DNA of 64,000 bases from Devosia sediminis (lineage in GTDB: Bacteria > Pseudomonadota > Alphaproteobacteria > Rhizobiales > Devosiaceae): assembly GCF_016411825.1 (NCBI RefSeq), contig NZ_JAEKMH010000001.1, forward strand, positions 434,001 through 498,000, given 5' to 3'. The position numbers and the translations under genes are program-made. Each line of letters opens with the position of its first letter. Position 1 is the stretch's first letter. The notes beneath the pieces were generated by a model. That model ran no database searches, was not told where the DNA came from, and was given only the letters and a program-made list of their open reading frames with translations. Positions 1 to 64,000 of this stretch are shown piece after piece.

Positions 1-283
1 GCGCATCGGGCACGAAGGCGAAGGGAAAGGTCGAGACCCAGTCGTTCCGGTGGCCCTGGTTGCCGGCCATGATGAAGGCGGCGCCCGAACCGATCGAGCA
101 GAAGGCGCCGATGACCAGCCGATCGACGCCCGGCGTCGTCATCAGGTAGCGGGCGCAGTCATCGAAGCCGTGGCCGTGATAATAGCCGGAATAGTAGCTG
201 TAGCGGCCGACCAGGATATTGGGGTTGGTGACCTGGCGGTCGAGCGGAATGCCCAGGAACGGGCTTTCAAAGAAGTTGGACAT
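1..283 (-). CDS. catB: CatB-type xenobiotic (chloramphenicol) acetyltransferase, N-terminal part
   Basis: The gene reads leftwards and leaves the window, so only about 94 N-terminal residues are visible. They match the hexapeptide-repeat xenobiotic acetyltransferase family (CatB/Vat): an N-terminal SPF segment, the [13 protein letters not shown] block, FDDCARYL, an [19 protein letters not shown] block whose final His aligns with the catalytic base, then a DWVSTFPF segment. CatB enzymes use acetyl-CoA to O-acetylate chloramphenicol and fold as trimeric left-handed beta-helices in the cytoplasm. The ATG at 283 gives the family's usual N-terminus. There are no mobile-element genes beside it, so it looks like a resident chromosomal gene. 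Substrate is inferred from family only. Confidence 0.85.
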
Positions 284-499
284 GTTTGTTCCATGAAGCG
301 GTGCAGCCGCAGAGGCGGCGCAAGAATGCAGAGTGTGGGGAAGACCGGCGGGCGCGCAGCATCATGCGCCGGCGCGCCGGGCCGGTCGGAGGGCGTTCCT
401 TGCGCGGGTCAGGCGCGGGGGAACGCTATGGAGCTGGTTCGGTCTGCAAGCTTCATGGTGTCGCCTCGGTAGCGCAAAGCGTGGCCGGCGTCGAGGGGT

Positions 500-961
500 T
501 CAGTCCTCGGCCATGATGTCTTCGGGCGTCGCGCCATCGGTGACGAAGCTCAGCGTGTAGCTGGCGCCGGACTTGGCGCGCGCCTCGCAGGTGAAGCGGG
601 CCGGCGCGCCTTCATAGGGGTTTTCGTAGATGCAGGTGCCGCGAGCCGGGACCGAGCGCGGATCGCTGCCGGTGACACCGAGCACGACCTGATCGAGCTG
701 GTGGTGGATTTCGTTGTCGATCACCTCGTCGGAGGTGCCCGAAAAGGTGACGATCTGCTCGCCCGCAAAGGCATAGAGCCCGACGCGGCCAATGTCGTAG
801 ATCACCTGCATGACGCTGTCCTTGCAGTCGGCGGAGAGATCGTCGCCATCGACCACGAGGCTTTCGCAGGTGCCGTCCATGGTGATCATGTTGGTGGGCT
901 CGGCCGCCTGCGCCGGCAAGGCGAGGACGAGGACGGGCAGGGCAAGGGCGAGGTTTTTCAT
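500..961 (-). CDS. Hypothetical secreted protein
   Basis: A 153-residue protein of unknown function. The ATG at 961 begins a clear Sec signal peptide (MKNLALALPVLVLALPAQA, cleavage near residue 20) and has a GGTGG ribosome site just upstream; an in-frame GTG at 973 would add four residues. The mature part has four Cys (in CES, DCK, TCI and TCE contexts) that could form two periplasmic disulfides, and ends with a hydrophilic acidic tail. It lies downstream of carB on the same strand, with a GC-rich hairpin between. I do not recognise a domain. Confidence 0.7.
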   Translation of the reverse strand: MKNLALALPVLVLALPAQAAEPTNMITMDGTCESLVVDGDDLSADCKDSVMQVIYDIGRVGLYAFAGEQIVTFSGTSDEVIDNEIHHQLDQVVLGVTGSDPRSVPARGTCIYENPYEGAPARFTCEARAKSGASYTLSFVTDGATPEDIMAED

Positions 962-1021
962 TGGGTCCACCACGGTTTGGCCGGGTGGACACGATGGGCG
1001 AGGCAGGTAGCGCCGTCAATG

Positions 1022-1041
1022 GGGAGGGGCGAACCCCTCCC
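1022..1041 (-). terminator. GC-rich hairpin after carB
   Basis: GGGAGGGG-CGAA-CCCCTCCC is a perfect 8-bp stem with a 4-base loop, placed about 12 bp beyond the carB stop codon. No long T-run follows on the carB strand, so it may be a weak terminator or a 3'-end stabiliser. Confidence 0.5.
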
Positions 1042-1052
1042 GTTCCTGATGA

Positions 1053-4000
1053 TCAGGCCGCAAAATATTCCTGCAGGGCGCGGACCTGCAGGCTACCCTG
1101 CTTGAGGGCGACGATCCCCTCCACCGCGGCGAGGGCGCCGTCGATGGTGGTGTAGTAGGGGATCTTGGCCAGGAGGGCGGTGCGGCGGATATCGCGGCTG
1201 TCGCTGATCGACTTGAGGCCATCGGTGGTGTTGATCACCAGCTGCACGCCGCCATTCTTCATCGAGTCGACGATATGCGGGCGGCCCTCGAGCACCTTGT
1301 TGATCTTGGTGGCCGGGACATTGTTGTCGACGAGATAGCGCTGGGTGCCGCCGGTGGCGAGGATTTCGAAACCGGCTTCGACCAGGTGTCGAGCCATGTC
1401 GACAATGTACTGCTTGTCATCGTCGCGCACCGAGATGAAGGCCTTGCCCGCGGTCGGCACCTTCTGGCCGGCGCCCATCTGCGACTTGGCGAAGGCGATG
1501 GCGAAATCGCGATCGAGGCCGATGACTTCGCCGGTCGATTTCATTTCCGGGCCGAGCACCGTATCGACGCCGGGGAAGCGGTTGAAGGGGAACACGGCTT
1601 CCTTGACGGCGATGTGCTTGAGGGTCTTCTCGGTGAGATTGAAGCTCGCAAGGCTTTCGCCGGCCATGACGCGCGAGGCGATCTTGGCGATGGGCTCGCC
1701 GATGACCTTGGCGACGAAGGGCACGGTGCGCGAGGCGCGCGGGTTCACTTCGATCAGGTAGATCGTGTCGTCCTTATAGGCGAACTGCACGTTCATCAGG
1801 CCACCGACCTTGAGCGCGAAGGCGAGTTCGCGGGTCTGGCGCTTGAGCTCCTCGATGACTTCGGGGGGCAGCGAGCGCGGCGGCAGGGAGCAGGCCGAGT
1901 CGCCCGAATGGATGCCGGCCTCTTCGATATGCTCCATGATGCCGGCGACGAACACGTCCTTGCCATCGCAGAGGGCATCGACGTCGATTTCGATGGCGCC
2001 CGAGAGGTAGGCGTCGAACAGCAGCGGGTTGTCGGACAGCACCGAATTGATCTGGCCGGTCTTGTCGTTGGGGTAGCGCTGGAGAATATCGGGCGGGACG
2101 AGGCCGGTCAGCGTGTCCTGGACATAACGCTCGAATTCATTGGCCGAGTGGACGATGGCCATGGCGCGGCCGCCCAGCACATAGGACGGGCGGATGACCA
2201 GCGGGTAACCGAGGCGCTCGGCGACGAGGCGGGCCTGCTCCAGCGAATAGGCGATGCCGTTCTTGGGCTGGGTCAGCTCGAGCTTGTTGAGAAGCTTGGA
2301 GAAGAGGTCACGATCTTCGGCGAGGTCGATGGCGTCGGGCTGGGTGCCGAGGATCGGCACACCGGCCTTCTGCACGGCTTCGGCGAGGTTGAGCGGGGTC
2401 TGGCCGCCGAACTGCACGATGACGCCGTGGAGCGTGCCGTTCTGCTTTTCGGTCAGCAGGATCTCGATGACGTCTTCCTCGGTCAGCGGCTCGAAATAGA
2501 GGCGGTCGGAAGTGTCGTAATCGGTCGAGACGGTTTCCGGATTGCAGTTGACCATGATGGTCTCGTAGCCGGCATCGGCCAGCGCGAAGGCCGCATGGCA
2601 GCAGCAATAGTCGAACTCGATGCCCTGGCCGATACGGTTGGGGCCACCGCCGAGAATGACGACCTTCTTGCGGTCGGACGGGCGCGCCTCGTCGTCGACC
2701 TTGCCGGCAAACGGGGCTTCATAGGTCGAATACATATAGGCGGTCGGCGAAGCGAATTCGGCCGCCGAGGTGTCGATGCGCTTGTAGGCGGGGCGGACTT
2801 CGAGGCTGTGGCGCAGCTTGCGGACATCGGAGGGCTTGAGGCCGGCGAGCTGGGCGAGGCGGGCGTCGGAAAAGCCCATGGACTTGAGCTTGCGCAGCGT
2901 TGCGGCGTCCTGCGGCAGGCCGAACTCCTTGACCTTGGCTTCGGTGTCGACGATGCCGCGCATCTGCTCGAGGAACCAGGGGTCGATCTTGCAGGCTTCA
3001 AAAATGTCTTCGTTGGAGACGCCGAGGCGCATGGCTTCGGCGACGTGCAGTAGACGCGACGGGGTCGGGGTGCCGAGGGCCTGCTTGATGGCGGCCAGGT
3101 CCTCGCCCTCGCCGATGCCGGGAATGCCGACTTCGTTGAGGCCGGTGAGCCCGGTTTCGAGCGAGCGCAGGGCCTTTTGCAGCGATTCCTGGAAGGTGCG
3201 GCCGATGGCCATGGCTTCGCCGACCGACTTCATCGAGGTGGTCAGGCGATTGTCGGCGCCGGGGAACTTTTCGAAGGCGAAGCGCGGGATCTTGGTGACC
3301 ACATAGTCGATGGTCGGCTCGAACGAGGCCGGGGTGGCGCCGCCGGTAATGTCGTTTTCGAGTTCATCCAGCGTGTAGCCGACGGCAAGGCGCGCCGCGA
3401 CCTTGGCGATGGGGAAACCAGTTGCCTTGGAGGCCAGAGCCGAGGAGCGCGACACGCGCGGGTTCATCTCGATGACGACCATGCGGCCATCGGCCGGATT
3501 GATGCCGAATTGGACGTTGGAGCCGCCGGTTTCGACGCCGATCTCGCGCAAGACAGCCAGCGAGGCGTCGCGCATGATCTGGTATTCCTTGTCGGTCAGC
3601 GTCAAAGCCGGGGCGACGGTGATCGAGTCGCCGGTATGCACGCCCATCGGATCGATATTTTCGATCGAGCAGATGATGATGCAGTTGTCCTTTTTGTCGC
3701 GGACAACTTCCATTTCGTACTCTTTCCAGCCAAGGACGCTCTCTTCGACGAGCACTTCATTGGTGGGCGAGGCGTCGATGCCGCTCTCACAGATGGCGAG
3801 ATATTCCTCGCGGTTATAGGCAATGCCGCCGCCGGTGCCGCCAAGGGTGAAGCTGGGGCGGATGATGGCCGGCAGGCCGATGACCTCAAGCGCCTGGAGG
3901 GCTTCGATGGTGTTGTGGGCGAGCATGGAGCGCGGGGTTTCGAGCCCGATCTTCTTCATGGCGTCGCGGAACAGCTCGCGATCCTCGGCCTTGTCGATGG

Positions 4001-4364
4001 CTTCGGCGGTGGCGCCGATCATCTCGACGTTGAACTTGTCGAGCACACCCATCTTGCGCAGCGACAGCGCGCAGTTGAGCGCCGTCTGGCCGCCCATGGT
4101 GGGGAGCAGCGCGTCGGGGCGCTCCTTCTCGATGATCTTGGCGACCACTTCGGGGGTGATCGGCTCCATATAAGTGGCGTCGGCCAGGTCCGGATCGGTC
4201 ATGATCGTCGCCGGATTGGAGTTCACCAGGATGATCCGGTAGCCCTCTTCCTTGAGCGCCTTGCAGGCCTGGGTGCCGGAATAGTCGAACTCGCAAGCCT
4301 GCCCGATGATGATCGGACCCGCACCGATGATGAGGATCGACTTGATATCGGTACGTTTTGGCAT
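1053..4364 (-). CDS. carB: Carbamoyl-phosphate synthase large subunit
   Basis: A 1103-residue protein making carbamoyl phosphate from bicarbonate, ATP and ammonia delivered by CarA, feeding pyrimidine and arginine synthesis. Two homologous ATP-grasp halves are visible: the first starts with [20 protein letters not shown] and the second, near residue 570, with [19 protein letters not shown]. The C-terminal ~150 residues form the MGS-like allosteric domain. The start was set at the ATG at 4364 because [17 protein letters not shown] is the family N-terminus; the frame stays open for 85 codons upstream but that part is not CarB-like. The partner carA lies 32 kb away (36939-38150) on the same strand, so they are not an operon here. 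Confidence 0.97.
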
Positions 4365-4417
4365 GGCGCTCGCTCTGGCTCTGTCAGGTCTCGACGTGGT
4401 CGCGCGGCCGAACCGAA

Positions 4418-4434
4418 AAAGTGGGAGCCACTTT
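4418..4434 (-). promoter_or_regulatory. Hairpin with T-run in the carB leader
   Basis: On the carB strand, about 54 bases before its ATG, a 7-bp perfect stem AAAGTGG-CTC-CCACTTT runs into further Ts. It has the shape of an intrinsic terminator inside the leader. AAAGTGG/CCACTTT palindromes are also, from memory, a common dispersed unit in Rhizobiales, so it may be just a repeat. An attenuator role is only a possibility. Confidence 0.4.
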
Positions 4435-4638
4435 CTCTGGCAACGCTCCGGTAAGCAGGCGATGAGAATCGCCCGGACGCACCCGTCCGCGCGAAACCCG
4501 CGCTGCAGCTGAGCACTGCGGCACGGGGGAAAAGACCGAACATGGTGGTTAGGTGGGCGGTGTAGCGGAAGAGTCGGCGGAAGGGAAGGGGGCGACGGTC
4601 GATGAAGTCGAGCTTTCACGCGAGGCCCACAAGGTTGC

Positions 4639-4968
4639 CTACAACTCGCCTTGCGCAGGCGGGCAGCGGAACGGCAAGAAGGTGCTGGCCGCCCCTTCGT
4701 TCATCATGACGATTGTCAGCAGTTCCGAGATTTCCCGCTCTTTATCCGATTGAGGGCAGGCCGCTATGGTCTCGGTGCAACCCGAGGCGATGAAGTTCTC
4801 GTTGGTGGCGAGGAAATTGTAGTTGATGTCGTCCGAGCCGATGCTGTCGAGAGCCCTGGTCCAGGCATCCTCGTACAGCGCGCATTTCTGCTTCTGCCAG
4901 TCGGTCGATTCCTGGGCGACGACAGGGAAGGACAGCACGAGGAGGCTGAGTGCTACGGCACGCATCAT
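4639..4968 (-). CDS. Hypothetical small secreted protein
   Basis: 109 residues starting [19 protein letters not shown], a Sec signal peptide, followed by a mature domain with four Cys (KCALY, SGCTE, AACPQ, FRCPP) that probably pair in the periplasm. The start at 4968 overlaps the stop of the upstream gene (4965-5204) in an ATGA arrangement, so the two are translationally coupled. No family recognised. Both genes of the pair are short Cys-containing exported proteins, suggesting one envelope role, but nothing in the sequence names it. Confidence 0.65.
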
Positions 4969-5204
4969 TGGTTTTCCCAGGTCGCAGTGCACAGCGACCG
5001 ATCCCCGTTGTCCGGAAGATTTTCAAGACAGTCGCACTGTTTCTCAAAGCGGGCCCGTTCTTCCGCAGTCAGCTTGTCTCGCGAGACCAGCGCTTCGACC
5101 TGCCAACGGCAAAGCTGCGCTTCCACGGCGGAACTGGGCGATTGAGCTGCGCTCGCGGCGGAGGCTGCGAGCAGGGCGAAGAGAAGTGTAATTGTGGCGC
5201 GCAT
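4965..5204 (-). CDS. Hypothetical small secreted protein
   Basis: 79 residues beginning MRATITLLFALLAASAASAA, a typical signal peptide with an A-x-A site near residue 20. The ~59-residue mature part is helical and charged and contains four Cys (LCRW, QCDC, LCTA). Its stop overlaps the start of the next secreted protein (4639-4968) in an ATGA junction. Together they form a two-gene unit transcribed away from the KAP NTPase gene. Function unknown. Confidence 0.65.
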   Translation of the reverse strand: MRATITLLFALLAASAASAAQSPSSAVEAQLCRWQVEALVSRDKLTAEERARFEKQCDCLENLPDNGDRSLCTATWENQ

Positions 5205-5420
5205 GTGAATCCGGTCGACGCTGGATGCGCGTTGATGCGGACAGATTGCGGTGCCGAGATGGCGGTGGCGTATTTAGACGCAAGGCATAGTGGTTTGGCG
5301 GGCGGTGTCACCGAAGATCGCATCAACATCAGGCCCACAGTGAGTGGCGATCAAGACTCGCGAATCTTCCTTGCCTATTAGACAGTAACGGACGGATTGG
5401 AACTTGCTACAGGTCTTATC

Positions 5421-6782
5421 ATGAAAGTTTATCCTACCAATTTAGATATTGGCGATGGCGACGGGTTCGATCCCAGCAAGGACCTGTTCGGTAGCATGAA
5501 GTTGGGCGAAGGTTTAACCAACCTTGTCAGTCGTGTTGAAGCTCCTATGGTCGTTGCGCTCGACGGTGTTTGGGGTTCCGGCAAATCAACGTTCCTAAGA
5601 ATGTGGGCGGGGGAGCTAAGGAAAGCGGAATTCCCCGTAATCGTCTTCGATGCCTTTGAAAATGACTATGTAGACGAAGCTTTTGGAGCGCTTGCGAGGG
5701 AGCTGGTCGCGCTATCCGAGAAGATGACGTCGCTGCCAACGAAAGCTACCGAGTCGCTTAAGGACCGATCGATCGAGCTTGGTGGGTTGCTTCTACGCGG
5801 CGCGGGTCGGATTGCCATCAATGTCGGTGTCCGGGCGGCAACTGCAGGTCTATTGGCGTCCTCCGATCTAGAAATAGCTCAGAAGGATGTTGAGGAGGAG
5901 CTTTCCTCTGTTGCGGAAAAGTACATGGAAAGCCTTTTGGCTAAACCAAACGAGCAAAAAAACACAGTCGAAGCGTTTCGTGGCGAGCTTTCTGAACTTC
6001 CGGTAAAATTTGCAAAGGCAAAAGGCTTCGACAAGGTAAATCCTTTGGTTTTCATTATTGATGAATTGGATCGGTGCAGGCCGATATTTGCTTTATCTGT
6101 TCTGGAAAGGATAAAGCACTTTATGTCGGTGCCTAATGTCCACTTTGTTTTAGGTGTGCACATGGGGCAATTGGAGGCCTCGGTCCGTGCGGTCTATGGT
6201 TCGGATATTGACGCGCAAGCCTATCTCCAGAAATTTGTAAACTTGGGTGTTGCCTTTGTTGATACAACATCAAGACCTGAGTCCCGCAGACTTGCTAGGT
6301 ATGCTGAGTACCTGAAGAAATCTCTTGCCATCCCCCAAGACAACGACAGTCCGCTTGGAGCAGCAAGCCAAGCAATAGTCCGTGTATTAGAGCGCCGAAA
6401 CGGTAGTTTGAGGGCGCTGGAGCGAGCGTTTACGGTGCTCTCGGTGGCGATCGCATTCACCCCGAAAAATCAATTGAGACTTGGTCCGATAATTGGTGGT
6501 CTTATTGTACTAAAAATCTTGGAGCCTAGATTATTTCTAAAAGCGAAGTTTGGAACTTTAGAGTTGGATGAAGTATTGACAGCATTAGAGTTAGCGCCCT
6601 TGGGCAAAAATGCTGATCGTAGTGCAGAGTGGCAGGTTGAATGGTGGACTTATTGCCTATCCAAGGAGCTTCCGGAAGAACTCAAAGGTCACGGTCAAAA
6701 CCTCTACCAGTACCACATTGATGATGATCGTGCCGGTGTGATAGCCTATACGGCCAATGAGATAGTTGATCGCCTGAGTTAG
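5421..6782 (+). CDS. KAP-family P-loop NTPase
   Basis: 453 residues. The Walker A motif is GVWGSGKST (residues 49-57) and Walker B is FIIDELDRCRP (211-221), the signature pair of KAP NTPases, STAND-like ATPases often membrane-associated and frequently found in accessory regions. A hydrophobic, Gly/Ala-rich stretch lies at about 121-148 between the two motifs, where KAP proteins often insert membrane segments. The ATG at 5421 was chosen over a TTG at 5397. The DNA is visibly richer in A and T than both flanks and uses many rare-looking codons (AAA, TTA, ATA), so recent acquisition is likely. It stands alone between the small secreted pair and greA-like gene with no obvious partner. Biochemical role unknown; phage-defence or membrane-complex assembly roles are guesses. 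Confidence 0.85.
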   Translation: MKVYPTNLDIGDGDGFDPSKDLFGSMKLGEGLTNLVSRVEAPMVVALDGVWGSGKSTFLRMWAGELRKAEFPVIVFDAFENDYVDEAFGALARELVALSEKMTSLPTKATESLKDRSIELGGLLLRGAGRIAINVGVRAATAGLLASSDLEIAQKDVEEELSSVAEKYMESLLAKPNEQKNTVEAFRGELSELPVKFAKAKGFDKVNPLVFIIDELDRCRPIFALSVLERIKHFMSVPNVHFVLGVHMGQLEASVRAVYGSDIDAQAYLQKFVNLGVAFVDTTSRPESRRLARYAEYLKKSLAIPQDNDSPLGAASQAIVRVLERRNGSLRALERAFTVLSVAIAFTPKNQLRLGPIIGGLIVLKILEPRLFLKAKFGTLELDEVLTALELAPLGKNADRSAEWQVEWWTYCLSKELPEELKGHGQNLYQYHIDDDRAGVIAYTANEIVDRLS

Positions 6783-6850
6783 CGCAGGAAGGCGTTGACA
6801 CAGTCCCAGCGATGCCTACACGTCACCGGCGGGTCGTCATTTCCGATCTC

Positions 6851-7333
6851 TCACCCAATCCCCACAATCTCCACCTCTGCCTCACCCAGCATCGCCACAT
6901 CCCCCACACCCTTGCCCATCAGCGCCCGCGCCAGGGGTGAGGCGAACGAGATTGTGCCCGCCTTCGGATCGGCTTCGTCTTCTCCGACAATGGTGAAAGT
7001 CTGGGTGCGCCCGTCGTCGCGCTCAAACGTGACGCGGGAGCCGAAGGCGACGGTGTCGGTGGTTTCGGGCGGCGGGACGAGCTGGGCGGTGCGGAGGCGT
7101 TCGGTGAGGTAGCGCAGGTCGCGATATGGGTTGGCGGCCTGGCGGCGGCGTTCGTTGATGTCTTCCACGGTGAGGGCGGTTTCGTAGGCTGCTTTGGCTT
7201 CGGCCAGTTGGCGTTCGAGCAGTGCGAGGCCGTTTGATGTGACGAGGTTCGGACCCTCGGGAACGGGCTTTTCCGGCAGCATGGTTTCGGCGGCCGTCTC
7301 GGCACTGTCTTCCTTGGTAAAGGCTACGCTCAC
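6851..7333 (-). CDS. GreA/GreB-family transcription elongation factor
   Basis: 160 residues with the Gre layout: an N-terminal antiparallel coiled coil (about residues 33-88) and a C-terminal FKBP-like domain with the strand FASPLARALMGKGVGD. Gre factors enter the RNA polymerase secondary channel and stimulate transcript cleavage in backtracked complexes. The coiled-coil tip reads EDINERRR where canonical GreA has DLSENAEY, so the Asp/Glu pair three residues apart is kept but the rest differs. It also has a ~30-residue N-terminal extension. It is therefore probably the divergent second Gre-like factor of Rhizobiales, not the housekeeping GreA. It starts at a GTG (7333) with CAGGA upstream. 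Confidence 0.85.
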   Translation of the reverse strand: MSVAFTKEDSAETAAETMLPEKPVPEGPNLVTSNGLALLERQLAEAKAAYETALTVEDINERRRQAANPYRDLRYLTERLRTAQLVPPPETTDTVAFGSRVTFERDDGRTQTFTIVGEDEADPKAGTISFASPLARALMGKGVGDVAMLGEAEVEIVGIG

Positions 7334-7372
7334 TGAAAAAAATCCTGGTCAGCAATCCATTGTGCGGTCGGG

Positions 7373-7487
7373 CCCCCCACCCGGCCTCCCCCTGAAGAAG
7401 GGGGAGGAGCAGATTTGGGTGTTCGCGGAGATCGAAGCAAGCCCGATCCGTCCCTCCCCCTGTTTCAGGGGGAGGCTGGGTGGGGGT
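7373..7487. repeat. MITE-like palindromic element, copy 1
   Basis: A 115-bp unit bounded by ~21-bp inverted ends: the left end CCCCCCACCCGGCCTCCCCC and the complement of the right end ACCCCCACCCAGCCTCCCCC differ at two places. Each end continues into a CCTCCCCC/GGGGGAGG hairpin. Related units occur at 8340-8473 and 31142-31290. There is no coding frame of note. Confidence 0.7.
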
Positions 7488-7567
7488 TCTTGTACAGAGG
7501 AACGATGGACCACCGGTCGAGCCGGGTGGTGACGGCCGTCATGATACCGGATGCTCCCACCACCGTC

Positions 7568-7590
7568 ATTGCCCGGCTTGACCGGGCAAT
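7568..7590. repeat. Palindrome with CTTGA loop
   Basis: ATTGCCCGG-CTTGA-CCGGGCAAT, a perfect 9-bp stem. The same loop and a related stem recur at 36811-36833. From memory this is a dispersed Rhizobiales palindrome, so I read it as a REP-like unit rather than an operator. Confidence 0.65.
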
Positions 7591-7636
7591 CCATCTCTCA
7601 ACCCACACGATGTTATCACCGCCTCCAAAACAGCCC

Positions 7637-7940
7637 CCATACTCACCGCATCAACCGCCCAAAGATGGAGTTGCAACGATCAACTGCCCGGTGACAGTCG
7701 GGTGGGCTCTGAATCGTTACGGAGCCTGGGTCGGGGGACGGGTTGGGGCAGCAATGTCCTCCCTGGTGAAACCCTTCGCCCTGTCCCGCAGGGCCGATCG
7801 CTCCAGTGGAGCGATTGGAAGGAAGAAGGCCAATGCGAGCTGCGCTCGATTGGCTCATCGGCCGGAAATCCCGATGCCTCGAGGCGCCCCGCGTCTCACT
7901 ACTTAATTACTCGGAGGCGAAGAGCGTCTCGAGGCACCGT
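7637..7940 (+). repeat. Dispersed ~305-bp structured repeat, copy A
   Basis: This stretch matches, in reverse orientation, 30773-31085. The core (about 7662-7875) is nearly identical; the ends are more diverged. Stem-loops kept in both copies include ATCGCTCC-AGT-GGAGCGAT (7797-7815), a CGAGC-TGC-GCTCG stem extended by GCCAAT/ATTGGC (about 7829-7854) and a long-range CCTCGAG/CTCGAGG pairing. Copy A ends 33 bp before the ArsR promoter. Short open frames cross it but are not conserved between copies in a convincing way. With the preceding bases (7334-7636) it explains the gene-free gap. Confidence 0.85.
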
Positions 7941-7972
7941 CAGTTCCCCTCACTCGACCGAATTTGCACGCC

Positions 7973-8020
7973 TTGACATGCAAGTATTTGCTTGCCTATA
8001 AACATGCAAGAAAACACTTG
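7973..8020 (+). promoter_or_regulatory. Promoter and paired operators of the ArsR gene
   Basis: TTGACA (7973-7978), an 18-bp spacer and TATAAA (7997-8002) form a strong sigma-70 promoter. Two CAAG-N6-CTTG inverted repeats lie at 7981-7994 and 8007-8020 inside a 26-bp direct repeat. One sits between -35 and -10, the other over the start region, as expected for steric repression. By family logic they are autoregulatory sites for the ArsR protein encoded at 8033-8338; the assignment is inferred. Confidence 0.75.
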
Positions 8021-8032
8021 CCTGTTGGAGCG

Positions 8033-8338
8033 ATGACCTCGGACGATCTCGACGCGATCTTTAAGGCCCTGGCCGATCCGACGCGGCGGCGGATCGTGGA
8101 TCGGCTCGCCGCGCGGCCAAGGCAGTCGCTGTTCGAGCTGTGCGCGGGGGCGGTGGCCGAGGGGCAGCCAGCGATGTCGCGACAGGCGGTGAGCCAGCAT
8201 CTGGATGTGCTCGAGCGGGCAGGACTTGTGCGGGTGGAATGGTCGGGGCGGACCAAGCTGCATGCGCTGGAACTGGGGCCGCTCAAGGCAGCGCAGGCGG
8301 CGTGGCTTGGGCGGTATCTTGCCGAGGAGGCAGGGTAG
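8033..8338 (+). CDS. ArsR-family winged-helix transcriptional regulator
   Basis: 101 residues. It opens with DDLDAIFKALADPTRRRIVDRLA, the typical ArsR first helix, and has the recognition helix in MSRQAVSQHLDVLERAGLV. No metal-binding Cys pair (ELCVC) is present; a single Cys sits in LFELCAGAV, so this resembles the SdpR/AHSA1-linked non-metal subgroup. The start at 8033 fits the family; upstream in-frame starts would overlap the promoter. Adjacent VOC gene (8558) is the probable target. Twin CAAG-N6-CTTG sites precede the gene, and an identical 14-mer precedes hdeD at 40 kb. Confidence 0.9.
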   Translation: MTSDDLDAIFKALADPTRRRIVDRLAARPRQSLFELCAGAVAEGQPAMSRQAVSQHLDVLERAGLVRVEWSGRTKLHALELGPLKAAQAAWLGRYLAEEAG

Positions 8339-8339
8339 T

Positions 8340-8473
8340 CACCCCCACCCTAGCTTCGCTATGGCCTCCGGCCAGCTCCGCTACCCTCCCCACAGGGGGA
8401 GGGAGACGATGAACACTGGCGCCTGAACCTGCGCCTCCCTCCCCTTGATGGGGAGGGACTGAGGGTGGGGTGA
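8340..8473. repeat. MITE-like palindromic element, copy 2
   Basis: It begins CACCCCCACCCTAG right after the ArsR stop and ends with the complement, CTGAGGGTGGGGTG. Inside are two CCCTCCCC/GGGGAGGG hairpins and a TAGCTTCGCTATGGCCT segment shared with 31142-31208. No coding frame. It fills most of the 8339-8557 gap and may double as a terminator. Confidence 0.7.
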
Positions 8474-8557
8474 CTTCGGAATTGGTGATGCGCGTAAAAG
8501 CCCTTCGGATAGGCCCAAGGGCGGTGCGTTGGTTGAAATCAAAAAGGGACGAAAAAC

Positions 8558-8947
8558 ATGAAAATCTATGTGACGAGCGTGCCGGTGGACGATCAGGTCA
8601 AGGCGCTGGAGTTTTATCGGGATGTGCTCGGCTTCGTGGTCAAGCACGATATCGACATGGGCGAGGGCAATCGCTGGCTGACGCTGACCTCGCCGGGTGA
8701 GCCCGAGGGGACCGAGCTGCTGCTGGAGCCCAGCGGGCATCCGGCGACAAAGCCGTTCAAGGATGCGCTGGTGGCCGACGGCATTCCCTATACCTCGTTC
8801 ATGGTCGAGGACATGGCGGCCGAAGTGGCACGGCTCAGGGAAAAGGGCGTGCGCTTCACGGTGGAGCCGATGGATGCGGGCACGGTGCTGATGGCGGTGT
8901 TCGACGATACCTGCGGCAACCTGATCCAGATCGTGCAGATGAAGTGA
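8558..8947 (+). CDS. VOC (glyoxalase/bleomycin-resistance) superfamily protein
   Basis: 129 residues with the beta-alpha-beta-beta-beta pattern of vicinal oxygen chelate proteins in two halves: MKIYVTSVPVDDQVKALEFYRDVLGF (first) and IPYTSFMVEDMAAEVARLREKGV (second), ending in the DTCGNLIQIVQ strand that carries the usual last metal ligand region. AGGGA upstream of the ATG is the ribosome site. An ArsR gene sits directly upstream, a pairing common for small VOC and SRPBCC proteins. The substrate cannot be read from the sequence. Confidence 0.85.
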   Translation: MKIYVTSVPVDDQVKALEFYRDVLGFVVKHDIDMGEGNRWLTLTSPGEPEGTELLLEPSGHPATKPFKDALVADGIPYTSFMVEDMAAEVARLREKGVRFTVEPMDAGTVLMAVFDDTCGNLIQIVQMK

Positions 8948-9091
8948 ACGCCTCGCACCAACCGGGCTAACATGTGACTGAGGAACCCACATTTAAGTGA
9001 CCGGGCGGCAGGCAACCATGGCGGCCCGGGAAGCCTTACGCAGTGTTGCCGCCAGCTTGGCGGCTTTCATTCTGCAAGGAGATTTCCCCCC

Positions 9092-10309
9092 GTGAAGCTT
9101 TCCGCAAGCCTGCTTGTTGGCACCATGCTGACCACCCTTGTCGCCCTGCCCGCTCTGGGCCAGACCGATATCAATGCCGCTCCGGCCAATGCGCCCGACC
9201 AGCAGCCGGCCTTCGAGGGACAGACGCGTGCGGCGCAGCCGGCCGAAGCGACTGCAGTCGAGACGGAGGTGATCGCCGAAGGCCTGCCGCAGCTCTGGGC
9301 GATGGAATTCCTGCCCGACGGGCGCATGCTGGTGACCGCCAAGGAAGGCAAGCTGCATATCGTGACGCCCGAGGGCCAGGCCACGGAAGTGACGGGCGAA
9401 TTGCCGAAAGTGGCGGCGCAGCGCCAGGGCGGGCTGCTCGACGTGGCGCTGGCGCCCGATTTCGAAACCAGCGGCCGGATCTATTTCTCCTTTGCCGAAC
9501 CGCGCGAGGGCGGCAATGGCACGGCGCTCGCGTCCGCCACGCTGACGCTCGACGATGCCGGCGGCGGCGAAGTCAGCGATGTGGCGGTGATCTTCCAGCA
9601 GGAGCCGACCTATGACGGCGGGCTGCATTTCGGCTCGCGAATCGTCCCGACCGAGGATGGCAACCTCTACCTCACCGTGGGCGAGCGCTCGGACGAGCCG
9701 ATCCGCGATCAGGCGCAGGAACTGGCCAGCGGCCTTGGCAAGATTTTCCGCATCACGCCGGAGGGCGAACCGGTCGAGGGCAATCCGTTTGCCGACACCG
9801 CCGATGCACTGCCGGAAATCTGGAGCCTGGGGCATCGCAACGTGCAGTCGGCAACGCTCGACGGCGAAGGCCGGCTGTGGACGGTGGAGCATGGCGCCCA
9901 GGGTGGCGACGAGCTCAACCTGCCCGAAGCGGGGCTCAACTACGGTTGGCCGGAAGTGACCTATGGCGTGGCCTATGGCGGCGCCGCGATCGGCGAGGGC
10001 ATTACCCAGAGCGAAGAAACCGAACAGCCGGTCTATTACTGGGATCCGGTGATCGCGCCGTCGGGCATGGCCTATTACGAGGGCGAGGAATTTCCCGCCT
10101 GGGACGGCGCCTTCCTCGTGGGCGGGCTCGTGGCGCAGGGCGTGGTCGTGCTGACCATGGACGGCGACCGGGTGGCGACGGAAGAGCGGATCGATCTCGG
10201 CGCGCGGGTGCGTGACGTCAAGGTCGGGCAGGATGGCGCGGTCTATGCCGTGACCGAAGACCGCGATGCGGGCACCTCGACCATCGTGCGCATCGGCAGC
10301 GCCTCGTAA
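9092..10309 (+). CDS. PQQ-dependent sugar dehydrogenase (soluble aldose dehydrogenase, YliI-like)
   Basis: 405 residues. A signal peptide (MKLSASLLVGTMLTTLVALPALG) sends it to the periplasm. The mature part is a six-bladed beta-propeller of the GSDH/YliI family, with the blocks GLPQLWAMEFLPDGRMLVT, GGLLDVALAPDF, GLHFGSRIV, LGHRNVQS and EHGAQGGDELN that line the PQQ and calcium site. It oxidises aldoses with PQQ as cofactor and passes electrons to the respiratory chain. GTG start at 9092 with a strong AAGGAGA site (9076-9082). No PQQ synthesis genes are nearby. A hairpin terminator follows at once. Confidence 0.9.
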   Translation: MKLSASLLVGTMLTTLVALPALGQTDINAAPANAPDQQPAFEGQTRAAQPAEATAVETEVIAEGLPQLWAMEFLPDGRMLVTAKEGKLHIVTPEGQATEVTGELPKVAAQRQGGLLDVALAPDFETSGRIYFSFAEPREGGNGTALASATLTLDDAGGGEVSDVAVIFQQEPTYDGGLHFGSRIVPTEDGNLYLTVGERSDEPIRDQAQELASGLGKIFRITPEGEPVEGNPFADTADALPEIWSLGHRNVQSATLDGEGRLWTVEHGAQGGDELNLPEAGLNYGWPEVTYGVAYGGAAIGEGITQSEETEQPVYYWDPVIAPSGMAYYEGEEFPAWDGAFLVGGLVAQGVVVLTMDGDRVATEERIDLGARVRDVKVGQDGAVYAVTEDRDAGTSTIVRIGSAS

Positions 10310-10317
10310 ACAGGATG

Positions 10318-10340
10318 GCCCGGCAGCGATGCCGGGCTTT
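10318..10340 (+). terminator. Intrinsic terminator of the sugar dehydrogenase gene
   Basis: GCCCGGC-AGCGAT-GCCGGGC followed by TTTC, 9 bp after the stop codon. Confidence 0.75.
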
Positions 10341-10367
10341 CTCGCTCGCCAAATATGGGCAACAAAA

Positions 10368-10387
10368 AACCCGGCTTGCGCCGGGTT
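10368..10387 (-). terminator. Terminator of csbD-like gene
   Basis: Perfect 8-bp stem AACCCGGC-TTGC-GCCGGGTT. On the minus strand it is followed by TTTTG, and it lies 18 bp past the CsbD stop. Confidence 0.8.
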
Positions 10388-10405
10388 CTTTGCGTGGAGG
10401 CTGGC

Positions 10406-10606
10406 TCAGTTCAGCCGGCCATGCCAGTCGTCGACTTCCTTGCGGACTTCGTCCTTGGCCTTGCCATAGCGTTCCTGAAGCTTGCCTTCGAGCTGCTCGC
10501 GGTTGCCGTTGATCTGGGCAATGTCGTCGTCAGTGAGCTTGCCCCACTGTTCCTTGGCCTTGCCCGAGAACTGCTTCCAGCTGCCTTCGATACGGTTCCA
10601 ATCCAT
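10406..10606 (-). CDS. CsbD-family stress protein
   Basis: 66 residues: MDWNRIEGSWKQFSGKAKEQWGKLTDDD is the standard CsbD start and the rest is one amphipathic charged helix. CsbD proteins are general-stress proteins of unknown mechanism, cytoplasmic, in many bacteria under the stress sigma factor. Here an EcfG-type promoter (GGAAC-N16-CGTT) lies 34 bp upstream, and AGAGGAGA is the ribosome site. The gene stands between its own terminator and a single-domain response regulator on the same strand. Confidence 0.93.
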   Translation of the reverse strand: MDWNRIEGSWKQFSGKAKEQWGKLTDDDIAQINGNREQLEGKLQERYGKAKDEVRKEVDDWHGRLN

Positions 10607-10639
10607 TGGATCTCTCCTCTGTCAGGTTCATGTAAGTAG

Positions 10640-10664
10640 AACGCCCGAGAAGAGTCAGCGTTCC
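10640..10664 (-). promoter_or_regulatory. EcfG-type general stress promoter of csbD
   Basis: On the minus strand GGAAC (10664-10660), 16 bases, then CGTT (10643-10640). This matches the alphaproteobacterial EcfG consensus GGAAC-N16/17-CGTT and is at a normal distance from the CsbD start (10606). Confidence 0.8.
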
Positions 10665-10694
10665 AACTTTTTGAAGCCACACGTCTTTGGAAGA

Positions 10695-11060
10695 TCAGGC
10701 GGCGTGGGCGACGCGCTGGCGGTCAAGCGCGGCGAGGACGTCGTCGACGTTATAGGGCTTGGGGATGAAGACCGCGCCGTCCGGCAACTGGCTGGCGGTC
10801 GGCGTGACGCCGCCCGAGACGACCACGATGGGCAGACCGGGATGCTGCTTGGCGGCGAGGCGGGCGAGGTGCAGCCCGTCATAGGCGCCGGGCAATTCGA
10901 TGTCAGTGATGAGGGCGTCCACCGAGGCGAGCAGGCTGGCGGCGCCTTTCGCGGTGGTGACCGGCACGGCTTCGAGCTGGCGATCCGCCAGATCGTCGAC
11001 CAGGGCCAGCAATGTAATGATCTCGTCCTCGACCACGAGAACACGCGAGAGAGTGGTCAT
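10695..11060 (-). CDS. Single-domain response regulator (receiver only)
   Basis: 121 residues, one CheY-like receiver and nothing else. Acidic pocket E11-D12, phospho-acceptor D53 in ITDIELPG, switch S82 and K101 in IPKPYNVDD are all present, so it should be phosphorylatable. With no output domain it probably acts by protein contact, as in stress or motility phosphorelays. No cognate histidine kinase is beside it. CsbD lies downstream, but with its own stress promoter. Confidence 0.92.
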   Translation of the reverse strand: MTTLSRVLVVEDEIITLLALVDDLADRQLEAVPVTTAKGAASLLASVDALITDIELPGAYDGLHLARLAAKQHPGLPIVVVSGGVTPTASQLPDGAVFIPKPYNVDDVLAALDRQRVAHAA

Positions 11061-11182
11061 GGGACTTTCCCCCTTTGCACTGAAGACAGGAGGATAAGCC
11101 CGCTACACACCCACAGTTGCATGAGGTGAATGCATGGCTGCCAGTATGGTTAGCAATTGGTTCAAATTGTATCGACTGGCCT

Positions 11183-12292
11183 CTAGAGGCTGGCCCGGTA
11201 GAGTCCGACACGGATGCCGCCATGCAGAACTGGCGGCAGGGGTGGCTCGAAGCGGAGGCCGGTGGCCTGGGCGAGTTGCTTGTCGGCGGTGATGACGCCG
11301 ACCCGCCAGCCGGCAAAGCGCGACTTCAGCACGGTGCCGAGGGTGCGGTGGACACCGATCAGCGGGCCCTTTTCGCCAATACGGGTGCCATAGGGCGGGT
11401 TGACGATGACGAGGCCCGTTGGGCCTTCGGGAGGCGTCAGATCCTCGATGGATTGCTGGGTGAAGGTCGTGAGATCGGCAACCCCGGCGCGGGTGGCATT
11501 TTCATTGGCCATGCGTATGGCGCCGGCATCACGGTCGGAGCCATGGAAGCGCTGTGCGGTCGAATTCGCGGTATTGGCGCCGCGGAGTTTTGACCAGGTG
11601 CCGGCGTCGAAGCCAGGCAATTGCTCGAAGGCGAAACTGCGCTCGCGGCCGGGAGCGAGGCCGCGGGCGATCTCGGCGGCCTCGATGACGAAGGTGCCGG
11701 AGCCACACATGGGATCGAGCACCGGTTCGGTGCCGGTATACCCGCATTGGCGGAGAAACATGGCCGCCATGGTTTCGCGCATCGGGGCCTTGGCTACGCC
11801 TTCCTTGAAGCCGCGCTTGTGGAGGCTCTCCCCGGTCGTGTCGATGCTGACGGTGACCAGATCGTCCTCGATCCGCACCATGATGCGCAGGGCAGCGTCT
11901 TCGGCGACGGGGGCGCCCAGCTCCTCGCGGATGGCCGTGGCGACGCGCTGTGCGGCGGCACCGTCATGATAGATGCGCGAGCGCTTGCAGCTCGCCTCCA
12001 CATGGACCGGAATATCGGGGCGCAGAATCTCGGACCAAGGCAGCTTGCGGGCGCGCTTGTCGAGCTGGGCGAGGTGCATGGCCCGGAAGGATGCCACACG
12101 GGCGAGGACACGCGTGGCGCCGCGCAAAACCAGGTTGGCGCGCCAGACATCGGACCAGGTGCCGGCAAAGGTGACGCCACCATCGGAAACCGCGGCCTCG
12201 GCAAAACCTGCGGCGCGGGCCTCCTCGGCAAGAGGCGCTTCGAGGCCGGGCGTGGCAACGAGGAAGATGTCGAAGGCGGCGGGTGTGGTCAT
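11183..12292 (-). CDS. THUMP-domain RNA N2-guanine methyltransferase (RlmL/TrmN-like)
   Basis: 369 residues. The N-terminal half holds a ferredoxin-like plus THUMP RNA-binding module (to about residue 155), followed by a class I SAM methyltransferase with motif I DPMCGSGTFVIEAAEIARG (193-211) and motif IV NPPYGTRIG (298-306), the NPPY signature of exocyclic amino methylation. It corresponds to the N-terminal methyltransferase half of E. coli RlmL (23S rRNA m2G2445), without the RlmK half. A tRNA target (Trm14/TrmN class) cannot be excluded. Starts at the ATG at 12292 with no close operon partner. Confidence 0.88.
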   Translation of the reverse strand: MTTPAAFDIFLVATPGLEAPLAEEARAAGFAEAAVSDGGVTFAGTWSDVWRANLVLRGATRVLARVASFRAMHLAQLDKRARKLPWSEILRPDIPVHVEASCKRSRIYHDGAAAQRVATAIREELGAPVAEDAALRIMVRIEDDLVTVSIDTTGESLHKRGFKEGVAKAPMRETMAAMFLRQCGYTGTEPVLDPMCGSGTFVIEAAEIARGLAPGRERSFAFEQLPGFDAGTWSKLRGANTANSTAQRFHGSDRDAGAIRMANENATRAGVADLTTFTQQSIEDLTPPEGPTGLVIVNPPYGTRIGEKGPLIGVHRTLGTVLKSRFAGWRVGVITADKQLAQATGLRFEPPLPPVLHGGIRVGLYRASL

Positions 12293-12432
12293 GGCGGAGG
12301 CTTAGCCCTGGCCAGCCGGGCTGGCAACGAAGAATCCGCCTGCAGAGGGTTACGCTCGCCGTCAACTGTGATTATATCGGCAAAAGGCGATGAAGTGTCG
12401 CCGCGCAAAATCCACATCAAGAGAGCTTCGCG

Positions 12433-13299
12433 ATGACCGAATACGTGCCGCCCAAAGTCTGGACCTGGGACAAGGAAAACGGGGGCGCCTTCGCCAGCAC
12501 CAACCGACCGATTGCCGGGGCCACGCACGAAAAGGCACTGCCGCGCGGCGAGCACAAGCTGCAACTGCACTCGCTGGCGACCCCCAACGGGCAGAAGGGC
12601 ACCATTATGCTCGAAGAGCTGCTGGCGGCCGGACATGATGCGGAATACGACGCGTATCTGATCAATATCGGCAAGGGCGACCAGTTCGGTTCGGGCTTTG
12701 TCGAGATCAATCCCAATTCGAAAATTCCGGCCATGATCGACTTCGGGCCGGACAAGCCAATCCGGCTGTTCGAAAGCGGTTCTATCCTCGTCTATCTCGC
12801 CGACAAGTTCGACGCTTTCCTGTCGAAGGACTTGGCCAAGCGCGCCGAGACGATGAACTGGCTGTTCTGGCAGATGGGCAGCGCGCCCTTCGTCGGTGGC
12901 GGGTTCGGACACTTCTACGCTTACGCGCCCACAAAGATCGAATATGCGATCAACCGATATGCGATGGAATCCAAGCGCCAGCTCGACGTGCTGGACAGGC
13001 AGCTCGCCGAGCACGAGTACGTGTCGGGTAGCGACTACACCATTGCCGATATGGCGATCTTCCCCTGGTATGGCGGGCTGGTGCTGGGCCGCGCCTACAA
13101 TGCTGCCGAGTTCCTCGATGTCGGCAGCTACAAGAATGTGATGCGCTGGGCCCAGCAGGTGGACGCACGCGAGCCGGTCAAGCGCGGCCGCTGTGTCAAC
13201 GCCGCGAGTGGCCCGGAGGATGAGCATCTCTACGAGCGTCACTCTGCAGCCGATGTGGACAAGGTGCTGGCCGTGCGCAAAGAACGCGGCACGGTTTGA
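12433..13299 (+). CDS. yghU: Glutathione-dependent disulfide-bond oxidoreductase YghU
   Basis: 288 residues of the Nu-class GST family: an N-terminal extension (VPPKVWTWDKENGGAFASTNRPIAG), a thioredoxin-fold domain with PNGQKGTIMLEEL and the glutathione-binding NPNSKIPAM and ESGSILVYLA blocks, and the all-helical C-terminal domain (GSDYTIADMAIFPW). YghU reduces organic disulfides with two glutathione molecules. The length matches E. coli YghU. A strong terminator follows directly. Confidence 0.93.
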   Translation: MTEYVPPKVWTWDKENGGAFASTNRPIAGATHEKALPRGEHKLQLHSLATPNGQKGTIMLEELLAAGHDAEYDAYLINIGKGDQFGSGFVEINPNSKIPAMIDFGPDKPIRLFESGSILVYLADKFDAFLSKDLAKRAETMNWLFWQMGSAPFVGGGFGHFYAYAPTKIEYAINRYAMESKRQLDVLDRQLAEHEYVSGSDYTIADMAIFPWYGGLVLGRAYNAAEFLDVGSYKNVMRWAQQVDAREPVKRGRCVNAASGPEDEHLYERHSAADVDKVLAVRKERGTV

Positions 13300-13306
13300 C
13301 CCCACG

Positions 13307-13332
13307 AAATCCCCGCGAAAGCGGGGATTTTT
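13307..13332 (+). terminator. Terminator after yghU
   Basis: Perfect 10-bp stem AAATCCCCGC-GAAA-GCGGGGATTT followed by TTG, 7 bp past the stop. Confidence 0.88.
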
Positions 13333-13399
13333 GCTTCGGCCGGTCGAAATTGATCATGTTCGTTCGTCGTCTGAGCAGAACCCGATTGGAGGAACGGCT

Positions 13400-13789
13400 A
13401 TGCGCTTCATGGCCCTGGTCTATTTCGAACCCGGCTCGATGGATCACCTGTCGGCGGAAGATTTCCGCCAACTCGACGACGCCACGATCGAGCACGACCG
13501 GATGCTGCGCCAGAGTGGACACCTGATCTTCGCCTCGCCGCTGGCCGGTATCGAAACAGCGCGCTCGCTGCGCGACGTCGATGGCGACCTCATTTCGGTC
13601 GATGGACCCTATGCCGAGAGCAAGGAAGTGGTTGGCGGCTTCCTGTTGCTCGAAGCACCAAGCCTCGATGCACTGACGCCGCTGTTCCGGAATGACCCCA
13701 TCCTCAAGTATGGCCGGATGGAAATACGAGGACTGGTGGAGCATACGCATAGCGAAACGGGCGAGGGGCGGCCGGAATTATTACTTTGA
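13400..13789 (+). CDS. YciI/DGPF-domain protein
   Basis: 129 residues: MRFMALVYFEPGSMDHLSAEDF, a central HDRMLRQSGHLIFASPL and VDGPYAESKEVVGGFLLLEA, which is the DGPF signature of YCII-related proteins. These are small alpha-beta dimers with an unknown reaction, often next to ECF sigma factors; none is here. The ATG at 13400 has GGAGG at 13388-13392. The frame remains open upstream, but that part covers the yghU end and terminator. Confidence 0.85.
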   Translation: MRFMALVYFEPGSMDHLSAEDFRQLDDATIEHDRMLRQSGHLIFASPLAGIETARSLRDVDGDLISVDGPYAESKEVVGGFLLLEAPSLDALTPLFRNDPILKYGRMEIRGLVEHTHSETGEGRPELLL

Positions 13790-13833
13790 CGAAATAGACT
13801 GACGCGGCGCTACAGGCCAGATAAAGTCACTGC

Positions 13834-15906
13834 ATGACCGCGTCTGCCAATTACTTTGTCTGGATTCTTATTGCCGTTGTCGCGGTAGCCGTGGCTGCGG
13901 CATTGCTCTGGTCGTTGGGGCGCCGCGCCAAGACGTTGATCGCACCGGTGGCTGGTCAGGCCACGCTGACTGATCGGCTGCAGCAAGCGAACGAGCAGCT
14001 TGCCGCGGTGATCTCGGCGGAAAATCAGGCTCTGCTTTCGGTGACGACGCTGCCGGACGATGTCGGCCCCCTGGAGGCCGAAGCCGCCTTGCGCGCGGCG
14101 ACGCCGGACTGGTCGATGCATGATCGCCAGGTATTGATGCTGCAGGCCTGGGAAGTGCAGAGGCGCCCGCAGGCGCTTGCCGCCCTTGCGGGGCTTCCCC
14201 TGGCCAATCCCGAGAAAAGCTTTGGCTTGCTCACCGGCACCATCCTGCGCGCGCTGCGCGATGGCGGGCCCAGTTTGCTTGCGCAGATCGATGAGGCGAT
14301 CAATGCGCATTTCATCGCCCTGGATACGATGATGAACGGGGGTGGTGTCGCCGTGGGTTTGGAACGGGCTGCAGAGCGGGTTCGGGCGGAAGCGCCCGAT
14401 GTCGCGGCCGCGCTCGAGACGACTGTGCGGCGCATATGGCCGCGGTTGCGTGGCCGCCTGCTCGCTGTGCTGCGGATCAAGATAGAGGAATGGGAGGACC
14501 GGGAGCCGCTGGAACCGCGCGAGATGGCCGGGGCACTGGCGCAGTATTCCTGGCCGCGCATGCCCGAGCTGATGGCCGAAGTGCACATGGCGCTCGACCG
14601 GCACGACGGGCCGGAATGGGACCGCGCGCACCTCTGGTACGACAAGGCGGTGCTGCACCGCTACCATGACGTGGAAGGCGCGCTGGCCGGATTCAACAAA
14701 GATGCGGCCGTGGAGAGATTGGCCAGCGGCATCATGTCCGCCGACGCCGAGACGTCGCGCTTTGCGGCGGAAACCGCGGCGGACCTCCTCGGCGACTACT
14801 TCTTCGACGATCCACGGCAATTCGCCGCGCTGCAAGGCGCGCTGGATTGGGCGAGGGGTGTGCATGAGGTGACGCCCGACCATAAATGGCTGGCTGAACA
14901 GCTCGACCCGACCGAGGTCTCGGAGGCAAAGCTCAACGAGGCCGCGGCCGACCTGGCGCTCCATCAGACGGTTCGCGAGAGCGTGGCAGCCTTTGGCGCG
15001 ACAACGGCAACGACCGATCCGGAGATCGCACTGGCGGAATTGCGCCAGCTTCTGCCTGATGCGCCCCGTGAGATGATCCGCGTAGCGCTGGTCGAAAGGT
15101 GGAAGGACAGCCGCTCGCCAGTCCATCTCACGGCGCTGGCGGGGCTGGCGCTGGAGGCCCTGGACGAGACGCGTGGCGGCAGCTCGGCCGCGCTTTGCCT
15201 TCATTGGCCGCTGCGGAATGGCTCGCCCGAACAGGTGTTGGCCATTATCGATGCGCTGGACAAGCGCTCGGAGCATCTGGAGGGCTCGGAGCATCTGGAG
15301 GACTGGATGCGCACACAGGACGGCGTGCGTGAACTTCGCCGGGCTTTCGCGCGAATATCGGACAGCGCAGGTGTCGGCACATCCGTGAAGGAATTCATGG
15401 AGTGGGTGGAAGCCCGCCACGTGCTGCTGCTGGGGGAAGCGATCGAGGCGCGCCTGGCCATGGAGGCCGACAAATCCGACGATGAAAGGGCCTTCCAGCT
15501 CGCTCTCGACCTCTACCGGCTTGCTTTGCCCAACGAGCCGGCACTGCTCTGGCCGGTACAGAAATTCATGCGCGACCGTGAGGCTTCAGCCGCGTGGCGG
15601 GAAGCCTTGCTGCATTTCGAGGCAATGCGGGCCAACTACTTTGCGGCGCATGGAGAGGCCGACCCCTACGAGCTCGATGACCTGGTCACCCTCTGGTGCG
15701 AAGCGCTGCGCGACGAGTCGGCAGACGTGGCGCGCCTGGCTGCCGCGCAGGCCGCGAAACTTGTGGGCAATGGCGTGGTCGAGAAGCCGGTCGACCTTGC
15801 TCGTCTGGACGAGAGGCTGACCTGGGCCGGGAACCTGCATCCCCTGCTGCCTGACAGTTTCCTTACCCTGCGAACGGCACTGGCCAAGGCAATGGGGAAG
15901 TCCTGA
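13834..15906 (+). CDS. Membrane-anchored helical protein of unknown function
   Basis: 690 residues. One N-terminal membrane anchor (about residues 7-28, FVWILIAVVAVAVAAALLW) and a large, Ala/Leu-rich, acidic, almost wholly helical remainder that reads like a HEAT or armadillo-type solenoid; coiled-coil pattern near 45-65. No catalytic motif or known domain recognised. An exact 18-bp tandem duplication (15266-15301) gives SEHLEG-SEHLED. The 3' end abuts the convergent 15907-16356 gene with no spacer. Orientation by the positive-inside rule (GRRAK after the helix) puts the solenoid in the cytoplasm. Confidence 0.8.
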   Translation: MTASANYFVWILIAVVAVAVAAALLWSLGRRAKTLIAPVAGQATLTDRLQQANEQLAAVISAENQALLSVTTLPDDVGPLEAEAALRAATPDWSMHDRQVLMLQAWEVQRRPQALAALAGLPLANPEKSFGLLTGTILRALRDGGPSLLAQIDEAINAHFIALDTMMNGGGVAVGLERAAERVRAEAPDVAAALETTVRRIWPRLRGRLLAVLRIKIEEWEDREPLEPREMAGALAQYSWPRMPELMAEVHMALDRHDGPEWDRAHLWYDKAVLHRYHDVEGALAGFNKDAAVERLASGIMSADAETSRFAAETAADLLGDYFFDDPRQFAALQGALDWARGVHEVTPDHKWLAEQLDPTEVSEAKLNEAAADLALHQTVRESVAAFGATTATTDPEIALAELRQLLPDAPREMIRVALVERWKDSRSPVHLTALAGLALEALDETRGGSSAALCLHWPLRNGSPEQVLAIIDALDKRSEHLEGSEHLEDWMRTQDGVRELRRAFARISDSAGVGTSVKEFMEWVEARHVLLLGEAIEARLAMEADKSDDERAFQLALDLYRLALPNEPALLWPVQKFMRDREASAAWREALLHFEAMRANYFAAHGEADPYELDDLVTLWCEALRDESADVARLAAAQAAKLVGNGVVEKPVDLARLDERLTWAGNLHPLLPDSFLTLRTALAKAMGKS

Positions 15907-16356
15907 TCAGGGATTGACGGAAATAATGCCCCATTGCGTCTCCTCGCAGGCGTCGTCGAGGCAGACATTGGTGATCCAGATGGCGCCATCGCCGATGCCC
16001 ACCCCTTCACTGGTGACGATCAGGTCGGCGACATCCTGTTCCATCAGAGCCTGCTGTACCCCTGCGGTGAAGATGTTGTCGAAATCGTAGGCCAGGTCAT
16101 CGGGCTGGGCGACTTCATAGGTCTCGCCATCGATGTTCACCGTGAGCGGGAAAAAGGCATATTGGCCGAATGTGACGGGGTCGCCGAACATGACGGCGTC
16201 CTGGAGGATCGAGAAGAGTTCGAAGAAGCCGTCAGCATTGCCATGGATGGATTCGATGCTGGCGTAGACGTCCTCTTCCGACTGGGCGAGGGCAGGCAGG
16301 GGTGTCGCGGCGAGCACGGTGCCGGACAACAGGACAAGCGCAAGGCGGGTGAACAT
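15907..16356 (-). CDS. Hypothetical secreted protein
   Basis: 149 residues with a signal peptide (MFTRLALVLLSGTVLAATPLP, cleavage near ALA-QS). The mature domain is acidic, contains two Cys near the end (NVCLDDACEET) and short beta-rich stretches. Its stop codon directly abuts the stop of the convergent 690-residue protein gene. No family recognised. Confidence 0.7.
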   Translation of the reverse strand: MFTRLALVLLSGTVLAATPLPALAQSEEDVYASIESIHGNADGFFELFSILQDAVMFGDPVTFGQYAFFPLTVNIDGETYEVAQPDDLAYDFDNIFTAGVQQALMEQDVADLIVTSEGVGIGDGAIWITNVCLDDACEETQWGIISVNP

Positions 16357-16534
16357 CTGATCTCTCGCTGGGCCGCGGAAAGCGGTTCGCCATCAATGCC
16401 GGAATTTGCCCGACGGGCAAGGTGGCATGCGTCGAATACACCCGCTGTTAAGCCTAACCGGACCATTATGCCGCCTGGCGGAGCCGCGTTCCTGGCCCGC
16501 AAGCGTCATTTGTGTCCGAGTTCGAGTAAGCCCT

Positions 16535-17398
16535 ATGCGTCTGATTATCGGTATTATCACCGTGTTCGCCTGTGTTTTCGGCGGTTATGCGGCGATGGGC
16601 GGGCATGTCGAAGTGCTCTGGCAACCCTTCGAATTCGTGATCATCCTCGGCGCGGCGATCGGCGCCTTCATCATCGCCAATGGTGGGCCGGTGCTCAAGG
16701 CCGTGCCATCCATGTTCGGCACGATGTTCAAGGGTCCGAAATACAACAAGACGGCCTACCTCGAACTGCTGGGCATGCAGTTCTCGATGTACAAGCTGAT
16801 CCAGCAGAAGGGCATTCTGGGGATCGAGCCGCATATCGAAGACCCGCACAACTCTACCCTGTTCAATGCCTTCCCGACCTTCGCCAAGAACCACCACGCG
16901 GTCGAATTCGTGTGTGATTACATGCGCATGGTTACGATGGGGTCCAACAATGTGCATGAGATGGATGCACTGATGGACGAGGAACTGGAAACTCATCACC
17001 AGGAGCAGGAACGTCTGGTCTCGGCCATGCAGGCCATTGCCGACGGTACGCCGGCGCTGGGCATCGTGGCCGCCGTGCTCGGCGTGATCAAGACCATGGG
17101 CGCCATTTCCGAGCCACCGGAAGTGCTCGGCCACCTGATCGGCGGCGCGCTCGTCGGTACGTTCTTCGGCGTGTTCGTGGCCTATGGCTTCTTCGGTCCG
17201 ATGGCCCAGTCGCTCAAGAGCACCTATGAGGCCGAGTCCAAGTATTTCCTGTCGCTCAAGGTCGGCCTGCTCGCCCATATCGGCGGGCAGCCGCCGGTGA
17301 TGGCGATCGAATTTGCCCGCAAGGCGCTGATGAGCGAAGTGCGGCCGACTTTCGCCGAAGTGGAAGCCAGCACGGCCGCGCTGCCGGCCACGACCTGA
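16535..17398 (+). CDS. motA: Flagellar stator protein MotA
   Basis: 287 residues, the inner-membrane ring of the proton-driven stator. It shows the four-helix MotA layout: MRLIIGIITVFACVFGGYAAMGGH, then the FEFVIILGAAIGAFIIANG helix, a long cytoplasmic loop (about 60-170) with charged residues for FliG contact, and the paired C-terminal helices containing DGTPALGIVAAVLGVIKTMG and LIGGALVGTFFGVFVAYGFFGP. The ATG at 16535 is the family start. motB follows 32 bp downstream. No other flagellar genes are in the window. Confidence 0.97.
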   Translation: MRLIIGIITVFACVFGGYAAMGGHVEVLWQPFEFVIILGAAIGAFIIANGGPVLKAVPSMFGTMFKGPKYNKTAYLELLGMQFSMYKLIQQKGILGIEPHIEDPHNSTLFNAFPTFAKNHHAVEFVCDYMRMVTMGSNNVHEMDALMDEELETHHQEQERLVSAMQAIADGTPALGIVAAVLGVIKTMGAISEPPEVLGHLIGGALVGTFFGVFVAYGFFGPMAQSLKSTYEAESKYFLSLKVGLLAHIGGQPPVMAIEFARKALMSEVRPTFAEVEASTAALPATT

Positions 17399-17430
17399 TC
17401 CCCGCCCTCAGACCAGACCGGTAAGCCAGA

Positions 17431-18351
17431 ATGGCGAATTACGACCAGCCGATCATCATCAAGAAGGTCAAGAAGGCCGCCCATGGCCACCATGGTGGCG
17501 CCTGGAAAATCGCTTACGCCGACTTCGTGACGGCGATGATGGCCTTCTTCCTGCTCATGTGGCTGATCAGCATGACCACGCCCGAGCAGAAAGAGGGCCT
17601 CGCCAACTATTTTGCGCCGGCTGCGCTCAGCATGACGACCAGCGGCGCCGGCGGGGTCATGGGCGGCAATGCCATGGACAATTCGGGCAACCAGATGTCC
17701 GGCTCGTCGGCCGATATCGTCGAGGACAAGCCGGCATCGCCGCAGAGTTCGGACGAGGGCACGGTGGAGACCCATATCGGCGGCCCGGCGCGTGAGCAGG
17801 GCAGCGAGATGCAGGCCAGCAGCGACAGCGAATTCAACCTCAAGTCGATCGACGCCGAGGCCTTCCACAGCGCTGCAGCCAGCATCAAGCAGGCCTGGCA
17901 GTCGCTGCCGGAAGTCACGCCGTTCATGGACAATCTGCTGGTCGAGGAAACCGAAGAGGGCCTCGACATTCAGATCGTCGATCAGCAGGGACGGCCGATG
18001 TTCCCGGAAGGATCGAAATACCCGCTCGAGCATACGCGCGCAGCCATTGCGGCTATCGGACCGATCCTGCAGCAGCTCAATGCGCAGGTGACGATTTCGG
18101 GGCATACGGCGGCCGGCGGTCGCTACGACAATCCGCGCTATGGCCCGTGGGAGCTTTCGGCCGACCGCGCCAATGTGGTGCGCTCGATCCTCGGGGAATT
18201 CGGCATGAGCGACGACCGTTTCAAGGCCGTGGCCGGCCGGGCGACGGACGAGCCGTTCTTCCCCAACGACCCTTACATGTCGGCCAATGAGCGGGTCCGC
18301 ATCACCGTGCTGCAGGCACCGCCGCCGGTGCCAGTCGGGCTGAAACCCTAG
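17431..18351 (+). CDS. motB: Flagellar stator protein MotB
   Basis: 306 residues. A basic N-terminus, one membrane helix with the proton-carrying Asp (D31 in YADFVTAMMAFFLLMW), the plug region after it, a low-complexity linker (about 75-130) and a C-terminal OmpA-like peptidoglycan-binding domain (about 180-300, with ISGHTAAGGRYDNPRYGPWELSADRA broken into the usual helix and strand). With MotA it forms the stator anchored to the cell wall. Confidence 0.97.
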   Translation: MANYDQPIIIKKVKKAAHGHHGGAWKIAYADFVTAMMAFFLLMWLISMTTPEQKEGLANYFAPAALSMTTSGAGGVMGGNAMDNSGNQMSGSSADIVEDKPASPQSSDEGTVETHIGGPAREQGSEMQASSDSEFNLKSIDAEAFHSAAASIKQAWQSLPEVTPFMDNLLVEETEEGLDIQIVDQQGRPMFPEGSKYPLEHTRAAIAAIGPILQQLNAQVTISGHTAAGGRYDNPRYGPWELSADRANVVRSILGEFGMSDDRFKAVAGRATDEPFFPNDPYMSANERVRITVLQAPPPVPVGLKP

Positions 18352-18499
18352 AGTTTGCCGGCGCCGCACAGGACGGCATTAACCCTGGCATCCGATGTGA
18401 CCCCAAGGCCTCAGCGTTGGCGGGTTGCGGTAAGACCAGGTTAACCGCTGGCGGCGCGAAGTTATCCCAAGCGGGGCAGAAGCCTCCTGGGGGAAAAGC

Positions 18500-19639
18500 A
18501 TGCGACTTGGCAATCTGGTTCTGGCCGCCCTGATGCTGGCGGCATCGAGCACGTCTGCGCTTGCCGAAGACTGGATCGCGGAACGCCTGCGCGGCAGTGT
18601 CATGCAGTTCGAAAATGGAAGCTGGGTGGCGCTCGAGCGCGGGGACGTCGTTCCGGACGGCCGCAAGATCCGCACCGCTGGCGATGGACGCCTGGAACTG
18701 GTGCGCGGCGCGGAACGCATCTCGCTCGACAGCAATACCGAAATCGCCGTTCGCGACGCGGGCGTCCAGAAGATGACAAGCGTGATCCAGACGTTGGGCA
18801 GCGTGACCATCGAGGCCGAGAGGCGCAACATCCAGCATTTTTCGGTGCAAACGCCGGTCCTGGCGGCGGTCGTCAAGGGCACACAGTTCACGGTGACCTA
18901 TCGCAACGGGGTGGCACGGGTGGATGTCGATCGCGGCGTGGTACAGGTGCAGGATGGCGGCCACGACATGGTGGTGGACATCACCGCCGGCCAGTCGGCC
19001 GCGGCGAGCCAGTCGGCGCCGCTCGATGTCAGCGGTCCTGGGTCCGAGCGCGCGGTGTTCCTGATCGATGGCGAAGTGGTTCCTGCCCCGGCGCGCGAGG
19101 CGGTGCTGAGTGGCGCGCTTGATGCTGCAGATGCCCTGGAGGCGACGAAAAACAGAACTGTGCCTCGCGACACCGCCGAGACACGAGACACCAGCCCGGC
19201 CAATGACAGCGGCAGTAGCGGTGACACCGGCAGCAGCACGTCTACCGGGGGTGGCATGACCAATTCCGGGAGTGGCAACGGGAATGCCGGTGGGAATGGC
19301 AACGGTCACGCCGGCGACAATGGGAATGGCAATTCTGGTGGAAGCGGCAACTCGGAGACCGGACACAGCAATGGCGGTGGAAACGGAAACTCAGGTGGCA
19401 ACGGCAATTCCGGCAACGGAAATGGCAATGCAAATTCTGGTCCGGGCAACAACAATGCCGGCGGGAACGGAAATGGGAATTCCGGCGGCAACGGCCATCG
19501 CAACAGCAATGCTGTGGGCAATGGCAATTCAGGCAATGGCAATGGGGTGAATGTCGGTGTGGACCTGGGTGTCGTCGCGGTCGACGTCGGCATAGGTGGC
19601 GGCAACGGTTTGAGGCTGGGCCTAGGCCTCGGCTACTAA
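18500..19639 (+). CDS. Secreted FecR-domain protein with Gly/Asn-rich tail
   Basis: 379 residues. Signal peptide (MRLGNLVLAALMLAASSTSALA), then a FecR beta domain (about 30-175: VALERGDVVPDGRKIRT, GAERISLDSNTEIAV, VLAAVVKGTQFTVTY). The segment from about 230 to 355 is almost entirely Gly, Asn and Ser in GNGN/GGNGNSG repeats, followed by a hydrophobic Gly/Val C-terminus. It has no TonB-receptor or ECF partner; instead it converges on a CHASE2-GGDEF-EAL gene with stops interlocked (19636-19639). FecR-domain proteins near CHASE2 sensors are a known association; the FecR part may be the periplasmic partner of the sensor. Confidence 0.85.
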   Translation: MRLGNLVLAALMLAASSTSALAEDWIAERLRGSVMQFENGSWVALERGDVVPDGRKIRTAGDGRLELVRGAERISLDSNTEIAVRDAGVQKMTSVIQTLGSVTIEAERRNIQHFSVQTPVLAAVVKGTQFTVTYRNGVARVDVDRGVVQVQDGGHDMVVDITAGQSAAASQSAPLDVSGPGSERAVFLIDGEVVPAPAREAVLSGALDAADALEATKNRTVPRDTAETRDTSPANDSGSSGDTGSSTSTGGGMTNSGSGNGNAGGNGNGHAGDNGNGNSGGSGNSETGHSNGGGNGNSGGNGNSGNGNGNANSGPGNNNAGGNGNGNSGGNGHRNSNAVGNGNSGNGNGVNVGVDLGVVAVDVGIGGGNGLRLGLGLGY

Positions 19640-21972
19640 CCCCACTTGCGATGCGGATCCTCGAGCAGGCGGGCCGACAGCTCCTCGCTCGAGATCGGTG
19701 GGCTGAAATAATAGCCCTGGCCATAGGTGCAGCCCATGGCCTCGAGGCGGGCAGCGCAGGCCGCGTCCTCGACGCCCTCGGCGATCGTCAGCTTTTCCAG
19801 CGAGGTCGACAGCCGGATCATGGCGGCGAGGAGATCAAGGTCCGCCTGCGTAGTGCGACCGCGCACGAAGCTCTGGTCGATCTTGACGGTCTCGAAGGGC
19901 AGCTCCCTGAAGTAGCTGAGCGACGCATAGCCGGTACCAAAGTCATCGATGGAGACGCGTAGGCCGAGCGTCTGCAAATGCCGGATATCGGCGCGGACTT
20001 GCGCCGGATCGGCGACGCGCTCGCTCTCGGTGATTTCGAGCTCGAGTCGATGGGCGGGAAGTCCGGACCGGCGCAAGGCGGCCTCTATGGTGGCGACAAA
20101 GCCATCGTGCTGGAACTGGATCGGCGAAATATTGACTGCGACCGTGATGGGGGAAGGCCAGAGCGTGGCGAGGCGGCAGGCCTCCCACAGGATCCAGCGG
20201 CCAAGATCGACGATGAGGCCGGTTTCTTCCGCCAGGGAAATGAATTCAACTGGAGAGATGGGACCCAGTTCGGGGTGGTTCCAGCGCACCAGGGTTTCCG
20301 CGCCGACGATCTCCCGGGACTTCAGATCGACCTGCGGCTGAAAAACCAGGTGCAACTGGTTGCGGTTCAGCGCCTGTCGCAGGTCGCGGTCGAGCCGTCG
20401 ATGCCGGTCCATGACTGCTTGGTCGCCCGGATCGAAGCCGCGAACCGCCACGCGCTCGGCGCGGGCCTGGATCACCGCGGTTTCAGCGCGATTGAGCAAG
20501 TCGCCGCGACTGGTCTCCCCGGCGGCATAGCCGGCAATGATGTCGACATGCAGCCTGTTGCCATCGACGGAGTAACTGCCTGAGAGCGTGCGGATGAGCT
20601 GGCGGGCGGCGGCAGCCAGCCGGCTGCTGTCGCCGTGGTCGCGGTCGGCGAGGGCAAAGCCGGCCGGCGCCGTGCGGGCGACTTCGGGGAAGCCTGAATG
20701 GAGCAGACGATGCGCGATCTGTGCGAGAAGGCGCTCGACGAGTTCGTGCCCAAGGGTAGCGCGCATCTCGTCCATGGCCTGGACGTACAGCACGATCATC
20801 ATGCGCGGTGCAGCCTCGGCAGGCAGGTCGACGAGCCCCTGCCGGGAAAGAAGGCCGGTGGCGGGATCGTGCGTCGCCAGATAGCGGAGGCGCTCCTGAG
20901 CAGCGCGGCGGGCGAGCAGATGATGGTAGCCATTGTCGGCCAGAGCCAGGCCGAGCAGGACGAGCAGCCCGGCATGCAGGCTTGCCGTCGAGACGATGAG
21001 ATGCGCGGCGCCATAGGCAAACAGCGCCAGCGCCTCCCCGACGATCGACACGCCGACGAGGAGGACGACGACCACCGGCATTTTCAGGCGGTGGCGGTAG
21101 ATCAAGAGGGCCGCGGCCAGTGCCAGCGTGACGAGAAAGCCCGGCAGAAGACCCAAGTTGGTAAGAATTCGCCCGGACTTGAGTGTTTCAAGCGCCATGG
21201 CCTGGAGCACCGGGCCTGGCACCACGCCGTAGCGCGGCACGGTGAAAAAGTCGCGCAGCTCGATGGCGCTGGCCCCGACGATAACCTGGCGCCCAGATAG
21301 CAGCGCGGGATCGACCCGCCCATAGAGCACGTCGGTGAAGCCGAAGCGCGGAATGCCGGCCATCTCGATGCTGAAATCGACCTCCAGCACGTCGGGGAGA
21401 TCGCGATCGAGCCGTGCGAGCGCGACGGCAAGGGCGGGGATGGCAGTTTCTCCATCCATGGCGGCGATCGGCAGGCCGTGGGCACGGCCGGTCAGAGGAT
21501 CGAGCAGGACGTTGACGAGGACAGGATCGGCAGCAGCGGCGAATTGGGGCAGCGGCCGGGAAAACGCCACATCGCCATCGGCCTGGAGCTGCGCGAAGGA
21601 GGCCAGCCAAGCATAGCCGCCGGCCTGTTCGAGGGCGGCGGTGAAGAGGGCGTCTCCGAACGGCTCGCTGGCACTGGAAAAGTCGATGTCGAAGGCGACG
21701 TCATCGACGCCTGCATCCATCAGCTTGTCCAGCAGGCTCGCGTAAAGCGATCTCGGCCAGGGCCAGACACCGATTTCGCCGAGGCTCTTGCTGTCGATCT
21801 GGATGACGACTGTGTCACCGCTGGCCGGAACGGTGTTGAGGCCAAGCCGCCAGTCGAGAATGCGGTTGTCGAGGGAGGCGAGCACACCGGCGAGAGCGAG
21901 CGCCAGCAACAGCAGCATTGCCGCCGCCGTCGTGCTCCACCGGATCAGTTGCCGCACCTGCGTTTTTCCCAC
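19636..21972 (-). CDS. CHASE2-GGDEF-EAL c-di-GMP phosphodiesterase
   Basis: 778 residues. N-terminal membrane helix, periplasmic CHASE2 domain (about 30-270, with VWPWPRSLYASLLDKL), three membrane helices (about 275-350), a GGDEF-type domain (about 365-505) that lacks the GGDEF signature (the place reads TAPAGFALA), and a C-terminal EAL domain (about 525-770). The EAL residues needed for catalysis are there: ETLVRW, NISPIQF, LEITES, DDFGTGYASL, KIDQSFV, AEGVED and QGYYFSPP. It should hydrolyse c-di-GMP in response to an envelope signal, with the degenerate GGDEF as a possible GTP sensor. It faces the secreted FecR protein tail to tail. Confidence 0.93.
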   Translation of the reverse strand: MGKTQVRQLIRWSTTAAAMLLLLALALAGVLASLDNRILDWRLGLNTVPASGDTVVIQIDSKSLGEIGVWPWPRSLYASLLDKLMDAGVDDVAFDIDFSSASEPFGDALFTAALEQAGGYAWLASFAQLQADGDVAFSRPLPQFAAAADPVLVNVLLDPLTGRAHGLPIAAMDGETAIPALAVALARLDRDLPDVLEVDFSIEMAGIPRFGFTDVLYGRVDPALLSGRQVIVGASAIELRDFFTVPRYGVVPGPVLQAMALETLKSGRILTNLGLLPGFLVTLALAAALLIYRHRLKMPVVVVLLVGVSIVGEALALFAYGAAHLIVSTASLHAGLLVLLGLALADNGYHHLLARRAAQERLRYLATHDPATGLLSRQGLVDLPAEAAPRMMIVLYVQAMDEMRATLGHELVERLLAQIAHRLLHSGFPEVARTAPAGFALADRDHGDSSRLAAAARQLIRTLSGSYSVDGNRLHVDIIAGYAAGETSRGDLLNRAETAVIQARAERVAVRGFDPGDQAVMDRHRRLDRDLRQALNRNQLHLVFQPQVDLKSREIVGAETLVRWNHPELGPISPVEFISLAEETGLIVDLGRWILWEACRLATLWPSPITVAVNISPIQFQHDGFVATIEAALRRSGLPAHRLELEITESERVADPAQVRADIRHLQTLGLRVSIDDFGTGYASLSYFRELPFETVKIDQSFVRGRTTQADLDLLAAMIRLSTSLEKLTIAEGVEDAACAARLEAMGCTYGQGYYFSPPISSEELSARLLEDPHRKWG

Positions 21973-22018
21973 CTCTGCAGGGTAGGGCAGAGAGGCTGAT
22001 ACGGCGTTAAGACGCTGA

Positions 22019-22486
22019 TTAAAGGTGGAGCTTGAAGCCCTCGTGGGTCATTTCGAAGCCGAGCTTGCGGTAGAAGCGATGTGCGTCGAGACGGATCTTG
22101 TTGGAGGTCAGTTGCACCATGCCGCAGCCGGCGACGCGGGCCTGCTCGATGGCCCAGAGCACCATTTCACTGCCCAGACCATTGCCGCGCTGGTCGGCGC
22201 GGATATGCACGTTTTCGAGGATGGCGCGCTTCATGCCGAAGCGGGAAAGGCCAGGGACTGTGCTGATCTGCAGCGTGCCGACGACTTCGCCATTCCGCTC
22301 GGCGACGATCAACCGTTCGCGCGGATCGGCGGTGATCTCGTCGAAGGCGGCGCGATAGCGGGGATCGCTCAGCGTGGCGCGGTCGAGCGGTGGCGTGTCG
22401 GCGCCACGGGCGTCACCGGAATGGCCGAGTTCGAGGATGGTGGCGATATCGTCGGGCGTGGCATCCCGGAAGGACAGGGCGGACAT
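22019..22486 (-). CDS. GNAT-family N-acetyltransferase
   Basis: 155 residues with the GNAT fold: N-terminal FRDATPDDIATILEL, the central strand VVGTLQISTVPG, the acetyl-CoA loop IRADQRGNGLGSEMVLWAIE (RxxGxG/A type) and the C-terminal FYRKLGFEMTHEG. Its ATG directly follows the stop of the ABC permease (TGAATG), so it is the last gene of a three-gene operon. Substrate unknown. Confidence 0.9.
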   Translation of the reverse strand: MSALSFRDATPDDIATILELGHSGDARGADTPPLDRATLSDPRYRAAFDEITADPRERLIVAERNGEVVGTLQISTVPGLSRFGMKRAILENVHIRADQRGNGLGSEMVLWAIEQARVAGCGMVQLTSNKIRLDAHRFYRKLGFEMTHEGFKLHL

Positions 22487-24025
22487 TCAGGGTTTTCTCG
22501 GTGCGATGAGTCGCGCCAAGCCTAGCACGCCGAGCGCCAGCACGGCCGGGCCAATGGCCAGGATAGAGCCCGCGGCCCAGAGAGCGCCGGTGGCCGCCCA
22601 GAGAATGGAGGAGAAAGCCTCGCTAAGGGTCGCGGCGCGCGACGCGACCTGGCGTCGACGGAACATGGAGCGCTTGGCAGTGACGCGGAACCAGAGCTGA
22701 ATGGCGGTGGAGGCCGAGGCGGCGACAAAGGCGCAGACCGCGGTGATGGCAGCCATGGGCGACGAGGCAATGGCCAGCAGCAGAAGCAGCGGGGCCAGCA
22801 CGGCGGCGATGACCGAGAGAACGGCCTCGATCTTGGCGCGCAGGATGGTGGATGGTGTGAGGGGCGCGGTGGCGACCAGATCATGCGCATCCTCGCCGGA
22901 GATGGCGAGCCAGGCGAGACCACCTGCCAATTGCCCGCAGGCCATGACGAGTACGGGAACGATGACGATGAACATACCGTCGCCCGCGCCGGAGCCGTAA
23001 TTTATCCAGAGCAGGAGGGCCGGCGGCACCAGGTAAAGAAGCTGCATCAGCGTCTGCGAGACCAGCCAGGGATCGCGCATGAGCAGTTTCCACTCCTTGC
23101 GGCGGAGGGCTTGGCGCTGGGTGGTCGGTGAGAAGGTGCGGGTCGAGGCGCGGCGCCGGCTGCCGACGCGGTCGAGTCCGGCGGTGGAAATTGCCAGGCT
23201 GCCATAACTGGGCGCGATCAGGGCGACCGTGGCAGCGAAAATGCTGAGGGCGAGGACCACCATGACGAGGGCCGGAACGGGGTCGCCAAGGGCGGCACGC
23301 GCCGGCAGCCATAGGAGGCTGGTGACGTCGGGAGCACCGGCAATCACCGCATCGGACTGGAGAATGTCCATGCGGGAGAAGCCGCCATGAGTGAGGATGG
23401 CTGCGGCCTGGATGCCGATGACGAAGCCTGCGCCGACAATGCCGGCGATGATCTGGGCAATGAGGCGGGTGCGTCGGGGACCAACGACGCGGAAGAGAAG
23501 GCGGGTGATCGCCATGGCAATGGCAACGGAAAGCGCAGCCAGCGCCGCCAGCACCAGGAAGGCGGAAAGCCAGCGCGGCCCATCCTGGATGGCGAGGGCA
23601 AGGACGAGGGGCGAGATCAGCAGCGCGCCGAGGGCCGCGGTGCTGACGAAAACGGCGCCGGCGCGGACGGCAAAGAGGCGATCGCTGGAGGTCGGCGAGG
23701 AGAGAATGAGATCAAGATCGGAACGGCCGTAATAGACGCGAGTCACGGCCTCGAGTGCCTGGGACAGGGTGACCGTCCAGAACAGGAGACCGGTGCCCGA
23801 TATGAGCACCAGCGTTTCCTTGTCGAGCACCACGCCGGCTTCGACCCAGGGCCGAATGGCGAACCAGGCGATCACCGCCATCAAGCCATAGACGAGAGCG
23901 CCGCCAACGACCCAACCAACAAGGCGCACACGGCGACCGCCGGTCATCATGGCGAGGGTGTCGCGCCAAGCGAGGCGGAATTCGTGCGCCGCGAGCCAGG
24001 GCAGGGAAGCGGGCGCGAAACTCAC
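22487..24025 (-). CDS. ABC transporter permease (ABC-2-like)
   Basis: 512 residues, strongly hydrophobic, with about 12 predicted membrane helices in two blocks, beginning with VGWVVGGALVYGLMAVIAWF. The first codon overlaps the stop of the ATP-binding gene (ATGA, 24022-24025), so the two are coupled and form one transporter, probably an exporter since no binding protein is encoded. The linker around residues 290-310 is basic (RVGSRRRASTRTFS). Substrate not evident; family naming is by layout more than by signature. Confidence 0.82.
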   Translation of the reverse strand: MSFAPASLPWLAAHEFRLAWRDTLAMMTGGRRVRLVGWVVGGALVYGLMAVIAWFAIRPWVEAGVVLDKETLVLISGTGLLFWTVTLSQALEAVTRVYYGRSDLDLILSSPTSSDRLFAVRAGAVFVSTAALGALLISPLVLALAIQDGPRWLSAFLVLAALAALSVAIAMAITRLLFRVVGPRRTRLIAQIIAGIVGAGFVIGIQAAAILTHGGFSRMDILQSDAVIAGAPDVTSLLWLPARAALGDPVPALVMVVLALSIFAATVALIAPSYGSLAISTAGLDRVGSRRRASTRTFSPTTQRQALRRKEWKLLMRDPWLVSQTLMQLLYLVPPALLLWINYGSGAGDGMFIVIVPVLVMACGQLAGGLAWLAISGEDAHDLVATAPLTPSTILRAKIEAVLSVIAAVLAPLLLLLAIASSPMAAITAVCAFVAASASTAIQLWFRVTAKRSMFRRRQVASRAATLSEAFSSILWAATGALWAAGSILAIGPAVLALGVLGLARLIAPRKP

Positions 24026-24777
24026 GCCGCGTCCTCGGCAGAGGACTGGCCCTGGGCGACGAGATCGAGGAAGATTTCCTCTAGAGTGGTTTCGCGGCCG
24101 ATGCGGGCGCGCAGTTGCGCGAGCGTCCCTTCGGCGATTAGGCGGCCGTCAGCGATGACGCCGATGCGCTCGGCCATGCGTTCGGCAACTTCGAGGATAT
24201 GCGTGGTCATGATGACGGTGACGCCCGATGCGGTGCGCTGGCGCAGCACGTCCTTGACTTGGCGCGCCGAGCCGGCGTCGAGGCCTGTCAGCGGTTCGTC
24301 GAGGATGATGAGATCGGGATCGTGGACCAGGGCGCCAGCGAGCGCCACCTTTTGCAGCATACCCTTGGAAAAGCCGCCGCAGAGTTCGTTGGCATGGGGT
24401 GCGAGGTCAAGCCAGTCGATGAGCTCGTGGGCGGAGGCCTTGGCGCGGACGGGCTCGACCTGCCAGAGGCCGGCGACGAAATCGAGATATTCGAGCGGGG
24501 TCAGGCGGTCGTACACCATGGGCTCGTCGGAGACCCAGGCCATGCGACGTTTGGCCGCCACGGGATCGGCTAGGGCATCGACGCCCAGAACCGTGATCGA
24601 GCCGGCGTCAGGGCGCAAGAGGCCCGCAACCATGCGCAGAATGGTGGTCTTGCCCGCGCCATTCGGCCCCAACAGGGCGTAAAACTCACCCGGACGGATG
24701 GTGAGGTCGACGCCCCTGACGACCGGACGCTCGAAACTCTTGGTGAGGCCGGAGAGGGCGAGGGCGGAGGTGGGCAT
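24022..24777 (-). CDS. ABC transporter ATP-binding protein
   Basis: 251 residues with Walker A GPNGAGKTT, a Q-loop near WVSDEPMVYDRLT, signature FSKGMLQKV in place of LSGGQ (common in ABC-2 exporters), Walker B LIILDEPLTGLD and the H-loop TTHILEVAE. First gene of the operon with the permease (4-bp overlap) and the GNAT enzyme. Divergent from the MFS transporter gene. Confidence 0.93.
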   Translation of the reverse strand: MPTSALALSGLTKSFERPVVRGVDLTIRPGEFYALLGPNGAGKTTILRMVAGLLRPDAGSITVLGVDALADPVAAKRRMAWVSDEPMVYDRLTPLEYLDFVAGLWQVEPVRAKASAHELIDWLDLAPHANELCGGFSKGMLQKVALAGALVHDPDLIILDEPLTGLDAGSARQVKDVLRQRTASGVTVIMTTHILEVAERMAERIGVIADGRLIAEGTLAQLRARIGRETTLEEIFLDLVAQGQSSAEDAA

Positions 24778-24965
24778 GGAAAATCCGGATCGGAGGACTG
24801 GCGAAACACTAGTGGGCAGGAGTTTCGCGGCGGTTTATCGGCAGTGTTAAGATTTGCTGCTGCCCGGCTGGCGCAGGGAAGGTGTGCGGGGGCCACGATT
24901 GCCGGACTCGAACTGACATTTTAGTTGTTCGCCAATGGCGTAGCACTGCCTTGTCGGAGATTTCA

Positions 24966-26183
24966 TTGTCTATCCCTATCCAGCCGGCGGCGAGCCCGCT
25001 CGCGACCAAACTGGCCATCTTCGCCATGGCCATCGGCTCGTTTGCCATCGGTACGGGCGAATTCGCCATCATGGGCCTCCTGCCCAATCTCGCGGGTGAC
25101 CTGCAAATCACCGAGCCGGAGGCGGGCCATGTGATCAGCGCCTATGCGCTGGGCGTGGTGGTGGGGGCTCCGGTCATTGCTGTCCTCTTCGCGCGCTTTG
25201 CCCGCAAGCCGATGGTCATATCGCTGATGGCGCTGTTTGCGCTGGGCAATTTTGGTAGTGCCATGGCGCCGGATTACTGGTCGCTGATGGCCCTGCGCTT
25301 CGTATCGGGCCTGCCGCATGGCGCCTATTTCGGCATTGCCGCGCTGATCGCTGCTTCCATGGTGGACCACGGCTACCGCGCTCGCGCGGTGGGTCGAGTA
25401 ATGCTGGGCTTGACGCTGGCGACGCTGATCGGCATGCCGGTCGCTACTTGGATGGGGCAGGGCGTTGGCTGGCGGCCGACCTTTGCGGTGGTCGGCGGCA
25501 TCGCCACGGTGGCTGCGGTCATGGTGCTGCGATTCGTTCCGCTCATTGCAGTCAGCGAAGGGGCGAGCCCCTTGCGAGAGCTGGGGGCGCTGAAGCGTCC
25601 ACAGGTGTGGCTGACGCTTGGCATCTGCGCCATCGGCTGCGGCGGCATGTTCTCGGTCTTCACCTATGTGGTGCCGATGCTGACCGAGGTGACCGGCATT
25701 GCCACTGGCTGGGTGCCGGCGGTGCTGGCGCTGTTCGGCGTCGGCATGACGCTGGGCAATGTCATCGGTGCAAGGATGGCTGACCGGGCGCTGATGCCAA
25801 CCATTGGCGGCATGCTGGTGTTCAATATCGTCAGCCTCGGGGCGGTGCCGTTCCTCGCCCTCTACTGGCCGACCGCGGCGCTCAGTGTGTTGATGGTCGG
25901 GTTCACCGTGGCCATCGGTACCGCATTGCAGACGCGGTTGATGGACGTGGCGGCCGACGGCCAGACGCTGGCCGCCTCGCTCAACCATGCGGCCTTCAAC
26001 ATCGCCAATGCGCTGGGTGCGCTGCTGGGCGGTGCGGCGATCGCCGCCGGCTATGGCTGGACGTCCACCGGGCCGGTCGGAGCGCTAATGGCGGTGGGTG
26101 GCGTGGTGCTGTTCGCTTGGTCGGTGTGGCTGGAGCGGCGGGATCGGGATGCGCCCAATGACGGCGTGCCAATGGCAGCCTGA
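24966..26183 (+). CDS. MFS exporter (DHA1, AraJ/Cmx-like)
   Basis: 405 residues, 12 predicted membrane helices. The first helix carries FAIGTGEFAIMGLLPNLA, the motif typical of the AraJ/YdhP/CmlA branch of drug and sugar exporters, followed by the loop motif VISAYALGVVVGAPVI and RKPMVISLMALFALGN. The start is a TTG at 24966 with GGAGA five bases upstream; a GTG 84 bp earlier lacks a ribosome site and adds a non-family leader. Substrate unknown. A terminator follows, shared with the ohr gene from the other side. Confidence 0.9.
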   Translation: MSIPIQPAASPLATKLAIFAMAIGSFAIGTGEFAIMGLLPNLAGDLQITEPEAGHVISAYALGVVVGAPVIAVLFARFARKPMVISLMALFALGNFGSAMAPDYWSLMALRFVSGLPHGAYFGIAALIAASMVDHGYRARAVGRVMLGLTLATLIGMPVATWMGQGVGWRPTFAVVGGIATVAAVMVLRFVPLIAVSEGASPLRELGALKRPQVWLTLGICAIGCGGMFSVFTYVVPMLTEVTGIATGWVPAVLALFGVGMTLGNVIGARMADRALMPTIGGMLVFNIVSLGAVPFLALYWPTAALSVLMVGFTVAIGTALQTRLMDVAADGQTLAASLNHAAFNIANALGALLGGAAIAAGYGWTSTGPVGALMAVGGVVLFAWSVWLERRDRDAPNDGVPMAA

Positions 26184-26192
26184 GAAAACGAA

Positions 26193-26218
26193 ACGGCCGC
26201 TCCTGGAGCGGCCGTCTT
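26193..26218. terminator. Terminator between MFS and ohr genes
   Basis: Perfect 10-bp stem ACGGCCGCTC-CTG-GAGCGGCCGT between the two convergent 3' ends (stops at 26183 and 26239). T-rich on the right side (TCTTG) and TTTCGTTTTC on the minus side, so it can serve both. Confidence 0.8.
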
Positions 26219-26238
26219 GCATTTGGCTCACGCCTCGA

Positions 26239-26676
26239 TCAGGCGACGGTGAGCTTGACGTCGACATTGCCGCGGGTGGCGTTGGAATAGGGGCAGACCT
26301 GGTGGGCCTTGTGCACGAGGTCCTCGGCCTGAGCCTTGTCGAAGCCGGGCAAGGTCACCTTGAGTTCAACGGCGATGTTGAAGCCCTTGCCGCCCTCATT
26401 GGCGTTTTCGCCGAAGGACACCGACGCATCGATGGTAGCCTCATCGGGGATCTTCACCTTTTCGCCGCGCGCGACGGCCTTCAGCGCGCCGAGGAAGCAG
26501 GCGGAATAGCCGGCAGCGAAAAGCTGCTCGGGATTGGTGCCGGGGCCGTCATTGCCACCCATGGCTGCCGGGGTGTCCAGCGTGACCTCGAGACGACCGT
26601 CATCGGTCTTGCTGGTGCCGGTGCGGCCACCGGTGGTGTGGGCATGCGCGGTGTAAACGGCTGACTTGATGGTCAT
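26239..26676 (-). CDS. ohr: Organic hydroperoxide resistance protein Ohr
   Basis: 145 residues of the Ohr/OsmC fold: AHTTGGRTGTS, NPEQLFAAGYSACFLGAL with the peroxidatic Cys60, and HQVCPYSNATRGNVDV with the resolving Cys128. Ohr is a lipoyl-dependent thiol peroxidase that reduces organic and fatty-acid hydroperoxides in the cytoplasm. The start at 26676 has AAGGAG upstream; an upstream in-frame codon would add 14 non-family residues. Divergent from ohrR with one OhrR box in the shared promoter. Confidence 0.96.
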   Translation of the reverse strand: MTIKSAVYTAHAHTTGGRTGTSKTDDGRLEVTLDTPAAMGGNDGPGTNPEQLFAAGYSACFLGALKAVARGEKVKIPDEATIDASVSFGENANEGGKGFNIAVELKVTLPGFDKAQAEDLVHKAHQVCPYSNATRGNVDVKLTVA

Positions 26677-26715
26677 CTGTCGATGCTCCTTGCTTGGAAT
26701 AGTCATTAGATAGTG

Positions 26716-26730
26716 CACAATTCAATTGTG
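26716..26730. promoter_or_regulatory. OhrR operator
   Basis: CACAATT-C-AATTGTG, a perfect 7-bp inverted repeat close to known OhrR boxes (ACAATT-N-AATTGT core). It lies 40 bp before the ohr start and 50 bp before the ohrR start, so one box can control both. Confidence 0.85.
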
Positions 26731-26779
26731 TGCAATAGAATTTATGTGTTAGTTTCGAGTGGTGATCCGGAGGTATGCG

Positions 26780-27250
26780 ATGGCCGAAAAGCCGATGCCG
26801 ACAATCGACCAGATGCTGTGTTTCGCCGTTTACTCGGCGGGCCATGCCTTTACGCGGTTCTACAAGCCGCGGCTCGATGCGCTGGACCTGACCTACCCGC
26901 AATACCTGGTGTTCCTCGTCCTATGGGAACGGGATGATCTCACGGTCAAAGCGCTGGGGGATAGATTGTTCCTCGATTCCGGCACGATTACGCCGCTGGT
27001 CAAACGGCTGGAGGCACGAGGGCTGGTCGCCCGCAAGCGCGACGAGGACGATGAACGGCAGGTTCGCATCAGATTGACGGATGCGGGGCGGGCGCTCAAG
27101 GCCAAGGCCGAGGCCATCCCGCTGGCGGTGGCGAAAGGCACGGGCCTCTCCCTTGAAGGCGCCGAAGCCCTGCGTCTGGAGCTTCTGGCGCTGCGGGAGC
27201 GGCTGGATGGGGTGGAGCATGATCAGCGCAGGCCGACCGCATCGACCTGA
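26780..27250 (+). CDS. ohrR: MarR-family organic peroxide sensor OhrR
   Basis: 156 residues. The redox-sensing Cys is C14 in QMLCFAVYSA, the position used by OhrR proteins; two Tyr in YKPRLDALDLTYPQYLVFLVLWE are the usual Cys hydrogen-bond partners. The winged helix follows (LTVKALGDRLFLDSGTITP with KRLEARGLVARKRDEDDER). It represses ohr until oxidised. ATG at 26780 with CCGGAGG. Its 3' end overlaps the convergent RNase T2 gene by 28 bp. Confidence 0.95.
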   Translation: MAEKPMPTIDQMLCFAVYSAGHAFTRFYKPRLDALDLTYPQYLVFLVLWERDDLTVKALGDRLFLDSGTITPLVKRLEARGLVARKRDEDDERQVRIRLTDAGRALKAKAEAIPLAVAKGTGLSLEGAEALRLELLALRERLDGVEHDQRRPTAST

Positions 27251-28203
27251 CCGGATGAGCAGTCGCTATCGGTCGGGTCGGCGGCAAGGAGCAGCCGGAC
27301 GAAATCATCGGGACCGGTGATTTCGCCGGTGAGGTTGATCTGCAGTTCGCTGATGAGAATGCGGTTGCCGTCCTCCACACAGGACAGCGAAACGCGTTCC
27401 CCGGCACCCGCGCCGAAGCTGGCATCGAAGGCTGCGCGGACCTGGGCAAGGGTGATCCGCCTGCCGATATTGCCGGCGAAAAGCTCGGCCACCTCGGACG
27501 TGTTGAGCGCCAGCATCAGATCGAGGGAGTCGGCGATGTAGTCGCGCTGGTCCCCATTGTAGCAGGTGCCGTGCTTGATCCATTCGTGGCGGTCGAGGCC
27601 TGACCGGCTGCCGGGCATGACCTCGTCGAGGTCTCGACGCTGCGCGATGGTGAGGTCGAGCATGGGCAAATCTAGCCAGCGGCCGTCGCGGCTCGCCCAG
27701 ATGTCGCGCTCCGAAACGCCGCAATATTCGGCGCTGCGCGGTTGCGGCCAGAGGCCGTGAAGGGTGAAATTGCTGGCCTCGAAACTGTCGGGCCGCTGGT
27801 TGCGGCACTCAGTCTTGCCGGGAGCCGTTTCGCAGAAGGCGGGCTGCCAGTTGACGGCGAAGACATATTGCGTGCCGCGATACGCCGGCGGGGCGGCTTT
27901 GGTATTGTCGGCCTGGTCGATGGGGCGATCGGTCGTGCCGCATTCGAGGGCAACCCAGCGCCGCTCCGGCTCGGCGCCCGGAATGACGAGCATTACATGG
28001 CTCGCCGGGGTCTTGTTGGCGGCGACCAAGTCATAAGTCGCACCCTGCTCGAGGGCGACATTGCCGGGATTGGTTTGCCGGCTGATGGACTGAAGCGCGG
28101 GACAGGCCGCGCTTGCCGTAAAGCTCCCGGAGAGCGGAACTTCGGCCAAAGCGGGCACACTGACGAGCCAGAGGGCGCCTGCAATAAACTTGATATTTCG
28201 CAA
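27223..28203 (-). CDS. Secreted ribonuclease T2 family protein
   Basis: 326 residues. Both catalytic segments are present: CAS I FTLHGLWPQ and CAS II HEWIKHGTCY, giving the two catalytic His and the Glu. RNase T2 enzymes cleave single-stranded RNA through a 2',3'-cyclic phosphate, here in the periplasm or outside. The start is a TTG at 28203, chosen because GGAGGAG lies eight bases upstream and translation then gives a clean signal peptide (RNIKFIAGALWLVSVPALA); an ATG at 28272 would put a basic 23-residue leader ahead of it. Many Cys suit an exported enzyme. The cyclic-nucleotide phosphodiesterase CpdB gene nearby could process its products. Confidence 0.9.
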   Translation of the reverse strand: MRNIKFIAGALWLVSVPALAEVPLSGSFTASAACPALQSISRQTNPGNVALEQGATYDLVAANKTPASHVMLVIPGAEPERRWVALECGTTDRPIDQADNTKAAPPAYRGTQYVFAVNWQPAFCETAPGKTECRNQRPDSFEASNFTLHGLWPQPRSAEYCGVSERDIWASRDGRWLDLPMLDLTIAQRRDLDEVMPGSRSGLDRHEWIKHGTCYNGDQRDYIADSLDLMLALNTSEVAELFAGNIGRRITLAQVRAAFDASFGAGAGERVSLSCVEDGNRILISELQINLTGEITGPDDFVRLLLAADPTDSDCSSGQVDAVGLR

Positions 28204-28296
28204 GGAATTAGCTCCTCCGGCTCGATCAACTCTCACGCGCCGGAGGAACCGGCGGCGTTTTGCTTCATTCATTTGGCACTAACACAGGAGGCAGAA

Positions 28297-28494
28297 TTGG
28301 AACCAGATCGTGAAACCGTAATCGTCGACCGTGGTAGCGGCAGCGGTGTCGGCATGCTGGTCGGCATCGTGCTGATCGTGGCGCTGTTAGCCATCGGCTA
28401 CCTCGTCTTCTTCAACAATGACGGCTCGACCGGCGGCACCGTGGATGTCGATGTCCCCGCCGTGAGCGTTGATGTCGTGCCCGACGGGCAGTGA
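28297..28494 (+). CDS. Small single-helix membrane protein, paralog of 55819-56229
   Basis: 65 residues from a TTG at 28297 preceded by AGGAGG (28286-28291) with a 5-base spacer. Layout: charged N-terminus (EPDRETVIVDRG), one membrane helix (GMLVGIVLIVALLAIGYLVFF) and a short acidic exterior tail (VDVDVPAVSVDVVPDG). The helix core ALLAIGYLVF and the flanking ER/DRxTV segment match the protein at 55819-56229, so they are paralogs, this one lacking the long Pro/Ala tail. Function unknown. Confidence 0.75.
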   Translation: MEPDRETVIVDRGSGSGVGMLVGIVLIVALLAIGYLVFFNNDGSTGGTVDVDVPAVSVDVVPDGQ

Positions 28495-28510
28495 TCCAAC
28501 GCTGAAATGA

Positions 28511-28537
28511 AAAGGGCGCCCTTGCGGGGCGCCCTTT
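28511..28537. terminator. Bidirectional terminator
   Basis: 10-bp stem AAAGGGCGCC/GGCGCCCTTT with a 7-base loop between the small membrane protein gene and the 3' end of cpdB. A- and T-rich ends on both sides. Confidence 0.85.
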
Positions 28538-28549
28538 CGTTTGCGCGGT

Positions 28550-30535
28550 TCAGAGCGCGATGCGGTAGATGCCGAAGCCTTCGGCATTAGTCTCGCCGGT
28601 CGCCTCGATGCTGACGGCCGTCACGTCAGCGACCTTGTCGGCAGCCTTGGGACCGGTGGCGAAAAGCACGGTGGTGTCGCCGATCGGGGCGAGGGACCAG
28701 TTGCTGTCGGCCTTGGGATCGATCGTGCCGTTCTCGATAATGTAGCGAACAATGATGTCGCGGTTGGTATCGGGACCGATGAAGACGATCTTTTCGGCAT
28801 TGATGCCCGGGAAGGAGCCGCCGCCGCCGGCACGGTAATTGTTCGTTGCGACGATGAATTCCTGGGCGGGATCGATGGGCTCACCGTTGTACTGAAGATC
28901 GACGATGCGGCTGGCATCGGCGTTTTCCAGGGCGCCGCCATCGGCAGCGTATTTGGAGGGCTGGGTGAGGTCGATCTTATAGGTCACCCCGTCGATGACG
29001 TCGAAATTGTAGGACGGGAAGGCCGGATTGATGAGTTCGGCGTCGGTGGCGCCGGCCTCGACCTGGTTGAAGATGCCGGCCGACCGCTCCAGCCATTCCT
29101 TGACATCGGCGCCCGTGATTTTCACCGCCTGGATGGTGTTGGGATAGAGGTAGAGATCGGCGACATTCTTGATGGCGACCGGGCCGACGGGGACGTCGGT
29201 ATAGTATTCCGGACCGCCGCGGCCGCCGGACTTGAAGGGGGCGCCGGCCGAGAGGATCGGCAGGCCTTCCCACTCGGTGCCCTTCATCATCTGCTCGATG
29301 TACCAGGACTGGGCCTGGGTCACGATCTGAATGGAGGGGTCATCGGCCACAAGGGCGAAGTAGGAGTGGAGCGGAGCAGAGGTCTCGCCGACCGGGCGAC
29401 GGATATAGTCGAGCGTTTCCTTGTGTTCCGTTTCGACTGACGCTTCGACCTCGGGGACCGACTCGACGGTGGGGACGTTCTTGTTATCGACACGTTCGAC
29501 GATGGGGCGGGCTTCCGAGGTATGGGAGACCACAGTCCAGTTGCCGTCCGCATCGACTTCGAGCAGCAGGTCGACGAGGCCCATATGCGAGCCCCAGAAG
29601 CCGGGCATGACGGCCGGCTTGCCATTGAGCGTGCCGGCGGCGATGTCGACGCCTTCGATGCCCTCATAGTTCGGGCCGGGAAAGACCAGGTGATGGTGGC
29701 CGGTGAGGACAACATCGATGCCTTCGACGGCTGCGAGCTGCAGCGAGGCGTTTTCCATGCCGGGGACGTGCTCGCCGCCCTCGATGCCGGAATGGGAGAG
29801 GGCGACGATGATCTGGGCGCCTTCTTCGCGCATTTTCGGCACATAGGCCTGGGCCGTTTCGACGATGTCGCGGACCACGACCTTGCCGGTCAGGTGGGTG
29901 GCGTCCCAGGTCAGGATCTGCGGCGGCAGGAAGCCGATAACGCCGATCTTGATGGTGTGGGTGGCGCCCGACCCGTCGGTCAGTTCCTTTTCGAAGATGC
30001 GGTAGGGCTCGATATAGGTCTCGTCGGACAGGGCATCGGCACCCAGTTCGGCACCGCGCACCAGATTGGCCGAGACGAAGGGGAAGTTGGCGCCTTCGAG
30101 CGCCCGGTCGAGGAATTCGAGACCGTAGTTGAATTCGTGATTGCCCAGGGTCGCGGCGTCGTAGCCCAACGTATTGAGGGCAGCGACGGCCGGGTGGATG
30201 TCACCCTGGTTGAGGCCCTTTTCATAGGCCATGTAGTCGCCCATGGGGTTGCCCTGAATCAGGTCGCCATTGTCGAACAGCACGGCATTGCCGGCTTCGG
30301 CGCGGATCTCCTCGATGATGGCGGCGGTGCGCGCCAGACCCATCGTGTCGTTGGGCGCGTCGGCATAATAGTCATAGGGAAGAATGGCGACGTGGATATC
30401 GGTCGTCTCGATGATGCGCAGATGGGCCTGGTTGGCTTGGGCCAGCACCGCGAATGGGTGCATGGCGACCATGGCGCCAACGCTGGCCGAACCGGCCAGG
30501 AAGCTGCGCCGGGAAATGCTCGGGAAGAAATTCAT
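28550..30535 (-). CDS. cpdB: 2',3'-cyclic-nucleotide 2'-phosphodiesterase / 3'-nucleotidase
   Basis: 661 residues. A twin-arginine signal (SRRSFLAG, residues 8-15) sends the folded protein to the periplasm. The metallophosphatase domain follows with [28 protein letters not shown] and the GHHH block that hold two metals, then the C-terminal 5'-nucleotidase domain ([13 protein letters not shown]). It releases nucleosides and phosphate from cyclic nucleotides. ATG 30535 with GGAGAC upstream. A Pho box sits about 180 bp upstream (30712-30728), so phosphate starvation probably induces it. Confidence 0.95.
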
Positions 30536-30711
30536 GATCGTCTCCAACTGAGTGCCTCAAGGCCGGGGGCGTGCTCCCGGACTGCCGGTTTTCGACCGGT
30601 TCTTGGCGCTCCCCGTGTCGATCGGGAGCAGAGCGTGCATGCCCGGTTCTGGTGACGGGCGCATGACGGCTGGAGGGGGACGCTAGGGAATTTTTACCGG
30701 CTGGTCAATTT

Positions 30712-30728
30712 ATGACAGTTTGATGACA
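30712..30728 (-). promoter_or_regulatory. Pho box upstream of cpdB
   Basis: On the minus strand TGTCATCAAACTGTCAT: two exact TGTCAT half-sites 11 bp apart, the PhoB spacing. A TAAAAAT at a suitable distance downstream could be the -10. The match to the PhoB consensus (CTGTCAT repeats) is strong; regulation itself is inferred. Confidence 0.75.
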
Positions 30729-30772
30729 CGGCATGGCGTTATGCCGGATGGCGGTGACGCCTCCGGGTCTGC

Positions 30773-31085
30773 GTGTTCGATGGAGCCCCGAGACAACTTC
30801 CGCCTCCTGAGGTTTGGATTGGTGAGATGCAAGAGGTCTCGGAGCGTCGGGATTTCCGGCCGATGAGCCAATCGAGCGCAGCTCGCATTGGCCTTCTTCC
30901 TTCCAATCGCTCCACTGGAGCGATTGGCCCCGCGGGACAGGGCGAAGGGTTTCACCAGGGAGGACATTGCTGCCCCAACCCATCCCCGGACCCAGGCTCC
31001 GTAACGATTCAGAGCCCACCCGACTGTCACCGGACGGTTGATCGTTGCAACTCCATCTTTGCCCGGTTGATGCGGGAGTATGAGG
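30773..31085 (-). repeat. Dispersed ~305-bp structured repeat, copy B
   Basis: Reverse-oriented partner of 7637-7940. Core stem here is CCAATCGCTCC-ACT-GGAGCGATTGG (30903-30927), perfect over 11 bp where copy A has one mismatch. The distal stem pairs CCGAGAC with GTCTCGG, while copy A pairs a different sequence at the same place. Copy B ends about 45 bp before the Pho box and reads in the same direction as cpdB. With the MITE-like element at 31142-31290 it accounts for the 30536-31299 gap. Confidence 0.85.
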
Positions 31086-31141
31086 GAAGATGCAGGGGCG
31101 GGGATAAGTTTGTGGGGTCGGCTTAGAACCCGCTGCGTGGG

Positions 31142-31290
31142 CACCCCCACCTAGCTTCGCTATGGCCTGAAGGCCAAGCTGCGCTACCTCCCCCGTCAAG
31201 GGGGAGGTGACAGATCGAGTTTGTCGGAAGGCTTGTGCAAACACCGATTGGCTCCTCCCCCTACTCCAGGGGGAGGTTGGGTGGGGGTGT
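31142..31290. repeat. MITE-like palindromic element, copy 3
   Basis: Bounded by CACCCCCACC on the left and its complement GGTGGGGGTG region on the right, with two CTCCCCC/GGGGGAG hairpins inside. The left 67 bp (to 31208) closely match 8340-8405, including TAGCTTCGCTATGGCCT. It lies just past the stop of kdgK and may act as its terminator. Confidence 0.7.
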
Positions 31291-31299
31291 TTACCGGGG

Positions 31300-32211
31300 T
31301 CAGCCCTGCACCAGCTTCGGATCCACCAAGGCGCCCTTGTGGCCGATGACGATGCCGGCGGTGCGGTGGGCGGCTTCGGCGGCTTCGCGGAGGGATTTTC
31401 CGTTGAGGCGGGCAGAGAGGTAGGCGCCGTTGAAACTGTCGCCGGCGCCGGTGGCGTCGACAACCTTGGCGCCGGAGGGCGGGGCGACGCGGACGCGCTC
31501 GTGGGCGGTGGCGATCAGGGCTTCCTTGCTGCCGTCCTTGACCACGACTTCCTCGACGCCGAGTTCAAGGTAGCGGTCGGCGGTGTCGTCGACACTCTTG
31601 TCGCCGAAGAGCGGGGCTTCGTCGGTATGGGTCGGCAGGACGATGTCGCAAAGGCTGGCGGCGGCAGTGAGCACGCCGGCCATGACTCGGGGCGATGACC
31701 AAAGCGCGGGACGGAGGTTGGTGTCGAAGGCAATGCGGGCGCCATTGTCGCGCGCCTTGACGATGGCGCCGAGCAGGCGGCCGCGGGCGCGGGGTGCGAG
31801 AATGGCGAGGGTGATGCCGGAGAAATAGACAAGCTCGGCGCCTTCGACGGCCTTGGCGAGGGCCTGCTTGTCGTCGGCGAGCAACTTGGCAGCGGAGGTG
31901 TCGCGCCAATAGGTGAAATGACGGTCGCCCTTTTCCTGATGGATCATGTAGAGCCCGGGGCGACGATTGGGGATGGTCTGGATGTGGCCGGTGCCGATGC
32001 CGTTGTCGTCGAGGAAGGCGCGGATGTCGTTGGAGTAGCGGTCTGCGCCGAGGGCGGTGACATAGTCGACGGACCAATCCTGGCCGAGCAGGGCGCGCAG
32101 GTACCAGGCGGAATTGAGCGTGTCGCCGGCATAGCCGAGACGGTAGGAGCGATCCTCGCCACCGCTCATCTCGATCATGCATTCCCCGATGGACACGATG
32201 CGCTTGGTCAC
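31300..32211 (-). CDS. kdgK: 2-dehydro-3-deoxygluconate kinase
   Basis: 303 residues of the PfkB sugar-kinase family. It begins IVSIGECMIEMSGG, has GYAGDTLNSAWYLRAL for substrate and ends in the PfkB signature DATGAGDSFNGAYLSARLNG with the catalytic Asp; NRRPGLYMI and TYWRDTSAAKLL match KdgK. It phosphorylates KDG to KDPG in hexuronate breakdown. GTG start at 32211 with AGGAG upstream. Divergent from a fructuronate/mannitol dehydrogenase gene, which supports a sugar-acid role. Confidence 0.9.
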   Translation of the reverse strand: MTKRIVSIGECMIEMSGGEDRSYRLGYAGDTLNSAWYLRALLGQDWSVDYVTALGADRYSNDIRAFLDDNGIGTGHIQTIPNRRPGLYMIHQEKGDRHFTYWRDTSAAKLLADDKQALAKAVEGAELVYFSGITLAILAPRARGRLLGAIVKARDNGARIAFDTNLRPALWSSPRVMAGVLTAAASLCDIVLPTHTDEAPLFGDKSVDDTADRYLELGVEEVVVKDGSKEALIATAHERVRVAPPSGAKVVDATGAGDSFNGAYLSARLNGKSLREAAEAAHRTAGIVIGHKGALVDPKLVQG

Positions 32212-32415
32212 ACTTTGCTCCTCTTCCCGATGGCTTCGTTTAGCACAGGGTTGCCGGCGCGAAAGGGCGAACCGCTATTTCCCTGCGAGGCGAAACGGAG
32301 ATTCCTACTTTCGTGGGAATGACCCGATGGATAGGAGTGGGTTCAGAGCACTATTCGAACTTCCATACAAGATTGGAAATCACTATGGTGCCGCCAAATC
32401 ACGCCGGAGCATTTG

Positions 32416-33882
32416 ATGACGCGCCTCAACAAGAACAGCCTTGCCTCGCTTGCCAAGGGCACGGTCGTGCCAGGTTACGACCGGAGCAAGGTCACGCCGG
32501 GCATCGTGCATCTGGGCATTGGCGCCTTTCATCGCGCGCATATGGCTGTCTATGTGGACGACCTGCTGGCCAGGGACCCAAGCTGGGGCATTGTCGGGGC
32601 GAGCCTCCGGCGGCCGGACACCAAGGAGGCGCTGGAGCCGCAGGACGGGCTCTACACGATTGCCGTGCGCGATGCGGAGGGGACGCATCCGCGCGTGATC
32701 GGCTCGATCCTCTCGGTGATGGACGCCAATACCGAGCGCGAGGAATTGCTGGCGCTGATGGCCGACCCCGCTATCCGCATCGTCTCGCTGACGGTGACCG
32801 AGAAGGGCTATTGCTATGCGCCGGCGACGGGCGAGCTCGACCAGGGTCACGTCGATATCGTCCATGACCTTGCCCATCCGACGACGCCGAAATCGGCGCC
32901 GGGCATGCTGGTGGAGGCGCTGGCGCGGCGCAAGGCGGCCGGCGTGGCACCGTTCACCGTGATGAGCTGTGACAACCTTCCCAATAATGGCGAGACGGCC
33001 AAGCGCATCGTGACCAAGTTCGCGTCCCTGCGCGACGGTGCGCTGGGCGAGTGGGTGCAGCAGGTGGCTTTCCCCTCGACCATGGTGGACCGCATCGTGC
33101 CGTCCACGACTGATGCCGACCGGGCGGAAGTGGCGGGGCTGATCGGGGCGGAGGACGCCTGGCCGATCATGACCGAACCCTTCACCCAGTGGGTGATCGA
33201 GGACCAATTCCCGTCCGGTCGGCCGGCTTTCGAGACGGTCGGGGCGCAGTTGGTTAAGGATGTCGAGCCGTTCGAGCACATGAAGCTCCGCATGCTCAAT
33301 GGCTCGCATTCGACCATGGCCTATACAGGGTATCTCGGGGGCTACGAGTACATTGCCGAAGTCATGGGCGACCCGGCCTATGTGAAGCTGGTGCATGGGC
33401 TGATGACCGAAGAGGCCATGCCGACGCTGGATATGCCCGGCACGGATCTGGGGGCCTATCGCGACCAGTTGCTGGACCGGTTCCGCAATCCGGCGCTCAA
33501 GCACCGGACCTGGCAGATCGCCATGGATGGATCGCAGAAGCTGCCGCAACGGCTGCTCGGCACGATCCGCGATCGTCTGAAGGCAGGGCAGGGTATCGAG
33601 CGCCTGGCGCTCGGGGTGGCAGCGTGGATGCGCTATGTCACCGGCGTGGCCGAAGATGGCAGCGAGATCGACGTGCGCGACCCGCATGCGCTGAGAATGA
33701 TGGCGACTGCCGCCGATGCCGGGGACAACCCGGAGGCGCTGTTCGAGGGCCTCGTGTCGCTGACCGAAGTGTTCGGCACGGACCTTGCGGGGAATGCGGT
33801 GTTCCGGAAAGCTGTGGTGGGGCACCTGGAGAGCCTCTTCGACGAGGGCGCGCGGGCGACTGTCAAGAAGGTTGCGGGATAG
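32416..33882 (+). CDS. Mannitol dehydrogenase family oxidoreductase, probably fructuronate reductase
   Basis: 488 residues of the long-chain polyol dehydrogenase family. N-terminal NAD-binding half with GIVHLGIGAFHRAHMAVYVDDL, and C-terminal half with the catalytic Lys in the KLRMLNGSHS block and RTWQIAMDGSQKLPQRLL. The last segments look more like UxuB (D-mannonate oxidoreductase) than mannitol 2-dehydrogenase, and the divergent kdgK fits the hexuronate pathway; mannitol or arabinitol remains possible. ATG 32416 with GGAG seven bases upstream, preferred over an adjacent TTG. Confidence 0.85.
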   Translation: MTRLNKNSLASLAKGTVVPGYDRSKVTPGIVHLGIGAFHRAHMAVYVDDLLARDPSWGIVGASLRRPDTKEALEPQDGLYTIAVRDAEGTHPRVIGSILSVMDANTEREELLALMADPAIRIVSLTVTEKGYCYAPATGELDQGHVDIVHDLAHPTTPKSAPGMLVEALARRKAAGVAPFTVMSCDNLPNNGETAKRIVTKFASLRDGALGEWVQQVAFPSTMVDRIVPSTTDADRAEVAGLIGAEDAWPIMTEPFTQWVIEDQFPSGRPAFETVGAQLVKDVEPFEHMKLRMLNGSHSTMAYTGYLGGYEYIAEVMGDPAYVKLVHGLMTEEAMPTLDMPGTDLGAYRDQLLDRFRNPALKHRTWQIAMDGSQKLPQRLLGTIRDRLKAGQGIERLALGVAAWMRYVTGVAEDGSEIDVRDPHALRMMATAADAGDNPEALFEGLVSLTEVFGTDLAGNAVFRKAVVGHLESLFDEGARATVKKVAG

Positions 33883-34018
33883 GTTGCGGCCCCCCGCCTA
33901 GCCGCCCCTTACGGAAAGGGGAGGGACATATCGCGTGCTAGACGGCACCCGCGTGGAACCCGTTCCCGGTAAAGGCACTTACTGCTAACGTCTTCGTGAC
34001 TTCGGAAAGGCGTCAGAC

Positions 34019-34945
34019 ATGAAGTGGCAGGGGCGTGAGCGCAGCTCAAATATCGAGGATCGTCGCGGGCAGCGTGGCGGCGGCCTGGGCGGGCTCGGAG
34101 GCCTCGGTGGCCTGGGGCGCGGCGGCGGTATCCGCATTCCCACAGGCGGCGGTTCGCGCGGCGGTATTTCGAGCCTTATTGGGATCGTCGTGGTGCTTGG
34201 CATCATCTGGTTCGCCACCGGGCAGAACCCGCTCGACATGCTGACCGGCGGCTCGAGCAGCGGCCCGAGCTCCAGCGCGACCTCGACCGAGCTTCCGGCT
34301 GAAGGGCAGGATGAGCTGGCCGATTTCGTCGGCGTGGTGGTCAAGGAAACCGAGGATCTCTGGAACGAGCAGTTCGCGGCCATTGGCGAGGACTATCCGG
34401 AGCCGACTGTGGTGCTGTTCAGCGGCCAGGTGAATTCCGCCTGCGGCGTGGCCGATGCTTCGGTGGGGCCGTTCTATTGCCCGGGCGACAGCAAGGTCTA
34501 TATCGACCTCAGCTTCTACGACCAGTTGCACCGCGAGTTCGGCGCACCGGGCGATTTTGCCCAAGCCTATGTGCTGGCGCATGAGGTGGGTCACCACATC
34601 CAGAACCTCACCGGCGTGCTGCCCGAATTCAACCAGATGCGCCAGAGCATGAGCCAGGAAGAGGCCAATGCGTACTCGGTGCGGGTGGAACTGCAGGCCG
34701 ATTGCTATGCCGGTGTCTGGGCCAGCTATGCGGGCCAGCAGAACCTGCTCGACAATGGCGATATCGAAGAAGCCCTGAACGCCGCCAACCAGATCGGCGA
34801 CGATACGCTGCAGAAGCGCATGCAGGGCTTTGCCGTGCCCAAGACCTTCAACCACGGCACTTCGGCCCAGCGCAAAGCCTGGTTCGAGCGCGGCTATCGC
34901 TCGGGTAATCCTGGTGACTGCGACACGTTCTCGGGCAATGTGTGA
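34019..34945 (+). CDS. KPN_02809/YpfJ-type neutral zinc metallopeptidase
   Basis: 308 residues. A basic, Gly-rich cytoplasmic start (GGLGGLGGLGGLGRGGG) followed by one membrane helix (about 50-66), a Ser-rich linker, and a zincin domain with HEVGHH (residues 188-193) and the downstream ELQADC segment that supplies the third ligand. The domain faces the periplasm. Target unknown. The protein matches the family in length and order. Confidence 0.93.
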   Translation: MKWQGRERSSNIEDRRGQRGGGLGGLGGLGGLGRGGGIRIPTGGGSRGGISSLIGIVVVLGIIWFATGQNPLDMLTGGSSSGPSSSATSTELPAEGQDELADFVGVVVKETEDLWNEQFAAIGEDYPEPTVVLFSGQVNSACGVADASVGPFYCPGDSKVYIDLSFYDQLHREFGAPGDFAQAYVLAHEVGHHIQNLTGVLPEFNQMRQSMSQEEANAYSVRVELQADCYAGVWASYAGQQNLLDNGDIEEALNAANQIGDDTLQKRMQGFAVPKTFNHGTSAQRKAWFERGYRSGNPGDCDTFSGNV

Positions 34946-34993
34946 ACCCCTGCTGCCGCCGGCACGTTCCGCGACCAGCAGCAGGAGGATGGC

Positions 34994-35506
34994 ATGCAGG
35001 GCAATCTGACGGGCGCGTCGTATGAATACTTCGCCGATGGCGGGACCATGCCGAACTCGACCCTGCCGGTGGTGATCTACCGGCAGGCCATCGCCCGGGA
35101 GGACGCTTCGCCCGAAGCGATGGAGAGGCTGTTCGACGGCAATGGCTGGCCCAGCCAGTGGCGCGCCGGGGTCTACGATTACCACCATTATCATTCGACG
35201 GCGCACGAATGCCTCGGGGTGGCGCGGGGCAGTGCGAGGCTGTTGCTGGGCGGGCCGGAAGGGCGCGAGTTCCTGGTCGAGGCTGGGGACGTGGTGGTGC
35301 TGCCGGCGGGGACGGGTCATTGCCGCCTGTCGCAGAACCCGGACTTCCTTGTGGTCGGCGCCTATCCGCCGGGGCAGGACTGGGACATCCTCAAGGGAGA
35401 GAAGGGGGAGCGGCCGGGGGCGGACCAGAGGATTGCCAAGGTGCCGCTGCCCAAGACCGATCCGGTTGGCGGGCAGGGCGGGCCGCTGTTGGAGAAATGG
35501 GCTTAG
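34994..35506 (+). CDS. Cupin-domain protein (YjlB-like)
   Basis: 170 residues. A single cupin barrel with [17 protein letters not shown] (motif 1, metal-binding His/Glu) and [16 protein letters not shown] (motif 2). Before it is a 40-residue segment with a [14 protein letters not shown] block typical of the YjlB group. Reaction unknown. GCAGGAGG upstream of the ATG. It follows the zinc peptidase by about 50 bp. Confidence 0.88.
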
Positions 35507-35574
35507 TCCAGGTGATGTGATGGACCTTACGGCTCCGCGGCACCGTTGGAGCTTTCCACACGGAGACCATCGTC

Positions 35575-35751
35575 ATGGACAAGCATCAAAAGACGGGGCC
35601 GGCTCAGCCCGATGACATCGAACAGCCGGAGGAAGACCGCAGCCCGGCACGGGTGAGGGATCGCCAGCGCGAAGGCGGCCAGAAGGGCGAGGACCAGCCC
35701 GGCGCCGATGGCCAGCGCTCGGCCGGCGCCAGCGAGGATACCTACGACTAA
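35575..35751 (+). CDS. Small hydrophilic protein
   Basis: 58 residues, almost all charged or Gln/Gly/Pro (MDKHQKTGPAQPDDIEQPEE and so on), predicted disordered, no hydrophobic core. Upstream CGGAGA supports the ATG at 35575. Its stop is interlocked with that of the convergent azlD gene (35748-35751). Such short acidic-basic proteins are common in Rhizobiales; role unknown. Confidence 0.6.
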   Translation: MDKHQKTGPAQPDDIEQPEEDRSPARVRDRQREGGQKGEDQPGADGQRSAGASEDTYD

Positions 35752-36053
35752 AGCCCGAACAGGTGGCGGGCGGCCATGGCGGCGGCCCAGCCGGCGGCCA
35801 GCATGATGAGGCCCGGATAGCGCAGGCTGACAAGGGCGGCGACGATGAGCGCGAGGCGCACGTCCCAGCCGCTGTTGAAGAAGGCCGGGGCCCAGAGCGT
35901 GGTCAGCACGGCGGCAGGCACTGCATTGAGCGCCTGTTCCAGCCGCGGCGGCATGGTGCGCATCCGGGTGATGAGCGCATAACCGCCTATGCGGGTGAGA
36001 TAGGTCGCAGCGGCGGCGGCGAGGATCAGCCACACGGTCGAGAGATCGTCCAT
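35748..36053 (-). CDS. azlD: AzlD-family branched-chain amino acid exporter subunit
   Basis: 101 residues with about four membrane helices, starting VWLILAAAAATYLTRIGGYAL, the AzlD signature, and RLEQALNAVPAAVLTTLWAP. AzlD partners AzlC in branched-chain amino acid export. The start overlaps the stop of azlC by one base (TGATG), so they are co-translated. Confidence 0.9.
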   Translation of the reverse strand: MDDLSTVWLILAAAAATYLTRIGGYALITRMRTMPPRLEQALNAVPAAVLTTLWAPAFFNSGWDVRLALIVAALVSLRYPGLIMLAAGWAAAMAARHLFGL

Positions 36054-36763
36054 CAGTGTGTGACCTCCGCCGACTGGTCCGGTTTTTGCGGCAGGGGCAG
36101 GAGGGCGGCGACGGCGACGCCGCAAATGGCGCCGATGCTCACATGCCAGGGCGAGCCCACGAGGTGGAAGCCGGCCATGGAGCCCACCATGCTGGCGGCA
36201 ACGACCGGGTAGAAGCCGGGTTTGCGGCGGAAGCCGATGACGAGGCCGAGGAAGTAGATGGGCAGCAGCACATCGATGGCCCAGACCTTCGGGTCGCCGA
36301 GCATGGAGCCGAACCAGGCGCCCAGCACTGAGAACAGCAGCCACGAGACATAGATGATGAGGCCGAAGGCCATGTACCAGGCAAAGCTCACGGGCTTGCC
36401 GGTTTCGGCCCGGCGGATCGACTCGGCAAATTGCGGATCGATCAGGAAGAAGAAGGCCACGGCCTTCTGCCAGAAACTGTAGCCGCGGATGTGGCGGGCG
36501 ATGGCGGCAGAATAGAGTACGTGCCGGAAATTGACGGCAAAGATGGAGAGAACGATCAGCCAGGGCGCGACCTGCTGGCCGAACAACTCGATGCCCACAA
36601 GCTGGCTGGCGCCGGCATAGATGGTGGCGCTCATGAGCCCGGCTTCGACGATGGAAAGGCCATTGTCCACCGCAACTGCACCGAACAGCACCGCGAAGGG
36701 GGTGGTGGACAGCGCGATGACCGCGCCGCCCTTGAGGCCGTCGATGATGTCACGCCTATTCAT
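36053..36763 (-). CDS. azlC: AzlC-family branched-chain amino acid exporter subunit
   Basis: 236 residues, about eight helices. Motifs PFAVLFGAVAVDNGLS, LMSATIYAGASQLVGIELF, NFRHVLYSAAIARHI and FLIDPQFAESIRR are typical of AzlC. It forms the transporter with AzlD directly downstream. The ATG at 36763 fits the family start; an in-frame GTG at 36790 would add nine residues. Confidence 0.93.
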   Translation of the reverse strand: MNRRDIIDGLKGGAVIALSTTPFAVLFGAVAVDNGLSIVEAGLMSATIYAGASQLVGIELFGQQVAPWLIVLSIFAVNFRHVLYSAAIARHIRGYSFWQKAVAFFFLIDPQFAESIRRAETGKPVSFAWYMAFGLIIYVSWLLFSVLGAWFGSMLGDPKVWAIDVLLPIYFLGLVIGFRRKPGFYPVVAASMVGSMAGFHLVGSPWHVSIGAICGVAVAALLPLPQKPDQSAEVTH

Positions 36764-36810
36764 GGGTCGTTCGCTCAAGGTGCGCCTCACTCTTGCCAGT
36801 TCTCGATGCC

Positions 36811-36833
36811 GCCCTCGGGCTTGACCCGAGGGC
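36811..36833. repeat. Palindrome with CTTGA loop
   Basis: GCCCTCGGG-CTTGA-CCCGAGGGC, perfect 9-bp stem between azlC and carA. Same loop as at 7568-7590. Confidence 0.7.
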
Positions 36834-36874
36834 CACCATCAGCGCGCAACTTTGGCATTGTGGTTCCCCGATAG

Positions 36875-36897
36875 GCCCTCGGATCGAGTCCGAGGGC
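36875..36897. repeat. Second palindrome, 64 bp from the first
   Basis: GCCCTCGGA-TCGAG-TCCGAGGGC. Differs from 36811-36833 by a paired change (G-C to A-T) at the loop end of the stem, and lies 42 bp past the carA stop, so it may also help end carA transcription. Confidence 0.65.
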
Positions 36898-36938
36898 GGC
36901 GCGGTGTCTTGGGAAGCCTCAAGCCCGTCGGCAGTGGA

Positions 36939-38150
36939 TCAGGCGGCAGTGCCCGGCGCAACATATTCCGCCTTTTCGGGCAGACCCTTCTGCTTGCGGA
37001 CCTGGTTGAGGAAGCGCGTGAAGAGGTAGTGGCTGTCCTTGGGCCCGGGGCTGGCCTCGGGGTGGTACTGCACCGAGAAGATCGGCTTGCCATCGACGGC
37101 GAGGCCGGCATTGGAGCCATCGAACAGCGACACGTGGGTCTGGGTGACGCCGGCGGGCAGACTTTCGGCGTCCACGGCAAAGCCATGGTTCATCGAGGTG
37201 ATCTCGACCTTGCCGGTGGTCAGGTCCTTGACCGGATGGTTGGCGCCATGATGGCCCTGATGCATCTTGGACGTCGTGCCGCCCAGCGCCAGGCCGAGGA
37301 GCTGGTGGCCGAGGCAGATGCCGAACATCGGCTTGCCGGTTTCCATCAGCTTCTGGATGGTGGGGACGGCATACTTGCCGGTGGCAGCCGGATCGCCCGG
37401 GCCATTGGAGAGGAAGATGGCGTCGGGATTGTGCGACAGTACATCGGCGGCAGAGGCAGTGGCCGGCACGACGGTGACCTTGGCGCCCTGGTCCGCCAGG
37501 CAGCGCAGAATATTGCGCTTGGCGCCGTAGTCGATGGCGACGACGTGGAAGTCCGGATCTTCGAGTTTGCCGTAGCCCTTGTTCCACTGCCAGCCGGTCT
37601 GGTCCCAGTGATAGGTCTGGGCGGTCGTGACTTCCTTGGCGAGATCGAGGCCTTCGAGGCCCGGAAAGGCATTGAGCTCGGCCATGATCGAGCCTTCGTC
37701 GAAGACGCCGGTCGGTTCATGGGCGATGACGCCGTTGGGCATGCCATTTTCACGGATCAGCGCGGTCAGGGCGCGGGTGTCGATGCCGGCAATGCCGACG
37801 ATGTTGCGCTTCTTGAGCCAGGCATCGAGCTTTTCGGCGGCGCGGTAGTTCGACGGGTTGGTGATGTCGGCCTTGAGCACGACGCCGCGCACGCCACTGA
37901 GCGCGGCCATGTTCACCGTCTCGATGTCTTCGTCGTTGGTGCCGACATTGCCGATATGGGGGAAGGTGAAGGTGATGATCTGCCCGGCATAGGAGGGGTC
38001 GGTGAGGACTTCTTGGTAGCCGGTCATGGCCGTGTTGAAGCAGACTTCGCCCGCGGCATGACCGACTGCGCCCAGTCCGTGGCCTTCGAGGCGCGTGCCA
38101 TCTGCCAGGATCAGAACTGCGGTCGTGGGGGTCTGCTGCCAGCCGGTCAC
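36939..38150 (-). CDS. carA: Carbamoyl-phosphate synthase small subunit
   Basis: 403 residues. The N-terminal CarA domain (LILADGTRLEGHGLG, CFNTAMTGYQEVLTDPSY) and the class I glutamine amidotransferase domain, with the nucleophile in GICLGHQLLGLA and the His/Glu pair in QYHPEASPGP. It hydrolyses glutamine and channels ammonia to CarB (1053-4364). GTG start at 38150 with GGAGA six bases upstream. Confidence 0.97.
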   Translation of the reverse strand: MTGWQQTPTTAVLILADGTRLEGHGLGAVGHAAGEVCFNTAMTGYQEVLTDPSYAGQIITFTFPHIGNVGTNDEDIETVNMAALSGVRGVVLKADITNPSNYRAAEKLDAWLKKRNIVGIAGIDTRALTALIRENGMPNGVIAHEPTGVFDEGSIMAELNAFPGLEGLDLAKEVTTAQTYHWDQTGWQWNKGYGKLEDPDFHVVAIDYGAKRNILRCLADQGAKVTVVPATASAADVLSHNPDAIFLSNGPGDPAATGKYAVPTIQKLMETGKPMFGICLGHQLLGLALGGTTSKMHQGHHGANHPVKDLTTGKVEITSMNHGFAVDAESLPAGVTQTHVSLFDGSNAGLAVDGKPIFSVQYHPEASPGPKDSHYLFTRFLNQVRKQKGLPEKAEYVAPGTAA

Positions 38151-38341
38151 TTTGGGTCTCCAAGCTCGGTTTGTCGGGCGCGCGCAACGAGAGCGGTGGC
38201 TTTGGGCCTGCCCTGATGTGCGGCGATGATGTCGGTTGAGGGCTCCTCTTAGAAGCCCAAGGCGGGCAGCGCAAGTGGCGAAGCACGCGTTATTTGCCTA
38301 TATGGGGGCGACAATTTGCATGACAAGGAGCCGAACGAGAC

Positions 38342-38794
38342 ATGCGTGAAGACATCAGCGAAGGGCTCAAACTGGCGCTCAAGGCCCGCGACCAGCGCCG
38401 CACCGCGACCCTCAGATCCATCAATTCCGCCATCAAGGACCGGGATATCGCCAATCGCGGCGAGGGCAAGGGACCGGCGACCAATGACGAAATCCTGGGC
38501 ATCGTCCAGAAGATGGTGAAGCAGCGCGAAGAGAGCTTCGCCATCTATGCGCAGGCGGGCCGCGCCGATCTCGCCACCGTGGAAAAGGAAGAAATCGATA
38601 TCCTCAACGAGTTCCTGCCCAAGGGGCTCAGCGAGGAGGAAGTGTCGGCGGCCATCACCGCGGCCATTGCCGCAGTGGGCGCCGAAGGCCCCAAGGACAT
38701 GGGCAAGGTGATCGGCCAGCTCAAGGCGGATTATCCAGGCCGAATCGACTTCGGCAAGGTCAGCGGCCAGGTCCGCGCGGCGCTGAGCGCCTGA
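38342..38794 (+). CDS. GatB/YqeY domain protein
   Basis: 150 residues: MREDISEGLKLALKARDQRR, TLRSINSAIKDRDI and EKEEIDILNEFLPKGLS are the YqeY signature, and the C-terminal helices resemble the tRNA-binding tail of GatB. Function unclear, possibly tRNA binding. It is divergent from carA and next to carA in many Rhizobiales. Confidence 0.95.
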   Translation: MREDISEGLKLALKARDQRRTATLRSINSAIKDRDIANRGEGKGPATNDEILGIVQKMVKQREESFAIYAQAGRADLATVEKEEIDILNEFLPKGLSEEEVSAAITAAIAAVGAEGPKDMGKVIGQLKADYPGRIDFGKVSGQVRAALSA

Positions 38795-38801
38795 CCCTCC
38801 A

Positions 38802-38823
38802 GCCGGGCGCCGCGGCGCCCGGC
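38802..38823. terminator. Hairpin between yqeY and GGDEF genes
   Basis: Perfect 10-bp stem GCCGGGCGCC-GC-GGCGCCCGGC in the 31 bp between two convergent genes. No T-run. Confidence 0.6.
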
Positions 38824-38825
38824 AA

Positions 38826-39971
38826 TCAGGCCACGAGCCGGACGGGGGCAACGTGGACCTGGTTGCGGCCCGATTCCTTGGCCTTGTAGAGTGCGGCATC
38901 GGCACGGCTGAGCAGCGAGCCGAAATGTTCCTCGGCACCGCCCGTGGCCATGCCGGCACTGACCGTGGCAACCTCATCCTGATTGCCGATCGACAGGCGC
39001 AGGTCGGCCAGAGCCTTCCGCACGCGCTCTGCCAATTGCCGCGCGGCTTCCCAATCGCGACCCGGCAGCACGGCGCAAAATTCTTCGCCCCCCACCCGCG
39101 CAATCGTATCGGTGTGACCCAGTTCGCCGAGCAGGACATCGGCGAAGCGCTGCAGCACCATGTCGCCATAGGCGTGGCCCTTGCGATCGTTGATCTGCTT
39201 GAAGTGATCGAGATCGAACATGATGACGGCGAGGCCGGGCACGACGTCGTTATCGCGGAAGCGCTGGAACAGGGCGCGGCGATTGAGCACGCCGGTCAGC
39301 TCGTCGGTATTGGCCTCGAGGCGATGGCGGCGGGCAGCGCGGGCGTGGTGGAGGGTGAGGGTAATGGCGCCGATACCGGTGAGGCCCACGAGCGTCATGA
39401 TGGAATTGAAATCTTCGGCCCAGTTATCCGCGGGTGAGGTCAGGACCCAATCCTGCTCGATCGTGAGCACCGCGGCGCAGGAGAAAAAGGAAATGGCGGT
39501 GAGCGTGTAGATGAAGGCGTTGGTCGACATGGCGACGACGCCTTCCTTGCGGCTGACCCAGTATTCGCGGGCGCAGAGCACCATGAAGAGGCCGGCAAAG
39601 ACATTGAGCGCGATGGTGCCGAGGCCGGAGTAACCGAGCAGGAACGGCGCGGCCATTGCCGGCACGGAAACGGCGCCCACGACGATGGCCGGGGTCAGGA
39701 TGGCCGAGGGATTGCGGAAAAGGCGCGACCCCGAATAGACCAGCGACAGGCCCGTCAGGATGAGCGTGAAGGGCAGGAGGGTGTGGACCAGCTCGTAGCG
39801 GCCGTTGCGGAAACCCATGATGGCCACGGCAACAACGATCAGCCCGATACCGGCGGCGCCGTGCACAAGATAGCGTTCATGGCGGGAATTGAGCCAGCCG
39901 ATCAGCAGCGCGATCATCAGCGAGGCGCTGGAAAATGCGATGCCGATCAATAGCGTAGCATTGTCGATCAT
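38826..39971 (-). CDS. Membrane diguanylate cyclase (GGDEF)
   Basis: 381 residues. Six to seven membrane helices fill residues 5-210, then a GGDEF domain (about 220-375) with DELTGVLNRRAL, FDLDHFKQINDRKGHAYGD and an intact active site RVGGEEF, so it should make c-di-GMP. No RxxD inhibitory site is present five residues before the motif. The start is the ATG at 39971; the frame stays open for 18 codons upstream. No sensory domain apart from the membrane part. Confidence 0.92.
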   Translation of the reverse strand: MIDNATLLIGIAFSSASLMIALLIGWLNSRHERYLVHGAAGIGLIVVAVAIMGFRNGRYELVHTLLPFTLILTGLSLVYSGSRLFRNPSAILTPAIVVGAVSVPAMAAPFLLGYSGLGTIALNVFAGLFMVLCAREYWVSRKEGVVAMSTNAFIYTLTAISFFSCAAVLTIEQDWVLTSPADNWAEDFNSIMTLVGLTGIGAITLTLHHARAARRHRLEANTDELTGVLNRRALFQRFRDNDVVPGLAVIMFDLDHFKQINDRKGHAYGDMVLQRFADVLLGELGHTDTIARVGGEEFCAVLPGRDWEAARQLAERVRKALADLRLSIGNQDEVATVSAGMATGGAEEHFGSLLSRADAALYKAKESGRNQVHVAPVRLVA

Positions 39972-40037
39972 TGCACCACTCCAGTCTTCCGCGTCCTTGC
40001 TCCTCGTCTCATAGCCGCAAAACACCTAAGTGGATGT

Positions 40038-40080
40038 AACAAGAAAACACTTGTTTGCAGATGGTAAGCAATTGCTTACC
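40038..40080. promoter_or_regulatory. Two palindromic operator-like sites between GGDEF and hdeD genes
   Basis: AACAAG-N6-CTTGTT (40038-40055) contains the 14-mer CAAGAAAACACTTG found also at 8007-8020 in front of the ArsR gene. Eight bases on is an 18-bp perfect palindrome, GGTAAGCAATTGCTTACC (40063-40080). They lie in the 255-bp divergent gap that holds promoters for the GGDEF gene (left) and hdeD (right). Which gene they control is not clear. Confidence 0.65.
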
Positions 40081-40226
40081 GGGCGCGCTCTCTGGTGGTT
40101 TTCATGTGAGCATGGTGTTGGGTGCATTAGAAAATCCGACGTAAACATGCACTTGGACGATTCACGGGGCCGCGCTAGGCTCTACGGGTGAGTTGGGAGG
40201 CGGCGGGCCGCCAGGAGGGACTTTCC

Positions 40227-40787
40227 ATGACTGTTTCGGCGACCACAAAAAGGCGTTTTGCCTTCATCACCGCGCTGCGCGGGCTGCTCATGCTGCTGGC
40301 GGGCCTCTATGCGATCCTGCTGCCCATTCAAGCTCTGGCCGTCCTGATGCTGTTCGGTGGCATCCTGCTCATCATCGACGGTGCGCTGGGGCTCTGGAGC
40401 CTAACCTTCGGCGGCGGGAAATCGGGCAATTACTGGTTCGACGTCATCGGCAATGCGGTCTCGCTGATCCTGGGGATCGTCATTCTGCTCAGCCCGATGC
40501 TGTCCACCTTGTTCACGGTGACCGTCATTTCCTACCTGGTTGGGCTTTGCGCCATCGTCGTGGGCCTCATGCAGGTCATCGTCGTGGTGCGGGAGCGCGA
40601 CAGCTATGCCCGGATCTGGCCGGTGGTGGTTTCGGGCCTGTCCTATGTTCTGCTCGGCCTCATCCTGTTCCTCTTCCCCACGTTAGGCGCGGCTGTTGGC
40701 ATGATCATCGGCGGCGTGCTGCTGGTGATCTTCTCCATCGGGCTCTTCGGCTGGGCCTGGCGGCTCTACCAGTCAAGCAAGGCCTAA
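40227..40787 (+). CDS. HdeD-family membrane protein
   Basis: 186 residues with six membrane helices in three repeated pairs: FITALRGLLMLLAGLYAILLP, MLFGGILLIIDGALGLWSL and later VIGNAVSLILGIVILLSP. This is the DUF308 HdeD fold, linked to acid resistance in E. coli. CAGGAGGG precedes the ATG. Followed 23 bp later by a GH-A hydrolase gene, probably in one transcript. Confidence 0.9.
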   Translation: MTVSATTKRRFAFITALRGLLMLLAGLYAILLPIQALAVLMLFGGILLIIDGALGLWSLTFGGGKSGNYWFDVIGNAVSLILGIVILLSPMLSTLFTVTVISYLVGLCAIVVGLMQVIVVVRERDSYARIWPVVVSGLSYVLLGLILFLFPTLGAAVGMIIGGVLLVIFSIGLFGWAWRLYQSSKA

Positions 40788-40810
40788 GCGCCCTACAGAA
40801 AGTTGCAGAT

Positions 40811-41851
40811 ATGACTGAGATTTCGGCGCCCGGGCGCTGGTCGGTGGCGCGCGCAAATGCCTGGTATGCGAAACTGCCCTGGCTGGTGGGAGCGAATTTC
40901 GTGCCCTCGACGGCCTCGAACCAGCTCGAGATGTGGCAGGCGGACAGCTTTGCTCCGGATGTGATCGAGCGCGAGCTCGGCTGGGCGGCCGATATCGGCA
41001 TGAACACGATGCGGGTCTTCCTTCATGACCTGCTCTGGGCGGCCGACCGCGATGGCTTCAGGGGGCGCATCGAGCGCTATCTCGACCTTGCCCACGGCAA
41101 GGGGATCAGCACCATGCTGGTGCTGTTCGACTCGGTGTGGAACCCCGACGTGGCGCTGGGGCCGCAGCCCGAGCCGCGGCCGGGCGTGCACAATTCGCAA
41201 TGGGTGCAGGGTCCGGGCAGGGCGCTGGCGGACCGCGGACAGTGGGCGCGGCTGGAGGACTATGTCGGCGGGGTGGTTTCCGCCTTCGGCCGGGACGAGC
41301 GCGTGATCGTCTGGGACGTGTGGAACGAGCCGAGCAATCTCAACGGCGGGCGGTTCGCCGAACTGGAGAACAAACGCGAGCTGGTCTCCGAACTCTTGCC
41401 GCAGGTATTCCAGTGGACGCGCGCTGCCGATCCCATGCAGCCCCTCACCTCGGGCGTGTGGTCGGGCAAGACGCTTTACGACGACGCGCATGCGCGTATC
41501 CAGATCGAGAATTCCGACGTCATCAGTTTTCACGACTACCAGACGCCCGAGAAGTTCGAAGCCAAGCTGCTCGACCTGCCGCGCGATCGGCCGCTCTTCT
41601 TGACCGAATTCATGGCGCGCACTCCCGGAAGCACGTTCGAGGGCATATTGCCGATCGCCAAGCGCGAGCGGATCGCGAGCTATTGCTGGGGCCTCGTTGC
41701 AGGGCGGAGCCAGACGCTTTATCCGTGGGATAGCTGGGCCAATCCCTATATCGCAGCGATGCCCGATCCGTGGTTCCACGACGTGTTCCATGCCGACGGC
41801 ACGCCATACAGGGCCGAGGAAGTGGCGCTGATCCGTCGGATCACAGCGTAA
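40811..41851 (+). CDS. GH-A clan glycoside hydrolase (GH5-like), cytoplasmic
   Basis: 346 residues, a (beta/alpha)8 barrel. The acid/base Glu lies in VWDVWNEPSNLNGG and the probable nucleophile Glu in LFLTEFMARTPGS, as in GH5-type enzymes. FHDYQTPEKF and YCWGLVAGRSQTLYPWDSW add active-site aromatics. No signal peptide, so the substrate must be an imported oligosaccharide or glycoside. The nearest named relatives are usually labelled 1,4-beta-xylanase; specificity is not proven. Its 3' end overlaps the convergent yihY gene by 11 bp. Confidence 0.85.
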   Translation: MTEISAPGRWSVARANAWYAKLPWLVGANFVPSTASNQLEMWQADSFAPDVIERELGWAADIGMNTMRVFLHDLLWAADRDGFRGRIERYLDLAHGKGISTMLVLFDSVWNPDVALGPQPEPRPGVHNSQWVQGPGRALADRGQWARLEDYVGGVVSAFGRDERVIVWDVWNEPSNLNGGRFAELENKRELVSELLPQVFQWTRAADPMQPLTSGVWSGKTLYDDAHARIQIENSDVISFHDYQTPEKFEAKLLDLPRDRPLFLTEFMARTPGSTFEGILPIAKRERIASYCWGLVAGRSQTLYPWDSWANPYIAAMPDPWFHDVFHADGTPYRAEEVALIRRITA

Positions 41852-42740
41852 GCGAGGCACGTCGCTGTGCCTCGCGCTGCAATTCGCTGTTGAAGATGGC
41901 CCCGAGGACGACGAACAGCGCAGAATTATACATCCAGAGCAGCAGCACGATGGCCGTGGCCAGCGAGCCGAACGACGCTTCGAAATTGCCGATCTGTTCG
42001 ACATAGAAGGAAAAGATGGCGCAGGCCGCCAGCCAGAGCGAGGTGGCGAGCAAGGCGCCTGGCCAGATCCAGCGGGCGCGCTTGAATTTGCGGTCGGGCG
42101 CGAAGCGATAAAAGGCGGCAATGCCGCCGACGCCGAGGACGAGCAGCAGCGGCCAGCGGGCTGCCAGCAGCAGGGACTGATCGGCGCGGACCCAGGGGAG
42201 CGCCGCAAAAAGCGCCGGCAGGCCAGCAACAAGGGCCAGAACGACCAGCATGGCCAGGCCCGCCAACAGCGTCACCAGCACGGACATGGCGATGGCCACG
42301 ACGATGTTGCGCTTGTCCTCGGTGGCGTGGGTGCGCGAAATGGCGAACATCAGCGCCGCAATGCCGCGCGAACCGCTCCAGCAGGCAATAGCAAGCGAGA
42401 GGGCGAGGCCGATGCCGAGCCCGGTATTGGGCTGGGCCGAGAGTTGCACCAGTTGCTGGGCTATGACGCGCAGGGCGACGTCGGGCACGATGCCTTCGAG
42501 CCTTGTTACCATGTCGGCCATGGAGCCGACCGGCATCAGGAGGCCAACAAGGGTGATGACGGCGGCCGCTGCGGGAAACAGCGACAGGAAGCCGAAATAG
42601 GCTATGCCGGCGCAGTTCATCGCCGTTTCCATCCGCGTCATGGAAAGGATGGTGCGCCACACCACGCGGCGCAGCCGGAAGGTCGGCCTGGGCCGCGACA
42701 GGCTGTCGGAGGAAGCGGTTGAACTGATGTCGGCGGTCAT
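41841..42740 (-). CDS. YihY/BrkB-family inner-membrane protein
   Basis: 299 residues with six membrane helices. The opening helix pair has MNCAGIAYFGFLSLFPAAAAVITLVG, then WSGSRGIAALMFAISRTH and the closing VEQIGNFEASFGSLATAIVLLLWMYNSALFVVLGAIFN, all hallmarks of YihY (UPF0761). Function unknown, formerly mislabelled RNase BN. Confidence 0.92.
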   Translation of the reverse strand: MTADISSTASSDSLSRPRPTFRLRRVVWRTILSMTRMETAMNCAGIAYFGFLSLFPAAAAVITLVGLLMPVGSMADMVTRLEGIVPDVALRVIAQQLVQLSAQPNTGLGIGLALSLAIACWSGSRGIAALMFAISRTHATEDKRNIVVAIAMSVLVTLLAGLAMLVVLALVAGLPALFAALPWVRADQSLLLAARWPLLLVLGVGGIAAFYRFAPDRKFKRARWIWPGALLATSLWLAACAIFSFYVEQIGNFEASFGSLATAIVLLLWMYNSALFVVLGAIFNSELQREAQRRASLTL

Positions 42741-42776
42741 GCCGGATCAACGGCATGACTGTGCGCCAAGTTGCGC

Positions 42777-43166
42777 CTAGCGATAGATCACCGAAATGCC
42801 AGCGACGGTTTCGTCCTGACGCAGCACCTCCGCCCCTTCGGGCAGCGTGATTTCGATATTGCCATAGGCATCCCAGCGCGGCTCCAGATCGACCCCGGCG
42901 GCGACCGAGACAAAGCTGGCGGCATCGAACGGCACCAGTTCGCCTGGCGGCACGAGGGCGGCCTGCATGTTCTCGGTGGTTTCCCCGCAGGTGCGCGAAA
43001 AGGTGACGAGGTCGAACTGGCTGTCGGGGGAGGTGTGACGCTGGATCTCGGTGACGGAGCACACCGGAACCATGTCGTTGACCACCCAGAGCGTCGTGCC
43101 GATGGCGATGACAGGGCCAAGGGTGAGCGCCAACAGAGCCGGTATCGGCATCCTCGACTTGGGCAT
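42777..43166 (-). CDS. Hypothetical exported protein
   Basis: 129 residues. A short basic start (MPKSRMPIPALLALTLGPVIAIGTTLWVV) gives one membrane helix or uncleaved signal anchor, followed by an exterior domain with two Cys (VCSVTE, RTCGET). The ribosome site is weak (AGAGAG), so the start could be the second Met. It is divergent from dnaG. No family recognised. Confidence 0.65.
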   Translation of the reverse strand: MPKSRMPIPALLALTLGPVIAIGTTLWVVNDMVPVCSVTEIQRHTSPDSQFDLVTFSRTCGETTENMQAALVPPGELVPFDAASFVSVAAGVDLEPRWDAYGNIEITLPEGAEVLRQDETVAGISVIYR

Positions 43167-43223
43167 GGCTGTGGAAAACTCTCTGGTCGTGACTCGGGCC
43201 TGATCAACGCCTAGATAACACAC

Positions 43224-45164
43224 ATGCGCTTTACCGATACGTTCCTGGACGAAATTCGCCAGCGCCTGCCGATCACGCAGGTGGTGGGCGAGCACGTGCT
43301 GTGGGACAAGCGCAAATCCCAGCCCGGCAAGGGCGACATGTGGGCGTGCTGCCCGTTCCATGCCGAAAAGAGTCCGAGCTTTCACGCCGACGACAGGCGC
43401 GGCATCTACCATTGCTTTGGTTGCGGCGCGAGCGGCGACCATTTCCGCTTTCTCACCGAAAAGGCCGGGATGAGCTTTCCCGAGGCGGTGGAAAAGCTCG
43501 CGGGCATGGCCGGCGTGCCGATGCCGGTCCGGGACGAGCGCACGGAAAAGCGCGAAGCGGCGCAGCGTACGCTGATCGACGTCATGGAGCTGGCGACGAA
43601 GTATTTCGAGGCGGCGCTGGCGCACAATATCGGGGCGCGGGCGCGCGGGTACCTGTTCGAGCGCGGCGTTTCGCCGGCGAGCCAGGCGCGGTTCCGGGTC
43701 GGCTTTGCGCCCGACAGCCGCAATGGGCTCAAGGAGCACCTGGCGGCCAATGGCGTCCCGGCGCAGGCCATGGTGGACACAGGTCTCGTCACCAGCCGCG
43801 ACGACGATCCGCTGACCTATGACCGTTTCCGCAACCGCGTCATGTTTCCGATCACCGATTTCCGCGGGCGCGTGATTGCCTTTGGCGGGCGGGCGATGAG
43901 CCCCGACGTGCCGGCAAAGTATCTCAACTCGCCCGAGACCGAGCTCTTTTCCAAGCGGCAGACGCTCTACAATGGCTTTACCGCCAAGACGGCGGCCCGC
44001 GAGGGCGCCAGTGTCATCGTGGTGGAAGGGTATCTCGACGTGATCGCCGCCGTGTCGGCCGGGTTCGAGGGAACGGTGGCTCCGCTCGGCACGGCGCTGA
44101 CCGAGGAGCATGTGCAACTGCTTTGGCGCATGAGCGACACGCCGATCCTCTGCTTTGACGGCGACAAGGCCGGCCTCAAGGCCGCCGAGCGGGCGGCCGA
44201 GCTGATCCTGCCCCATCTCAAACCCGGCAAGACGGTCAAGATCGCCACGCTGCCCGAGGGGCAGGACCCGGATGACCTGATCAAGGCGCAAGGCAGGGAT
44301 GCCTTTGCCGAGGTGATCGAAAAGGCCCGCAGCCTTTCCGACATGGTCTGGAGCTTTGAAACCGGCGGTCTCGTGCCGGAGGCGCCGGAAGAACGCGCGG
44401 CGCTGCAGGCTCGGCTGCGCGAACGGGCCAACGGCATCCAGGATTCCACGGTCCGCTTTCACTATCAGCAGGCGTTCGACGAAAAATTGAAGGCCTTCTT
44501 CGCGCCGTTGCGGCAGGGCGGGCGGGACAACTGGCAGCGTGGCGGCAAGCCCGCTTATGGGCAGAGCGGCGCCTATGGCTACCCGTCGCGCGGCACGCCC
44601 CGGCTCGTCGTTTCCGACACGCTGCGCAATTCGCGGCTGCTGCGCTCTGGTGTCGTGGCCGAGGCCAGCCCGCGCGAGGCGACGATCATCCTGACGCTGG
44701 TCAATCACCCGGCGCTGGTGGAAGACCTGTTCGAGCCCCTGGCGGCACTCGATTGCGAGACGCCGGTGGCGCAGAAGGTGCTGGGCGATATCCTGGCGCT
44801 GGCAGTGCGGCACCACGATATTTCAGCGGATGACATGCGCTCGGCCCTGGGCGTGCGTGGGCATGGACCGGCCCTGGCGCGGATGACCGAGACGCTGACC
44901 CGGCAGGGCGTGTGGCAGGTGGCGCCGGAGACGGCCCGCATCGATGCCGAGACCGGATTGAGTCATGCGCTGGCCTTGCATAACAAGAAAGTTCAGCTAA
45001 ATAGAGAGCTGAAAGCAGCCGAAGCCGCGCTGGGCGAAGACCCGAGCGAAGAAACCTTTGAAAGGCTGCGGGACATCAAGAACCAGATTACCACTGTCGA
45101 TGGCACAGAGGCATTGATCGAAGGATTTGGTTCGCTATCCGGACGCGCAACTCGCAGTTTCTGA
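43224..45164 (+). CDS. dnaG: DNA primase
   Basis: 646 residues. CHC2 zinc-binding domain with C43, H46, C64 and C67 (CCPFH ... HCFGCG), then the catalytic core with the Toprim motifs VVEGYLDVIA and CFDGDKAGLKAA, and a C-terminal helicase-binding domain after a Gly/Arg-rich linker (about 425-460). It makes RNA primers at the replication fork. rpoD follows 190 bp downstream, the conserved macromolecular synthesis arrangement. Confidence 0.97.
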   Translation: MRFTDTFLDEIRQRLPITQVVGEHVLWDKRKSQPGKGDMWACCPFHAEKSPSFHADDRRGIYHCFGCGASGDHFRFLTEKAGMSFPEAVEKLAGMAGVPMPVRDERTEKREAAQRTLIDVMELATKYFEAALAHNIGARARGYLFERGVSPASQARFRVGFAPDSRNGLKEHLAANGVPAQAMVDTGLVTSRDDDPLTYDRFRNRVMFPITDFRGRVIAFGGRAMSPDVPAKYLNSPETELFSKRQTLYNGFTAKTAAREGASVIVVEGYLDVIAAVSAGFEGTVAPLGTALTEEHVQLLWRMSDTPILCFDGDKAGLKAAERAAELILPHLKPGKTVKIATLPEGQDPDDLIKAQGRDAFAEVIEKARSLSDMVWSFETGGLVPEAPEERAALQARLRERANGIQDSTVRFHYQQAFDEKLKAFFAPLRQGGRDNWQRGGKPAYGQSGAYGYPSRGTPRLVVSDTLRNSRLLRSGVVAEASPREATIILTLVNHPALVEDLFEPLAALDCETPVAQKVLGDILALAVRHHDISADDMRSALGVRGHGPALARMTETLTRQGVWQVAPETARIDAETGLSHALALHNKKVQLNRELKAAEAALGEDPSEETFERLRDIKNQITTVDGTEALIEGFGSLSGRATRSF

Positions 45165-45176
45165 GAAAATTTTCTC
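45163..45176. other. Palindrome at the end of dnaG
   Basis: GAGAAAATTTTCTC, a 14-bp perfect AT-rich palindrome that overlaps the dnaG stop codon. Possibly a 3'-end structure or processing site between dnaG and rpoD. Confidence 0.4.
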
Positions 45177-45354
45177 GAGGCTAGCGACGATGCGCGATTT
45201 TGCGTTGTGGCGAATCAGCTACAGCGCGAAACAGGGAGCGAACCTTTCGTCCGGTGCGTTAACGCTCCGGTGAGCGCTCCTTTACCTTGTCTTGAGTTGT
45301 CACCACCTAAGACACAACCGGGATCACTCGCCCATGGGTCCCGAGGAGTACCAG

Positions 45355-47412
<2,058 letters not shown>

Positions 47413-47421
47413 GAGGCGACG

Positions 47422-47625
47422 ATGCAGGTCAAGATCATCGTCCATGAAGCGGAAGAGGGTGGGTATTGGGCCGAAGTGCCTGCCATTCCCGGTTGCGTCA
47501 GTCAGGGCGAAACCCTCGAAGAACTTGACGAGAATATCCGGGAGGCCATCGTCGGATGCCTTTCGGTCGACCTCGTCGATCCGGTGACGGAAGGTTTTGA
47601 ACGGACGCTGGACATCGCTATATGA
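47422..47625 (+). CDS. hicB: HicB-family antitoxin (short form)
   Basis: 67 residues: MQVKIIVHEAEEGGYWAEVP, IPGCVSQGETLEELDENIREAI is the HicB fold that covers the HicA active site. The C-terminal DNA-binding domain of long HicB proteins is missing, as in the short rhizobial type. It starts 10 bp after rpoD and its stop overlaps the hicA start in an ATGA junction. Because hicA is frameshifted, it may be an orphan antitoxin. Confidence 0.88.
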   Translation: MQVKIIVHEAEEGGYWAEVPAIPGCVSQGETLEELDENIREAIVGCLSVDLVDPVTEGFERTLDIAI

Positions 47626-47829
47626 AGTCAATTTCCGGCCGCGAGTTCGCCCGTATGATCGAACGTCGCGGCTGGAACCTGCTTCGGATCAACGGCAGCC
47701 ACCATCTATGGAAAGGCAGGAAACTCTGCTCGGATTTCGCTGCCAGTACACGGCAATACGCCGCTCAAAGCAGGGCTATTGAGGCATTTGGCAAAGCTGG
47801 CCGACATTCCCGAGGACGAGTTACGGTGA
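47622..47829 (+). pseudogene. hicA: hicA toxin, frameshifted
   Basis: The first 29 codons give a HicA start (MKSISGREFARMIERRGW, RINGSHH with the catalytic His). After the CAC CAT codons the frame is lost: continuing in the next frame gives the rest of HicA, IYGKAGNSARISLPVHGN and PLKAGLLRHLAKLADIPEDE, ending in TGA at 47827-47829. A net +1 (or -2) change near 47700-47706 separates the parts. In the original frame translation runs on into the DUF2442 gene. It is a broken toxin or a base-call error. Confidence 0.85.
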
Positions 47830-48113
47830 GCACTCTCAAACTCACCTCGCTGCGGACCGCCATTCCCTTCAAGCTGGTAGTGGCGTTTTCGGATGGCACC
47901 TGGGGGACGTTCAACGCGGCCCCCATGCTGGCCGAGCGCGGCGAGGGGACGGAGCCGCTGCGCGACCGGGCCTACTTCGCCAAGGTCGAGCTGGTCAACG
48001 GCAAGCCGATCTGGCCGAACTATTTTGACATCTCCCCGCTTTGGCTGCAGGAGGAGATGGACAGACGCGGCGAGCTGGAAAGACCCCGGCCGGCCAGGAA
48101 CACGAGACGCTAG
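47826..48113 (+). CDS. DUF2442-domain protein
   Basis: 95 residues from a GTG at 47826 that overlaps the stop of the reconstructed hicA (GTGA). LTSLRTAIPFKLVVAFSDGTWG and EPLRDRAYFAKVELVNGKPIWPN with DISPLWLQEEM match DUF2442, a small family often encoded beside toxin-antitoxin genes. Because of the hicA frameshift the open frame extends upstream to 47622; I do not think the longer protein is real. Confidence 0.8.
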   Translation: MSTLKLTSLRTAIPFKLVVAFSDGTWGTFNAAPMLAERGEGTEPLRDRAYFAKVELVNGKPIWPNYFDISPLWLQEEMDRRGELERPRPARNTRR

Positions 48114-48123
48114 GGAGACCCAC

Positions 48124-48414
48124 ATGTCGTTCTTCAAGAAGCTCTTCGGGGGCGGGTCGGCCAGCGCCGAACCGGCCGGCGACAAGGTGCTGGGCGAGGA
48201 GACCTACAAGGGCTTCCTGATCAAGGCCATCGAGATGAAGGCGGGCAGTGAATTGCAGCTTGCCGGCCTTATCGAGAAGGAAGTCGGCGGCGAGCTCAAG
48301 ACCTATCGCTATATCCGCGCCGAGCGGATGGCCTCGCGTGACGAGCTCGCGGCGCTGGCCCTGGTCAAAGGCCGCCAGATCATCGACGAGCAGGGCGAGC
48401 AGATTTTCCGCTAG
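48124..48414 (+). CDS. HlyU-family protein
   Basis: 96 residues: MSFFKKLFGGG, EETYKGFLIKAIEMKAGSE and VKGRQIIDEQGEQIF match the HlyU domain (PF10115 by recall), named after a Vibrio haemolysin regulator but in alphaproteobacteria of unknown role. AGGGAG precedes the ATG. It lies 10 bp after the DUF2442 gene. Confidence 0.85.
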   Translation: MSFFKKLFGGGSASAEPAGDKVLGEETYKGFLIKAIEMKAGSELQLAGLIEKEVGGELKTYRYIRAERMASRDELAALALVKGRQIIDEQGEQIFR

Positions 48415-48439
48415 CCGCTTTTCGCCATTCCACTGACGA

Positions 48440-48463
48440 CCGCGAGCCATCGGCTCGCGGTTT
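48440..48463 (+). terminator. Terminator after the HlyU gene
   Basis: Perfect 9-bp stem CCGCGAGCC-ATC-GGCTCGCGG followed by TTTCC. Confidence 0.8.
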
Positions 48464-48484
48464 CCTGTTTGAAAGGAGCCAGAA

Positions 48485-48706
48485 ATGGCCAAGAAACCCA
48501 CCGCGCGCACCGAATTCGTGATGTTCGACATCGTCTATGAAGACGGGTCGCAGCGCTCCAACCGCAAGGTCGATGCCAGCCTGCTGGGCGGCCTCGACGG
48601 CGATGAGCCGGCCCGCGCTGCCATCATGGAGCAGGATCGCGCCATTTCCGAAAAGTCCGGTCAGCCGCCGCTGGCCATCAAGTCGATCAAGCGCAGCGGC
48701 AAGTGA
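48485..48706 (+). CDS. Conserved hypothetical protein
   Basis: 73 residues, soluble, with VMFDIVYEDGSQRSNRKVD as a beta hairpin and DEPARAAIMEQDRAISEKSG as a helix. GAAAGGAG upstream of the ATG is a strong ribosome site. No family name recalled. It ends 1 bp before the convergent beta-propeller gene. Confidence 0.75.
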   Translation: MAKKPTARTEFVMFDIVYEDGSQRSNRKVDASLLGGLDGDEPARAAIMEQDRAISEKSGQPPLAIKSIKRSGK

Positions 48707-48707
48707 A

Positions 48708-49340
48708 CTAGCTGAGCGGGCGGCGGATGGCGCGCAGCTTGCCACTGCTGCCACCGCCGCAGAAGAAGCGATCGCCGCCATCGCTTTCGAGGCCTGAAAC
48801 ACCCATGCCTTCGGGCATTTCGAGCACATCCAGGACGTCGCCCGTCGCTGGATCGATGTGGCGGATGTCGCTGCGGTCGTCCTGCCAAGTGCCGTGCCAG
48901 AGTTCACCATCGACCCAGGTGACGCCGGTAACGAAGCGCGTGGTTTCGATGGACCGGATGACCGCGCCGGTTTCCGGGTCGACCTGATGGATGCGGCGGG
49001 CGCGATAGTCGCCGACCCAAAGGGAGCCCTCCGCCCAGGCAAGGCCAGTTGCCCCTTCGCCTGGCACCGGGATGGAAGCAAGCACTTCGCCCGTGTCCGG
49101 ATCCAGCCGGTTGATCCGGTCTTCCCCGATCTGGAACAGATGCTGGCCGTCAAAGGCGGTGCCGGCATAGGCGGGCGTATCGAAACTGCGCGTCGTCTGG
49201 CCAGTGGCCGGGTCCAAGGCATTGAGCCGATCTCCAGACGCAAACCAGACATTGCTGCCGTTAAAGGTCACGCCATGGATATTGTCGGCGCCCGGAAAGG
49301 GGCCGTATTCCGCGACGATTTCGGCGGTTGATCGTTTCAT
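48708..49340 (-). CDS. Cytoplasmic beta-propeller protein (Vgb/glutamine cyclotransferase-like)
   Basis: 210 residues made of repeated DPxTGxVxxSI blade motifs: LNALDPATGQTTRS, INRLDPDTGEVLAS, IHQVDPETGAVIRS and IRHIDPATGDVLDV, about 45 residues apart. It has no signal peptide, and the blades resemble the streptogramin lyase/glutaminyl cyclase propellers without the known catalytic residues. AAGGAGG precedes the start. It lies 26 bp after the HTH regulator gene on the same strand, so both form an operon. Confidence 0.8.
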   Translation of the reverse strand: MKRSTAEIVAEYGPFPGADNIHGVTFNGSNVWFASGDRLNALDPATGQTTRSFDTPAYAGTAFDGQHLFQIGEDRINRLDPDTGEVLASIPVPGEGATGLAWAEGSLWVGDYRARRIHQVDPETGAVIRSIETTRFVTGVTWVDGELWHGTWQDDRSDIRHIDPATGDVLDVLEMPEGMGVSGLESDGGDRFFCGGGSSGKLRAIRRPLS

Positions 49341-49366
49341 GACAGATCCTCCTTGATCCCTTCAGT

Positions 49367-50584
49367 CTAGCTGCCGGGCAGGGGGCCAGGGAGTAACAAC
49401 AATGTCGGGAAGCCAGGCATGGGCGGGGTGATCCAGCGACGGGCCGGACCCTTGCCGAAGCTCTCGACCTTGCCGCGCGCCGAAAGGTCGTCGAGAGCCC
49501 GCTGCACGGTTCGGGCGCTGGTGTCCAGCACCAGGGCCAAAGCCGAACTCGACCAGGCTTCGCCGTCGGCCAGGAGAGCGAGGAGATCGGCGTGCCGGTC
49601 TTCCACCGGTGGAGAGAGGACGACGACATCAAGCTGATCGGCCACCAGCACGAAACCTTCGGGCGTAGCCTCGATCCCCGCCATGTCGCCCAGAAGGGCC
49701 CGCAGTCGGCCGATCTCGACCCTGAGGCGGGCCCGGTGGGATTCGTCCACGAAGCGGGCGCCGAAGGCGCGGGCCAACAGCGTGTCGCGCGTCTCGGGGG
49801 CGGGCCAGGCTTCGCCCAGGGCGCGCAGCAGTGCGAACAGCACCGGCCGGCTGGAGAAGGACACACTTGTTCCGGCATGCCGGACAAGATTGCGGCAGGC
49901 GTCGATGACCAGCGCGGGCGACGCCAACACCGCCTCGATGCCGTCGACATCGAGACGCTCAATGATGCCGTTGCGGCGCAGCAGGGCGGATTGTCCCTCC
50001 AGCCTCGCTGATGCCGCGTCGACCTCCGCGACCAGCCCGGCCAGCCCGGATGCCGTTGCCGCAATCCGTGCCTCGGCCAGGGCAGTGCGGGCCTCGCGCG
50101 GCCTTAGCCGGCGCATGGCGATGCCCGCACGGAGCAGGGCGCGCGCCGCGGTGAGCGCCGGACGAAGGGCGCGGTCGGGATGGCCATCGAGCAGTTCTTC
50201 GGCTGTGTCGGCATGGCCGAGGAGCAGCGCGCGGCGCGCATCGATGTGGAGGGCGTGGGCGGCATTGGTCGGATCGCCGCGACGCATCAGGGTTTCGCGG
50301 ATGCCGCGCAGGCGGCCTTGGGGCCAATTGAGATCACGAGAGACGAGAGCGATCTCGATTTCGGCGAGCTGGCAGCGGGCACGGGAGAGGGCTTCACTGG
50401 GCGCGAACTGACGGGTGGCAGCCTTGAGCAGGGCCCGCGCCTTGGGCAGGTCGCCCAGTTGCGCCATGGCAATGCCGCGCAAAGCGAGCGCCGCGCCATC
50501 CTCGCGCAGCGCCACGCGCTTGAGGGCGCCCAACACGTCGCCCCGCGCCAGGGCGTGACCGGCGGCTGATATCACGGCGTCCAT
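49367..50584 (-). CDS. TPR/winged-helix regulator-like protein
   Basis: 405 residues. The N-terminal ~230 residues are Ala/Leu-rich paired helices like TPR repeats (DAVISAAGHALARGDVLGAL, GIAMAQLGDLPKARALLKAA). The C-terminal part resembles a two-lobed DNA-binding region: RLRVEIGRLRALLGDMAGIEATPEGFVL, as in SARP/LuxR-like regulators, and a final winged helix (SSALALVLDTSARTVQRALDDLSARGKVE). No receiver domain. It is followed by the beta-propeller gene and is divergent from the SRPBCC remnant, likely its original target. ATG 50584 chosen over in-frame upstream codons. Confidence 0.78.
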   Translation of the reverse strand: MDAVISAAGHALARGDVLGALKRVALREDGAALALRGIAMAQLGDLPKARALLKAATRQFAPSEALSRARCQLAEIEIALVSRDLNWPQGRLRGIRETLMRRGDPTNAAHALHIDARRALLLGHADTAEELLDGHPDRALRPALTAARALLRAGIAMRRLRPREARTALAEARIAATASGLAGLVAEVDAASARLEGQSALLRRNGIIERLDVDGIEAVLASPALVIDACRNLVRHAGTSVSFSSRPVLFALLRALGEAWPAPETRDTLLARAFGARFVDESHRARLRVEIGRLRALLGDMAGIEATPEGFVLVADQLDVVVLSPPVEDRHADLLALLADGEAWSSSALALVLDTSARTVQRALDDLSARGKVESFGKGPARRWITPPMPGFPTLLLLPGPLPGS

Positions 50585-50702
50585 GTCAGTCCAGGCAATC
50601 GCGACACTCTTGTCACTCCCGGTCCCCGCGCCAACGGGCCTAGCGTTCTTACCAACCGCAGTTGCGGCCCATGGATACGAACGGACAACCAGGAGATATG
50701 CA

Positions 50703-50852
50703 ATGCCCGATATCGTCCACAGAGTTGGAATCAAGACAGAGAGCCCGGTCACGACCTATGACGCGCTGGCCGGGTGGTGGACCGAGCAGGTCAGCGGGGA
50801 TGGCAAGCACGAGACCTTCCCGCACGACGCCAAGATCGACAACTGGAACTGA
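50703..50852 (+). pseudogene. SRPBCC/AHSA1-family remnant with internal deletions
   Basis: 49 codons, ATG to stop, that carry the two ends of an AHSA1-type protein of about 145 residues: the start MPDIVHRVGIK, the block LAGWWTEQVSGDGK that normally lies after residue 25, and the last residues KIDNWN. Some ten residues before LAGWW and about a hundred after GDGK are missing, while the frame is kept. The hydrophobic cavity of the family cannot form. AGGAG precedes the ATG. It may still be expressed. Confidence 0.72.
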
Positions 50853-50863
50853 TGGAGGACGTC

Positions 50864-51019
50864 ATGATCCCCACCAGTTACCTTACGCGAGACAGCTACA
50901 GGCGCGCCTTTGAGGACAGGGACGAGCTGCCGCCGCGCCGCAAAGCGCTCTGGCTCAGGGCGGTGTGGCGCGGCGGCATGTGCCTGCTAAAGCAGGCGTG
51001 CAGGTCGGTCTTCCGCTAG
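50864..51019 (+). CDS. Small basic protein
   Basis: 51 residues: [20 protein letters not shown] then a basic C-terminal helix ([27 protein letters not shown]). GGAGG five bases before the ATG at 50864, 11 bp after the SRPBCC remnant. Its stop is interlocked with that of the LLM gene. Coding status is plausible but not certain. Confidence 0.5.
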
Positions 51020-52053
51020 CCGAGTGCCTTGTCCACGGCTGGCTTGACGACGGTGCCATAGAGTTCGATGGCCTTCATGACCTTGTCGTGGGGCAGGGTG
51101 CCGACGCTCAGTTGCAGGCCGAAGCGGTCGTGGCCGAACCATTCGTGCTGCATCAGGATCTTGTCGATCACCTCCTGCGGTGAGCCCATATAGTAGGCCC
51201 CTTCGGACGTGGTGCCGGCCTCGAACTGCGCGCGCGTAGTGGGTGGCCAGCCACGCTCGGCCCCGATCTTGCTCATGACGGCGCTGTGGGCCGGGAAGGC
51301 GATGTCGCGGGCGGCCTGACTATCTTCGGCAATGAAGCCATGCCCGGAGACCCCCAGCTTGAGTTTGGATGCATCATGGCCGGCCTTGGCGCCGGTCTGG
51401 CGGTAGAGCTCAGTCAGCGGCTGGAACTGGCGCGGGCGGCCGCCGATGATGGCGATCATCAGGGGCAGGCCGTAATAGGCGGCGCGGGCCACCGAATTGG
51501 GGGTGCCGCCGACCGCGATCCAGAGCGGCAGTGGATCCTGGAGCGGCTTGGGAAAGATCTCGAGGCCCGGAATGGGTTTGGTGTGCGTGCTCCCTGGCCA
51601 TGCGACTTTGCCGCCCTGCCGGATGTTGAGCAGCATTTCCAACTTTTCCTCGAACAGGTCGTCATAGTCGTCGAGGTCGAGGCCGAAGAGCGGGAAGCTT
51701 TCGATGAAGGAGCCACGACCGGCCATGATCTCGGCCCGGCCATTGCTGATGAGGTCCAGCGTCGCGAATTGCTGCCAGACGCGCACCGGGTCCTCGGAAC
51801 TGAGCACGGTAACGGCGGTGGACAGGCGGATGGACTTGGTCCGCGCGGCGGCGGCGGCAAGAATAGTCACCGGGGCCGACGCGACGTAGTCGGCGCGGTG
51901 GTGCTCGCCCAGACCATAGAAGGCGAGGCCAAGCTGGTCGGCAAGCTCGATTTCCTCGATCAGGTCAGCAAGCCGTTCCGCCGGTAATTGGGTCCGGTTG
52001 CCGTTGAGCGGGTCGGGGGTGTTTTCCGCGAACGAATAGAGGCCAAGTTCCAT
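51016..52053 (-). CDS. LLM-class flavin-dependent oxidoreductase
   Basis: 345 residues of the luciferase-like monooxygenase family. [81 protein letters not shown] and [21 protein letters not shown] are standard. The FMN-binding TIM barrel is complete. Substrate unknown. AAGGAGTG upstream of the ATG at 52053. Confidence 0.92.
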
Positions 52054-52135
52054 GATGTCACTCCTTGCATCCCATTTGGCGGGGCAAGGCGGTGGGTTCA
52101 AGAACGCACATGGCTGTTCCTGTCATTCGAAGACC

Positions 52136-52738
52136 TCAGGCCAGCATGTCCGGGGGTGAGCGCGGGTCGTAACGGCCGGGTTCGTTGCGCTTGGAGGCGC
52201 GGTAGAAGGGCAATATCAGGCCCGCGCCGGCGACGCAGACCAGCAGGGCCTGGGCCTGCCCGGTCATCAGGAAGATGACGATGGGCGTGCCGATGAAGAA
52301 GATCGCGCCGATGGCGAGAGCGACCTTGAGAAAGGTGCCGCGGCCTGACGTGTATCCAGTGGTAAAGGCGATGTTGGCCGCGGCACCGCTCTCGATCAGG
52401 CGTTCATGCAGGTCGGCCTTGAAGCGGTAGTAATGCTGGGTCTGGTCGGCATCGACATTGCCCCAGGCCGTGGTGTTGAGGATCCGCATGGTGAGGCCAT
52501 TGAAGAAGCGGATGGTCATCTGCGCCATTTCGGCAGATTTGTGCACCGGGTTCATGGCCAGGTTGATTTCAACGATATCGGTATAGGGGCGGAACGTGAT
52601 CCGCCCGTCTCGCGTAAAGCGCAGGCCATTCGCCTCGGCCGTGATGCCTTGGTCCGACATGTGCAGCACGACCCGCCCCCAGGCGATATAGAGCGGGTGG
52701 CCGATCGCGGGTTGGTCGATGGCTGCGTCGTCCGGCAT
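52136..52738 (-). CDS. Hypothetical membrane protein
   Basis: 200 residues. The first ~140 residues form a soluble beta-rich domain (YIAWGRVVLHMSDQGITAEANGLRF, ITFRPYTDIVEINLAM) resembling a PH-like fold; two membrane helices follow at about 146-165 and 170-186. The domain-then-hairpin layout suggests a peripheral inner-membrane protein. No name recognised. GAGGG upstream of the ATG at 52738. Confidence 0.72.
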   Translation of the reverse strand: MPDDAAIDQPAIGHPLYIAWGRVVLHMSDQGITAEANGLRFTRDGRITFRPYTDIVEINLAMNPVHKSAEMAQMTIRFFNGLTMRILNTTAWGNVDADQTQHYYRFKADLHERLIESGAAANIAFTTGYTSGRGTFLKVALAIGAIFFIGTPIVIFLMTGQAQALLVCVAGAGLILPFYRASKRNEPGRYDPRSPPDMLA

Positions 52739-52807
52739 GGAAGATGCCCTCGGGTTCGAGGGCAATCCAAGCAGAAGGCGACGCCGCCGTCACGCGACTT
52801 GTTGAGC

Positions 52808-54502
52808 TCAGGCGGCCTGACGGCCGCGCGCTGCACCGGCAGGATCGAGACGAAAAACCCGGACGGCGGCGTCCAGCGTGGCGGCCTGTTCCTGCGCCTG
52901 CGCCACGGCGGCATTGGTCTCCTCGACCAGAGCTGCATTGTGCTGGGTGATCTCGTCGATCCGCCGCACTGCCCCCTCGACCTCTGCAATGGCCATGTTC
53001 TGGTCGGCCGCGGCCTCGGCAATGCCCTGCATCAGCTCATTGCTGGTCCGCGCGGCATCGGCGATCTGGATGAGGGTCGCAGCGGCGCGACCGACCAGCT
53101 GGTTGCCCTCGCTGACCTGGCTCGTCGCCTGCTCAATCAGGCCCTTGATCTCGGATGAGGCTTCCGCGGCCGATTGCGCGAGGCGACGCACTTCAACCGC
53201 GACCACGGCAAAACCCTTGCCCGCTTCGCCGGCGCGCGCGGCTTCCACCGAGGCATTGAGGGCAAGGAGGTTGGTCTGGAAGGCGATATCGTCGATGAGG
53301 GTGATGATGCCGGCGATCTGCTGGCTGGAGCGGCCAATGCGGTCCATGGCGCCGGTGGCCTCGGCCATGACGGCGCTGCCGGTCTCGGCGGTCGCCACGA
53401 CATTGGCCGTGGCCGAACTGGCTTTGCCGGCGCGGTCGGCATTGGTACGCACGGTGCCCGCCAGCGCTTCGATGCTGTCGGTGGTGTGGCGCACGGTCGA
53501 GGCCTGACGGCTGGTGCGCTGCGACAAATCCTCGGCGCCGCTGAGAAGATCGGCGGTGGCTTGAGAGAGCGTGCCGGACGCTGTGCGGATGGTTTCGACC
53601 ACCTCGGTGAGCCGATCGGCAACGGCATTGGTGTCCTCGCTCAGGCGGGCGAAGGCGCCGCGATAGGTGCCGTGCATCCGCCGGGTCAGATCCTGTGCCG
53701 ATAGAGCCGACATGATTGCCGACGTATCGCGCACGCCGCCCTCGATGTTTTCCACCAGGGTGTTGATGGACCGGGCCAGTTCATTGAGGTCGCCTTCGGC
53801 GAAATCCACCGGCACGCGGCGGCTGAAATCGCCATCGAGCGCGGCAGTGACGACGGTGCCGAACTGTTCGCGCAGTTCGCTCAGCGTGCGGTGGCGTTCT
53901 TCGAGGCGGAGCACCTCGCTTTCCTCGACTTCGCGGGCAAGGCTCCGCGCCTGCTCGGCATGGGCCTCGGCCTCGGCGGCACTGTCGCGGGCGATATTGA
54001 GCAGGCGGAAGGTGTTGTGCATCAGCCAGATGAGGCCGCCCGCTTCGAGGAGCAGGATGACAGCATGCAGGGCGATGCGGATGAAGCCGCTGTCGCCGTA
54101 GAAGACGAGGCCCGGCACCAGCATGCCGAAGACCAGATGATGCACCGCCACGACCGCGGTGCCGATCAGGATGACGCGTACGTCGTAGAGCAGGGCGCTG
54201 AGGGCTAGGGCGGCGAAGAAGGCCATGTGCAGGTCGGTCTGCCAGGGCGTGCCATCGGCAGCGGCGATGACGGCGGCGATCTGGCCCATCAGCACGGTGA
54301 TCGCGAGATAGCGGTAGGCCGGTGTGGCGCGCATGGTGAAGTAGCCGGCAACGAGGGCGGCGATGCCGGCCAGGGCGATGATGGCCGGGGTATCGATGGA
54401 GCCCTGGACTGCCCAGTCGACAGCGACAGCCGCGAGGCCGGCCACGACGGCAAGGGCGAAGACCACGTTGGTGGCCAGGGCGCGGATATGGGAGAGCGTC
54501 AT
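52808..54502 (-). CDS. Methyl-accepting chemotaxis protein without periplasmic domain
   Basis: 564 residues. Five to six tightly packed membrane helices (about 8-185) replace the usual ligand-binding domain, like a MASE-type sensor. Then a HAMP-like segment with two copies ([51 protein letters not shown]) and the signalling hairpin with [33 protein letters not shown] split around the tip. No NWETF-type CheR tail. It sits 7 bp after a small exported protein gene, so both are one operon; the small protein could be its sensing partner. Confidence 0.93.
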
Positions 54503-54509
54503 AGTGGTC

Positions 54510-54866
54510 CTATGCTGTCAGGGGCGCGCAGAGGCCTTCTGCGGCAAGGAAGAACAGGCTGCCGAGCGCGCGCATGCGGGATTGGAATTCCGCGTCATGG
54601 CCGTAGGCGACAACGATGCTGGGAATGCGCGTTGGTCCGACGATCGAGCCACCGGCCTCACGCACCAGCGCCCAGGCGGTCTGCTCGGAGGTGAAGGGCG
54701 GAAAAACGACGGCCATCTCGCCTGTCACGGGCGCGCGCAGCGGCGCGGCCAGAGCGATGGCCGATACAAGCGCAAAGAGGATGGCTGGCAGGAACTGCAG
54801 CGGCGAGGTGTCGCCCTTATCGCGCGGTCGCGATTGCTGCACGGGGGTCATCGACTGGTCGTCCAT
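54510..54866 (-). CDS. Small membrane protein in operon with the chemoreceptor
   Basis: 118 residues: a short basic cytoplasmic start, one membrane helix (about 24-42, [19 protein letters not shown]), an exterior domain ([28 protein letters not shown]) and a second hydrophobic segment near the end ([14 protein letters not shown]). The middle resembles a ferredoxin-like fold. Its stop is 7 bp from the MCP start. Unknown family. Confidence 0.72.
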
Positions 54867-54985
54867 AGGGAAAAGTCCCTAGGGGAAATCCGTAGCCGAA
54901 TATGCTTAAGGAACTGCTAAGCCCGTCAGGAGCGAGGGGTTGCAGGCCGGCCGTGAGGCCGGCGCTGCTGTATTCACACGAAGGG

Positions 54986-55672
54986 TCAGACGTTGCCGCC
55001 GCCCGGCGTATAGGCGAAAGGCGAGACTGGGGTCGGCGCGGGCTGGGGCGCCTTTTCGCCGGCCTGGCGATGGATTTCGGTGACCAGCGCCGGATCGAGC
55101 TTGAGCTTGACGGCGAGGGCTTCGAGATAGGCCTGCTCGGCGGCCGTATCGGCGCTGATGGCGACTAGGGAGGCGGCGTAGATCTCGGCGGCGTGCTCGG
55201 GCGTGTCGGCTCGAGCAACTACGGCATTGATGTCGAGCGGGGTGGACAGTTCGTCGAAGACCCAGGCCTTTTCCTCGGCGGAGAGCGGCATGGTCTTGAG
55301 CTTTTCGAAGATCGCTTCCTTTTCATCCGCATCAATGCGGCCATCGGCCTTGGCGGCGGAGATCATGGCGCGCACCAGCGTCTTGCCCAGCTCTTCCTGC
55401 GCACGCTCGTCATTGGGCGCCGGAATGAAAGCTTCTTCGCGGGGGGCGGGCGTGGACGGGTTCTGGCTCTGCTGGTGGTTCTGCCAGGCCTTGTAGGCGA
55501 GGCCGCCCACGGCGGCCAGCGCACCCGCCTTGACGGCGCCTTCCAGAAGCTTGCCCGGTTTGCCGCCGGACAGCAGCATGCCCGCAGCCAGGCCAGCCGC
55601 TCCGGACATGGCGTTGCGCTGAAGGCCCTGATCGGTCTGCAGGGTCTTGAGGATCTGGTCGATATTGAACAT
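54986..55672 (-). CDS. TerB/DUF533-family protein
   Basis: 228 residues. An N-terminal segment with a Gly-rich hydrophobic stretch (MSGAAGLAAGMLLSGGKPGKLL ... GALAAVGGLAYKAWQNHQ), typical of DUF533 (YebE), and a C-terminal TerB-like helical domain with LVRAMISAAKADGRIDADEKEAIFEKL and YAASLVAISADTAAEQAYLEALA. YebE relatives are inner-membrane proteins of the envelope stress response. The ATG at 55672 has AAGGGAG. Confidence 0.88.
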   Translation of the reverse strand: MFNIDQILKTLQTDQGLQRNAMSGAAGLAAGMLLSGGKPGKLLEGAVKAGALAAVGGLAYKAWQNHQQSQNPSTPAPREEAFIPAPNDERAQEELGKTLVRAMISAAKADGRIDADEKEAIFEKLKTMPLSAEEKAWVFDELSTPLDINAVVARADTPEHAAEIYAASLVAISADTAAEQAYLEALAVKLKLDPALVTEIHRQAGEKAPQPAPTPVSPFAYTPGGGNV

Positions 55673-55754
55673 TGCGGCTCCCTTGATGCTTGGCCTCAGA
55701 TGGGGATTGGCGGCACGCTTGGCAACCGCCGGGGGCAATTTGTCACGCAAAAGA

Positions 55755-55782
55755 AAGGACCCCGGCTGGAGCCGGGGTCCTT
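55755..55782 (-). terminator. Terminator of the 55819 gene
   Basis: Perfect 12-bp stem AAGGACCCCGGC-TGGA-GCCGGGGTCCTT, 36 bp past the stop on the minus strand, with TTCTTTTG following on that strand. Confidence 0.9.
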
Positions 55783-55818
55783 GCAGGTCCTGGAGGGAGG
55801 GCCAGGGCCATGGAGGTC

Positions 55819-56229
55819 TTAGTTTGTAGCCGGAGCAGCAGGCTCAGCAGCCGGGGCGGCATCGGTAGCAGCCGGGGCATCAGCCGGAGCGGCCGGTTCA
55901 GCAGCCGGAGCAGCCTCGGTCATCGGGGCGGCGTCAACGGCGGGAGCCTCGGTGGCCGGAGCGGGAGCCGTTTCAACGGCCGGAGCTTCGGTCATGGGGG
56001 CCGGGGCGATTGCCGGATCGGTCGTCGTCGACTCGATAGCCGGGGCGCCGTTCACGTCAACCGTGGTCGACGGGCCGGAATTGGCCGAGAAAACCAGGTA
56101 GCCGATGGCCAACAGGGCCAAGGCGACGATAATACCGACAAACCAGCCGGTGCCGTTGCTTTCACGGGTATAGACGGTACGGTTGCCGTCATTGGTATAA
56201 ACAGTATCGCGTTCGGGGTTGGTAGCCAT
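55819..56229 (-). CDS. Single-helix membrane protein with Pro/Ala-rich tail
   Basis: 136 residues. Cytoplasmic start (ATNPERDTVYTNDGNRTVYT), one helix (GWFVGIIVALALLAIGYLVF), then about 75 residues outside made mostly of Ala, Pro, Glu and Thr in APA/AEPAAP repeats. It is a paralog of the 28297-28494 protein, sharing ALLAIGYLVF and the ER-D/E-TV start. An EcfG-type promoter lies 34 bp upstream, so it is probably a general stress gene. Tail may reach into the periplasm. Confidence 0.82.
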   Translation of the reverse strand: MATNPERDTVYTNDGNRTVYTRESNGTGWFVGIIVALALLAIGYLVFSANSGPSTTVDVNGAPAIESTTTDPAIAPAPMTEAPAVETAPAPATEAPAVDAAPMTEAAPAAEPAAPADAPAATDAAPAAEPAAPATN

Positions 56230-56262
56230 CGTTTGCTCCTGTTGTATCAACGCTGGCAAATA

Positions 56263-56288
56263 AACGCGGCCTTTGCACAAGGAGTTCC
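56263..56288 (-). promoter_or_regulatory. EcfG-type general stress promoter
   Basis: On the minus strand GGAAC (56288-56284), 17 bases, then CGTT (56266-56263), matching the EcfG consensus, 34 bp before the start of the single-helix membrane protein. Confidence 0.78.
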
Positions 56289-56364
56289 CGCAAACGTGAA
56301 GGCGATTACGTTTGTCTGATTTGCGGCGATTTCCGATGGAGATTCAATCTGTTGCGAGACCGAA

Positions 56365-56880
56365 CTAGAGATCGGGCTCCAGATTCTTTTGTGGCTTTTT
56401 TGAGATTTTGTCGATCAGCGCGAGGAAAAGCGCCGAGACAATGAAGGTGATGTGCAGCACCGTGAACCAGAAGATGTGCTCGTTGGAATAGCTGGGCACA
56501 TTGAGGAAGATCTGCAGCAGGTGGATTGAGGAGATGGCGACGATGGTCGAGGCCACCTTGATCTTGAGCGAGCCGGCATCGATCTGGCCCAGCCAGTGCA
56601 CATCGCCCTCGTCGTCGAAGCGGGAAACGAAGTTTTCGTAGCCGGAGATGATGACCATGACGACGAGGCTGGCGATCAGCGCCGCGTCGATGAGGCCCAG
56701 GACCTTGAGGATGGCTTCGGTCTCATCGATGGCGAAGAGCTTGATGCCGAAGTCGAACAGCTTGATGCCGAAGGTGACGGCATAAAAGATCAGCGCGATG
56801 CCGAGGCCGAAATAGAAGAGGACCAGAAGCCAGCGGGACGCCAGGATGATGCGTTCAACGAGGATTTCCAACTGCTTCAT
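56365..56880 (-). CDS. UPF0114/YqhA-family membrane protein
   Basis: 171 residues with four membrane helices: ERIILASRWLLVLFYFGLGIAL, LIDAALIASLVVMVIISGYENFVSRF and the C-terminal pair ending LFLALIDKIS. This is the YqhA (TIGR00645) family, function unknown. The ATG at 56880 matches the family start MKQLEILVER. Confidence 0.92.
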   Translation of the reverse strand: MKQLEILVERIILASRWLLVLFYFGLGIALIFYAVTFGIKLFDFGIKLFAIDETEAILKVLGLIDAALIASLVVMVIISGYENFVSRFDDEGDVHWLGQIDAGSLKIKVASTIVAISSIHLLQIFLNVPSYSNEHIFWFTVLHITFIVSALFLALIDKISKKPQKNLEPDL

Positions 56881-56969
56881 GGTGCGCTCCGGACGAATGG
56901 GGCAGAGATAGCAATTCCATTGCCGCTTGCAAGCGGCCACATGCCGCAGATCGCTTGGCCCATAAAGAA

Positions 56970-56997
56970 AAAGGCCGGGCGCTGGAGCCCGGCCTTT
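56970..56997 (-). terminator. Terminator of the OmpA-family gene
   Basis: 11-bp stem AAAGGCCGGGC/GCCCGGCCTTT with a GCTGGA loop, 23 bp past the stop of the 57020-59296 gene; TTCTTTATG follows on the minus strand. Confidence 0.88.
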
Positions 56998-57019
56998 CTT
57001 GTGGTTGCGAGGTCGTCGC

Positions 57020-59296
57020 TTAGTTCGACGCGACAGTGATCAGCGGCGTGATGCGGCGGATGGTGGCGCGACGGTTTTCACGCTCGGCCGCTTCCGTACG
57101 GATCTTCAGGTAGCGCTCGCCATAACCCTGGGTGGCCAGGTTCTCCGGCGGCACGCCGTAGAAGTCGGTCAGGACGCGGGCCACGGTGGCGGCACGCATA
57201 TCCGACAGACGCAGGTTGGACACATCCGAACCCACCGCATCGGTGTGGCCTTCGATGAGGAAAGTTTCGTTCGGATTGCGCTCGAGCAGCGTCAGCATGG
57301 CGTTAGCCACGGCCGAGAGGCTCTGGACCTGGTCACGGCCGATGGTGGCGGCACCGGTGTCGAAGGTGAGGTTACCCACTTCGAGACGACGTACGCTGTC
57401 ACGCAGACGGGCCGAACGCTTCACTTCGTCGATGGAATAAAGGCGGGCGACATTCTCGACCGGCGGCTGAGCAAAGAACTCGGTGAGTTCGTTCTCGTCC
57501 GCATAACGGGAATCCAGCACATATTCCTGGACCGGGATGTTAAGACGAAGCGGCGGAAGGTCGGCAGCCGGATCGCGCCATTCGACGAGGTCGTCATAGT
57601 AACGGTCGTCAAAGTAGGCGAGCACGTATTCGCGGCCGTCGGGAGTGATGCGCGAGCGGCGCAGGATGTCGCCATTGCGGTTGCGCACGGTGACGATCTG
57701 GGTGCCGTCGGGACGGGTGATCACTTCGCGGGTGCGACCGTTGCTGAGATCTTCGTAATAGATCTCGTCGCCACGGCTCGGATCGTAAAAGCGATCGGTG
57801 TCCTGGCCGACCGAGTTGATGATCAGCTGAGTACCGACCTGCACGATCAACTGGGCAATGGCCGAGCCGGTATCGGTCTCGACGACCGGAGCCTCGACAA
57901 CAGTCACCGGCGTCTGCTGCACACCCGTCTGGACGGTGTTGTTGTCGCCCGTGACGGTGGTGTTGATGTTGGTGATGTTGTTCGTGATGTTGTTGACCGT
58001 GTTGTTCACGATCGTCTGTTCGACGGTCGTGCCACCGGTCGCGGCGACGGCAGTGCCGGCCTCGGCGGTGACTGCCGGAGGCGGTGCGGCCTGCAGCGTC
58101 ATGAGGACCTCGGCCTGAGCCTCGGCGTCGCTGGTCGGAGCGGGCGGAGCCGGCTCGGTCGGCGCAGCGGGCGCTGCCTGGGCTTCAGCGGGAGCGCTGG
58201 CGTCAGCCGGAGTGCCGGCTTCCGCCGTGGCGTTGGCGTCAGCGGGCGCAGAGGCATCCTTGGCGCTGTCGAAGACCGGAGCGATCTGCTCGGGGGTCAC
58301 GCCGGGGGGCAGTTCCTCGACCATTTCGGCCGGCTGGCCATCGGACGTGGTTTCTTCGACCGGAGCGGGCTGCTCGTCGCCGGGGACCGGCGCGGCCGGA
58401 TCGGCAGGCACCGCAGCCGGCTGCTGTTCGGCCGGTGCAGCTTCTGGCAGCGGCGACAGCGTGAGGCCAAAGTCGGCCGTGCAGGTGGCGTTGTCGGTAT
58501 AGCCGAGCAGACCACAGATGGCAGTGATTTCCGCCAGGGCCGCGTCGATACGGGCCTGAGCATCCGGCACGCCGGCAGCGAGATCGGCCACGGCGGCGTT
58601 GTAGGCGTCGACGTGGGCGGCGAGCTGGGCCTCGATGTCGCCAGCAGCGGCGGCGGGAGCCGTCTCTTCGGCCGTCGGCGCGGGTTCTTCAACCACAGGC
58701 TGTTCAGCCGCAGGCTGTTCGGAGGTCGCTGCAGGCTCTTCGGTCACGACGGCCGGTTCTTCGGCAGCGGGTGCCTCGACGACGGGCTCTTCAGCGACCG
58801 GCTGTTCGGCGGCAGGAGCAGCCTCGGCAGGCGCTTCCTGGACGACGGGCGCTTCGGGGGCAGGCGCGGCTTCGGGCGCCGGCTCTTCCATTACGGGTTC
58901 TTCAACCGCCGGGGCTTCCTCGACGGGCGGAGCGGCTTCAGCCGGGGGCGCAGCTTCAACGGCGGGTTCCTCGACCACCGGTTCCTGGACGGGCGGCGGC
59001 TCTTCCGCTACAGGCTCTTCGGCGGGCGCGGGTTCTTCGACGGCCGGTTCGGCAGCCGGGGCAGCGCCGGACAGGGCCGCGATACACTCATCGATGCTCG
59101 CAAAGCCTTCGACGATGCAGAGCTCGGTCAGTGCCGTCTGGGCGGCTTCCAGCGCGGCAGCGTCACCCGATGCCTGGGCCTGCACATAGGCCGAGTAAGC
59201 CGACTGCAATTCGGCACTTTGGGCATTGGCGGCGACGGGCGCAAAGGCCAGCATGGTGATGCTGGTGCCAGTGAGCAGCCAGTTCTTGAGGCGCAT
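57020..59296 (-). CDS. OmpA-family protein with long Pro/Ala/Glu-rich region
   Basis: 758 residues. Signal peptide (MRLKNWLLTGTSITMLAFAPVAANA), a small helical domain with two Cys (LCIVEGFASIDEC), about 150 residues of EEP/APAEEP repeats, a second similar helical domain (about 240-310), more low complexity, an Asn/Thr/Val stretch, then a C-terminal OmpA peptidoglycan-binding domain (about 640-750) with EGHTDAVGSDVSNLRLSDMRA. It probably links outer membrane and wall across a wide periplasm. ATG 59296 chosen for the signal peptide. The domain before the OmpA part contains the YDDLVEWRDP block usual in rhizobial OmpA proteins. Confidence 0.88.
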   Translation of the reverse strand: MRLKNWLLTGTSITMLAFAPVAANAQSAELQSAYSAYVQAQASGDAAALEAAQTALTELCIVEGFASIDECIAALSGAAPAAEPAVEEPAPAEEPVAEEPPPVQEPVVEEPAVEAAPPAEAAPPVEEAPAVEEPVMEEPAPEAAPAPEAPVVQEAPAEAAPAAEQPVAEEPVVEAPAAEEPAVVTEEPAATSEQPAAEQPVVEEPAPTAEETAPAAAAGDIEAQLAAHVDAYNAAVADLAAGVPDAQARIDAALAEITAICGLLGYTDNATCTADFGLTLSPLPEAAPAEQQPAAVPADPAAPVPGDEQPAPVEETTSDGQPAEMVEELPPGVTPEQIAPVFDSAKDASAPADANATAEAGTPADASAPAEAQAAPAAPTEPAPPAPTSDAEAQAEVLMTLQAAPPPAVTAEAGTAVAATGGTTVEQTIVNNTVNNITNNITNINTTVTGDNNTVQTGVQQTPVTVVEAPVVETDTGSAIAQLIVQVGTQLIINSVGQDTDRFYDPSRGDEIYYEDLSNGRTREVITRPDGTQIVTVRNRNGDILRRSRITPDGREYVLAYFDDRYYDDLVEWRDPAADLPPLRLNIPVQEYVLDSRYADENELTEFFAQPPVENVARLYSIDEVKRSARLRDSVRRLEVGNLTFDTGAATIGRDQVQSLSAVANAMLTLLERNPNETFLIEGHTDAVGSDVSNLRLSDMRAATVARVLTDFYGVPPENLATQGYGERYLKIRTEAAERENRRATIRRITPLITVASN

Positions 59297-59544
59297 TGTT
59301 CTTATCCTTTGTGCTTGAAACACGTCCTGACGAGCATCGTGGGCCGTTCCTGAACGCCGAATGAACGGCGGGCGGCCCCTTGTCCGGCAGCTTCCGAGGC
59401 CCAAAACGCAGGGGAATCCCGAGAGTTCCGCTGCGGGCCTTATTGCTAAACCAGCGTTGCAATAAGGCACCAATGCGGCGAGGTGGACGAATGCGCACAG
59501 CCTCGCCTTTCCGCCGGCCCCACCACCGTGCTAGGCCAGTTTGC

Positions 59545-59964
59545 ATGCAGCAAGCTATCGACAGCATCATGGTCCCGACCCAGGGGCAGGGCCTCTACGA
59601 GGTCACCAGGAGCCTGCTTGTTTTCGTCGCCGGATCGCAGCTTTCGACCGGGCTGGTCACGGCCTATGTGCGGCACACAAGCTGTTCGCTGCTGATCCAG
59701 GAAAATGCCGATCCGGACGTGCGGACGGATCTCCGTGGTTTCTTCCGGCGGCTGGTTCCCGAGGGCATGGACTGGCTGACGCACACGACCGAGGGCCCAG
59801 ACGACATGCCGGCCCATATCAAGGCAGCCTTGACCCAGACGTCGATCGGCATTCCCGTCAGCAGCGGACGGCCAGTGCTGGGCACCTGGCAGGGACTTTA
59901 TCTCTTTGAACACCGCGCGCAGCCGCATCGGCGCGAGCTGGTGTTCCACATTATCGGGGAATGA
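59545..59964 (+). CDS. YjbQ/UPF0047-family protein
   Basis: 139 residues with GLYEVTRSLLVFVAGSQLSTG, VTAYVRHTSCSLLIQENADP, GFFRRLVP, HTTEGPDDMPAHIKAAL and GTWQGLYLFEHR. The conserved His and Glu of the UPF0047 fold are all there. E. coli YjbQ has weak thiamine-phosphate synthase activity; the physiological role is open. Its stop overlaps the TauE/SafE start (ATGA). Confidence 0.94.
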   Translation: MQQAIDSIMVPTQGQGLYEVTRSLLVFVAGSQLSTGLVTAYVRHTSCSLLIQENADPDVRTDLRGFFRRLVPEGMDWLTHTTEGPDDMPAHIKAALTQTSIGIPVSSGRPVLGTWQGLYLFEHRAQPHRRELVFHIIGE

Positions 59965-60797
59965 CCATGGATTGGGGCAATCTTGTCGGCTACTGGCCCT
60001 TCGTGCTGGGCCTGATGGCCACGGGTGTCGTTTCGGGGATCGCCGCCGGCCTCCTCGGCATCGGCGGCGGCGCGGTGATCGTGCCGGCGCTGAGCAATGC
60101 CCTGCTGCTGATGGGCTATGATGCCGACGTGGTCCAGCACGTCGCGGTGGGCACCTCGCTCGCCATCATCATTCCCACCGGCATCATGAGCGCGCGGGCC
60201 CATCACAAGCGCGGAGCACTGGACATCGCGGTGCTCAAGCTCTGGGCGCCGTTCATCGTCATCGGCACCTTTGTCGGCGGGCTGATGGCCGGGCTCTATT
60301 CGGGCGACGTGCTGCGCATCGTCTTTGCCGTCATGGCCTTCCTGATCGCGGCGAACATCGTCTTCGCCTGGCAGACCAAGCTGATGGGGCATCTGAAGGG
60401 GTCGAGCCTGACGCATCGCATTTCGGCGCTGGTGGTGGGCTATGTGTCGTCGCTGATGGGGATCGGTGGCGGGTCGCTGACCGTGCCGACCCTGGTGGCG
60501 TTCGGAGACACCATGCACAAGGCCGTGGGTACGTCGGCCGCCATTGGCGTCGCCATCGCCATTTCCGGCACGGCCGGTTTCCTGATTTCAGGGTGGGGTG
60601 CCGAAGGCCTGCCGCCGCTTAGCATAGGTTATGTCAACCTGCTGGCTTTCGCGCTGGTGGGCGTATTGGCCGCGCTCTGCGCGCCATTGGGCGCGGCACT
60701 GGCCCATAGGCTGAACCAGAAAACGCTGAAATATGTGTTTGCCATTTTCCTGGTGTGCATGGGGCTCAACATGTTGTGGAAGGTGGTCACGGGGTAG
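59961..60797 (+). CDS. TauE/SafE-family sulfite/anion exporter
   Basis: 278 residues with eight membrane helices in two repeated halves: GIAAGLLGIGGGAVIVPALS (first) and ALVVGYVSSLMGIGGGSLTVPTLV (second), the LGIGGG signatures of the family. It exports sulfite or organosulfur anions in known cases; substrate here not proven. The ATG at 59961 overlaps the yjbQ stop. Confidence 0.94.
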   Translation: MTMDWGNLVGYWPFVLGLMATGVVSGIAAGLLGIGGGAVIVPALSNALLLMGYDADVVQHVAVGTSLAIIIPTGIMSARAHHKRGALDIAVLKLWAPFIVIGTFVGGLMAGLYSGDVLRIVFAVMAFLIAANIVFAWQTKLMGHLKGSSLTHRISALVVGYVSSLMGIGGGSLTVPTLVAFGDTMHKAVGTSAAIGVAIAISGTAGFLISGWGAEGLPPLSIGYVNLLAFALVGVLAALCAPLGAALAHRLNQKTLKYVFAIFLVCMGLNMLWKVVTG

Positions 60798-60849
60798 GCG
60801 GCAAACCTGCCTTCCGACCATGTCTTCAACCATAGGCCCCCAAACCTCG

Positions 60850-60951
60850 AATCGCTCCACCGGAGCGATTTGGCGGCGCAGCCGCGGTCATTGCGCCATT
60901 CGGGCGTAGCCCTCATGGCCTCCTAGTCTCGCCTGGCTCCACCGGAGCCAG
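60850..60951. repeat. Hairpins with ACC loops in the 60798-61156 gap
   Basis: AATCGCTCC-ACC-GGAGCGATT (60850-60870) and CTGGCTCC-ACC-GGAGCCAG (60933-60951). Same loop and CTCC/GGAG closing bases, different lower stem with both sides changed together. The first is close to the stems in the two 305-bp repeats. A further CCCCTCA-A-TGAGGGG hairpin is at 61030-61044. The 358-bp gap between the convergent tauE and SIMPL genes holds nothing coding that I can see. Confidence 0.7.
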
Positions 60952-61156
60952 TCGTCGGCTTTGCCGACCGACTGCGTAGGGTTGGTGGGGACGGAGTGAC
61001 TACGGTGGAACCGCCCCCACCGCCCAAGCCCCCTCAATGAGGGGATCGGGTGTTTCAAAGGTGGGACGAAGACTCGCCCCACCCCTGAGAAGATACAACG
61101 CGCGATTGGCGGTCCGGGTTTGGCCAAAACATGGCAAGGCCGGACTTCTTCACGGA

Positions 61157-61873
61157 TTAATCGGCGCTGTTGTTCAAATCCCACGAGACGTTGACGGAGA
61201 TGGCGAATGTCATCTCGCCCGCTTCGACCGGCACTGGTGCCGCGGCCGACATCTCGGCACGGGCATACATGGGGTATGGCTGGGGCGAATTGAAGCTCTG
61301 TTGTTCGGTAATCGACTCAAGATCGCCCAGTGTTGCACCGGCGACACTTGCATAGAGCTCGGCCTTTTCGCGCGCATCGGCAAAAGCTGCCTTGCGGGCT
61401 TCGTTGAGGAGGTCCGACGGATCGGCGACCGAGAAGCTGACGCCGTTGACGGTGTTGGCGCCGACGGTGACCGAGGTGTCGAGAATGCTGCCCAGGTCTG
61501 CGAGATCGCGCACGACGACGGTGACGGTGTTCATCACCTGGTAGCCGTTGATCTTGGGCGGCAGCGAATAACCGTTGGCGTCGCGCTCGTCGGAATAGAC
61601 GTAGTTGGGATTGACCGAGAAGCCCGAGGTCTGGATGTCGCGCGCCTCGATGCCGGCTTCCTTGAGGGCGGCAATGAGTTCGTTCATCGCGGTGGTATTG
61701 GCGTCAAGCGCCTCGCGGGCCGTCGCGCCCTGGGTGGTGACGCCGGAATTGATGGTGGCCATGTCGGGTGCAGCCCGCACTTCGCCGCGGCCTTCGATGG
61801 CAATCGTGCCCGCATAGGCGGGCAGGGCGGTGGCGAGGAGGGCGAAGGGAACGAGGACGCTGAGGGCACGCAT
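61157..61873 (-). CDS. SIMPL-domain (DUF541) periplasmic protein
   Basis: 238 residues. Signal peptide (MRALSVLVPFALLATALPAYA), then the SIMPL domain: ISIEG-type start TIAIEGRGEVRAAPDMATI, VTTQGATAREALDANT, GIEARDIQTSGFSVNPNYVY, GYQVMNTVTVVVRDLADLGSILDTSV broken into strands, and DAREKAELYASVAGATLG. Family members (BP26/OMP28) form periplasmic ring assemblies; function unclear. AAGGAG before the ATG at 61873. Confidence 0.92.
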   Translation of the reverse strand: MRALSVLVPFALLATALPAYAGTIAIEGRGEVRAAPDMATINSGVTTQGATAREALDANTTAMNELIAALKEAGIEARDIQTSGFSVNPNYVYSDERDANGYSLPPKINGYQVMNTVTVVVRDLADLGSILDTSVTVGANTVNGVSFSVADPSDLLNEARKAAFADAREKAELYASVAGATLGDLESITEQQSFNSPQPYPMYARAEMSAAAPVPVEAGEMTFAISVNVSWDLNNSAD

Positions 61874-62042
61874 GGCAAACTCCTTGAGTAAGTGCTCGGG
61901 CGAGGTGTCCGAGGGCAATGCGTCAGTATTGCGGCGCACATGAACCGGAGTTGAACGGCACGCTTCCGCACTGGATTTGACAATTAGTATGACTTATATG
62001 CAGGGACGTTGCGCTCGGCCCATCCCGTAGGCTAGTGACGTG

Positions 62043-62054
62043 CTAACATGTTAG
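62043..62054. promoter_or_regulatory. Operator-like palindrome upstream of the FAH gene
   Basis: CTAACATGTTAG, a perfect 12-bp palindrome ending nine bases before the start at 62064. The site suits a LacI- or GntR-type repressor of a sugar-acid operon. No regulator gene is in the window. Confidence 0.5.
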
Positions 62055-62063
62055 GGGCGAGAA

Positions 62064-63215
62064 ATGAGCGTCAGCGATATTCCCAATGGTCTTCTGATCG
62101 GCCGCGCCTGGGTACCTGGATTTGAACATCCGCGCGTCGTGACGGTGCGTGACGGCAAGCTGGTCGACATCACCGCCCAGGGCATGGCGACGGTGCGCGA
62201 TATCGCCGAAAGCGGCCGCGCCGGCGAACATGTGCGCACGGCTCCGGGCCGGGCCGTCGGCGACATCGAGGCCGTCGTGTCCAATTCGCGCGCCGACAAG
62301 CCCAGCGACACCCTGCCGCGCCTGCTGGCGCCGATCGACTTGCAGGCGATCAAGGCTTCGGGCGTCACTTTCGTGGTTTCGCTGCTCGAGCGCGTCATCG
62401 AAGAGCAGGCGCGGGGCGACAAGTCGCGCGCCGATGCCCTGCGTGGCGAGATTCTCGACCTCATCGGCACCGACCTTTCGCAGCTTGTGCCGGGCTCGGA
62501 CGGAGCCTTGAAGGTCAAGGCCGCCCTGATCGAAAAGGGCGTCTGGAGCCAGTATCTGGAAGTGGGCATCGGCCCGGACGCCGAAATCTTCACCAAGGGC
62601 CAGCCGATGAGCGCCGTGGGCCATGGCGCGCAGGTGGGCCTGCATCCGATTTCGAGCTGGAATAATCCCGAGCCGGAAGTTGCGCTGCTGGTCACCAGCA
62701 AGGGCGAGATCATCGGCGCGACGCTGGGCAATGACGTCAACCTGCGCGACGTCGAAGGCCGCTCGGCCCTGCTGCTGGGCAAGGCCAAGGACAATAATGC
62801 CTCGGCCGCCCTCGGACCGTTCGTGCGTCTCTTCGATGGGGAATTCAGCCTCGACACAATCAAGCAGGCGGAAATCGCGCTGCGCGTGGAAGGCACTGAC
62901 GGCTTCGTGCTGGAGGGGCATTCCAACATGGCGCAGATCTCCCGCACCCCGGAATCGCTGGTGGCGGCGACGCTGGGCGAGCACCATCAATATCCCGATG
63001 GGCTGGTGCTGTACCTCGGCACCATGTTCGCGCCGGTGAAGGATCGCGACGGCGCCGGCAAGGGCTTTACCCACAAGTTGGGTGACGTTGTCTCCATTTC
63101 GACACCGAGCCTTGGCAGGCTCACCAATGTCGTCAATCTTTCCACCAAGTGTCCGCCCTGGACCTATGGCACCAGCCATCTGATGCGCGACCTGTCGCGC
63201 GCCAACCTGCTCTGA
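62064..63215 (+). CDS. FAH-family protein, probable 2-keto-3-deoxy-pentonate dehydratase
   Basis: 383 residues. The C-terminal half is the fumarylacetoacetase fold with metal-binding Glu/Asp in NNPEPEVALLV and GATLGNDVNLRDVEGRSALLLGK, and KDNNASAALGPFVRLFD. The N-terminal half (to about 110) is the extra domain found in 2-keto-3-deoxy-D-arabinonate/xylonate dehydratases. The next gene is an aldehyde dehydrogenase of the ketoglutarate-semialdehyde type, so the pair probably runs the last steps of a Weimberg-like pentose route. GGCGAG precedes the ATG. Confidence 0.85.
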   Translation: MSVSDIPNGLLIGRAWVPGFEHPRVVTVRDGKLVDITAQGMATVRDIAESGRAGEHVRTAPGRAVGDIEAVVSNSRADKPSDTLPRLLAPIDLQAIKASGVTFVVSLLERVIEEQARGDKSRADALRGEILDLIGTDLSQLVPGSDGALKVKAALIEKGVWSQYLEVGIGPDAEIFTKGQPMSAVGHGAQVGLHPISSWNNPEPEVALLVTSKGEIIGATLGNDVNLRDVEGRSALLLGKAKDNNASAALGPFVRLFDGEFSLDTIKQAEIALRVEGTDGFVLEGHSNMAQISRTPESLVAATLGEHHQYPDGLVLYLGTMFAPVKDRDGAGKGFTHKLGDVVSISTPSLGRLTNVVNLSTKCPPWTYGTSHLMRDLSRANLL

Positions 63216-63260
63216 TTTCTGCGCTTTCTCTTCTCCGGCGCTAACCCGAAAGGCTTCTCC

Positions 63261-64000
63261 ATGACCGAATTGCACAAGAACCTGATCAACGGCGAATGGG
63301 TCGGCGCGGATGGGGTCGAGAACATCAACCCCTCCAATATCAACGAAGTGGTGGGCGTTTATGCGCGTGCCAGCGCCGAGGAAACCAAGCAGGCGATCGC
63401 CGCCGCCAAGGCCACGTTCCCGGCCTGGTCGCGCTCGGGCATTCTCGAGCGCCACGCCATCCTCTCCAAGACCTCGCAGGAAATCCTGGCCCGCAAGGCG
63501 GAATTGGGCGAGCTTTTGAGCCGCGAAGAGGGCAAGACCCTGCCCGAGGGCATTGGCGAAGTGACCCGTGCCGCCCAGATTTTCGACTTCTTTGCCGGGG
63601 AGGTTCTCCGCCTGTCTGGTGAAGTACTACCGTCGGTGCGTCCGGGTGTCGGCGTCGAAATCACCCGCGAGCCCATTGGCGTGGTCGGCATCATCACGCC
63701 GTGGAATTTCCCCATCGCCATCCCGGCCTGGAAGATCGCCCCGGCCCTGGCCTACGGCAATACCGTCGTGATCAAGCCGGCCGACCTCGTGCCAGGCTCG
63801 ACCTGGGCAATCGTCGACATTCTCGTCCGCGCCGGCCTGCCCAAGGGCGTGCTCAACCTCGTCATGGGCAAGGGCTCGGTGGTCGGCCAGACCATGCTGG
63901 AAAGCAAGGACGTCAATGCCATCAGCTTCACCGGCTCGGTGGGCACCGGCAAGCGCGTGGCTGCCGCCTCGATCGAGGTGGGCCGCAAGTTCCAGCTCGA
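63261..64000 (+). CDS. Aldehyde dehydrogenase (2-oxoglutarate semialdehyde type), N-terminal part
   Basis: 246 residues are visible before the window ends. MTELHKNLINGEWVGADG, NPSNINEVVGVYARAS, REEGKTLPEGIGEV, GVVGIITPWNFPIAIPAWKIAPAL, NTVVIKPADLVPGS and AISFTGSVGTGKRV match NAD(P)-dependent 2,5-dioxopentanoate (alpha-ketoglutarate semialdehyde) dehydrogenases. The catalytic Glu and Cys lie beyond the window. It follows the FAH gene by 45 bp in the same operon. Confidence 0.9.
   Translation, partial: MTELHKNLINGEWVGADGVENINPSNINEVVGVYARASAEETKQAIAAAKATFPAWSRSGILERHAILSKTSQEILARKAELGELLSREEGKTLPEGIGEVTRAAQIFDFFAGEVLRLSGEVLPSVRPGVGVEITREPIGVVGIITPWNFPIAIPAWKIAPALAYGNTVVIKPADLVPGSTWAIVDILVRAGLPKGVLNLVMGKGSVVGQTMLESKDVNAISFTGSVGTGKRVAAASIEVGRKFQL

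Follow-up and report, generated by a model that had tools for sequence, protein, structure and literature searches.

Cuckoo RNAs (CcsR) are tandem small RNAs with anti-Shine-Dalgarno loops, arranged together with a small protein gene. CcaF1, a DUF1127 protein of Rhodobacter, is presented as an RNA-binding protein in the account used here (PMC10253847). REPINs appear in the account used as mobile DNA of a miniature, non-autonomous kind, and one Pseudomonas genome has three RAYT genes, each with a REPIN cluster next to it (PMC3116915); the MITEs and Br-REP of Bradyrhizobium appear in theirs as repeated intergenic stem-loop elements (PMC5082802; PMC2229807). Here we describe two homologous stretches, copies A and B, in a 64,000-nucleotide stretch of the Devosia sediminis genome (the window), which belong to an apparently undescribed, dispersed RNA family of Devosiaceae; a literature search found no description of it. 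Like the Bradyrhizobium MITEs and Br-REP, the Devosia element is repeated, intergenic and stem-loop forming and, like CcsR and CcaF1, it combines a small protein gene with putative sRNAs in Alphaproteobacteria.

Copies A and B are composites of two repeats

Copy A (7637–7940, forward strand) and copy B (30773–31085, reverse strand) had been annotated as inverted homologues with a nearly identical core of about 210 bp, which was borne out by 267 identities in 304 aligned bases (87.8%), 204 identities in the best 210 columns and a BLAST e-value of 9.9e-109 for A against B in their own genome (G000). A third full copy lies at C10:533857–534157 (87%). In all, 32 matches to the A/B query were found in the genome at e-value ≤1e-3, and the outer element of the A/B type, defined below, has nine copies there. 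Homology within the annotated bounds therefore stands, but their extent does not, as an upstream TTATC box (at 7613 in A and at 31107 in B) marks the start of both copies, and the 3′ tail of B is traceable by eye as far as about 30735. As far as traceable by sequence reading and BLAST, the whole composites span 7613–7940 (forward) in A and 30735–31107 (reverse) in B.

The BLAST matches of A and B within G000 fall into two sets, one covering query positions 1–136 plus 225–302 and the other about 138–218, and since these sets cover different parts of the query, A and B are each an OUTER element with an INNER palindrome of 80 bp inserted. The INNER palindrome is dispersed independently, and INNER and OUTER are two unrelated repeats. 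The first-pass annotation had not foreseen this composite, nor the promoter-like boxes, the tie to a protein gene elsewhere in the genome and the variable presence between species that are described below. The INNER repeat (CAAATCGCTCCAGTGGAGCGATTTG plus GGCCATGAGAGC..GCTCGAATGGC) is abundant, occurring at 7775–7854 of the window and at about 30 further places in the genome, and it sometimes adjoins or sits within the OUTER element. The GCTCC/GGAGC hairpin ascribed to the element is indeed present, but it is carried by the inserted palindrome with its own dispersed copies rather than by the OUTER unit, and the mismatch reported in A is a real difference that amounts to a G.T wobble where B has an A-T pair.

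In A, B and the third copy the INNER repeat has the same junctions, and this shared insertion indicates that the composite itself was copied. A fourth copy in the genome (C8:1365922) has another INNER copy beside the 3′ hairpin, and three copies in a related genome (G063) contain the INNER repeat with other junctions. The differing junctions of the three copies in G000 and the three in G063 point to independent insertions, with at least two composites later multiplied as units.

Other short intergenic repeats, of the type CCTCCCCC..GGGGGAGG..GGTGGGGGT, lie near A and B (7455–7490; 31160–31290), and similar ones occur at sites in relatives. The neighbours of B are a PfkB-family gene (31303–32211) and a 5′-nucleotidase-type gene (28553–30547).

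Promoter-like boxes and predicted fold

From 5′ to 3′, the element opens with a TTATCC-like box and, some 19 nt on, a TANNNT-like box, with the structured domain following after a few bases. The OUTER unit consists of a closing stem around hairpin P2, a P4 hairpin with a loop complementing the P2 loop, a variable middle, a 3′ hairpin and a tail; by reading, the 3′ hairpin is long and has an A+T-rich loop, and the tail behind it forms a smaller hairpin. In A, on the forward strand, the box pair TTATCA–19 nt–CATACT (7613–7643), read in the sequence and covered by lenient and strict pattern tests, precedes the closing-stem region and P2 (7649–7695; P2 loop CAACGAT at 7674–7680). Hairpin P4 (7704–7727, loop AATCGTTA), identified by sequence reading, consensus fold and loop test, provides the kissing complement ATCGTT (7713–7718) to AACGAT (7675–7680) of the P2 loop. 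It is followed by the INNER repeat, which forms two hairpins and has approximate borders, and by the 3′ hairpin of the OUTER element (7876–7935) with an 11-bp stem, supported by sequence reading and the consensus fold. In B, on the reverse strand, sequence reading and the pattern test place the box pair TTATCC–19 nt–CATACT at 31077–31107, reading and the consensus fold place the 3′ hairpin at 30785–30845, and the tail hairpin CCGGAGGCG..CGCCATCCGG is read at 30743–30766; tails like it follow many copies. The closing stem is damaged in A, where only a 6-pair run in another register is left, and short in the third copy.

Of the 59 distinct full-length copies, 57 fit a lenient box pattern, and in 41 the spacing is exactly 19 nt; 200 tail shuffles gave 14.5 fits on average and 22 at most. 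The strict pattern TTATCC-N18-20-TANNNT was found in 35 of 59 (shuffles: mean 2.4, maximum 6). A consensus fold (RNAalifold, 12 uninterrupted copies from three genomes) contained 56 pairs, of which 20 were changed on both sides. Because the columns of a MAFFT alignment across subfamilies were off by one in places, stems and loops were tested sequence by sequence in 42 representatives (41 usable for loops and 39 for the closing stem, L102–L104 being dropped), and the motifs and windows of the stem, loop and box tests were picked after viewing the sequences. Across 39 divergent representatives, which have 37 different 5′ arms, the run of pairs in the closing stem averaged 7.85 with G-U counted; arm swapping gave 6.03 (highest of 200, 6.70) and shuffling 6.01 (highest, 6.56). 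Complementarity between the P2 loop and the downstream stretch averaged 5.95 bases over 41 representatives, against 4.85 for swapped (maximum 5.33) and 4.57 for shuffled sequences (maximum 4.98), and reached six bases or more in 26 of the 41 and four or five in the other 15. In the types placed in the MAFFT alignment, this complement is the P4 loop. Kissing versions include AACGAT, AACGAC, GCGACC, GCGAAC, AGCGAC, CATGCGAAC and TGCAGCGAC; no convincing kiss was found in L073, L098 and L175. The closing stem is in part mutually exclusive with a long-range P1 and with P3; no pair of the long-range P1 proposed by RNAalifold was changed on both sides, for which reason the local closing stem was preferred.

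These family-wide data, in which arms and loops covary, support selection on structure. The first-pass annotation had argued for such selection from A and B, which by themselves are weak evidence. Its distal stem with different pairings in the two copies (CCTCGAG/CTCGAGG and CCGAGAC/GTCTCGG) reduces to a single helix, that of the 3′ hairpin, paired in two registers, and by inspection this stem offers only about one compensatory pair between A and B. Single-strand folding energies lie moderately below those of shuffles (z −3.7 for A and −2.6 for B), and for either copy one shuffle in 100 did as well.

Searches of Rfam 15 at the gathering score returned 0 matches in the window, and in e-value searches with 601 bases of L003 and with 20 family loci all matches overlapping the RNA scored below the gathering score. 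The only candidates were weak or flanking, among them sub-threshold cspA matches downstream and one Guanidine-II match in a flank. The latter is a riboswitch match in L078 (3155–3205, reverse strand) with 35 bits against a gathering score of 32.

Distribution and genomic setting

A covariance-model search of Devosia and of the wider order, as suggested by the first-pass annotation, was carried out with a model of the family (R1), some matches to which consist of the 3′ hairpin only. Matches were found in 63 of the 75 genus genomes. Of 397 genomes sampled across the order, 12 had a match, and these 12 belong to four genera of a single family. The copies lie almost entirely outside predicted genes: 93 of 94 core matches, among which some loci are orthologous or overlapping entries, are intergenic, with an overlap of ≤20 bases with genes predicted by our own codon-usage gene caller. 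With covariation present as well, neither of the two refuting outcomes named in the first-pass annotation was seen. A reading frame spanning the element was considered and rejected, the single match overlapping a gene by >20 bases being L124 (33 bases). We regard the reality of the family and of its structure as almost certain.

A protein-coding gene linked to the RNA

Gene X was first found as an upstream protein common to sixteen loci in sixteen genomes. It is present in 50 of the 75 genus genomes, with one locus each except for two in G034 and with one gene in two pieces in G084, and in 8 of the 397 order genomes, from two genera of the family. Titles of X-bearing records name Devosia in 27 of 30 cases, the rest being 'Rhizobiales bacterium', 'Alphaproteobacteria bacterium' and a bin labelled Opitutus. 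The X of this last bin (L190, JANPZY010000001.1) is identical to that of a Devosia ginsengisoli bin, and the record is probably mislabelled or contaminated.

Of the 30 best-scoring X loci, 29 have a same-strand R1 match downstream of X, at a distance of about 0.9 kb in L169 and as the 3′ hairpin only in L179. At the one remaining locus, L165 (G035), the end of X is altered and R1 gives no match; the X frame there extends into other sequence, as if the RNA had been lost from a parental locus. The final part of the X frame contains the box in several genomes (for example L173, L175, L176 and L180). Across the 75 genomes, X and RNA occur together in 50, X alone in 0, RNA alone in 13 and neither in 12 (Fisher p = 2e-7, uncorrected for phylogeny), a value that overstates the case owing to shared ancestry and some incomplete genomes, since among the 25 genomes lacking X four are 70–85% complete and two about 60%. 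Genomes with no X hit can hold numerous R1 matches (18 in G063, 18 in G001, 21 in G092 and 10 in G071), per-genome counts being too high because R1 also picks up the 3′ hairpin on the opposite strand.

X has dN/dS values of 0.18–0.43 in 12 of 13 pairs, some sequences being shared between pairs; the outlier, L183–L186 (1.47), involves a matched L186 stretch that contains a stop. Searches of Pfam, NCBIfam, PHROGs and PDB sequences revealed no convincing relative (best e-value 0.0068, for one of 24 members), and no nuclease or transposase match was found in these profile and sequence searches. Helices dominate the AlphaFold model (pLDDT 85.4, pTM 0.62), which also has a small sheet; the helix at the C terminus is long. 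The best Foldseek e-values of the model were 1.8 in the PDB and 0.6 in a viral library, and its best VIA Z score, 6.0 to a DinB-like bundle followed by Csm2-type bundles, was not distinctive.

The six copies of the A/B type in G000 that were compared match the X-linked RNAs of G072, G062 and G028, while the RNA beside the X of G000 itself ranks 23 or gives no hit for those six. The own X-linked RNA is the best match for 14 of 52 dispersed copies and ranks 2–9 for the rest outside G000. Overall, we consider it likely that X is the partner of the RNA.

In two genomes, twin reverse transcriptases lie between X and a lepA-like gene that was recognised by eye (G000:C10:281500–290500, L256; G008:C1:203000–213000, L257). 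In G000 they are Drt3a and Drt3b of a DRT type 3 defence system, with Drt3a partial as called, and in G008 Drt3b was confirmed; the Drt3 pair beside X in these genomes is taken as a local hot spot.

Presence and absence at orthologous sites

The joined flanks of three copies from G009 were sought in ten genomes and the sites aligned. L136 is absent at the orthologous site in G014 and G075, where flank spacing is 277 and 264 bp compared with 581 bp in G009. L130 is absent in G075, G005, G095 and G035, and also in G014, whose longer site has no R1 match. When R1 was run on these site stretches, it recovered the element in the five filled ones and, in the other seven, gave no hit better than an e-value of 0.02. 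One RNA type is shared by G009 and G075 at the L133 site, while G014 has another body between a like promoter and a like 3′ hairpin. Other repeat DNA blurs the 5′ junction at both empty sites. Copy B and copies in G027 and G009 adjoin the same nucleotidase-type gene in opposite orientation.

Neither terminal inverted repeats nor target-site duplications exceeded shuffles in 24 copies, for which the longest end matches averaged 4.9 (inverted) and 5.25 (direct), equal to shuffle level, with ends placed by motif and possibly shifted. Among candidate mobilisers, a RAYT was rejected because Y1_Tnp occurs in only 3 of 75 genus genomes, G000 not being one of them, and a reverse transcriptase as general mobiliser because RVT_1 occurs in only 22 of 75. 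Spread by plasmids or phages was likewise rejected, since X was not found in plasmids or phages (one protein query) or in viral contigs, nor the element DNA in plasmids.

A proposed RNA–protein partnership and its alternatives

By a small margin over an even chance, we favour an RNA–protein partnership in which the RNA gene spreads as a non-autonomous mobile element. A and B are two copies of a Devosiaceae-specific, dispersed and probably transcribed family of structured RNAs, one unit of which is fixed downstream of the usually single-copy X in most X-bearing genomes. X, a small and mostly helical protein, may bind the RNA, and the remaining units would be non-autonomous mobile copies spreading within the chromosome in the manner of REPINs that accompany a RAYT gene. 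One unit that received the 80-bp palindrome in its middle domain and was then copied gave rise to A, B and the third copy. Counting against the favoured reading are the poor match of the A/B-type copies compared in G000 to the RNA beside its own X, the 13 genomes with R1 matches but no X hit, the lack of a nuclease or transposase match for X in the searches above, the failure of terminal repeats and target-site duplications to exceed shuffles in 24 copies, the blurred 5′ junctions at both empty sites, the loop complements of fewer than six bases in 15 of 41 representatives, and the short closing stems of A and the third copy. That the copies are mobile elements is probable; that X mobilises them, or is needed for their movement, is rather doubtful. 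We put a lower value still on the idea that X recognises the kissing-loop fold and, by some chemistry of copying or insertion, propagates the RNA's own gene, the RNA serving as the address label of its dispersal. Body exchange between copies as the source of new RNA types, which belongs to the same reading of a new kind of two-part ribonucleoprotein, mobile or domesticated, is held just as tentatively.

The principal competitor, appreciably less probable than the favoured partnership, is a trans-acting regulatory RNA family with X as its dedicated RNA-binding protein, whose copies would have arisen by ordinary duplication and been kept for regulation rather than spread. The promoter-like box pair, the intergenic position of 93 of 94 core matches, the preserved structure and the purifying selection on X, which usually adjoins one RNA copy, would all suit such a family. 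Match numbers, however, vary widely among species of the genus, the element is absent at orthologous sites, composites with a foreign palindrome have been multiplied, and A has a damaged closing stem, as expected of an element rather than of a gene. The presence/absence and composite copying would equally be explained by a miniature element moved by an unrelated host transposase, the X-linked copy being an old insertion, and the X-less genomes rich in R1 matches (G063, G001, G092 and G071) fit this as well. We nevertheless consider it improbable, given that the 24 copies showed no terminal inverted repeat or target-site duplication above shuffles, that a survey of two enzyme families placed Y1 in 3 and reverse transcriptase in 22 of 75 genomes, and that 29 of 30 loci across a divergent genus retain the link to X, several having the box within the end of that gene.

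Selection might also act on DNA rather than RNA, through cruciforms or single-stranded hairpins in the REP/RAYT style, as hairpins can form in either nucleic acid and the element is dispersed and extragenic. Since the promoter-like boxes stand in a single orientation just ahead of the first stem, by a few bases, and 72 of 75 genomes have no Y1 transposase, we consider this very improbable.

Comparison with known systems

With regard to the favoured partnership, a close likeness is to REPINs and RAYTs, which share with the Devosia element the dispersal of extragenic hairpin elements (93 of 94 here) with a copy beside a partner gene (29 of 30). The Devosia element differs in its length of about 230–330 bp, its promoter-like boxes and its predicted kissing-loop RNA domain. 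A REPIN is an inverted REP pair; by reading, palindromes occur here in the 3′ hairpin and in the INNER repeat, and the unit taken as a whole is not an inverted doublet. The defining Y1 (HUH) partner was not found, X having no Y1_Tnp Pfam match (3, then 24 proteins); the arrangement thus resembles RAYT/REPIN but fails its defining feature. CcsR and CcaF1 differ in that X is not a DUF1127 protein (24 X proteins against Pfam-A) and that the Devosia RNA is dispersed, with a presence that varies between species. The Devosia RNA is also longer than the cuckoo RNAs. MITEs of DDE transposons are distinguished by terminal inverted repeats and target-site duplications, which did not exceed shuffle level in the 24 Devosia copies, and the accounts used of Bradyrhizobium MITEs and Br-REP name no partner gene. 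In the IscB/TnpB omega-RNA and IS110 bridge-RNA systems a nuclease or transposase lies beside the RNA; a general search of Pfam, NCBIfam and PHROGs gave no convincing match for X.

Rfam thus fails to recognise a repeated RNA family that changes fast and occurs in most of the species sampled from one genus. As its stem and loop sequences change together and fast, the genus may serve as a natural experiment on RNA–RNA kissing and RNA–protein co-evolution. If the favoured partnership is correct, Devosia would harbour a bacterial dispersed element made of a transcribed, folded RNA and an uncharacterised partner, which would belong to none of the REP/RAYT, IS or group II intron kinds.
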